Positions 1 through 36,979 of a stretch of 36,979 bases of DNA are shown here, in pieces. The notes beneath the pieces are model-generated. The model ran no database searches, was not told the origin of the DNA, and saw only the letters and a list, made by a program, of their open reading frames with translations. The stretch covers positions 1-36,979 of the forward strand of contig JALSPJ010000131.1 of NCBI GenBank assembly GCA_026985995.1, in the 5' to 3' direction. The stretch is from Anaerolineales bacterium (GTDB taxonomy: Bacteria > Chloroflexota > Anaerolineae > Anaerolineales > DRMV01). The position numbers and the translations under genes were made by a program. The number at the start of each line of letters is the position of its first letter. Within the stretch, counting starts at the first letter, position 1.

Positions 1-1044
1 GGGCGGGCACACATGGCAGGCCAGGTCTTCGTCGGTGGGCTCGAAGCCAAACGCGCCGCGACAGGTGTTGTCCACCCGGGCGATGGCGCGCGCGGGGAAC
101 AAGGGATGGTCGGGGTAAGGCGACCCTGCGTTGGGGAAGGGGATGCTATCGTGGAAGTTCATGGCCGCGGGCCAGTTCAGCTTGCCATCGGCCCACACCC
201 ACCAGGTGAACTGGTCGCGACCTTCCAGCAGGGTGCGCTTGAAGGCCAGTTGCACCACGGGGCGCTCGCCGGGCACCCAGCGGGCCCAGGCCAGGTCCGG
301 GTCCTCGCCCCGGGCTTCGTAATACAGCAGACGCTCGTAGCCGGTGCCATTGAAGGGCGCATCGGGCAGGCAGGCTCGGGCCGCGCCCATGTCTTCGTCG
401 GCATCGACATACACGGCCACCCGGGTGTCGGCCCACTCGGTGCTCTGCACGCCCCGCTCCACCCACACCAGCAGGTCCCCCCGGCCATCCCGGTCCAGGT
501 CCAGCTCCACGCCATAGCTGCCCTGAGGAAAGCCCACATCGGGGTGCAGCCCGTAAAGCACGATGGTGACATACACCCATTGCGCGTCCAGGCTCAAGCG
601 GGCCTCGGTGATGTCCAGGTCGGGGAAGTAAGTATCCTGGGTGTTTTCGACGAAGGGGCGTTCGTAGATGTTGCGGGTGTAGGTATCGCCGCCCTGGGGC
701 ACCACGGGCTGGCCGGGTTGCAGGTCCTGGCCCGTAGGCCGGTCCCACAAGGTGGCCTGGGCCGGGGGCGGCTCGCCGGGACGGGTTTGATGCTCGCCGG
801 GGGGTGCGGCTTTCAACCGGGCCGGCTGCCACACGCCGAAGGGCAGACCCAAAGGGCGGCGCACCGGCGCGTTGGTTCCCCCGGCGGGGGTTGTGGTGGG
901 CGCACCGGTCGGGGTCGCGACCGGCGGCGCGGTGGCCTGCGAGCCGGTGCCCAGGCTTAAGCGGCAGGCCAGCCCCCCAGCCAGCAGGGCCAGCACCACC
1001 GCCCCCCACGCGAAAAGACGCCAAAAGCGCGCTCGTCGGAACAT
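1..1044 (-). CDS. Secreted/lipoprotein-like hypothetical protein, C-terminus truncated at window edge
   Basis: Minus frame open from ATG at 1044 to position 1 (checked codon by codon, no stop); N-term MFRRARFWRLFAWGAVVLALLAGGLAC is signal-peptide/lipoprotein-like; coherent downstream sequence (YVTIVLYGLHPDVGFPQGSYGVELDLDRDGRGDLLVWVERG). Missing from the ORF track because it has no stop in the window. SD AGGAGG upstream. Confidence 0.8.
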   Translation of the reverse strand, partial: MFRRARFWRLFAWGAVVLALLAGGLACRLSLGTGSQATAPPVATPTGAPTTTPAGGTNAPVRRPLGLPFGVWQPARLKAAPPGEHQTRPGEPPPAQATLWDRPTGQDLQPGQPVVPQGGDTYTRNIYERPFVENTQDTYFPDLDITEARLSLDAQWVYVTIVLYGLHPDVGFPQGSYGVELDLDRDGRGDLLVWVERGVQSTEWADTRVAVYVDADEDMGAARACLPDAPFNGTGYERLLYYEARGEDPDLAWARWVPGERPVVQLAFKRTLLEGRDQFTWWVWADGKLNWPAAMNFHDSIPFPNAGSPYPDHPLFPARAIARVDNTCRGAFGFEPTDEDLACHVCPP

Positions 1045-1045
1045 G

Positions 1046-1091
1046 GCCAACCTCCTGAGGGGAATGTACACCCCGGTTGTAGGAGGTTGGC
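1046..1091 (-). promoter_or_regulatory. 5'UTR hairpin sequestering the Shine-Dalgarno of the 1..1044 gene
   Basis: Perfect 11-bp inverted repeat GCCAACCTCCT (1046-1056) / AGGAGGTTGGC (1081-1091); on the minus strand the 3' arm is the AGGAGG SD next to the ATG. Confidence 0.6.
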
Positions 1092-1123
1092 GTGAAAAAA
1101 GTGTGAAATTGGCCGAGGGAAAA

Positions 1124-1717
1124 TCAAGGGGCCGGGCTGCCCTGCACGGCCGCGCCGGGGTATGGCCACTCGCGCCACCAGGGCGGCGGGGTCCATTCCT
1201 CCCGCAGCACGGCCATCATCAGGGAATCGTGATACGCGCCCCGGTAGTAAATGGCCCGCCGACGCCGGCCCTCGAGCCGAAAGCCCACTTTTTCGTAGGC
1301 CCGCTGGGCCCGGCGGTTGAAGTCATACACTTCCAGCTGCACCCGCTGTAAGTTGAGGATTTCGAAGGCGATGCCCACCAACGCCTGGAGGGCCTCGGTG
1401 CCATAGCCCTGGCCCCAATAGGCCTTTTCGCCAATGGCCACGGCCAGCTCGGCCCAGCGGTGCCGCCAGGCGATGTGAATGAGGGCCATGTTGCCAATGG
1501 GTCGCCAGCCGTCGCCCTCCCGCACTTCAAAAGTCAGGGGGCGTTGCTCCAAAGGCAGCTGCCGCTGGCGGGTGAACCACTCCTCTTCGTCTTCGATGCT
1601 CAAGGGCCAGATGGTGGTGATGTATTGGTGCACCTCGGGGTCGTTCATCCAGGCGACGAACAAGGGCAAATCCGCGCGGGTGATGGCCCGCAAGCGCAAG
1701 CGGGGGGTGTAAAACAT
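1124..1717 (-). CDS. GNAT family N-acetyltransferase (RimJ/RimL-like)
   Basis: MFYTPRLRLRAITRADLPLFVAWMNDPEVHQYI...AVAIGEKAYWGQGYGTEALQALVGIAFEILNLQRVQLEVYDFNRRAQRAYEKVGF is typical GNAT acetyl-CoA binding architecture. Confidence 0.9.
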   Translation of the reverse strand: MFYTPRLRLRAITRADLPLFVAWMNDPEVHQYITTIWPLSIEDEEEWFTRQRQLPLEQRPLTFEVREGDGWRPIGNMALIHIAWRHRWAELAVAIGEKAYWGQGYGTEALQALVGIAFEILNLQRVQLEVYDFNRRAQRAYEKVGFRLEGRRRRAIYYRGAYHDSLMMAVLREEWTPPPWWREWPYPGAAVQGSPAP

Positions 1718-1728
1718 GGGTGGCCTCC

Positions 1729-2718
1729 TCAGGGGGAACCGGCGTCGCCGCGCGGCGGGGGTGTGGGCAACGTGGGCGCGTCGTCCAGCAGCTGCGCGGC
1801 CGCCTGGTCGGGGGTCAGCTCACGGCGGGCCAGGGCCTGCAGCACCGCATCGTAGCGGCCGGGTTCCACCCGGGCCCGCCAGCGACGCCACAGCGCGTCG
1901 CGCAGCGCGCGCTCCAACGCGGCCTGCAAGCGCCGGGCTTCGTGCTGTTGCCATGCACCGCTGCGCTGCAAATGCTGCCGGTGGGCGACAATGGCCTGAG
2001 CCACCTGGGGCACGCCCTGGCCCGTGGTGGCCACGGTGAGCAGCACAGGGGGCTGCCAGGCCGCGGCGCGCCGCGGGCCCAAGCGGAGCATTTCCTCCAA
2101 AATGCGGCGGGTGCGTTGGGCATCGGGCCGGTCGGCTTTGTTGACCACCAGAATGTGGGCGATTTCGAGCATCCCGGCCTTGATGGCCTGAATGTCGTCG
2201 CCTAAGCCGGGGGCCTGCACCACCAGCACGGTGTGGGCTAAGCGCATGATGTCGACCTCGGCCTGGCCGGCGCCCACGGTTTCGACGAAGATGGGGTTGT
2301 AGCCGGCCGCGTCGAGCACCTGCACGGCCTGTTCGGTGGCCTGAGCCAGGCCGCCCACCGCGCCCCGGGAGGCCATGCTGCGGAAGAAGACGGCCGGGTC
2401 CTGGGCCAGCCGGGGGGTGAGGCGCACCCGGTCGCCCAGCAGCGCGCCGCCGGTGTAGGGGCTGCTGGGGTCCACGGCCAGCACGGCCACCCGCTGCTGG
2501 GGGTGGTGCTGCCGCCAATGCTGCACCAGCGCGGCCACCAGGGTGGATTTGCCCGCGCCCGGCGGCCCGGTGACGCCCACGATGTGCGCCCGCCCGGCAT
2601 GGGGGAAGAGGGCCTGCCACGCGGCGCGGCCCTCGGCCGCGGCGTTTTCCACCCAGGTGAGCACCCGGGCCAGGGCCCGTCGGTCGCCTTGCAGCACTTG
2701 GGCGGCCCAGTCGTTCAT
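1729..2718 (-). CDS. meaB: MeaB/ArgK-type G3E-related GTPase (methylmalonyl-CoA mutase chaperone)
   Basis: [30 protein letters not shown]...[24 protein letters not shown]...[20 protein letters not shown]...[10 protein letters not shown]. Start at 2718 overlaps the upstream stop (ATGA). Confidence 0.93.
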
Positions 2719-3146
2719 GCGGGGGAACCCTCCGGTTGGGCCGAGCCGCGCACCACGGCCTCGATGTCGGCCACGATTTGGCGGGTGGGTGCGCCGGGGC
2801 CGTAGACTTTGTACACGCCTAAGGCCAGCAGTTTGGGCACATCCTGCGGCGGGATGATGCCGCCGACGATGACGGGTACATCGCCCAGGCCCCGGGCCCG
2901 CAGGGCTTCCAACACCTGGGGCACTAAGGTCATGTGCGCGCCCGAGAGGATGGACAGGCCCACCACATCCACATCCTCTTGCAGCGCGGCTTCGGCAATC
3001 ATTTCGGGGGTTTGGCGCAGGCCGGTGTAAATGACTTCCATGCCCGCGTCGCGCAGGGCCCGGGCCACGATTTTCGCGCCCCGGTCGTGGCCGTCGAGAC
3101 CCGGCTTGGCGATGAGCACCCGAATGGGGCGGGAAGTTGCCGTCAT
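2715..3146 (-). CDS. Methylmalonyl-CoA mutase C-terminal/B12-binding subunit
   Basis: [64 protein letters not shown]: classic DGHDRG cobalamin-binding domain; SD GGAGG upstream of ATG 3146. Confidence 0.93.
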
Positions 3147-3234
3147 GGCCTCCTCCGTAGCGCGGTATAAGCTCGCCTTTACCGACATCCCACCGATTTG
3201 CATACGCTGGACCGCCTCCGCCCACCATGATGAA

Positions 3235-3270
3235 ACCGCCGCGGCCCGGACAAGGCCGAACCGCGGCGGT
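3235..3270 (-). terminator. Probable intrinsic terminator downstream of the BMP lipoprotein gene
   Basis: Perfect 10-bp stem ACCGCCGCGG (3235-3244) / CCGCGGCGGT (3261-3270), followed on the minus strand by TTTCATC; located just after the stop at 3296. Confidence 0.6.
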
Positions 3271-3295
3271 CTTCAACAGGCTTCTTGGCGCGGGA

Positions 3296-4630
3296 TTACT
3301 CCGACACGCTCTGGCCTTCCATGCCCTGCAGCAGCTGGGGCAGGTACCAGATTTGCTGGTCCGTGGCCACTTCGCCGTCCTTGAGGTACTCGGTGCCGTC
3401 TTGCAGGTAAAGCGGCCCGGTCCACAGGTTGAGGCCGTTGGCCAGTTCGCCGATGAATTGGTCCACCTGGCCCGACGCTTCGTCGCTCAGGCCGGGGCCC
3501 TTGATGAAGCCCACGGAAGAGGTCTCGTGGTTGTTGATGTCATTCCAATCGGGGCCCAGCCACAGGAACTGGGATTCCCAGGTGCCGTTTTGCGCGGCTT
3601 CGATGAGTTGCTTGTAGCCGGGGTACCAGTTGAAGTAGGGCACGCCTAAGCACACCTCGGGGGCCTCTTCGCACGCACCCTCGTAGTCATAGGGAATGGC
3701 CCAGGCCTTCTGGCCCTGGTCGGCGAACTTCTTGGCTTCCACCAGCGCTTCGGTGGTGTCGATGCCCGAGATGACCACATCGTAGCCGTTCTGGAAGAAC
3801 TCGTCCGCGACCTGGGTGGGGTCCAGGGTCACGCCGGGGATGTGGAACCAGAAGCCAATCCAGGTGACCTTGAACTTGAGGTCCGCGGGGTCCTGGCCGC
3901 GATAATTCTCCCAGCAATACTTGGCGCCCAGGTAAGCCGAGGCTGCCAGGCGGCGGGTTTCGTCGTTAATCAGCGGGCCCAGGTAGCCGATTTGGCCGCT
4001 CTCGGTGGTGAGGGCCGCGGCGCAACCGGCAATCATCTTGCCGTACTCCATGCGGCCCATGAGGTTGGCCAGGTTGGGCACCTCTTCGTAGTTCTTGCCG
4101 TCCTTCCACACCTGGTCGCCCGAGATGTGGATGACGAACACATCGGGGTTGTCCTTGGCGAACGCGGTGGCGTCGTCTTTCATGTCATCGGAGTTGAAGA
4201 TGACGACCTTGGCGCCCTGGTTGACCAGCTCCGCGGCCAGCTGGGCCGAAGTGGTGCCGGGCCGGTCCGCGGGGTTGACCTTGTCGACATAAATCATCTT
4301 GACGCCCAGGGATTCTTCCACCCGCTTGGCGGCTTCATAGTGGGCCTGGCTCCAGCCCCGGTCGTTGTAGGGGCCCACCAGCAGCAAGCCGAAGGTGAAT
4401 TCGCCGGCCATCTCCTCGCCGCCGGGGGCTTCGGTGGCTTCCTCTTTGGGCGCTTCGGTGGCTTCCGCGGCCGGGGCTTCGGTGGCCTCGGCCTTGGGCG
4501 CGGCCTCGGTCATTTCTTCCTTGGCCGCGGGGGTGGCTTCCTGCTGGCCGCCACCGCAAGCCGCCAGCGCGCTCAGCACCAACGCCAACATGAGCACCAG
4601 TGCGAGCCATCGCCAATGGGTCTTCTTCAT
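3296..4630 (-). CDS. BMP/PnrA-family ABC transporter substrate-binding lipoprotein
   Basis: Lipoprotein signal MKKTHWRWLALVLMLALVLSALAACGGG, Glu/Ala/Pro-rich EATEAP linker, then BMP-family sequence (FGLLLVGPYNDRGWSQAHYEAAKRVEESLGVKMIYVDKV...DVVISGIDTTEALVEAKKFADQG). Confidence 0.88.
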   Translation of the reverse strand: MKKTHWRWLALVLMLALVLSALAACGGGQQEATPAAKEEMTEAAPKAEATEAPAAEATEAPKEEATEAPGGEEMAGEFTFGLLLVGPYNDRGWSQAHYEAAKRVEESLGVKMIYVDKVNPADRPGTTSAQLAAELVNQGAKVVIFNSDDMKDDATAFAKDNPDVFVIHISGDQVWKDGKNYEEVPNLANLMGRMEYGKMIAGCAAALTTESGQIGYLGPLINDETRRLAASAYLGAKYCWENYRGQDPADLKFKVTWIGFWFHIPGVTLDPTQVADEFFQNGYDVVISGIDTTEALVEAKKFADQGQKAWAIPYDYEGACEEAPEVCLGVPYFNWYPGYKQLIEAAQNGTWESQFLWLGPDWNDINNHETSSVGFIKGPGLSDEASGQVDQFIGELANGLNLWTGPLYLQDGTEYLKDGEVATDQQIWYLPQLLQGMEGQSVSE

Positions 4631-4766
4631 GGGGGTTCCTCCTTCCGAAAGGGGATGGGACAACGCTTGCAATGAGGTGGAGAGGCCGCCCACCGTGGGG
4701 GCTCTGATGGGGACGGGCGCCATGGCGGTGCCCGTACTTCCGCGTGGCGTCCTCCTCCAGGGTTTT

Positions 4767-4796
4767 ATTGTACCGGAAAATCGCCACGCGCGCCAA
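4767..4796 (-). promoter_or_regulatory. Putative sigma70-type promoter for the BMP lipoprotein
   Basis: Minus strand TTGGCG (4796-4791) - 18 nt - TACAAT (4772-4767). Confidence 0.5.
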
Positions 4797-4801
4797 CCGA
4801 T

Positions 4802-4830
4802 TTGACAACCCGTTGCAGCTACGGTACAAT
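4802..4830 (+). promoter_or_regulatory. Sigma70-type promoter for tRNA-Met
   Basis: TTGACA (4802-4807) - 17 nt - TACAAT (4825-4830), 11 nt upstream of the tRNA 5' end. Confidence 0.85.
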
Positions 4831-4841
4831 TGAGGGCGCTC

Positions 4842-4913
4842 GGCGAGGTAGCTCAATGGCAGAGCGGGGGAATCATAATCCCTAGGTTGTGGGTTCGACT
4901 CCCACCCTCGCCA
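4842..4913 (+). tRNA. tRNA-Met (CAT anticodon, elongator-like)
   Basis: Full cloverleaf: GGCGAGG / CCTCGCC acceptor, D arm GCTC..GAGC, anticodon arm GGGGA-ATCATAA-TCCCT, T arm GTGGG-TTCGACT-CCCAC. G1:C72 pair argues against initiator; 3' CCA not encoded. Confidence 0.95.
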
Positions 4914-4925
4914 CAGACAACATCA

Positions 4926-4954
4926 AAGCCCCCAGGGTGGGGGCTTGTTCTTTT
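4926..4954 (+). terminator. Intrinsic terminator after tRNA-Met
   Basis: AAGCCCCCA-GGG-TGGGGGCTT hairpin followed by GTTCTTTT. Confidence 0.85.
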
Positions 4955-5053
4955 GCCCCCACCCCATAGGCCAAATCCCCCGGGAGCGCATGGGCGTTTT
5001 TTCCGTGGTCGGGTTTCCCTCCTGGCGTTATCATCCTTTTTGTGAGGTACGCC

Positions 5054-6511
5054 ATGACGCTTCCCTGGTGGTTTTGGGCCGTCGGCTTTGGCCTGGGGCT
5101 GTGGGGCCTGCTGTATTGGCCTCCGGCGCGGCGGGCGTTGGTCGCCTGGCAACGCCGTTGCTCGCCCCGGGTCGCGGGGCTCATCGGCCGGGCCCTGTGT
5201 TGGGCGCCGTCGCCGTTGCACCTCAACCCCCGCTTGCGCTGGCGCGACCGTTTCTTCGTGCTGGCCGCGCTGGGGTGGCTGGGGACCGCCCTGTACGCGT
5301 GGCCACCCATCTACCAGCGCCTCCAATGGCGGGTGGATGTGTGGCTCACCCGAGCCCGGCTCACCCTGCACCCGGTGCGGGGCAACCCCCTGGCCCAGGT
5401 GCCCACCCTGGCTTACGCCACGCCAACGCCAACCCCCACGGCCACCGCCCCACCGCCCACGGCCACGCCGCGCGCCAGCCCTTCCCCCACCCCGGCTCTG
5501 AGCCCCACGCCTACGCCCTCGCCGTCGCCCACGCCTTCCCCCACGCCCCTGCCGCCCCAGGTCTCGCTGCCCCCCATGCCCCGCTGGGAACAACAGGACA
5601 TCAACAACTGCGGCCCGGCTACGCTGGCCTTCTACCTCGCCTGGTGGGGCTGGCAGGGCGACCAGCAAACCATTGCCCAGGTGGTCAAGCCTAACCCCCG
5701 GGACCGCAATGTGAATGTGGAAGAGCTGGTGGCCTATGTGCAGGAAGAGGTGCCGGACCTGTGGGCCGAGTTTCGCGTCGGCGGCACCCTCGAGACCCTC
5801 AAAGGCTTCCTGGCCGCTGGCTATCCGGTGATGATTGAAACCGGCATGTTGCTCGACGAAGGCTATTGGCCCGGCGACGACCGTTGGGCCGGGCATTACC
5901 TCTTCCTCACCGGCTACGACGATGGGCAAGGCGTGTTCATCGTGCAAGATTCCTTCCGCGGGCCCGACCGGCGGGTGCCTTACGAGGAACTCGACGCGGA
6001 TTGGCAGGCGTTCAACCGGGTGTATATTTTGGTGTACCCCATGGCCAGTCAAAGCCGCATACAACGCCTGCTGGGGCCCCATTGGGATACCGACTACAAC
6101 CGCCAGGCCGCGCTGCAGCAGGCCCAACGGGAAACCGAAGCCGAGCCCGGCAACGCGTTCGCCTGGTTCAACTTAGGCACCAACTGGGTTTATTTTGAAA
6201 AATGGGACCGCGCGGCCGCGGCCTATGACCGGGCCTTCGACATCGGCCTGCCCCAGCGCATGTTGCGCTACCAGTTCGGCCCCTTCTTCGCCTACTTCCA
6301 CAGCTGGCAGCTGGAAAAGCTGCAGGCCATCTTAGACTACGCGTTCCAAATCACTCCCAACTCCGAAGAAGCCTGGCTGTGGCAGGGCTGGCTGTATGTG
6401 CGTTTGGGGAAAACAGAACAGGCGGCCGAGGCCTTTCGCCAGGCGCTGGAATACCATCCCGCCTATCGCGATGCGCAATACGCGCTGCGTTACCTGGGGC
6501 TGACGCCGTAA
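5054..6511 (+). CDS. C39-like (papain-fold) peptidase domain protein with N-terminal TM, PT-rich linker and C-terminal TPR
   Basis: ORF 5042..6511; TM segments, PTPTPTATAPPP linker, DINNCGPATLAFYLAWWGWQ...GHYLFLTGYDDGQGVFIVQDSF (C39-like Cys/His), then TPR repeats. Start could be 5042 or 5054. Confidence 0.82.
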   Translation: MTLPWWFWAVGFGLGLWGLLYWPPARRALVAWQRRCSPRVAGLIGRALCWAPSPLHLNPRLRWRDRFFVLAALGWLGTALYAWPPIYQRLQWRVDVWLTRARLTLHPVRGNPLAQVPTLAYATPTPTPTATAPPPTATPRASPSPTPALSPTPTPSPSPTPSPTPLPPQVSLPPMPRWEQQDINNCGPATLAFYLAWWGWQGDQQTIAQVVKPNPRDRNVNVEELVAYVQEEVPDLWAEFRVGGTLETLKGFLAAGYPVMIETGMLLDEGYWPGDDRWAGHYLFLTGYDDGQGVFIVQDSFRGPDRRVPYEELDADWQAFNRVYILVYPMASQSRIQRLLGPHWDTDYNRQAALQQAQRETEAEPGNAFAWFNLGTNWVYFEKWDRAAAAYDRAFDIGLPQRMLRYQFGPFFAYFHSWQLEKLQAILDYAFQITPNSEEAWLWQGWLYVRLGKTEQAAEAFRQALEYHPAYRDAQYALRYLGLTP

Positions 6512-6601
6512 GGGGCAGCAAATCGCGGGGTAGGCGCGCGGGGATGAAGCCGCGGATGCACGCGGATGGACGCGGATGAAAAAAGCGGCGAGCGGGGAGC
6601 A

Positions 6602-6660
6602 CGGTAGGGGCGACCCGGCTGGTCGCCCGCCGCGGTAGGGGCGCAGCGTGCTGCGCCGGG
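6602..6660 (+). repeat. Twin-hairpin intergenic repeat (copy 1)
   Basis: CGGTAGGGGCGACC-CGGCT-GGTCGCCC followed by CGGTAGGGGCGCAGC-GT-GCTGCGCC; same module recurs near 29.24 kb and 31.59-31.96 kb. Confidence 0.85.
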
Positions 6661-6832
6661 GGGATGAAGCCGCGGATGAAGGACAGCAGTCAGCAGGGAG
6701 CAACGCGCGGCCCCTGCCAACTTCCAACCACCAACCACCAACCGCTCCCTCCGTGCTCTCCGTGCCTCCGTGTGAACCTTCAGCCGAAAACCAAAGCAGC
6801 ACGAGCGTGCCGCGGTCCAAAAGGCGCAGCCT

Positions 6833-7696
6833 TCAATCGTCGCGGCCTGGTGCGCGGCCCGCGTCGTCAGCAGTCCCTTGCGTTTCGTCGCGCGCCAGGC
6901 CGGCGCGCAGCCAGGCCTCGACCTGGGGCCGGGGAAGCCAGGCGGTCAGGTCCAGCGACAGGGGCGCGACGGCCACCTGACGCAGCACCTGCAGGGTATA
7001 GGCGTCGCTGTCGGGCTCGAAGACCCGCTCGGGGTTCGGCCAGCGGGCATAGCCTGGCACGCCGGGGGTCGTGGGGTCCTGCCGCCGGGATGGCACCACT
7101 CGGTAATAGCGTCGCCGGCTGACCCGGGTCACCCGCCAGGGGGTGCGGCGGGTTGCGTCGCCGGGGACATCAATTTTGAGCACATCCACCCCGGGCGGCA
7201 AACCCCCCTGGCGCAGCACGGCTCGGGCAAAGCGCGCGGTAAACCAGGCCGCGGTGTCAAAATCCAGGGCTGGCGCGTGGGCGTTGTGGTGTTGGTGGTC
7301 GGCCTCCAGCGAAACGGCCAGCGCGGGAATGCCCGAGGCTGCAGCTTCCAGGGCCGCGCCCACCGTGCCCGAGATGGTCACCCCGCTGCCCACATTTTCC
7401 CCCGCATTGATGCCGGCAATGACCAATTGCGGCCGGCGGGGCAGGATTTCATACAGCGCGATGAGCACCGTTTGCGCGGGGGTGCCATCGACGGCATACA
7501 CCGGCCAGGCCGCGGCAGTTTTGTGCCGCGTGACGCGGCCGCTGAGGTGGCCGAACATGCTGCGGCCAGCGCCGGTCCATTGTCGTTCGGGCGCGACGAT
7601 GACCACCTCGGCCAGGGGCGCCATGGCCCGGGCCACGGCTTCCAGCCCGGGGGAATGCACGCCATCGTCGTTGGTGATGAGGACCAGGGGGCGCAT
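6833..7696 (-). CDS. surE: 5'/3'-nucleotidase SurE
   Basis: MRPLVLITNDDGVHSPGLEAVARAM...VVIVAPERQWTGAGRS...AGINAGENVGSGVTISGTVGAALEAAASGIPALAVS. Confidence 0.95.
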   Translation of the reverse strand: MRPLVLITNDDGVHSPGLEAVARAMAPLAEVVIVAPERQWTGAGRSMFGHLSGRVTRHKTAAAWPVYAVDGTPAQTVLIALYEILPRRPQLVIAGINAGENVGSGVTISGTVGAALEAAASGIPALAVSLEADHQHHNAHAPALDFDTAAWFTARFARAVLRQGGLPPGVDVLKIDVPGDATRRTPWRVTRVSRRRYYRVVPSRRQDPTTPGVPGYARWPNPERVFEPDSDAYTLQVLRQVAVAPLSLDLTAWLPRPQVEAWLRAGLARDETQGTADDAGRAPGRDD

Positions 7697-7706
7697 AAGC
7701 GTTTCC

Positions 7707-8459
7707 TCAAACCGTGTCGGCATCGGGGCCTTGCAGGCTTTGGAAGAAGAGCAGCAGCAGGCTCAAGGCCAGCAAGGCCAGCACAAGGGCGCTGCCGACC
7801 CAGGCCCGGGCCGCGATTTGCACCAGCCACGCGACCAGGTACAACCCAAACAGCAGCCGGGCTGTGGGCCAGGCCGGGCCTAAGTTCCCCACGAAGAGCC
7901 CCGCGGCCATGAGGCCAAACGCCAGGCCAAAGGCCAGGGCCAGCAGCGCGGTGGCCGAAACCCCGCGCACGGGCCACACCCAAATGCCGCAATCGTTTTG
8001 GGCCGCGGGCAGGCTGCCGGCGGCGCCCAGGTACGCGCTTACCAGCAAAAAGCGGCCGCCGTAAGCCGCCTGGGATGCAGGAATGGCCCACTGCACCGTG
8101 CGGGTTTCCCCCGGCGCCAAATCGAGCCACTCCTTGCCCTGGTCCACCAACAGCACATGGCCCAAAGTGGCGGTTACTCGCAAAAAGCGGCGCACCGGGC
8201 GCTGGGTGGGGTTGGTGACCCGAATGCGCAGCTGAATGACCTCATCGCGCGCGGCCACGGGCGGGCACCACAAGCCGGTGAGGGTACGGCGCTTGCCCAT
8301 CACATCCCAGGGGTAGAACATGCGGGCCTCGAAGTTGACCCACACCACACCGGCCAAGAGCAACAGGCCCAACAACAGCCCGGCGAAAAACGCGCCATAG
8401 GCCCAAGGCGCGGCTTTGGCCGTTTGCGGTGGCGCTGAGGTCCGAAGGGGGTTCATCAT
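7707..8459 (-). CDS. Membrane protein of unknown function
   Basis: MMNPLRTSAPPQTAKAAPWAYGAFFAGLLLGLLLLAGVVWVNFEARMFYPWDVMG...; several TM segments; only the C-terminal part of the 7707..10100 ORF is coding (upstream part is recJ out of frame). Confidence 0.75.
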   Translation of the reverse strand: MMNPLRTSAPPQTAKAAPWAYGAFFAGLLLGLLLLAGVVWVNFEARMFYPWDVMGKRRTLTGLWCPPVAARDEVIQLRIRVTNPTQRPVRRFLRVTATLGHVLLVDQGKEWLDLAPGETRTVQWAIPASQAAYGGRFLLVSAYLGAAGSLPAAQNDCGIWVWPVRGVSATALLALAFGLAFGLMAAGLFVGNLGPAWPTARLLFGLYLVAWLVQIAARAWVGSALVLALLALSLLLLFFQSLQGPDADTV

Positions 8460-8473
8460 CGCCTCCTTGAGGG

Positions 8474-10183
8474 TCAGGCTGTGGCCGCGGGCCGCAGGTC
8501 CCGCACCTGCAATTGCAGCGCCGGCCCTCCGTTGTAGTGGTTCCACTCCAAAGTGACCAGCAAATCGACCACCGGGGGCAGGTCTTGCAAACGCGAGCTC
8601 AGGCGGAAGGCCACGCCGGTGCGGGTGGCGGTGCCGTCGTCGGCCACGAAACGGAAATGCTGGCCTTGTTGGCCCATGACCTGCACCTGCTTGAGGCGCA
8701 CCCCGCGCACCACGAAGCGGGGCTTGGGGTTGGCCATGCCCGTGGGCTCGAACCAACGCAGCTGGGTGAGCAGTTCGGGGGTGAGTTCGGCCAGGGTGGC
8801 CTCCGCGTCGGCCCGCAGCACGGGTTGCAGGGGCTGGCCGCGCAGGGTTTCGGCCACCACTGCGGTCAGGCAGTCGCGAAACGCGTCCCAGCGGCTGCGG
8901 TGCACGGTGAAGCCCGCGGCCGCGGCGTGGCCGCCGTAGCGTTCCAACAAATGCCCGCAGCGCTCTAAGGCCTGGGTGATGTGCAGCTCGGGAATGCTGC
9001 GGCACGAGCCCCGCACCCATTCCCCGGCGATTTGGGCCACCAGCGCGGGCCGATGGAAGCGTTCCACCAGCCGGGCCGCGGCCAGGCCCACCACGCCGGG
9101 GTTGAAGTCGGCATGCGCGGCAAAGAGCACCCAGGGCGGGTCGTCGGGGTCGGGCACAGCCATGCGGATGGCCGCCTGCACCGTGGTTTCGGTGAGATGC
9201 TGGCGTCGGCGGTTGTGCACATCCAGCTGCTGGGCCAGCTGCCCGGCTTCCATCACATCGTCGGTCATCAGCAGGCGCAGCGCGGCCATGGCCGAATCCA
9301 AGCGCCCGGCCGCGTTGAGCCGCGGGCCCAAGATGAAGCCGATGTGCCCCGCGTTGAGGCGCTGGGGTTTGACCCCGGCCACGCCCATGAGCGCGAACAG
9401 CCCCTGGCGCTGGGGTTGGCGCAAACGATGCAGCCCCCGGCGCACCAGGTAGCGGTTTTCCCCCCGCAGGGGAACCACATCCGCGACGGTGCCCAAGGCC
9501 ACCAGGTCCAAATGGCGCTGCACCGCGTCGGCCCGGCGGGGTTCCAACCGTAAGAGCAGCGCGTGGGCCAGTTTGTAGGCCACGCCCACGCCGGCCAGGT
9601 CCTTGTCGGGGTACGGGTCCTGGGGCAGGCGGGGGTTGACCACCGCGTGGGCCGGGGGCAGGGTTTCGGGCGGGTGGTGATGGTCCGTGACCACGATGTC
9701 CAGCCCCAACTGCCGCGCGTAGGCCACGGGTTCGGGCGGGCGAATGCCGCAATCTACGGTGACCACCAGCCGCGCGCCTTGCTCGTGCAACCGGCGCAAC
9801 GCCTCGCTGTTGAGGCCATAGCCTTCGTCGAAGCGATTGGGAATGTAAGGCGTGACCTGCGCGCCTAAGCTTTGCAGGGTTTGGGTGAGCAGCACATTGG
9901 CCGTCACGCCGTCGACATCGTAATCGCCGTAGACCACGATGGGCCACTGCCGGCGAATGGCATAGGCGATGCGGTCCACCGCGTCTTCCATGCCGTGCAG
10001 GGCAAAGGGGTCTTCGGTGCCCGGTGGGCGATGGGCCTCGAGAAAGGCCTTGGCCGCCTCGTAAGTGGTGAAGCCCCGGGCGTACAACATGCGCTGCCAC
10101 AGCGGGGGGAACCGGCGCAGCGCGCGCTGCACTTCAGGCGGCGGCGGAGGAGCGATTTCCCAACGGGCTTGGAGGGGGGCCAT
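8474..10183 (-). CDS. recJ: Single-stranded-DNA-specific exonuclease RecJ
   Basis: VVYGDYDVDGVTANVLL...VTVDCGIRPPEPVAYARQLGLDIVVTDHHHPPETLPPAHAVVNPRLP (DHH motifs) plus DHHA1 and OB-type C-terminal domain. Confidence 0.95.
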   Translation of the reverse strand: MAPLQARWEIAPPPPPEVQRALRRFPPLWQRMLYARGFTTYEAAKAFLEAHRPPGTEDPFALHGMEDAVDRIAYAIRRQWPIVVYGDYDVDGVTANVLLTQTLQSLGAQVTPYIPNRFDEGYGLNSEALRRLHEQGARLVVTVDCGIRPPEPVAYARQLGLDIVVTDHHHPPETLPPAHAVVNPRLPQDPYPDKDLAGVGVAYKLAHALLLRLEPRRADAVQRHLDLVALGTVADVVPLRGENRYLVRRGLHRLRQPQRQGLFALMGVAGVKPQRLNAGHIGFILGPRLNAAGRLDSAMAALRLLMTDDVMEAGQLAQQLDVHNRRRQHLTETTVQAAIRMAVPDPDDPPWVLFAAHADFNPGVVGLAAARLVERFHRPALVAQIAGEWVRGSCRSIPELHITQALERCGHLLERYGGHAAAAGFTVHRSRWDAFRDCLTAVVAETLRGQPLQPVLRADAEATLAELTPELLTQLRWFEPTGMANPKPRFVVRGVRLKQVQVMGQQGQHFRFVADDGTATRTGVAFRLSSRLQDLPPVVDLLVTLEWNHYNGGPALQLQVRDLRPAATA

Positions 10184-10333
10184 GGCACATCCTTGGCGTG
10201 CAGGAGATGGGTTTTCATTGTACTACGCTTGCGCCCAATCCCGGGTGTGTCAAGCGCCAAAGCCGGCGGGGCCGGGTGGAACCCGCGCCACGCTGCGTTG
10301 CTGACCGCATGGTGGTAAGCAGAGGGGCCCCGT

Positions 10334-11017
10334 TCAGTCAGGCTGTTCGGATGATTTGGTGGAGGGCTCGGCCCAGGGGTCGATGAGGTGGTGCCGCACC
10401 GCGTAATGTACCACTTGGGCCACATTACGCAAGTTGAGTTTGCGCATGAGGCGGGTGCGATGTACTTCAACGGTTTTGGGGCTGATGTATAACATGCGCG
10501 CAATTTCCTGGTTGGTATATCCCTGAGCAATGAGGATGAGGATTTCCCGCTCCCGGGGGGTAAGACGCTGATGGGGCGGGGTGGCCGTTTCGCCGGCCAT
10601 TAGCGCATCGAGCACCAGTTTGGCGATGGGTGGGTAAAGGTAGGCATTCCCAGCGTGTACGGCGCGAATGGCTTTGACGAAATCGGTATCTGCGGCCTGT
10701 TTGAGCACATAGCCCGCGGCGCCGGCTTCCAGCAAGGGAAGCACAAACTCCTTGTTGCCATATTGGGTCAGCATGAGCACCCGCAGGTCGGGGTTCTCAG
10801 CCAACAGATAGCGCAGGGTGGTCAGTCCGTTTATGCCGGGCATCATCACATCCAGCACCACCACATCCGGTCGTAGGCTGCGGGTCAGCTGGAGCGCCTC
10901 TTCCCCCGAACCGGCTTCGCCAACGACTTCGATGTCATCGTAAGTTTCCAACAAGGCCCGAAGTCCGGCCCGTAAAATGGCATGGTCATCCACCAGCAGC
11001 ACGCGAATTTTGCCCAT
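10334..11017 (-). CDS. NarL/FixJ (LuxR-HTH) response regulator
   Basis: IRVLLVDDHAILRAGLRALL...DVVVLDVMMPGINGLTTLRYL...LTPREREILILIAQGYTNQEIARMLYISPKTVEVHRTRLMRKLNL. Confidence 0.95.
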   Translation of the reverse strand: MGKIRVLLVDDHAILRAGLRALLETYDDIEVVGEAGSGEEALQLTRSLRPDVVVLDVMMPGINGLTTLRYLLAENPDLRVLMLTQYGNKEFVLPLLEAGAAGYVLKQAADTDFVKAIRAVHAGNAYLYPPIAKLVLDALMAGETATPPHQRLTPREREILILIAQGYTNQEIARMLYISPKTVEVHRTRLMRKLNLRNVAQVVHYAVRHHLIDPWAEPSTKSSEQPD

Positions 11018-12860
11018 GAGCGGCTCCTGGGGTCGGTTGGTTTGGGTCGTAGGGCACGGTGATGAACAAGTGGGTGCCTTGTCCGGGTGCGGTGCGCACT
11101 TCCAACGAAGCGTGTATCAAATGTAGGCGCTCGCGCATTCCCAACAGGCCAAAGTGTCCGGCCGTGGCCAAATGATGAGGGTCAAAGGTAAAACCGCGGC
11201 CATCGTCGTGAATTTCGATGTGTAACGCTTGGGGCTGCCATTGAAAAACCAGGCGCGCGTGTTGGGCCTGAGCATGCCGCGCGATGTTGTTGATGGCTTC
11301 TTGCAACACGCGATACAAGGTAGTGTGCACCACCGGGGGGAATTCGTGGGGAGTGCCGTGCACTTCGATTTGCACTTCAACACCTACGGCGCGCAGGCGT
11401 TCTTCGGCATACCAACGCACGGCCGGGAGCAAACCATATTCGTCCAACAACCCGGGGCGCAAATCCAACACGATGCGGTTAACCCCCTCCAGCGTGCGCG
11501 CCACATGCTCCCGCAACATGCGCAGTTGTTGCTGCAAATGAGGGTCTTCGGTCTGGCGTCCCAGCGCGCCCAAGCGCACAATGAGATTGGCCAGTTCTTG
11601 ACTGGTTTCGTCATGCAGTTCCCGAGCCACGCGGCGGCGTTCTTCTTCTTGGGCCGTAATCAGGCGGGTCAGCAGTTCCTCCCGCTCGCGGCACATCTGC
11701 ACCAGCGTTCCGCTTTGATGTTCCAAACGCTGCGCCAAAGTTTGCCGGAGTGCGCGTTCCGTTTGTAGGAGATGACGCACCCGCTGCCGCATGGCGTCGA
11801 TGTGTTCGGCCAGGGCTCGTAGCACATGCAACCCGCGTTGGGGAACGGGGTGGTTCAAATGGCCCTGGGCAATGCGCTGGGTGGCCTGTTGCAGGGCTTG
11901 CAACGGGGCGAATACTGCCCAATGGTGAAAGACGACCACCGCGAGCGCCAGCACGATTAAAGCCGTGGACAGCGCGATGGCCCCCCATCGGGCCTGGTCG
12001 TAAGTGTGGTTCAGCACTTCTGCGGGTTTGAGGAGCACCAGGGTGTAATACATGCCCTGGTGAGTGGGGCCCAGGGGGGCGAAGACTACGCCATAGAGCT
12101 GCGCCTGGTGCCTCACAAAGAAGGGCTGCCAGGCCGCGACCCGATGCTGGGCCAGTTCCTGTTGCACTGTGGTGAGCGTGGACGGGGGCAAAGGTTGGCC
12201 GGCGATGACCACGGCTCCTTGCCCGTCGGTGAGCAAAAGGGAGCCGCCAAACCCCCGCGCCAGCTGCGCCAAAGTGACGGAATCGAATTCATGGGCGATG
12301 GTGACCACCGCGTCCACTTGGCCGCGAGCTGTGGTGTGCGGGGCTACGGCGATGAGCCAAATGCGTCCCTGGATGGTGGTCAATTCAGCCAAGGTTTGGC
12401 CTTTCCAACCGCGTTGCACCGCATCCAGGCGTTGTAAATCGTCGGCTGTAAAAACCGCCTCTTCCGCCGCGGTGTAGGCGACGGGATGAGGCGTCAGAAT
12501 ATACACCTGGTCCCGTTCGTGCGCGGTTTGATGCAACGCCAAAAAGCGCCGCAAGCGTTCCAGTTCCCCCTTGGACAGCCAGGTGAAAAGGTCCTCGTAG
12601 TGGGCCAGCAACAGGGCTTCGTCCCGCAAATAACTCGCTTCAGCCGTGAACCAGCCGTGCAAGGCTATGGCCTGCTGCTGCAGCTCGTTGCTCAGACATT
12701 GGCGCACTTGCCAGACGATGTTTTCACTCAGCCGCCACACCCCCCATATCAACGCGATGGCAGCCCCCAAACTCAACACCAATGGCCAAACCAGCATGCG
12801 GTTCCAGCGTTCCCCACGGGTCACGCGTCGCGCTCCTTCTTGCGAATTACCCAACCCCAC
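10986..12860 (-). CDS. Sensor histidine kinase (extracytoplasmic Cache/CHASE-like sensor, HAMP, HisKA_3, HATPase_c)
   Basis: Two TM segments flank a ~250-aa sensor; RRRVARELHDETSQELANLIVRLGAL phosphoacceptor; EAINNIARHAQAQHARL and HDDGRGFTFDP ATPase motifs. Overlaps the response regulator by 32 nt. Confidence 0.92.
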   Translation of the reverse strand: MGLGNSQEGARRVTRGERWNRMLVWPLVLSLGAAIALIWGVWRLSENIVWQVRQCLSNELQQQAIALHGWFTAEASYLRDEALLLAHYEDLFTWLSKGELERLRRFLALHQTAHERDQVYILTPHPVAYTAAEEAVFTADDLQRLDAVQRGWKGQTLAELTTIQGRIWLIAVAPHTTARGQVDAVVTIAHEFDSVTLAQLARGFGGSLLLTDGQGAVVIAGQPLPPSTLTTVQQELAQHRVAAWQPFFVRHQAQLYGVVFAPLGPTHQGMYYTLVLLKPAEVLNHTYDQARWGAIALSTALIVLALAVVVFHHWAVFAPLQALQQATQRIAQGHLNHPVPQRGLHVLRALAEHIDAMRQRVRHLLQTERALRQTLAQRLEHQSGTLVQMCREREELLTRLITAQEEERRRVARELHDETSQELANLIVRLGALGRQTEDPHLQQQLRMLREHVARTLEGVNRIVLDLRPGLLDEYGLLPAVRWYAEERLRAVGVEVQIEVHGTPHEFPPVVHTTLYRVLQEAINNIARHAQAQHARLVFQWQPQALHIEIHDDGRGFTFDPHHLATAGHFGLLGMRERLHLIHASLEVRTAPGQGTHLFITVPYDPNQPTPGAAHGQNSRAAGG

Positions 12861-12916
12861 GACCGGGGGCTTGTCCCGAATTGATACGGCCGCGGCAGAA
12901 AATATTTTCTAATTTG

Positions 12917-12944
12917 AGTATAGAAGCCCGCAAACCCCTGTCAA
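12917..12944 (-). promoter_or_regulatory. Putative promoter for the histidine kinase/response regulator operon
   Basis: Minus strand TTGACA (12944-12939) - 16 nt - TATACT (12922-12917), about 57 nt upstream of ATG 12860. Confidence 0.7.
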
Positions 12945-13147
12945 GGCGACAATCCTCACATCCCCCGGGACAGAGCCCTACAAGAAGGGCGGCCAGACGG
13001 CGAGCGCTTTCTCATCAAATGCTAAAAATAGGGGGTTTCCACGCCGAGGGTAAGGCCTTTCCTGTATGGGCAAAGGCGCGCGTTGGCTCTACCATAAGGA
13101 TGCCCACGATTGTGGCATTTTTCACGGACCGTCGAGGTAGGTAGCCC

Positions 13148-13630
13148 ATGGTATGGGTGTGGTTGGCTTATCGGTATGAGGCCGCGGGGAGATACGCACT
13201 GCGCCGTATGGCCGGTTGGCCTGAGGTGCGGGTGTTGGGGCTGGTCGGGCACGAAGAGGCGCTGCTGGAAGTGGCCCGTTGGCAGGCCCCGCAGATGGTG
13301 GTGGTGCATGTGCCATCGTGGGGGTATCCCACGGTGGAGTGGTTGCGTTGCTTGCGGGGGGTGGCCCCTGGGGTACGGGTGCTGGCCGTCGGGTGCGGCG
13401 CTGCCCAGGTGGGCGAAGCCTTCTTGCGCCTGGCTCCTTTTGGTTTGCGGGGTTGTGTGTGCGCGGAAACAGGGCGCGAGGTGCGGGCGGCGTTGCAGGC
13501 GTTACGGCGGGCCAATGCTTTGTACCTGTGTCCGCAAGCCAGCCGTGCCCTGCTCGAGGCCTATCGGCGGCGTTGTGCCGCGCCGACCCAGGCCGCTGCC
13601 GCCCAGATGATGGCAGGAGCGCTGACATGA
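13148..13630 (+). CDS. Stand-alone receiver-like (pseudo-receiver) protein lacking canonical phosphorylation residues
   Basis: MVWVWLAYRYEAAGRYALRRMAGWPEVRVLGLVGHEEALLEVARWQAPQMVVVHVPSWGYPTVEWLRCLRGVAPGVRVLAVGCG... aligns along its length with the receiver of the 10334..11017 regulator; no HTH. Stop overlaps next ATG (ATGA). Confidence 0.75.
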   Translation: MVWVWLAYRYEAAGRYALRRMAGWPEVRVLGLVGHEEALLEVARWQAPQMVVVHVPSWGYPTVEWLRCLRGVAPGVRVLAVGCGAAQVGEAFLRLAPFGLRGCVCAETGREVRAALQALRRANALYLCPQASRALLEAYRRRCAAPTQAAAAQMMAGALT

Positions 13631-14964
13631 TGATGGACAGCAAACGCCGAGGTTGGGCCATCTTGGGGGTGTTGGGGGGAATGCTGGCGCTGTGGTTTGG
13701 CCTGGCGGCCGGTTGGGGGGTACAGCCGGCCTGGGCGCAACCGTTGCCGGGGGAGGAAGCCCCCACGCCGCAAGCCGATGCCGGTTCCCCCGACACCGAT
13801 TGTTTGATGTGCCATACCAATCACAATTTCCGCGGGCGATTCGCCAATGGCCAGGTCATTTCGTTGTATGTGGATGTGGGGGAATTCGAAAACTCGGTGC
13901 ACGGTCCGGAAGGGCTGGAGTGCATCGCCTGTCATCCCAATACGCGCGCGTATCCGCATCGGCCCGACCAGGCGCAAGTGGATTGCACGACCTGCCATCT
14001 TTCCGAAGATGGCCGGGTGGGTGCGGTGGTGCGCGATTTGGATTTGGTGGTGGATTTGCCTTATGCCGATGTGCGGGAGATGGTGCTGCGTATCAATCAA
14101 GAATGCCAGAGTTGTCACGAAGAGGCGGCCAAGGAGGCGCAGGACAGTATGCATGTGCGGGCCCAAGAGAGCGGCAACCGGGACGCGCCCGTGTGCGCCG
14201 ATTGTCACGGCAGTCACGACATTCAACCCCCAGGGCAGCCCCGGGCCCGAGTGCCCCAATTGTGCGGGCAATGCCATCGGCCTGTGTTCACCACTTATCA
14301 GGCCAGTGTGCACGGCCAGGCTTTGCAACAAAACCCGAACCACGCCGATGTGCCCACCTGCGTGAGTTGCCACGGCGTGCATAGCGTGCGCGGGCCCCGC
14401 ACACCGGGTTTCCACAACGACATGATTGCCGTTTGCGGCCAGTGCCACGGCGATGCCGAACGCATGGCCAGGTATGACCTTTCGGCGCAGGTGTATGTGT
14501 CGTATTTGCGTGAATTCCACGGACGGGCCGTCAATGTGGCTCGTTTGGCCGGGCCGGGGCCCGAAAGCGCCGAAGCCACCTGTTACGACTGTCACGGCGT
14601 GCACAACATTCAGCCGGTGGATGACCCGCGTGCCACGGTACACGGTGAACGGCTGTTGACCACCTGCCAGCAGTGCCATCCGGCCGCGGGGCCGCGCTTC
14701 ACCACCGCGTGGAATCGCCACCAGGAACCTTCATGGGAGCGGACCCCGGTGCTGGCGGCCATCGATTGGCTGTATGGCTATGTGCTCATCCCCGGCGTGA
14801 TTGGCAGCTTCTTGCTCTACATTGGTTTGGATGCCCGCAAGCGGTGGCAGGAGAAACGCCGGGCCGTACATCGGGCCCTGTTGGAGGCCGAGCGCGAACT
14901 GGCGCGTGAATTAGGAGCGGATGACGATGGCGCTTTCGATGATGAAGACCTCCTCGCCGAATAA
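13627..14964 (+). CDS. Membrane-anchored decaheme c-type cytochrome
   Basis: Signal peptide; ten CXXCH motifs (CLMCH, CIACH, CTTCH, CQSCH, CADCH, CGQCH, CVSCH, CGQCH, CYDCH, CQQCH); C-terminal TM WLYGYVLIPGVIGSFLLYIGL followed by charged tail. Confidence 0.93.
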   Translation: MMMDSKRRGWAILGVLGGMLALWFGLAAGWGVQPAWAQPLPGEEAPTPQADAGSPDTDCLMCHTNHNFRGRFANGQVISLYVDVGEFENSVHGPEGLECIACHPNTRAYPHRPDQAQVDCTTCHLSEDGRVGAVVRDLDLVVDLPYADVREMVLRINQECQSCHEEAAKEAQDSMHVRAQESGNRDAPVCADCHGSHDIQPPGQPRARVPQLCGQCHRPVFTTYQASVHGQALQQNPNHADVPTCVSCHGVHSVRGPRTPGFHNDMIAVCGQCHGDAERMARYDLSAQVYVSYLREFHGRAVNVARLAGPGPESAEATCYDCHGVHNIQPVDDPRATVHGERLLTTCQQCHPAAGPRFTTAWNRHQEPSWERTPVLAAIDWLYGYVLIPGVIGSFLLYIGLDARKRWQEKRRAVHRALLEAERELARELGADDDGAFDDEDLLAE

Positions 14965-15862
14965 AACCGATGCATGGGAGCGCGTCCTGGAGCGCCTGGA
15001 GCTCAAGCGTCGGTTGGTGCTGCGCCGGCTGCGGCAGGCCGAAGCCTGGGCGCAACGCCTCAAGGTGCTGCCCGACGGGCGGCGCGTGTTCCTGCGCTTC
15101 GACCCCGTGTTGCGCTATCAGCATTTCGTCTTCATGCTGGCCTTTACCACCCTGGCCATCACCGGCCTGCTGCAGCATTTCAGCCATCACCTTTGGGTGG
15201 CCCGGGTGGTCAATGTTTTGGGCGGTATGGAGGCCCTGCGGGTGGTGCACCGGGTGGCCGCGCTTATCAGCATTGGCGTTTCGTTGCACCATGTGGCGCA
15301 AATCCTGCACATGTGGGTGGTGCAACGGCGGCGGGGGGCCATGTGGCCCCGCTGGAAGGATTTTCAAGATTTATGGCACACCGTGCGCTACAACCTGGGC
15401 CTGGCACCCCAGCGCCCGCAACACGACCGCTTCTCCATCGAGGAAAAGATGGAGTATTGGGCCTTGCTGTGGGGCCAAACTTTGATGATGGTGACCGGCC
15501 TGATGATGTGGTTCCCTGTGCTGGTCACCCGCTGGTTGCCCGGCGAAGCCATCCCCGTAGCCCGCGCGCTGCATAGTTGGGAGGCCATCCTGGCCACTTT
15601 GGCGGTGATGGTGTGGCACGGCTACCATGTCCATCTCAAGACCCGCAACACCAGCATCTTTACCGGCTATTTGACCGAAGAAGAGATGCTGGAAGAGCAT
15701 CCTTTGGAGTATCGGCGCATTGTCGCCGCGCATCGGCGGGTGCAGCAGCTGCGCCGGGAACTGGCCCTGATTGAGGCCCAAATGGCGGATGTGCGCACCC
15801 GCCTCCAGGGGCCTGGGCAGCCCAGCCCGGCACCCGCGGCCGCAGCTCTTCGGGAGGGATGA
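14921..15862 (+). CDS. Four-TM di-heme cytochrome b (cytochrome b561/FdhI-like)
   Basis: Four hydrophobic segments with conserved His: LRYQHFVFMLAFTTLAITGLLQHF, VVHRVAALISIGVSLHHVAQILHM, YWALLWGQTLMMVTGLMMWFP, LHSWEAILATLAVMVWHGYHVHL. Confidence 0.85.
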   Translation: MTMALSMMKTSSPNKTDAWERVLERLELKRRLVLRRLRQAEAWAQRLKVLPDGRRVFLRFDPVLRYQHFVFMLAFTTLAITGLLQHFSHHLWVARVVNVLGGMEALRVVHRVAALISIGVSLHHVAQILHMWVVQRRRGAMWPRWKDFQDLWHTVRYNLGLAPQRPQHDRFSIEEKMEYWALLWGQTLMMVTGLMMWFPVLVTRWLPGEAIPVARALHSWEAILATLAVMVWHGYHVHLKTRNTSIFTGYLTEEEMLEEHPLEYRRIVAAHRRVQQLRRELALIEAQMADVRTRLQGPGQPSPAPAAAALREG

Positions 15863-16851
15863 CCATGGCTGCCTGGCTATCACGATGGACACGGCTTTGG
15901 CGGGAAGTGAGTGTCGAGCGGCTGACGCGGGCCGTGGTGGCCGTGGCCGCGTTGTTGGCCCTGACCACCCTGGCTTTTGGCGGCTATTACTACTGGGACC
16001 GGTATCACGCCCGGGGGCCTTTGTCCCCTGCGGAGCAAGCGATGCAGGAATTGGAGCAAGCCGTGCGCGCCAATCCCAACGACCCCGATGCGCGGGTGGC
16101 CCTGGCCGCGTTGTATTACGAAAATCATCTATACGACCGGGCCGCGGACGCGGCCACCCAAGTGCTGCGGGCCTATCCCGACCACGAAGCCGCGCTCCTT
16201 ATTGCCGGCCTGGCTTATGTGCAACAGGACCGCCTGGACCAGGCCGTGCCCCTGTTGCAACATTTTGTGGAATTGCGCCGCGACAGCCCCACGGCGCAGG
16301 TGGACCTGCAGCTGGAGACGGCTTACTACTTTTTGGGCCGTGCCTATGTGTTGTTGGGGGAACCCGACGCGGCCATCGCGCCATTGGAAGCGGCCTTGCG
16401 CATTTCGCCCACCGATGCCGATGCCCTTTACCAGCTGGGCGTGGCCTATCAAAGCCTGGAACGCTGCGATGACGCGTTAGCATCCTTTCACCGCGCGGTG
16501 CGGCTGGTGCCCAAGTTCCCCGAAGCCTATGAGGGGATGGCCCAGTGCTATCAGGTGCTGGACGCCCCCCTCCGTTTGCGTTACGCCCAGGGGATGCTGG
16601 CCTGGTCCCAAGGCCGCTATGCGCCGGCGCGCGCGGCCCTGGAAGCGGTGACGGAACAGGACCCTGACTTCGCGCCAGCCTGGCTGGGCCTGGGGCTCAC
16701 TTATGAAAAGCTGGGCGATTTGACGGCCGCGGCCGAGGCCCTGGCCCGCGCCCAAACCCTGGCGCCGGATGATTTGGCCGTGCAGCACGCGCTGGGGCGG
16801 GTGCAAGCCGCCCTGCAAGCCCAGGCCGCTACCCAGGAGGCAGCGCCATGA
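15859..16851 (+). CDS. Membrane-anchored TPR-repeat protein
   Basis: N-terminal TM (AVVAVAALLALTTLAFGGYYYW) then repeated TPR units (AVRANPNDPDARVALAALYYENHLYDRAADAATQVLRAYPDHEAALLIAGL...). ATGA overlaps on both sides. Confidence 0.88.
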   Translation: MTMAAWLSRWTRLWREVSVERLTRAVVAVAALLALTTLAFGGYYYWDRYHARGPLSPAEQAMQELEQAVRANPNDPDARVALAALYYENHLYDRAADAATQVLRAYPDHEAALLIAGLAYVQQDRLDQAVPLLQHFVELRRDSPTAQVDLQLETAYYFLGRAYVLLGEPDAAIAPLEAALRISPTDADALYQLGVAYQSLERCDDALASFHRAVRLVPKFPEAYEGMAQCYQVLDAPLRLRYAQGMLAWSQGRYAPARAALEAVTEQDPDFAPAWLGLGLTYEKLGDLTAAAEALARAQTLAPDDLAVQHALGRVQAALQAQAATQEAAP

Positions 16852-18149
16852 CCCCAACCCCCTGGACCGACGACACCCCCCATCCTCTTGTGCCCGAGGA
16901 AACAACACCGCCCCCCGTGGCCGATGCGGCCGAGCCCGAGGGCCTTCCCCCCGCGGAGGCGGGCCTCGCGCCCTTACCGTCTCAGGCCGAGGTCAAAAGC
17001 GAAGACGAGGCCCGCCAGCGTCGGCGTTTGTGGGCCGTGCTGTTGGCGTTGCTGTTGGCCCTGTGTGGCGTGGGCTTTTTGTTCAGCCGCTATGTGCGGC
17101 GGCCCGAACCCTTGCCCGAAATGCTGCCCGTACCCGTGGAGGTCAACTATCCGCCGCATTTCCTCTTCGCGTTTTACGATGTCAATGGCCCCTTAGGCAT
17201 CGCGTTGTCACCCTCCGAAGACCGCCTTTATGTCACCGAGGGGGAAGGTGACCGCCTGGTCAAAATTTTCGATACCGAGGGGAACCTCCTGCGCGCGTTT
17301 GCGCCCCCGCGCACCACCGCGGCCGAACGCGCCCCCGTGTATGTGGCGGTGGACGCGCGCGGACGCGTGTATGTGACCGACCGCCTGCAGCACGCCATTT
17401 TCGTTTACGACGCGGAGGGGAATTACCTGGACACCATCTTAGGGCCCGACCTCACCCTGAGCGAATATATCGCCAAACACACGGGCTTCAAACCCCGGCC
17501 CGGAACCTTTGCGTATGACTGGTTCGAGGAGGAAGTGCACTACCAGGACCCCCAGGGCCGCCGACGCACCCTGCCGCGTCCCGACCGCCCTACCTGGGCG
17601 CCTTTGGGGGTGGCTTTTGACGCTCAGGGACGCCTTCTGGTGACCGATGTGGCTTTGGGTGCACATCGCGTGCTGGTGTTTTCGCCGCAAGTGGCCGCGC
17701 AAGACGACTGGAGTGATTTCCAGCCCGAAGTGTGGTCCTTTGGCGAATTTGGCGAAGCCGAAGACCAGCTGCAATTTCCAAACATGGTCGTGGTGGATGC
17801 CTTGGGGCGCTTTGTGGTTTCCGACGGGAATAACGGACGGCTGTCGGTGTGGGATGCCCAGGGCGTTTGGCAAATGCTGGTGGGAACCGGTGGGGGCGGC
17901 GGGGGCTTGAATTTGCCGCGTGGTTTAGCCCTGGACGCGCGGCAACGCCTGCATGTGGTGGATGCGGTGGGCCAGGTGGTGCGGGTGTACGACTTTTCCG
18001 AGGCCCAGCCCGAGTTCCTTTTTGCCTTTGGCACCGCGGGCACTTTGAGCGGCCAATTCCATTATCCCAACGATATTGCCATCGCTTCCGATGGCCGGCT
18101 GTATATCACCGATAGGGCCAACGACCGCGTGCAAGTGTGGTCCTACTGA
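16848..18149 (+). CDS. Membrane-anchored NHL-repeat/6-bladed beta-propeller protein
   Basis: Acidic N-term, TM LWAVLLALLLALCGVGFLFSRYV, then NHL-type repeats (PLGIALSPSEDRLYVTEGEGDRLVKIFDTEGNLLRAF; PLGVAFDAQGRLLVTDV; PRGLALDARQRLHVVDAVGQVVRVYDF; PNDIAIASDGRLYITDRANDRVQVWSY). Confidence 0.88.
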   Translation: MTPTPWTDDTPHPLVPEETTPPPVADAAEPEGLPPAEAGLAPLPSQAEVKSEDEARQRRRLWAVLLALLLALCGVGFLFSRYVRRPEPLPEMLPVPVEVNYPPHFLFAFYDVNGPLGIALSPSEDRLYVTEGEGDRLVKIFDTEGNLLRAFAPPRTTAAERAPVYVAVDARGRVYVTDRLQHAIFVYDAEGNYLDTILGPDLTLSEYIAKHTGFKPRPGTFAYDWFEEEVHYQDPQGRRRTLPRPDRPTWAPLGVAFDAQGRLLVTDVALGAHRVLVFSPQVAAQDDWSDFQPEVWSFGEFGEAEDQLQFPNMVVVDALGRFVVSDGNNGRLSVWDAQGVWQMLVGTGGGGGGLNLPRGLALDARQRLHVVDAVGQVVRVYDFSEAQPEFLFAFGTAGTLSGQFHYPNDIAIASDGRLYITDRANDRVQVWSY

Positions 18150-18274
18150 AGAAAAGGAGGTGGGCATGACTTGAAACATTGGACGCCTTTCACCTGGCCG
18201 TTTGCAGCCCGTTTTGGAGGTAGACGCGTGTTCCAACGACCCGTAGCTCTCTCATGTACTGCAGGAGGTGTGGT

Positions 18275-19219
18275 ATGCGGAAGTGGCTTTGGCTTCTTCC
18301 CGTGTTCTTGAGTGGGGCCTTGCTGTTGAACCTGGCCGGTACGGCCTGGGCCAACGGCGGGCCGCATGGCGGTTACACGCCGACTACCGACGCGTGCGCA
18401 GGATGCCATCGGGCACACACCGCGCAGGGCCCCAATTTGCTCACCGCGACCAGCACTTATGAGCTGTGCATGTCGTGCCATGGCGCGGCGGGCACCGGCG
18501 CGGATACCAATGTGGCCGATGGCAAATTCGTGGCCGCGCGCAGCCCCAGCACCGAAGGTGAGGCCAACACCGCCGACAATGGGGATTTGCTGGGCGGCGG
18601 CTTCGTCAACTACAAAACCGCAGCCGTCACTTCCATCCACAATTCCGATGGCACCCTCATGGCTGCGTGGGGCTTCGGGGTGGCGCGCGGGCAAACCGCG
18701 AACCTGCCCTCCAGCCTCACTTGCGCCTCGTGCCACGACCCCCATGGTTCCCCCAATTACCGCATTTTGCGCGAGCAAATCGCGGGCAATGCGGTCACGG
18801 TGGACCAGGTGGACGAGGGCCCGGCCAACAAGGATTACGACGACGAGCACTGGCCCGACAATGTGAGCAATGTGTGCGTGGCCTGCCACGGCGCCTATCA
18901 TGTCACCCGGCCCAACAGCGCGGAGGATAACTCGGATAATGGCTCGGGGAACGCCGACTACGGCGGCGATATCTCCACCTATGCCCATCGGGTGGGGATG
19001 AACTACGCCTATGGGGGCAACGCCGACCCTGAAGCCACGGGCTACGGGGGCTACTTCTTGCCGTTGACCGCATCGAAGAATGTGGCCTGCCAGACCTGCC
19101 ACCTGCCCCACGGTACTTCGGCCTCCATGAGCACCCTGGCCACCGCGCCTTTCACCAACGATAGCGCGCTGCTGCGGTTGGACAACCGGGGCGTGTGTGA
19201 GGTGTGCCATCAGAAGTGA
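18275..19219 (+). CDS. Secreted hexaheme c-type cytochrome (paired CXXCH family)
   Basis: Signal peptide MRKWLWLLPVFLSGALLLNLAGTAWA; six CXXCH (CAGCH, CMSCH, CASCH, CVACH, CQTCH, CEVCH), including CHDPHG/CHLPHG paired-CXXCH signatures. Confidence 0.92.
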   Translation: MRKWLWLLPVFLSGALLLNLAGTAWANGGPHGGYTPTTDACAGCHRAHTAQGPNLLTATSTYELCMSCHGAAGTGADTNVADGKFVAARSPSTEGEANTADNGDLLGGGFVNYKTAAVTSIHNSDGTLMAAWGFGVARGQTANLPSSLTCASCHDPHGSPNYRILREQIAGNAVTVDQVDEGPANKDYDDEHWPDNVSNVCVACHGAYHVTRPNSAEDNSDNGSGNADYGGDISTYAHRVGMNYAYGGNADPEATGYGGYFLPLTASKNVACQTCHLPHGTSASMSTLATAPFTNDSALLRLDNRGVCEVCHQK

Positions 19220-19233
19220 GTCATCTGCCCTCC

Positions 19234-19273
19234 CCAGGGGTGGGCCGGCCGCATCGCGCTGGCCCGCCCCTGG
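19234..19273 (+). other. Strong intercistronic hairpin between the two hexaheme cytochrome genes
   Basis: 13-bp stem with one G-U pair: CCAGGGGTGGGCC (19234-19246) / GGCCCGCCCCTGG (19261-19273), 14-nt loop, no following U tract. Confidence 0.6.
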
Positions 19274-19308
19274 CCTGTACATCTGGTCCCCCCGGGAGGC
19301 TGGCAGCC

Positions 19309-20322
19309 ATGAAGCGTTGGATGTGGGCGTTGGCCCTGATGTTGACCTGGCTTTTGGTTTGGGAACGGCCACGCCTGGCGCGCGCCGATAATGGCCCCCA
19401 TGGGGGCTATACCCCCACCACGGACGCATGTGCCGGCTGTCATCGGGCGCACACGGCTGTGGGCCCGGCTTTGCTCACCGCGGCTTCCAGCACCGAGCTC
19501 TGCCTCACCTGCCACGGCGCTGGCGGTACGGGCGCGGATACCGATGTGATGGATGGCGTGTACTTGCAACGCGACAACACCGTCGAATCCCCTGCCGAGG
19601 GGGTGGTCAATCGGGGGCTCAAAGGTGGTGGGTTCCAATTCGCCCGCATGGATACCGGCTGGGTAGGAGACGCTACCCCGCGCGCGGTGACCTCGGCGCA
19701 TTTGATGGACGGGAGCACCGGCATAGCCTGGGGCGGTGGGGCCTGGGGCTCCGGCCCGGGCACCAGCATGACCCTGGCCTGTACTTCATGCCATGACCCC
19801 CACGGCAATGCCGGGCCCGGGGGAACGCCCACCTACCGCATTCTGCGGCCTGTACCCCGGCAATCGGGTGCCACCCAGGTGGTGTTGGACGACGAAACCC
19901 CCAAGCTCTACACCATCGCGGCGAACGATGGCAAATACTTTGGCGAGGAATACGACAACACCCTCTATCAGAACCTGGCCGCGTGGTGCGCCACCTGTCA
20001 CGACCGGTACCTGGCCCCCGACGATAGCGGCCACACCGATACCGGCGACCCCATTTTTGCGTATCGCCATATTTCCCAGGGGCAGGGATGTGGCTGTCAT
20101 AATTTACACGGCGGGCCACCCCCAACCGGCAACCCCGAGTTCCGTCACGACCCTCTCTCGTGCCTTACCTGCCATGTGGCCCATGGCTCCACCGCGCGCA
20201 TGAGCGGCCATGCGGGGGTGGTGCCGTGGCCCAATGGCAATGGAGCGCCTTCGGGCGACGCGCGCAGCGCCCTGCTGCGGGTGGACAACCGCGGCACTTG
20301 CGAACTTTGCCACGATAAGTGA
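19309..20322 (+). CDS. Secreted multiheme c-type cytochrome, paralogue of 18275..19219
   Basis: Signal peptide; shares GPHGGYTPTTDACAGCHRAHTA..GP.LLTA and SALLR.DNRG.CE.CH termini; six canonical CXXCH (CAGCH, CLTCH, CTSCH, CATCH, CLTCH, CELCH) plus an atypical GCGCHNLHG. Confidence 0.92.
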   Translation: MKRWMWALALMLTWLLVWERPRLARADNGPHGGYTPTTDACAGCHRAHTAVGPALLTAASSTELCLTCHGAGGTGADTDVMDGVYLQRDNTVESPAEGVVNRGLKGGGFQFARMDTGWVGDATPRAVTSAHLMDGSTGIAWGGGAWGSGPGTSMTLACTSCHDPHGNAGPGGTPTYRILRPVPRQSGATQVVLDDETPKLYTIAANDGKYFGEEYDNTLYQNLAAWCATCHDRYLAPDDSGHTDTGDPIFAYRHISQGQGCGCHNLHGGPPPTGNPEFRHDPLSCLTCHVAHGSTARMSGHAGVVPWPNGNGAPSGDARSALLRVDNRGTCELCHDK

Positions 20323-20335
20323 GGAGGTCGTCATC

Positions 20336-23293
20336 GTGCGCGGTTGGCCGCCTGCATCCTGGCCCTTGCCCCCCTGGCGCATGGCCCTCACCCTATGGGC
20401 GGGCCTGGTGGTGATATTGGCCGTCGGCCAGTTGCACGGCGGAGACACCGAGATTGCTCGCGCCCAGGGGCCCCATCGCGGACCCTACCCGCCCACCACC
20501 GATGCCTGCGCGCGCTGTCACCGGGCCCACACGGCCACCCGCGCCGAGTTGCTCATCCGCGGCGGAGGCGGCCGGGGCTGGGGAGGCGGATTTCCGGGCG
20601 TGTGGGCCGCGGGTCAGGGGTTCCCCCGCCTCACGCCGGATGACTCCCTGGATGCGTTTTGCTTTGCCTGTCACAACGGCACCGGGGCCGGGGCCACGGC
20701 CCCCGTTTCGGCCCACGGCAACCGCCACGCGCCCGCGGACCCTGCCTCCGACCAGGCGGAAGCCACCGCGGACCCGCCCTTCCATATCGGCTGCGTCACT
20801 TGCCACGACCCCCATGGCTCACCCAACGCCTATGGGGTGCGGGTCATGCTGCCCTGGGCCCCCGGGGAAGGAAACACGCACAGCATCGGGCCCATCCTGT
20901 TCCAGGGTCGCACCGGCCAGCATTCGTTTGACGATGGCCAAAGTCCCCCCGCCTCGCGCCTGTGTGTGGCCTGTCATCAGGCGGTGGGCACGCTGCAACA
21001 CGCCGGTGGCGCCGACCATGCTGGCAATTTTGACTTCTCCGGCGAAAATTGCCTGACCTGCCATCCCCACAGCGCGGACGCCTTTGGCGAAACCGTGGAC
21101 GGCTTCATCACGCCGCCCCAGGCCTGGGAACAGCTGGTCGCACGAGCCCGGGTTGACCTGGCCTTGCAGGGGCCGCCAGCGGACCTGACCGCGCGCGGCG
21201 GTGAAGCCCTTACCCTGACCTGGCAGGTGCACAATCACGGCCCTCAAGACGCGTGGCAAGTGCAGTGGCAACTCCACGGGAGCGGTTTGAACCCCGCCTG
21301 GGTGCGCGCCTGGGAGGCTTCGGACCAGGGTCGGTGCGAGTGGGAAAAGCAAACTTTGGTGTGCACCTGGGAGGAAATCCCGGCTCACGCGGCGCGGGTG
21401 GTGCGGCTGACTTTGCTTCCACCCGCGCGGCAGGGCCCCACGGTGCTTCCCCTGGAAGCCACGGTGCACGCGCAACAGACCGACCCCAACGCGACCAATA
21501 ACGCCTGGCGCGCCGCATTGCCTTGCCGTTATATGGCCGACCTGGCGTTGCAGGTGGAAGGGCCTGAGGCCGTGGATGTGGGCCAAAAGGCCGAGTTCAC
21601 TTTCAGCATCACCAACCAGGGCCCGGCCGTGGCCCACCAGGTGGTGCTCGAAGGTTGGATGCCGCCTGAAATGGCTTTGGAAGCCAGCCACCCGGAGCAA
21701 GGCCTGTGCGCCACACAACCCCACCACCGGGTGACCTGCGATTTGGGCACTCTGGAAGTGGGGCAAACCGTGGTGGTGCGCTGGCTGGTTAGCGCCGTCC
21801 AATGGCCATCCGACGCCTTGCCATGGCGGGCTGTGCTGGCCGCAGCCGAAGAGGACCCGAACCTGACCGACAATCAAGCCACCTGGAGGGTGGTGGTGCG
21901 CGAGCAAGCCGATTTGCAGGTGACCTGGGAAACGACACCGCGCTACGCCGCCCCCGGCCAGGAAATCACTTTGTCTTTTGTGGTGGTCAACGCGGGGCCT
22001 CGAAGCACAGCCGCGGTGTTGGAGGGCCTTTGGCCCGGAACCGTGCTGCGCCTGGAAGGATGCCCCGGGGCGCCCGAGGAGGCTCAGCCTGTCGAGGGGA
22101 ACGCGTGGCGCTGTGTTTGGGCCGACCTATCCCCTCAGGCACCGCAGCAGGTGCAGGTTCAGGTGCAAGCCCCCAATGCCGTGGGCCCGGCTGCCGCGCG
22201 GTTGATGTTGGCACCTCTGGATGTCCAGGACCCCCATCCCGACAACAATCAGAGCACCGTAGAAGTCGTGGTGACGCGGGCCCCGGATGTGGCCCTGGAA
22301 GGCCAGTGGCCCCAGGTGTTAACTCCCGGGGTGGTGACCTCCGTCTATTGGCAAGTGCGAAATCACGGGCCGGTGGAGGCCCAGGGTGTGGGATTGTGGC
22401 TCGGGGTCACTCCCAACGCGGGCGTGACCTTGCAGCCCCAAACGGAGGACGGCCCTTGCACCCCCGAAGATGAAGGATGGTGGTGCCCGGTGGGTACTTT
22501 GCCCGTGGGGACGGGCAAAGAGGTTCAGGTGGTCTTGCTGCCGGCCCCCGAGGCCCAGGGCGCCATTATCCTGTGGGCCGAGGCGCGCAGTTCGCAACAG
22601 GCGCAGGACCCCGACCCCAACAATCAGGCCCAAAGGACCGAAGTTCGGTTGCAACCGCGCAGCGATGTGACCCTGACGGCCGCGGTGGAACCGGCGCCAT
22701 TACCCGGCCAACCCTGGCTGTTGACTTTGACCGTGGAAAATGGCGGCCCTTCATGGGCCCGGCAGCTGGTGTTGCAGGTACCGTGGCCCGACGATGTCCA
22801 GGTGTGGCCATGGGAAGAAGGGGAGAACCCCGCCTGCCACTGGGAGCCGGTCGCGGAAGAAGACGAAGGCGCGACCCAGGGCATTGCTCAGGTGCTGGTG
22901 TGCCGGTGGGAGGTGTTGGCCTCCAACGCGCACGAGCAGGTGACTTTGCAGGTGTTGCCCAGGTTGTCGTCTGCCCCCCAGGTGTTACAGGCTCAGGTGG
23001 AAGCAGCAACTCTGGACCCGCACCCCGAAGACAACCAGCTGGAGATACCGCTGATTTGGCCTACACCTACACCCACGCCCACCGCGGTGCCGCCCGGCCC
23101 CACGCCTACGCCCACGCCCACCACGGTGCCGCCCGGCCCCACGCCTACACCCACGCCCACCGCGGTGCCGCCCGGCCCCACGCCTACGCCCACGCCCACC
23201 GCGGTGCCGCCCGGCCCCACGCCTACACCCACGCCCACCGCGGTGCCGCCCGGCCCCACGCCTACACCCACGCCCACCGCGGTGCCGCTCTAA
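20336..23293 (+). CDS. Secreted pentaheme cytochrome fused to ~5 DUF11/CARDB-like beta-sandwich domains and a C-terminal PT repeat stalk
   Basis: GTG start with SD GAGGAGG; signal peptide; GPHRGPYPPTTDACARCHRAHTA homologous to the two preceding cytochromes; five CXXCH (CARCH, CFACH, CVTCH, CVACH, CLTCH); then repeated modules such as ADLALQVEGPEAVDVGQKAEFTFSITNQGPAVAHQVVLEGWMP and SDVTLTAAVEPAPLPGQPWLLTLTVENGGPSWARQLVLQVPWP. Confidence 0.85.
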   Translation: MRGWPPASWPLPPWRMALTLWAGLVVILAVGQLHGGDTEIARAQGPHRGPYPPTTDACARCHRAHTATRAELLIRGGGGRGWGGGFPGVWAAGQGFPRLTPDDSLDAFCFACHNGTGAGATAPVSAHGNRHAPADPASDQAEATADPPFHIGCVTCHDPHGSPNAYGVRVMLPWAPGEGNTHSIGPILFQGRTGQHSFDDGQSPPASRLCVACHQAVGTLQHAGGADHAGNFDFSGENCLTCHPHSADAFGETVDGFITPPQAWEQLVARARVDLALQGPPADLTARGGEALTLTWQVHNHGPQDAWQVQWQLHGSGLNPAWVRAWEASDQGRCEWEKQTLVCTWEEIPAHAARVVRLTLLPPARQGPTVLPLEATVHAQQTDPNATNNAWRAALPCRYMADLALQVEGPEAVDVGQKAEFTFSITNQGPAVAHQVVLEGWMPPEMALEASHPEQGLCATQPHHRVTCDLGTLEVGQTVVVRWLVSAVQWPSDALPWRAVLAAAEEDPNLTDNQATWRVVVREQADLQVTWETTPRYAAPGQEITLSFVVVNAGPRSTAAVLEGLWPGTVLRLEGCPGAPEEAQPVEGNAWRCVWADLSPQAPQQVQVQVQAPNAVGPAAARLMLAPLDVQDPHPDNNQSTVEVVVTRAPDVALEGQWPQVLTPGVVTSVYWQVRNHGPVEAQGVGLWLGVTPNAGVTLQPQTEDGPCTPEDEGWWCPVGTLPVGTGKEVQVVLLPAPEAQGAIILWAEARSSQQAQDPDPNNQAQRTEVRLQPRSDVTLTAAVEPAPLPGQPWLLTLTVENGGPSWARQLVLQVPWPDDVQVWPWEEGENPACHWEPVAEEDEGATQGIAQVLVCRWEVLASNAHEQVTLQVLPRLSSAPQVLQAQVEAATLDPHPEDNQLEIPLIWPTPTPTPTAVPPGPTPTPTPTTVPPGPTPTPTPTAVPPGPTPTPTPTAVPPGPTPTPTPTAVPPGPTPTPTPTAVPL
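23060..23290 (+). repeat. Tandem 39-bp (13-aa) coding repeat, six copies
   Basis: Six units of PTPTPTPT(A/T)VPPG, last truncated to ...TAVPL then stop; DNA unit cc(t/c)ac(a/g)cc(t/c)ac(a/g)cccacgcccacc(g/a)cggtgccgcccggc. Confidence 0.95.
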
Positions 23294-23299
23294 AGCCAC

Positions 23300-24238
23300 T
23301 TACCCCGCGTGGTCGGCGAGGCCTAAATACCACCCCAGCGCGGCCATGACCAGCGCCACGCCCACGGCCTGCCGGGTCGCGGTCAGGTGTTCGCCCAGCA
23401 GGGCCAGGCCGATGACCAGCACCACCACCATGCGCCAGGGCAGCAGGCTGCTCACGGCTCGCGCGCCCACATGCTGCAGCGCGGCGATTTGCACCCGGTT
23501 CGCACCATAAAGCACCAGCCCGGCAAAGGCCAGAAACACCAGCCCGTCTTGCAGGCTCAGATGCAGCCATGGGCGCCAGTCCTCGCCCAGCAGCCAGGTG
23601 GCGGCCCAGCCCACGGCCATCACACCCAAGGACTGCACCAGGAACACCTCTTCGCCCCGCCACTGGTGCGCGCGGCTGCGGCGTACCAGCAGCATGTAAA
23701 CGGCTAAGCTCACCATACTCACCCCGGCCAGGGCCAGGCCCAGTGCGTCTTGGGGGGTGAAGGCCTGCACGCCTTGCGCGTTGGCCACCCGGCCGCTCAA
23801 GATGAGCCCCGCGCCCACGGTGCCCAGCAGCATGGTGCGGCCCGTGCGCGGGGGCGCGGCTTCCCGAAACACGGCCATACTCAGCAGGGCCACGGTCCAC
23901 GGCGTGAGCAGGGTGATGAGCTGCACATAGATGGCGTGGGTGAAACGGGCCGCCAGCAGGTTGGTCACCGCGCGGGTCATGACCACCAGCACCAGGGCCC
24001 ACATCAGCCGCTGCCGCCGCAGCAAAGCCCAGCGGGGGCGGGTGGTGAGCGCGGTGAACGCCGCGGCCACGGTCATGCTGGTGGCCAAAAGCGACATGCT
24101 GGGCAAACCGGCCACGGTTTGCAAATAGCGGGCCAACACCGGATACGCGCCCCAGCCCGTGTGGGCCAGCAGCGCCAAAAGCAGCCACCGGCGCACACCG
24201 GCCTGGGTCTTCACGGTCGCCGTGGTCTGGGTTCCCAT
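23300..24238 (-). CDS. EamA/DMT-family transporter
   Basis: Polytopic ~10 TM EamA pattern (MGTQTTATVKTQAGVRRWLLLALLAHTGWGAYPVLARYL...). Start at ATG 24238 with SD AAGGAGG; upstream ORF extension is repeat DNA. Confidence 0.88.
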   Translation of the reverse strand: MGTQTTATVKTQAGVRRWLLLALLAHTGWGAYPVLARYLQTVAGLPSMSLLATSMTVAAAFTALTTRPRWALLRRQRLMWALVLVVMTRAVTNLLAARFTHAIYVQLITLLTPWTVALLSMAVFREAAPPRTGRTMLLGTVGAGLILSGRVANAQGVQAFTPQDALGLALAGVSMVSLAVYMLLVRRSRAHQWRGEEVFLVQSLGVMAVGWAATWLLGEDWRPWLHLSLQDGLVFLAFAGLVLYGANRVQIAALQHVGARAVSSLLPWRMVVVLVIGLALLGEHLTATRQAVGVALVMAALGWYLGLADHAG

Positions 24239-24264
24239 GCGAGCCTCCTTGCAATGGCTGCCCC

Positions 24265-24295
24265 ATTGTACCCCCGCCCCCGCGCGCGGTACAAT
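24265..24295. promoter_or_regulatory. Palindromic element with opposed TACAAT boxes
   Basis: ATTGTACC (24265-24272) ... GGTACAAT (24288-24295), perfect 8-bp inverted repeat with 15-nt spacer, just upstream of the 24238 start. Confidence 0.45.
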
Positions 24296-24334
24296 GCTCC
24301 TGGTCATCGCGCAGCGCTTTTCCAAGTCAATCAC

Positions 24335-24403
24335 CCAGAGGCAGGGGGAACACGGAGAAACCTGGCAAGTTATCCTCCGTGTTCTCTGGGTCCCCGTGTG
24401 CAA
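24335..24403. repeat. Imperfect palindrome of the 'CACGGAG' repeat family
   Basis: GAACACGGAG ... CTCCGTGTTC (10-bp perfect core) in an extended imperfect palindrome; related sequence at 6.75, 31.7, 31.85 and 34.07 kb. Confidence 0.65.
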
Positions 24404-24475
24404 TGCTCACCCTTGGGGTTAGAAAAAGCCCTGGGTCATCGCATCCGGGTTTTACCCCTTTTGCGGAGGTCGCCC

Positions 24476-25477
24476 GTGAAGTTCCTCATCGCCGGTTTGG
24501 GCTCCATCGGTCGCCGTCACTTGCGCAACCTGCTGGCCTTAGGCCAGCGCGACATCGTCCTCTATCGCACCGGGCGCAGCACCCTGCCCGACGACGAGCT
24601 GGCCGGCTTCCCCGTGGAGCGCGACCTGACCGCGGCCCTGGAAAAACACCGGCCCACCGCGGTCATCGTGGCCAACCCCACCGCGCTGCATCTGGAAGTG
24701 GCCATTCCCGCGGCCCGGGCCGGCGCGCACCTGCTGCTGGAAAAGCCCGTGGCCCACGACTGGACGCAGGTACCGGCGCTGCAACAGGCCGTGGCCCAAA
24801 ATCGCGTCCGGGTGCTGGTGGGCTTCCAGTTCCGCTTCCATCCCACCCTGCAGACCGTGCGCCAATGGCTGCAACAGGGCCGCATTGGGCCCGTGCGCTA
24901 CGCGCGCGCCCACTGGGGGGAATATCTTCCGGCCTGGCACCCCTGGGAAGACTATCGCCAGAGCTACGCGGCGCGGGACGATTTGGGCGGCGGCGTCATT
25001 CGTACCTTGTGCCACCCGCTGGACTACATGCGGGACCTGCTGGCCGCGGCCGGGTTCGACGACCCCCAGGTCGCCGCGGCCTGGGCCGGGCACATCAGCC
25101 CCCTGGAGCTGCACGGCGTGGAAGACACCGCGGACATCACCCTCACTTTTGCCTCGGGCACGGTGGCCTCGGTGCATGTGAATTACATCCAGCGCCCCCC
25201 GCGGCACGACCTGGAACTCGTGGGCGACGCGGGCACCATTCGCTGGGACTACCCCACCGGGCGGGCCGTGCTGCTGGGCCCCGATGGCCGGGTGCAGGCC
25301 CAGGCTCACTTGCCCCCCGGCTGGGAGCGCAACGACATGTTCCTGGCCGAAATGCGCCACTTTCTGGCCCTGGTGCGGGGTGAGGAACCCTCTCGCTGCT
25401 CGTTGGAAGACGGCCTGGCCGCGCTGCGCCTGGCCCTGGAGGCCCGCCGGTTGGCCGGTTGGGAGGCGCGCGCATGA
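24476..25477 (+). CDS. Gfo/Idh/MocA family oxidoreductase
   Basis: GTG start with SD GCGGAGG; VKFLIAGLGSIGRRHLRNLLALGQRDIVLYRTG (Rossmann), LLEKPVAHDW, NYIQRPPRHDLELVGDAGTIRWDY. Confidence 0.92.
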   Translation: MKFLIAGLGSIGRRHLRNLLALGQRDIVLYRTGRSTLPDDELAGFPVERDLTAALEKHRPTAVIVANPTALHLEVAIPAARAGAHLLLEKPVAHDWTQVPALQQAVAQNRVRVLVGFQFRFHPTLQTVRQWLQQGRIGPVRYARAHWGEYLPAWHPWEDYRQSYAARDDLGGGVIRTLCHPLDYMRDLLAAAGFDDPQVAAAWAGHISPLELHGVEDTADITLTFASGTVASVHVNYIQRPPRHDLELVGDAGTIRWDYPTGRAVLLGPDGRVQAQAHLPPGWERNDMFLAEMRHFLALVRGEEPSRCSLEDGLAALRLALEARRLAGWEARA

Positions 25478-27168
25478 GCTGGCCCGGTCAGCGCGCCTGG
25501 CTGCGCTTGCTCGCGGCCCGGCTTTGGCGGCAACGGGGCCTTGTCCTCGCGGTCGTGTTGCTGGCCGTGGCCCTGGGCGAGGCCATGCTGCTATGGGCCA
25601 CCTGGAAGTGGGGCCTGGGGGCCAACTCCGATGGCCTGACCTACCTGGTGCTGGCCCGCAACTGGCACCGCTTGGGCTGGTATGGCCGCTTCACCCCCGC
25701 GGCCTGGAAGCCCATGACCCACTTTCCGCCGGGCTACCCCCAGGCCCTGGCCGCGCTCATGCCCTTCACCCAGGGCGATGAGGAACTTGCAGCCCGGGTC
25801 CTGGCCGTGCTGGCCCTGGCCGCGCTGGTGCTGTTGGCCGCCCGCGAAGTGTATGGCGTCACCCGGCACCTGTGGCCCACCGGGGCCGTGGCCCTGGTGC
25901 TGGCCGTGTCGTTTCCGGTGCAGCGGGTGGTGACCCTGGTGCTTTCGGAGCCCCTGTTTTTGGTCCAGGTGCTGCTTTTGGCCTGGGCCGTGGCCCGTTG
26001 GCTGGGGGAACCGCATCCGCGGCGGGCCGTGCTGGTGGGTTTGCTGGCCGCGTGGGCCATCTTCACCCGCTGGGTGGGGGTGGCGGTGTTGCCCTGGGTG
26101 GCGTTGCAGGTGTGGTGGGCCTGGCGCCGGTCCCGGCCGCGCGGCTGGCTATGGCAGGCGGGGCTGGCCGCGCTGGCCGCCGGGCTTCCCGTGGCCGCGC
26201 TGCTGGCTGCGGGGCGTTGGGTGGCGCCCGCGGCCACAGGGCGGGTTTTACGCTGGCACCCCCCTGGGCCGGAAAAATGGCAGCAGGCGGCCACCACCCT
26301 GGCCGCATGGTGGCACCCGTGGTTCGTGCACTGGGAACCGGCGCGCGAATGGGCCGTAGCCGGGGCCACGGTGGTGGTCTTTGGGGCCCTGCTGGCCTGG
26401 GCCTGGCGCGGCGCGCGGCCCCAACCCGTCGGCCGGTCCCTCGCGGAGCCTTTCCCCAAAACCCCCCAGCTGCAGGCCCACCTGGTGCGCTGGGGTGGCT
26501 GGGTCGCCGTGTATGTGGGTACCCTGCTGGCGGCCATCGCCTGGGCCGATGCCTCCACGCCGCTGGACTGGCGCTTGCTGGCCCCCGCATTCGTGGGCGG
26601 GGTGCTGGCCCTGGCCGGGGCCGCGTGGGTCACCCTGGCCCGCCGTTGGCCCACCGCGCTGCTGCTGGTCTGGGGGCTGGGGGTTTTCCTGCGGGTGAGC
26701 TGGACCTACGACCAGCACTTTTTGCTGCGCAAGATGCACAACCTGGGCGCGGGGCTGCGCAACGAAAAGTGGCAAACCGCGGCGGTATGGCCTGTGTTGC
26801 GCAGCCTGCCGCGGCCGGTGACGCCGGTGACCAACGAGCTGCGGGAGACCGAGTATTATATCGACCGCCCGGCTTGGTTCTTGCCCCCGCCGCCTAAGGA
26901 GAAAGATGGGCAATTTTATCGCTATGATGTGGTGACCGGCATCTACACGCCGATAGAGGTGGACCCGAACCGGCCCTGGGGCGAGGTGCTGGCCGAAACC
27001 TGGCGGGGGAAGTGCGTGGTGCTGGCGCTGATTACCGTGGGGTTAGAACCCGACGAGGCCGCGGCCGCGCGGCAGGCGCTGGCCGCCGGGCTCACCGTGT
27101 GGCAGGAACCGGCCGGCGGGGTGCTGTTCCTGCCGCCCGACGCGCCGGCGTGCTACAATACGCCCTGA
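25474..27168 (+). CDS. Polytopic GT-C/GT39-like glycosyltransferase family protein
   Basis: Many TM segments with extracytoplasmic loop GANSDGLTYLVLARNWHRLGWYGRFTPAAWKPMTHFPPGYPQALAALM typical of ArnT/PMT-like proteins; ATGA overlap with the upstream oxidoreductase. Confidence 0.75.
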   Translation: MSWPGQRAWLRLLAARLWRQRGLVLAVVLLAVALGEAMLLWATWKWGLGANSDGLTYLVLARNWHRLGWYGRFTPAAWKPMTHFPPGYPQALAALMPFTQGDEELAARVLAVLALAALVLLAAREVYGVTRHLWPTGAVALVLAVSFPVQRVVTLVLSEPLFLVQVLLLAWAVARWLGEPHPRRAVLVGLLAAWAIFTRWVGVAVLPWVALQVWWAWRRSRPRGWLWQAGLAALAAGLPVAALLAAGRWVAPAATGRVLRWHPPGPEKWQQAATTLAAWWHPWFVHWEPAREWAVAGATVVVFGALLAWAWRGARPQPVGRSLAEPFPKTPQLQAHLVRWGGWVAVYVGTLLAAIAWADASTPLDWRLLAPAFVGGVLALAGAAWVTLARRWPTALLLVWGLGVFLRVSWTYDQHFLLRKMHNLGAGLRNEKWQTAAVWPVLRSLPRPVTPVTNELRETEYYIDRPAWFLPPPPKEKDGQFYRYDVVTGIYTPIEVDPNRPWGEVLAETWRGKCVVLALITVGLEPDEAAAARQALAAGLTVWQEPAGGVLFLPPDAPACYNTP

Positions 27169-27190
27169 CCCTTTCGCGGAGGTGCGCGGC

Positions 27191-27970
27191 ATGGAGATGG
27201 CCTTGGGGCTGCCCGCCCTGGCCGCGGGGCTGGGCATTGGTTTTGTATTGGGCCTCACGGGCATGGGCGGCGGCGCGCTCATGCTGCCGTTTTTATTGTG
27301 GGTGTTGCGGCTGTCGCCGGTGGTCGCGGTGGGCACCGATTTGGTCTTCACCACCGTGACCCGGCTGGTGGGCGCGGTGCAGCATCGCCGGCAAAAGACC
27401 GTGTGGCTGCGGCCGGTGTTCTACCTGGCCTTAGGCAGTTTGCCCGGCGCGTGGCTGGGCGCGTGGTGGGTGGTGCATCGGGCCGCGAGCGACAACCGCT
27501 GGCTTGAAGTGGGACTGCCGCGCCTCATCGGGCTCATGCTCATGCTGGTGGGCGGCATCACCCTGGGCCGCAGCCTGGGGTGGCTGCACGCGCCCGAGCT
27601 GAAGAAGGAACGCTGGCCCTCGGCCCGGGCCGCGTGGTTCATCGGCTTTGGCGGCGGTTTGGCCGTGGGCACCACTTCGGTGGGCGGCGGCACTTTGATT
27701 GCCGCGGTGTTCCTGCTGCTGTATGCGGTGCCGCCCCAACACCTGGTGGGGTTGGATGTGCTGCACGGCGCGCTGCTTTCGGGCGCGGCCATGTTGCCTT
27801 ACATTTGGAAAGGGCAGGTTTCCTGGGCGGTGTTGCCCTGGCTGTGGCTGGGCGCTTTGCCCGGCGTGTGGTTGGGTTCCCGCCTGGTAGCCCGCCTGCC
27901 GGCCCGCAAGGTGCACCTGGTCTTGGGAATTCTGGTATTATTGGCCGGGCTGCGGTTGCTCTGGCCGTGA
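27191..27970 (+). CDS. TSUP (TauE/SafE) family anion permease
   Basis: LGIGFVLGLTGMGGGALMLPFLLWVLRLSPVVAVGTDLVFTTVTRLVGAVQH and second half FGGGLAVGTTSVGGGTLIAAVFLLLYAVPPQHLVGLDVLHGALLS. Confidence 0.93.
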   Translation: MEMALGLPALAAGLGIGFVLGLTGMGGGALMLPFLLWVLRLSPVVAVGTDLVFTTVTRLVGAVQHRRQKTVWLRPVFYLALGSLPGAWLGAWWVVHRAASDNRWLEVGLPRLIGLMLMLVGGITLGRSLGWLHAPELKKERWPSARAAWFIGFGGGLAVGTTSVGGGTLIAAVFLLLYAVPPQHLVGLDVLHGALLSGAAMLPYIWKGQVSWAVLPWLWLGALPGVWLGSRLVARLPARKVHLVLGILVLLAGLRLLWP

Positions 27971-28002
27971 CCCCCAGACGGACTTCGGCGGAGGTGTTCC
28001 CC

Positions 28003-29187
28003 ATGCGTGATTTGATTGCCCCCCATGGCGGCGTGTTGGTCAACCGGATGCTCACCGGCGCGTTGCGCGAAGCCGCGCGCGAGCGGGCCGCCGCGTTGCC
28101 TCGCATTCCCCTCTCGCGGGCCAACCTGGCCGACCTGGAAATGATTGCCGTGGGCGCCTACAGCCCCCTGACGGGCTTCTTGCGCCGGGACGACTACGAG
28201 CGGGTGGTGGCCGAGATGCGCCTGACCAGCGGCCTGGTGTGGCCCATCCCCGTCACTCTGGCCGTGGACGAAGCCACCGCGCGCGGCCTGCGGGAAGGGC
28301 AGGATGTGGTGCTGACCGAAGGCGAGCGGCCGTTGGCCCTCATGCACATCGACGAGATTTACCCCTACGACAAGGAGCGGGAGGCCCGAGAGGTGTATCG
28401 CACCACCGACCCCGCGCATCCGGGCGTGGCCCGGCTCTACGCCCAGGGCGACTATCTGCTGGGCGGCGATATTTGGGTCTTCGACCTGCCCCGGGCCGCC
28501 ACCGAGGAATTCCCCGACTTGCGCTACACCCCGGCCCAAACCCGTCGCCTGTTCGCGGCCCGGGGGTGGAAGCGGGTGGTCGCGTTCCAAACCCGCAACC
28601 CCATCCACCGGGCCCACGAGTACATCCAAAAGACCGCGCTGGAAATCGTCGATGGCCTTTTTCTGCACCCTCTGGTGGGCGAGACCAAAGCCGACGACAT
28701 CCCCGCGGCCGTGCGCATTGCCAGCTACAAGGTGGTGCTGGAGAAGTATTATCCTCAGGAGCGGGTGGTGTTGGGCGTCTTTCCCGCGGCCATGCGCTAC
28801 GCCGGCCCCCGGGAGGCCATTATGCACGCGCTGGCGCGCAAGAATTACGGCGCTACCCACTTCATCGTTGGCCGGGACCACGCCGGCGTGGGCAACTATT
28901 ACGGCACTTACGACGCGCAGAAGATTTTCGACGAATTCCCGCCGGAAGACATCGGCATTGTGCCGCTGCGCTTCGAGCACGCCTTCTATTGCCGGGAGTG
29001 CGGCACGGTGGTCACGGCCAAGACCTGCCCCCACGGGCCCGAGGCCTGGCTGTACCTGTCGGGCACCGAGGTGCGGGCGCGCCTGCGCCGCGGGGAGATG
29101 TTGCCGCCCGAGTTCACCCGCCCCGAGGTGAGCGAAGTGCTGCGCGCCGGCCTGCAGGCCCAGGCCGCCACCGTGCCGGGGAAATGA
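28003..29187 (+). CDS. sat: Sulfate adenylyltransferase (ATP sulfurylase)
   Basis: VAFQTRNPIHRAHEYIQKTALEIVDGLFLHPLVGETKADDIPA...GRDHAGVGNYYGTYDAQKIF...FYCRECGTVVTAKTCPHG: QTRNPxHRAHE and GRDHAG motifs. Confidence 0.97.
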   Translation: MRDLIAPHGGVLVNRMLTGALREAARERAAALPRIPLSRANLADLEMIAVGAYSPLTGFLRRDDYERVVAEMRLTSGLVWPIPVTLAVDEATARGLREGQDVVLTEGERPLALMHIDEIYPYDKEREAREVYRTTDPAHPGVARLYAQGDYLLGGDIWVFDLPRAATEEFPDLRYTPAQTRRLFAARGWKRVVAFQTRNPIHRAHEYIQKTALEIVDGLFLHPLVGETKADDIPAAVRIASYKVVLEKYYPQERVVLGVFPAAMRYAGPREAIMHALARKNYGATHFIVGRDHAGVGNYYGTYDAQKIFDEFPPEDIGIVPLRFEHAFYCRECGTVVTAKTCPHGPEAWLYLSGTEVRARLRRGEMLPPEFTRPEVSEVLRAGLQAQAATVPGK

Positions 29188-29239
29188 CCCGCGCCCGACC
29201 GCGCCTCGCCCCCTGTCGGCACATGCCGTTGGACGCGCC

Positions 29240-29298
29240 GGGCGCAGCACGCTGCGCCCCTACCGCGGCGGGCGACCCACCGGGCCGCCCCTACCGCG
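29240..29298 (-). repeat. Twin-hairpin intergenic repeat (copy 2, inverted)
   Basis: GGCGCAGC-AC-GCTGCGCC (29241-29258) then GGGCGACC-CACCG-GGCCGCCC (29270-29290) and CTACCGC; reverse complement of the 6602..6660 element. Confidence 0.8.
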
Positions 29299-29331
29299 CT
29301 GGTCACTCCCCGCTCATTGTGAGGTTTTCCC

Positions 29332-30567
29332 ATGCGCCAGGACCTGGACGCCCTCTTACGCCAACATCATGTGGACGGGCTCATTGCCGTGGGCCCCGGC
29401 GGGCACAACCCCGCGGTGGTGTATTTGACCGGCCGCCCGTTGCATCTTACCGACGCCTGGGTGGTGAAGAAACCCGGCCAGCCGCCGGTGATTTACCACT
29501 GGCCCATGGAGCGGGACGAGGCCGCCAAGGTTGGCCTGCCCACCCGGGATTTGACGCCCTTTGGCCTGCGCAACTTCCTGGAGGCCGCCCAGGGCGATGT
29601 GCAGCAGGCGCAGGTGTTGCGTACTCTGGCCCTGCTCGACGACGCGGGCCTGGGCCAGGGCCGGGTGGCCGTCACCGGCCGGGTGGAATTCGGCCCGCAC
29701 TTCGACTTGTGGCAGCGGGTGCAGCAGGCCCGGCCCGGCTTGCAGGTGGAAGGCCGTTTGGCCCAGCAGCTTTTGCAAGCGGCCCGGGCCACCAAGGACC
29801 AGGCCGAGCTCCAGCGCCTGCACAGCATGGCCGCCCGCACCGTGGAAGTGGTGGGCCGGGTGGCCGAGCGCCTGCGAGGGCTGCGGGCGGCATCCAATGG
29901 CCTGGCGGTGGACCCCCGCGGGGAGCCCGTGACCATCGGCCAGGTCAAGGCCTGGATTCGCCGCTGGGTGGCCGAGCTGGACATGGAACTCCCCCTGGCG
30001 GTGATTTTCGCCCAGGGCTATGACGCGGGGGTGCCCCACAGCGTGGGCGACGATGCCGCACCCTTGCGGGTAGGCGTGCCCATTGTGTTCGACATCTTCC
30101 CCCAGGAGGCCGGGGGCGGCTATTTCTACGACTTCACCCGCACCTGGAGCCTGGGCTACGCTCCCGACGAAGTCCAGGCCCTGCACGCGCAGGTGGTCGA
30201 AGCCTATCACGCGGCGCTGGCGCAAGTGCGGGCCGACGCGCCCGCGGCCGCGCCTTATGAAGCCGCCTGCCAGGTGCTGGAAGGCTACGGCCATCCCACC
30301 CAGCGCACGCACCCCGGCACTCAGCAGGGCTTCGTGCATAGCCTGGGCCATGGCTTAGGCCTCGACATCCACGAGGCCCCGCGGCTGGCCGCCGGACAAA
30401 CCCAGCCCTTGCAACCGGGCATGGTGGTCACCGTGGAGCCCGGCCTGTATTACCCCGAACGGCAGATAGGCATTCGGGTGGAAGACACGGTGGTCGTCGA
30501 GGCCACCGGTTCGGCCCGGGTGCTGGCCGAGTTTCCCCACGATTTGGTGCTGCCTTTGCGGGCGTAA
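29332..30567 (+). CDS. M24 family metallopeptidase (Xaa-Pro aminopeptidase-like)
   Basis: VFDIFPQEAGGGYFYDFTRTW, HSLGHGLGLDIHEAP, GMVVTVEPGLYYPERQIGIRVEDTVVV: pita-bread fold metal-ligand motifs. Confidence 0.92.
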   Translation: MRQDLDALLRQHHVDGLIAVGPGGHNPAVVYLTGRPLHLTDAWVVKKPGQPPVIYHWPMERDEAAKVGLPTRDLTPFGLRNFLEAAQGDVQQAQVLRTLALLDDAGLGQGRVAVTGRVEFGPHFDLWQRVQQARPGLQVEGRLAQQLLQAARATKDQAELQRLHSMAARTVEVVGRVAERLRGLRAASNGLAVDPRGEPVTIGQVKAWIRRWVAELDMELPLAVIFAQGYDAGVPHSVGDDAAPLRVGVPIVFDIFPQEAGGGYFYDFTRTWSLGYAPDEVQALHAQVVEAYHAALAQVRADAPAAAPYEAACQVLEGYGHPTQRTHPGTQQGFVHSLGHGLGLDIHEAPRLAAGQTQPLQPGMVVTVEPGLYYPERQIGIRVEDTVVVEATGSARVLAEFPHDLVLPLRA

Positions 30568-30573
30568 AAGGCC

Positions 30574-31524
30574 ATGGCCGAGCCGATTTCCTCACCGCCA
30601 ACCGCGCCCGCCACGACGACCGCGCGGGCCTATGGGCTTTTGGGCCTGGCGTTGCTCATTCTGGGCTTCGCGCCCCTGTTGGTGCGCTATGCCCGGGCCG
30701 CCAGTGGGCCGGTCATTGCCGCCTACCGCATGACCGGCGCGTGGCTGGTCATTACCCCCTGGGTGCTGCACCGGCTGCGGCAGGGGGAACGGCTCCGCTG
30801 GGGCCGGCCGGTGGGTTGGGCCTTGCTGGGCGGCGCGTGCTTCGGCCTCGATTTGGCCCTGTGGAGCACCGGCGTGACCGTGGGCAATGCCACCACCCCC
30901 ACCCTCATGGTCAACACTTCCCCGGTGTGGGTGGGGCTGGCGACGCGCTTTTTGTGGCGCGAGCCCTTGCCCCGGCGCTTTTGGCCCGCGGTGGGCCTCA
31001 TGCTGGTGGGGGCCGCGCTGGTGCTCACCCGGGGCCAGCTGTCGGCTCTGGCGTGGGACCAGGGCGCATGGCTGGGATTGGTGGCCGCGCTGTTCTTTTC
31101 CGGCTATCAGCTCGCGGCCCAGCGGGCGCGAACCCAGGTCCCCACGGTCTGGGCCTTTTGGCTCACCACCGCGGGCGCGATGGCCGTGCTGTGGCCGTGG
31201 GTGTGGCTCGCGAGGTTGCCGTGGCGGGGTTTCGACGGACCCACCTGGGCCGCGTTGGCCGCCCTGGCCGTGGTGGTGCAAAGCGGCGGCTGGCTGCTCA
31301 TCCAGGAAGTGCAAGGTCACCTGCCGGCAGCCATCATCGCGCCGGTGCTGCTGGGCCAGCCGGTGCTCACCGCGGGCTTAGCCGCCTGGCTTTTGGGCGA
31401 ACGCCTGAGCCGGTGGCAGTGGGTGGGCGCGGGGCTGGTGCTGTTCAGCATCTACCTGGTGGTGATGCCCACCCCGCGCCCGGCCGCGCGGCAGGGGCGG
31501 ATGAATAACAGCAGAGAGCAATAA
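30574..31524 (+). CDS. EamA/DMT-family transporter
   Basis: Ten-TM EamA pattern (YGLLGLALLILGFAPLLVRYARAASGPVIAAYRMTGAWLVITPWVL...VGNATTPTLMVNTSPVWVGLATRFLWREPLPRRFW). C-terminal tail runs into repeat DNA. Confidence 0.9.
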   Translation: MAEPISSPPTAPATTTARAYGLLGLALLILGFAPLLVRYARAASGPVIAAYRMTGAWLVITPWVLHRLRQGERLRWGRPVGWALLGGACFGLDLALWSTGVTVGNATTPTLMVNTSPVWVGLATRFLWREPLPRRFWPAVGLMLVGAALVLTRGQLSALAWDQGAWLGLVAALFFSGYQLAAQRARTQVPTVWAFWLTTAGAMAVLWPWVWLARLPWRGFDGPTWAALAALAVVVQSGGWLLIQEVQGHLPAAIIAPVLLGQPVLTAGLAAWLLGERLSRWQWVGAGLVLFSIYLVVMPTPRPAARQGRMNNSREQ

Positions 31525-31592
31525 GCAGGGAGCAGAGAGCAATGAGCAGGGAGCGGTGAGCGCGGTGGGAACGCGTGGCGGTGCGCCCGCAC

Positions 31593-31970
31593 GGTAGGGG
31601 CGACCCGGCAGGTCTCCCGGCCTGGTAGGGGCGCAGCGTGCTACGCCGTGGGGATGTAACCGCGGATGACCGTGGATAAACGCGGATGATATGAAAAAAC
31701 CACGGAGTAACACGGAAAAACACGGAGGAATATCGTGAAATGGTAGGCGCGACCCGGCAGGTCGCCCGGCCCGGTAGGGGCGCAGCGTGCTACGCCGTGG
31801 GGATGTAACCGCGGATGAACGCGGATAAACGCGGATGATATGAAAAAACCACGGAGTAACACGGAAAAACACGGAGGAATATCGTGAAATGGTAGGGGCG
31901 ACCCGGCTGGTCGCCCGGCCCGGTAGGGGCGCAGCGTGCTACGCCGTGGGGATGTAACCGCGGATGAACG
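31593..31970 (+). repeat. 149-bp tandem repeat (2 full copies plus partial third) built from the twin-hairpin module
   Basis: ggtagg(g/c)gcgacccggc(a/t)ggtc... begins at 31593, 31742 and 31891 (period 149); each unit = twin hairpin + 'aaccgcggatgaacgcggataaacgcggatga' + 'ccacggagtaacacggaaaaacacggagg'. Confidence 0.93.
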
Positions 31971-32147
31971 ACAGCAGTCAGCGGTCGGCAGACAGCAGGG
32001 AGCCACGCGCGGCCCGCCACCTTCCAACCACCAGCCTCTAACCTCAAACTACCAACTTCTAACCACCACCCACCAACCACCAACTTCCTCCCTTCCCCAT
32101 GTCCTCGTGGCTCGGTGTGCGCAATGTTCCAGTTGCGGGGTCGGCCT

Positions 32148-33962
32148 TCAGCGCGCGCCGTAGCGCCCAAACTCCCGGGCCAGGGTGTCGACGGGAATGC
32201 GAATCATGGTCGGCCGGCCGTGGGGGCAGGTGCGGGGGTTCTCGCAGGCCAGCAGGTCCTGCAGCAGGCGTTCCTGGGCTTCGCGGCTCAACCGTTGGCC
32301 GCCCTTGACGGCCAGGGCCTTGCAAATGCGGGCCACCAGCCGGGCCTCCGCGTCGTGGGCCAGGGGCGTTTCGTCGTGTTCGATGTCGTCCACCGCGGCC
32401 CTCAGCGCGGCTTCCACATCCCGGCCGGCAATGGCCGCGGGCACGGCCCGCACCCGAAACATGCCCATGCCGAAGGGCTCCACCTCGAAGCCCACTGCCC
32501 GCAGGGTGTCCAGGTGCTCCTCCAGCAGCCGCGCCTGCCCCACGGGCAGGGTCACGGTCACCGGTTCCAACAGGGGCTGGGCGGCCTGGGGAACCCGACG
32601 CTGGGCCATGAGGCGCTCGAAGAGCACCCGCTCGTGGGCCGCGTGCTGGTCGATGAGGTATAGGCCATCGGGCCCTTCGGCCACCAGGTAGGTGGCGGCC
32701 ACCTGGCCGATGAGGCGCAGCAGGGGCTGCTCCATGCCGGGCAGGGGTGCGGCCCCGGCCTCGGTCTCGACCGGCTGTGCGGGCGGCGCGGGGGGTTCCC
32801 CCGCCACGTGGGATTTGTCCGGGGGCGCGGGCTGGGGGGTGGGTTCTGCCGGCGCCGCGGGTGCGGGGCCCCAGGGCAGGGGCTCGTCTTCCGCGGGCGC
32901 GGCCACCAGGTCCCATTCGGTGAGGGGCGCAGGGCCCCGGGCCAGGGGGGCATGGGCCAGCAGCGCCTTGCGCACCGCGCGCACCACGGCCCGAAACACC
33001 CGGTCCGGCTCGGCAAAGCGCACCTCGGCCTTGGTAGGGTGCACATTCACATCCACGGCCTCGGGCGGCAGGGTGAGGAACAGCACGGCCAGGGGATAGC
33101 GGCCTTTCATGAGCAAATGCTCGTAGCCCCGCAGCAGCGCGGCCGTGAGGGCCGGGTCCCGCACAGGGCGTTGGTTGACGAAGAAGAGAATGTCGCGGCG
33201 GTGGCTGCGGTTGAGGCCGGGCGGGCTGATGAAGCCGTGCACGGCCAGGCCCAGTTCCTCGGAGAGCACGGGCAGCATTTGCCGGGCCTCGCGAGGGCCG
33301 TAGAGCAGGGCCAGCACTTCGCGGCGGTCCCCGTGCCCCGCGGTGTTGAGGGCCATCCGGCCATCGTGCACCAGTTTGAAGCGCACCTGGGGGTAAGCCA
33401 GCGCGTAGCGCACCACCACCTCGTCGATGGCGCGCTTTTCGGTGGCTTTGCTTTTGAGGAACTTGCGCCGCGCGGGGACATTGTAGAACAGGTCTTCCAC
33501 CCGCACCTGGGTGCCCGGCGGCATGGCCACGGGCCGCGGCGGGCCGGTGAGCCGCCCGCCTTCCACGCGCAGTTCCGCGCCGGTGGCTGCGGTGGGCGGC
33601 CGAGAGCGCAGGGTGAGGTGCGACACCGAGCCGATGGCCGCCAAGGCCTCGCCGCGAAAGCCCAAACTGTGGATGCGAAACAGGTCCTCGGGCCCGCGGA
33701 TTTTGCTGGTGGCGTGGCGTTGCACGGCCAGGGGCAATTGCTCGGCCGGAATGCCATGGCCGTCATCGGTGACTTCGATGAGGCGGCGGCCCGCGTCGCG
33801 AATGCGAATTTCCACCCGCTGCGCGGCCGCGTCCAGCGCGTTTTCGACCAGCTCTTTGACCACCGACGCGGGGCGTTCCACCACCTCACCGGCCGCGATT
33901 TGCGACACCAGCTCGGGCGGCAGGGGCTGAATGGGGCGGGGAGACGAGGTTGCGGCGCTCAT
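32148..33962 (-). CDS. mutL: DNA mismatch repair protein MutL
   Basis: IQPLPPELVSQIAAGEVVERPASVVKELVENALDAAAQRVEI...DDGHGIPAEQLPLAVQRHATSKI...LGFRGEALAAIGSVSHL; C-term LLACENPRTCPHGRPTMIRIP. Confidence 0.97.
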   Translation of the reverse strand: MSAATSSPRPIQPLPPELVSQIAAGEVVERPASVVKELVENALDAAAQRVEIRIRDAGRRLIEVTDDGHGIPAEQLPLAVQRHATSKIRGPEDLFRIHSLGFRGEALAAIGSVSHLTLRSRPPTAATGAELRVEGGRLTGPPRPVAMPPGTQVRVEDLFYNVPARRKFLKSKATEKRAIDEVVVRYALAYPQVRFKLVHDGRMALNTAGHGDRREVLALLYGPREARQMLPVLSEELGLAVHGFISPPGLNRSHRRDILFFVNQRPVRDPALTAALLRGYEHLLMKGRYPLAVLFLTLPPEAVDVNVHPTKAEVRFAEPDRVFRAVVRAVRKALLAHAPLARGPAPLTEWDLVAAPAEDEPLPWGPAPAAPAEPTPQPAPPDKSHVAGEPPAPPAQPVETEAGAAPLPGMEQPLLRLIGQVAATYLVAEGPDGLYLIDQHAAHERVLFERLMAQRRVPQAAQPLLEPVTVTLPVGQARLLEEHLDTLRAVGFEVEPFGMGMFRVRAVPAAIAGRDVEAALRAAVDDIEHDETPLAHDAEARLVARICKALAVKGGQRLSREAQERLLQDLLACENPRTCPHGRPTMIRIPVDTLAREFGRYGAR

Positions 33963-33969
33963 GCCAGGG

Positions 33970-33978
33970 ATTATAGCA
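33970..33978 (-). promoter_or_regulatory. Extended -10 promoter (TGCTATAAT) positioned for a leaderless mutL transcript
   Basis: Minus strand TGCTATAAT ends 7 nt before the ATG at 33962. Confidence 0.6.
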
Positions 33979-34059
33979 CGCAACGGCTTGCGCAGCGCCC
34001 GCGGGTTGGCGGGCCCATAGCACGGCCGGTTGCTCCCGCCTTGGCGTTTCTCTATTTAA

Positions 34060-34146
34060 ATTTCACACGTTCACACGGAGACACCGAGAACACGGAGAGA
34101 ATAATTTTTCCCGCTTCTCAGTGTTCCCCGTGCCTCTGTGTGATTT
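34060..34146. repeat. Imperfect palindrome of the 'CACGGAG' repeat family
   Basis: CACACGGAGACACCGAGAACACGGAGAG ... CTTCTCAGTGTTCCCCGTGCCTCTGTGTG, arms ~28 nt with several mismatches. Confidence 0.65.
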
Positions 34147-34201
34147 TATGCGTACTTGGAAAAGCCCTGGCTGAGCGCGACCCTGGTCCTTCGCGAGGGA
34201 G

Positions 34202-36076
34202 TTACGGCGTGGGGGTCGGCGTGGGGCTGGGCGTGGGGGTGCCCGGCGCCAGCCATTGGGGCACGGCCCACACTTTTTCGGGATACAGCTGGGCCATGGC
34301 CGCTTCCCACGAGAGCCCCTGCCGCAGCACGAAGATGTTGAAGCGGGCCGCGGGCAAAAAGCCCCGCCAATACGACAGCGCGGGCAGCCGTTCCCAGCCA
34401 TAGGCCTCGGCCAGGGCCGTGAAGTCGAGCCAGTCGCCCGGCGGCGGCTGCGGGGCCCACGCGCCCCCGGCGGTATACGCCCGGGGGTCCAGGGGGTCCA
34501 GCCGGGCCGCGAAGTCCCACGGCAGACCGCGCAAAGGGCGCCCCTGGCCGCCTTCCCGCACCCGCACGAACACCCGCCAGTAAGTGTCGGGGCCGTAGTC
34601 TTCTCGCAGCACCACCATGTCGCCGCTGTCGAGCAGGCCCGGGTCCAGGGCAAAGGCCCGCCCCGTGCTCAGCCAGTGCTGCTCCAAGGGGATGGCCTGG
34701 GGGTTGGTGAAGGGCACGAACAGGGTCAACGGCCCGGCCAGCAGGTCCCAGCCCAGGCGCTCCCGCGTCGCGGCCCGCAGCGCGTCGAAGGCCTCGTTGG
34801 CCGCGTCGCTCAGGAAGGGGTAGGGCGCTTCCACATCCGCGATGCGCACCGTCACCGTGCGGCCGGCCGGCACATCCTGGGGGTGGACGACCACAGGCAC
34901 CCACAGAGGCGTTGGGGTGATGCGGGCCGCGCGGGCCAGGGTTTCGGGCAGGGGGCCTTGCAGCCCTGTGACCCCCACGGCCCAGCCATAGGCCCGGCCC
35001 GGCAGCGGGATGAGGGGCAGGGCCAGCCCCGCGGGCCAGCGGTAGAGGGTGAAGAAATCGCCCTCGGGCCGGCGCACCACCACGGCCAGCTGCTCGCCAT
35101 CGGGCATCCAGCGCACCATGCTGCCTTCGCCCACGGCCACCGGGGGCGCGTCGGGATGCAGCGCATCCCACACCCGCACCTGGCTCAACCCGTCCTTACG
35201 CTGGGCCCAGGCCAGAAAACGCCCGTTGGGGGCCCAGTGGGGTTCCCCCACCACCACCCCGGCCTCGGGGTCGCTCACCTGGTGGAAGCGTTCCACCTCG
35301 GGCCGGTCCAAATCCGCGACCCACACCTGCGGGGTTCCCCCCCGGGTGGAAACGAAGGCCACCAGGCGGCCCTGAGCCGACCACGAAGGGCCATAATCCG
35401 CGGCCGGGTCGTGGGTCAGGCGCAGGGGCGTGTCGTCGATGCCCTGCACCTGGCGCAGGAAAATCTCCAGATGGCCGTCGTCGGTGTAGCCTTCGTAGGC
35501 CATCCACACCCCATCGGGTGAGAGCGCGGCCGCGGCCTGATAGCCCGGTTCCCAGGTGAGGCGGGTGGTGCGGCCGGTTCCCAGGTCGAAGAGGTACAAA
35601 TCCCACTCGCCGTTGGGGTTGGCGGCCAGCAGCAAATGGCGCCCGCCGTTCACCGCGATGGGGTACAGGTGGTCGTGGGGGTGTTGGGTCAGGCGTTGCC
35701 AGCGCGCCTTTTGGGGGTGATAGGCGAACAGCTGCACCCAGGGGCCGTCTTGCAAGGCGAAGACCAGCACGCCCTCTTCGGGCTTGAGGGCTGGGGGAAC
35801 CGCGGTGGGCAGCGGCGCGCTGGTGGCCGTAGCCGTGGGGATAGCCGTGGCCGTGGGGGTGGCGGAAGGCGAGGGGGTGGCCGACGGCGTGGGGGTGGCG
35901 ATGGTCGGCGTGGGTTCCAGGGGCCGGGGGGTGACGGCCAGGGCCGTTTGCCAGCGCCACCAGGCCCACCAGCCCATCAGGGCCATCAGCAGGCCCAGCA
36001 CGCTCAGGGCCAGCACGCCGCCGCAGCCGCGGCGCCATCCCGTCGTGGTGGGGGAAAGGTCCGACGAAGTCGTCAT
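34202..36076 (-). CDS. Membrane-anchored TolB/WD40-like beta-propeller protein with PT/AT-rich linker
   Basis: N-term TM (GGVLALSVLGLLMALMGWWAWW), ATPTPSATPSPSATPTATAIPTATATSAP linker, TolB-like repeats (AAALSPDGVWMAYEGYTDDGHLEIFLRQ; PSWSAQGRLVAFVSTRGGTPQVWVADLDR; PHWAPNGRFLAWAQRKDGLSQVRVWD). Confidence 0.85.
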   Translation of the reverse strand: MTTSSDLSPTTTGWRRGCGGVLALSVLGLLMALMGWWAWWRWQTALAVTPRPLEPTPTIATPTPSATPSPSATPTATAIPTATATSAPLPTAVPPALKPEEGVLVFALQDGPWVQLFAYHPQKARWQRLTQHPHDHLYPIAVNGGRHLLLAANPNGEWDLYLFDLGTGRTTRLTWEPGYQAAAALSPDGVWMAYEGYTDDGHLEIFLRQVQGIDDTPLRLTHDPAADYGPSWSAQGRLVAFVSTRGGTPQVWVADLDRPEVERFHQVSDPEAGVVVGEPHWAPNGRFLAWAQRKDGLSQVRVWDALHPDAPPVAVGEGSMVRWMPDGEQLAVVVRRPEGDFFTLYRWPAGLALPLIPLPGRAYGWAVGVTGLQGPLPETLARAARITPTPLWVPVVVHPQDVPAGRTVTVRIADVEAPYPFLSDAANEAFDALRAATRERLGWDLLAGPLTLFVPFTNPQAIPLEQHWLSTGRAFALDPGLLDSGDMVVLREDYGPDTYWRVFVRVREGGQGRPLRGLPWDFAARLDPLDPRAYTAGGAWAPQPPPGDWLDFTALAEAYGWERLPALSYWRGFLPAARFNIFVLRQGLSWEAAMAQLYPEKVWAVPQWLAPGTPTPSPTPTPTP

Positions 36077-36113
36077 GCCTGCACCTCAGCAGAACACCCT
36101 GCCGCGCGCCGCG

Positions 36114-36979
36114 TCAAATGCGGCGCAGCCAGCGGGGGGCGTGGCTTTTGAGCACCCCGGCCACCCGTTTGCCCCACCCTATGGGGAACCCGTCCACCGT
36201 GACCAGGGTCCATCCGTCGGGGCCGGGGCTGGGCAGGGGGTGGCCGTGCAAGAAGGCCCGGGCCCGTTCGTCGTCGGCGGTCAGGTCCCAACGGCGTTGA
36301 GGCGGCACCTGGTCGGGGCGCAGGGCCAGGGCCAGCGCGTGGGCCGGCTCGAAGCGGCCGGGTTTGACCGTGCCCAGCCACCAGCCGAAGCGGGTCACCT
36401 TGAGGCCCTGCCAGTCGAGCGCGGCGTCGGGCACCGCGTACAGGCGGTTGCCAAACAGCCCCAAGGCCTCGGGGGGAACCGGCGCGTGGCCGCCGAGCAC
36501 CTGGTCGACGAACGCGCGCCACAGGCGGCGGGCCTGGGCCGGTAAGCGACGCCGCGGGCGCGCAGGCACGGCGGGCTCAGGGCCAGCGGTGCGGCGCAGC
36601 AGCACCACGAAATGGCCTTCGCCCGGGGCCTTGTGGGGCCACAGGCGCACCGCGTGGCGCAGGTCTGGGGGGCCTGGGGGTTGCAGCCACTCGGGCCGCC
36701 CCGGGCTGAAACCCGGCCGCGGGGGCACGGGTTCCACTTGAAAATCGGGGTGCCGGGCCAGAAAGCGGGCCACCACGCCCTCGTTTTCTTCGGGCGCGAA
36801 GGTGCAGGTGCTGTAGACCAGGTACCCGCCCGGGCGCACCAGCCGGGCCGCGGCCTGCAGCAGCTGGTGTTGCAGGCGGGCGCAGCGCTGGATGTGCTTG
36901 GGGCTCCACACCCGCCGGGCCGCGGGGTCCTTGCGGAACATACCCTCCCCGGAGCAAGGCGCATCGAGCAGCACCCGGT
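36114..36979 (-). CDS. RsmB/RsmF (NOL1/NOP2/Sun) family rRNA m5C methyltransferase, N-terminus truncated at window edge
   Basis: RVLLDAPCSGEGMFRKDPAARRVWSPKHIQRCARLQHQLLQAAARLVRPGGYLVYSTCTFAPEENEGVVARFL: DAPCSGEG and STCTF catalytic motifs. Confidence 0.92.
   Translation of the reverse strand, partial: RVLLDAPCSGEGMFRKDPAARRVWSPKHIQRCARLQHQLLQAAARLVRPGGYLVYSTCTFAPEENEGVVARFLARHPDFQVEPVPPRPGFSPGRPEWLQPPGPPDLRHAVRLWPHKAPGEGHFVVLLRRTAGPEPAVPARPRRRLPAQARRLWRAFVDQVLGGHAPVPPEALGLFGNRLYAVPDAALDWQGLKVTRFGWWLGTVKPGRFEPAHALALALRPDQVPPQRRWDLTADDERARAFLHGHPLPSPGPDGWTLVTVDGFPIGWGKRVAGVLKSHAPRWLRRI

Follow-up and report, generated by a model that had tools for sequence, protein, structure and literature searches.

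A recurrent TPR-NHL-hexaheme gene cluster of Chloroflexota and its probable role in porin-less electron export

Introduction

What does a block of genes for multiheme cytochromes do in a Chloroflexota cell, when it is accompanied by a cytochrome b, a TPR protein and an NHL propeller but by no recognisable porin? The question arose from a 36,979-nt stretch of DNA (the window), which is contig 131 in a genome assembly of 2.35 Mb and 281 contigs, estimated to be 94% complete. An initial annotation, made from the letters alone, had suggested a Chloroflexota-like host, and the nearest public relatives are indeed Chloroflexota/Anaerolineales MAGs. It had also proposed that the interval 13148-23293 encodes a conduit for electrons leaving the cell. 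Here we analyze the locus, its relatives and the readings that compete for it.

Results and Discussion

Eight genes and 27 heme-binding motifs

The eight same-strand genes that had been described, here named A to H, were all found at their places as plus-strand ORFs between 13148 and 23293. The count of 27 canonical CXXCH motifs was reproduced (10 in B, 6 in F, 6 in G and 5 in H), and across all six frames of the window no other ORF carries two or more. Shuffled versions of these four proteins contained on average 0.02-0.04 motifs, with a maximum of 2 in 5,000 shuffles, ruling out that the motifs arose by chance. The short overlaps were likewise as reported: ATGA overlaps of 4 nt join A to B, C to D and D to E, and B and C share 44 nt (14921-14964), provided that C begins at its first ATG.

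Profile searches bore out the domain calls. B (13627-14964) is a membrane-anchored decaheme c-type cytochrome (Cytochrome_C7/c3), and C (14921-15862) a diheme FdnI/HydC-type cytochrome b of the b561/FDH-gamma kind (PF01292, cytochrome b561, 5.6e-9). D (15859-16851) is a TPR protein (TPR_11, 5.6e-32) and E (16848-18149) an NHL beta-propeller protein (NHL, 1.1e-25), both with an N-terminal TM anchor. F (18275-19219; Paired_CXXCH, 1.2e-16) is a secreted hexaheme cytochrome, and G (19309-20322; Paired_CXXCH), also secreted and hexaheme, is its paralog. H (20381-23293; Paired_CXXCH) combines a pentaheme head of the F/G type with DUF11 repeats (6e-41) and a Pro/Thr repeat tail, which contains a 39-bp tandem repeat at 23066-23288. 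By alignment, F probably starts at 18275 and not at 18254; the start of G was set at the ATG at 19309, and that of H, tentatively placed near 20381 and not at 20210, is uncertain.

Other genomes and genera show the same arrangement of genes, which rules out an assembly artefact. Compared with a same-genus relative, genes B to F gave dN/dS values of 0.16-0.23, and compared with a same-family relative, genes B to H gave values of 0.09-0.35, E and G being the most constrained. As judged from these ratios, genes B to H are under purifying selection.

Upstream, on the minus strand, lie a NarL-type response regulator (RR, 10334-11017; Response_reg 2.5e-28, GerE 5.2e-22) and a sensor histidine kinase (HK, 10986-12860; HisKA_3 9.4e-13, HATPase_c 1.4e-10) with two TM helices and a HAMP domain. 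Orthologs of the RR, 60-78% identical, adjoin many of the related clusters, with HK orthologs beside them, and the HK/RR pair together with A (13148-13630) forms a recurrent set of upstream partners. The interval initially delimited does contain the eight genes but leaves out this pair (10334-12860), which recurs beside the cluster in relatives. Aligned with the RR, the window copy of A has His at the position of the phospho-acceptor Asp and has lost the acidic pocket and the Lys, which agrees with the earlier call of a degenerate receiver (pseudo-receiver). Its GCxC and LCP cysteines are retained in most copies.

The cytochrome b and the decaheme cytochrome form a detachable module

Over its full length, C matched 1kqf_C (E=6.9e-17), which is the cytochrome b subunit of formate dehydrogenase N. 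Its H68, H110, H218 and H233, invariant in 23 homologs, align with the four heme ligands of FdnI (His 18, 57, 155 and 169). B carries a signal/TM segment at its N-terminus and a C-terminal TM at about 375-395; among 25 homologs, nine CXXCH motifs and a further nine His never vary, bar one truncated copy. The tenth heme is limited to a longer variant, mostly found with the TPR-NHL-hexaheme triad, and has no conserved distal His, so that B could hold a catalytic site. The AlphaFold model of B (pLDDT 81.5) contains a long C-terminal helix, and its HAO-like fold matches, weak at a TM score of about 0.3, were left out of the functional reading. The genome has no second copy of B.

In a tree of C, the window protein clusters with the C proteins of triad-containing clusters, those from other orders included (13 rows, 93/92; 12 rows, 96/97), and one genome of the same family (L039) carries the type of C that is associated with a nine-heme B. 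C thus tracks the cluster type and not taxonomy, a pattern that horizontal transfer or an old duplication would be expected to leave. The decaheme and cytochrome b pair also occurs without the rest of the cluster in other families of the order. An order-wide variant consists of a nine-heme B and a C with an extra C-terminal CXXCH; it mostly has other neighbours, among them genes for a 10-heme protein, NrfD/Fe-S-like proteins and the bc complex, and we counted it as a sister module, separate from the system described here.

The TPR-NHL-hexaheme core recurs across the phylum

Two independent baits were used to follow the cluster. With D, searched over 346 genomes of the class, 29 carriers were found, and in all 20 loci with enough sequence to judge, D and E remain together with a hexaheme cytochrome: E adjoins D, and a gene of the F or G type comes next. 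With the F/G hexaheme profile, searched over 400 genomes of the phylum, 16 were positive; 8 of the 10 fetched loci again showed D-E-hexaheme, the majority of these lying in genomes beyond the class. In one genome of this set the D-E pair occurs twice. Genes at the fetched loci were called with a simple scoring script, and their starts may be misplaced. Within the window's family, the order B-C-D-E-F-(G-H) is repeated in L027, L035 and L040, and from C on in L036, which include other genera; the cluster is patchy there, E being present in 6 of 18 genomes, some of them incomplete. The initial annotation would have been refuted had these genes never co-occurred elsewhere; they do co-occur, in different families and also in lineages of the phylum further away, and the cluster is a conserved gene system with a TPR-NHL-hexaheme core. 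The initial reading of the locus is modified in one respect: judged from these comparisons, TPR, NHL and hexaheme are the constant core, and B-C is a detachable module, found without them elsewhere in the order.

What could the constant partners of the hexaheme do? Among many TPR families, D also matches TPR_CcmH_CycH (1.3e-16). Known relatives of this domain bind apocytochromes. Since D resembles the CcmH/CycH domain and NHL genes lie beside extracellular cytochromes elsewhere, D and E are probably assembly or docking parts.

A second input module, the ImcH-like protein O

In sister clusters the place of B-C is occupied by another protein, O, either instead of B-C or besides it. Among 20 loci, 8 have both B-C and O, 10 have O without B-C (including L099, whose contig starts just upstream) and 2 lack both. 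In the window's family and in L131, B-C stands without O; a protein with the O features, a NapC/NirT-type start and a CX3CH next to a TM helix, is absent from the window and from its genome. O has about 525 residues, a NapC/NrfH-type start (PF03264, 1.3e-11; NrfH, 3.8e-15) and usually 8 CX2CH motifs; of 27 copies, counting fragments, 23 have a CX3CH at the first heme and 24 a CX4CH towards the end. ImcH homologs also carry an atypical CX3CH beside a TM helix, and a one-TM homolog has been reported in Anaerolinea thermophila (PMC6295460).

That two unlike types of quinol dehydrogenase feed into the same downstream genes is the best non-experimental evidence that quinol electrons reach the secreted cytochromes. 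The electron-conduit logic of the initial annotation draws its strongest support from here, from an ImcH-type enzyme added or substituted in the sister clusters.

The secreted cytochromes

F and G each have six CXXCH motifs and exactly six further His that are invariant in 35 homologs, and in G a contracted CXCH stands at the position of the seventh CXXCH of its sister proteins. These features bear on whether the locus could be a respiratory complex for a soluble substrate (nitrite, tetrathionate, arsenate or similar), with B or F/G as the terminal enzyme. Profiles of F/G and B do touch NrfA and the octaheme nitrite reductases or HAO, and the tenth heme of B, with no conserved distal His, would suit such a role. 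However, CXXCK, a feature of NrfA, is present in none of the proteins, every heme of F and G has a candidate invariant distal His, and B reaches HAO folds only at the low score given above. A nitrite-reductase reading of F/G, having neither CXXCK nor an open heme and counting six distal His for six hemes, was rejected. Several secreted multihemes with TPR and NHL partners would also be unusual for a single-substrate reductase, and the locus has no molybdopterin or other catalytic subunit. We consider a soluble-substrate complex very unlikely.

Could F and G instead polymerise into extracellular cytochrome filaments (nanowires), with D and E assembling them? This would be a stronger form of electron export, and compatible with it. 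F is a hexaheme with six bis-His hemes, like OmcS, and a search with the combined F/G profile hit OmcS (6ef8) at E=0.0014, with most of its length covered. NHL genes adjoin OmcE/Uet-type cytochromes elsewhere, and a relative's cluster (L093) ends with a subtilase that recalls the OmcZ filament protease. OmcZ filaments have an associated protease. Against this stand the other multihemes that outscore OmcS, an F-only profile that did not find OmcS at E<=0.05, and a weak AlphaFold model of F (pLDDT 66) for which Foldseek returned no fold match in the PDB. With the two profiles, AlphaFold and Foldseek leaving nanowire homology of F unsupported, we keep filament formation as a rival reading that we regard as unlikely.

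A host without Omp85

The observation that the locus lacks a recognisable porin extends to the genome: no Omp85 was found in it by a search that was positive in 7 of 14 control genomes, no porin was detected, and no unexplained ORF is left in the locus. Because Omp85 is missing from the genome, the host is most likely monoderm, and in such a cell a secreted cytochrome is already outside.

Single-family searches served to sample the remaining respiratory genes. The genome encodes a CcmF-type heme lyase; on contig 89 it has an octaheme of the tetrathionate reductase family with its own cytochrome b coming next, and on contig 169 a 12-heme protein resembling ExtM. It also has several heme-copper oxidases, which indicates that the cluster is not the sole respiratory outlet.

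Comparison with known systems

The closest parallels for B-C are CbcL of Geobacter sulfurreducens and its relatives MtoC/MtrH, which likewise join an FdnI/HydC-type diheme cytochrome b to a nine-heme bis-His c-type domain; in CbcL all nine hemes of the periplasmic domain are bis-His (PMC9129911). Compared by its published description, CbcL is expected, as B-C would be, to oxidise quinol and to send the electrons outward. It is, however, one protein with six TM helices, whereas here there are two genes, with C only of FdnI size and B bearing ten hemes and a C-terminal TM of its own. No CbcL homolog has been reported in Chloroflexi (PMC6295460). ImcH, also compared by description, shares with the O of sister clusters the NapC/NirT-type start and the CX3CH by a TM helix, but has three TM where O has one TM, usually with 8 CX2CH and a CX4CH. 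Mco of ANME archaea, a VhtC-type cytochrome b with a 7/11-heme protein, is another two-gene pair in cells without an outer membrane, and oxidises a quinol (methanophenazine) (PMC9012536); it differs in being archaeal and in its heme numbers, and a TPR/NHL/hexaheme core is not described there.

NHL genes also lie beside extracellular multihemes in the Uet clusters of Tenderiales/Gallionella and in those of D. ferrophilus and Geoalkalibacter (PMC10734462, PMC9769857, PMC12016550). Those hosts are diderm, and neither a TPR partner nor a hexaheme of this family is described there; a beta-barrel porin and a prolyl isomerase additionally set Uet apart from the present cluster. More generally, the porin-cytochrome conduits (Mtr, Pcc, Oet, Uet) depend on an outer-membrane beta-barrel, which this locus lacks. 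Surface multiheme cytochromes of cells without porins are known in OcwA of Thermincola and ARMA_0580 of Ardenticatena, but the former is a single nonaheme HAO-like reductase and the latter a heptaheme, and no such gene cluster is described for them. Ardenticatena maritima, a related member of the phylum, is capable of iron reduction and of electron exchange with electrodes (PMC5808234). In the open-access literature searched, we found no published description of the TPR-NHL-hexaheme combination. From the sequences, the cluster is best read as a variant of known extracellular electron transfer, with a split CbcL-like and/or an ImcH-like input, no porin and a constant TPR-NHL-hexaheme core.

A model for electron export and its direction

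Taken as a whole, the locus is probably best explained as a system by which a monoderm Chloroflexota cell exports respiratory electrons. By homology, C would take electrons from quinol via its two b hemes and hand them to B, the decaheme anchored at the outer face; together, B and C would act as a two-gene analogue of CbcL. Predicted location and co-conservation suggest that B would pass the electrons on to F and G, the secreted hexahemes, which would in turn pass them to H, whose hemes would sit on a DUF11 and Pro/Thr-rich stalk. F, G and H could then carry the electrons through the wall zone to an outside acceptor, such as a mineral, a humic substance, an electrode or a partner cell. D and E, anchored and presumably facing outward, may fold, dock or arrange the hexahemes, and HK and RR, with a putative contribution of the degenerate receiver A, would control expression.

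The anatomy alone is compatible with either direction. Export is the more likely one, since the two modules look like those found in reducers of metals and electrodes. In Geobacter, ImcH and CbcL are known to act in electron export, and the ImcH-like nature of the alternative module speaks against the same machinery running in reverse, in which F, G and H would take up electrons from Fe(II), sulfide, a cathode or a partner cell and pass them through B-C and the quinone pool to terminal oxidases. Such uptake would fit the several heme-copper oxidases of the genome, the grouping of the CbcL relatives MtoC/MtrH with the quinone reductases of iron oxidisers (PMC6295460) and the presence of NHL genes alongside the Uet cytochromes in cathode oxidisers (PMC10734462); on balance we judge it rather unlikely.

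A wider reading goes beyond export by this one cluster. The TPR-NHL-hexaheme set might be a phylum-wide device, so far undescribed, with which monoderm Chloroflexota make a layer or filament that conducts electrons across the wall, and into which exchangeable quinol dehydrogenases (split CbcL-like or ImcH-like) plug; TPR and NHL would assemble it, and the hexaheme would perhaps be a new filament subunit. We offer this as a tentative proposal, with the chances against it.

Implications

Sediments, anode communities and hydrothermal settings commonly harbour Chloroflexota. Few cases are known of porin-less, one-membrane bacteria taking respiratory electrons outside, and for one Chloroflexota isolate, whose respiration of iron and electrodes lacks a defined pathway, the gene block supplies a concrete candidate. 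The block is easily recognised and could provide marker genes for metagenomes. The swaps between two alternative input modules amount to a natural experiment on what is essential, and the constant TPR and NHL genes hint at an assembly or docking step for wall-crossing cytochromes.

Heme motifs of the cluster cytochromes and their relatives

The secreted hexaheme cytochrome G carries, at residues 261-264 (window 20089-20100), a contracted CGCH (CXCH) motif followed by a GG motif, an arrangement shared with six close homologs in alignment A5. In the more distant G proteins the same alignment position is occupied by a seventh canonical CXXCH, and from the aligned sequences the CGCH site of G would be a heme site that is either lost or unusual. 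Protein O, the NapC/NrfH-type multiheme of the sister clusters, also departs from the canonical spacing: a CX3CH and a CX4CH motif are conserved in 23 and 24, respectively, of 27 copies, fragments included (for example L088:4866-6443, minus strand; further copies in L087, L089-L102 and L132). Since these two motifs usually accompany eight CX2CH motifs, each O may bind ten hemes. Much larger cytochromes, with 12, 15, 16, 24 and 26 CXXCH motifs, occur at the G/H position or upstream in relatives L097, L103, L093 and L132, which suggests that heme number has expanded by duplication.

The same genome encodes other multihemes, on contigs 89 and 169 (L106 and L107). On contig 89, an octaheme protein that matches the tetrathionate-reductase family (TIGR04315, 1.9e-187) is accompanied by a PhsC-like cytochrome b; contig 169 encodes a 12-heme ExtM-like protein adjoining histidine kinase and response regulator genes.

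Candidate sensors

Most copies of the degenerate receiver A (window 13148-13630, and its orthologs) retain the cysteines of the GCxC and LCP motifs. With these, A might sense redox state or metals instead of taking part in phosphorylation. Separately, sensor kinases or neighbouring proteins near clusters L029, L033, L102, L114 and L132 contain two CXXCH motifs, and these proteins are possible c-heme sensors.

Tandem repeat in H and genes flanking the clusters

In the window, a 39-bp unit repeated in tandem 5.7 times (23066-23288) encodes the Pro/Thr-rich tail of H, the pentaheme-DUF11 fusion. Downstream lies a sulfate adenylyltransferase gene (28003-29187; PRK04149, 3.2e-167), which nothing evident ties to the cytochrome cluster; the multi-TM protein encoded before it had no NCBIfam match. 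Among the sister clusters, L093 is followed by a subtilase gene (16441-17754; PF00082, 3.5e-66). Outside Anaerolineae, clusters L138 and L139 are trailed by DsbD/CcdA-like genes, ResB genes (both typed with Pfam in L138) and a copy of O, and thus cytochrome c maturation genes seem to travel with these clusters.
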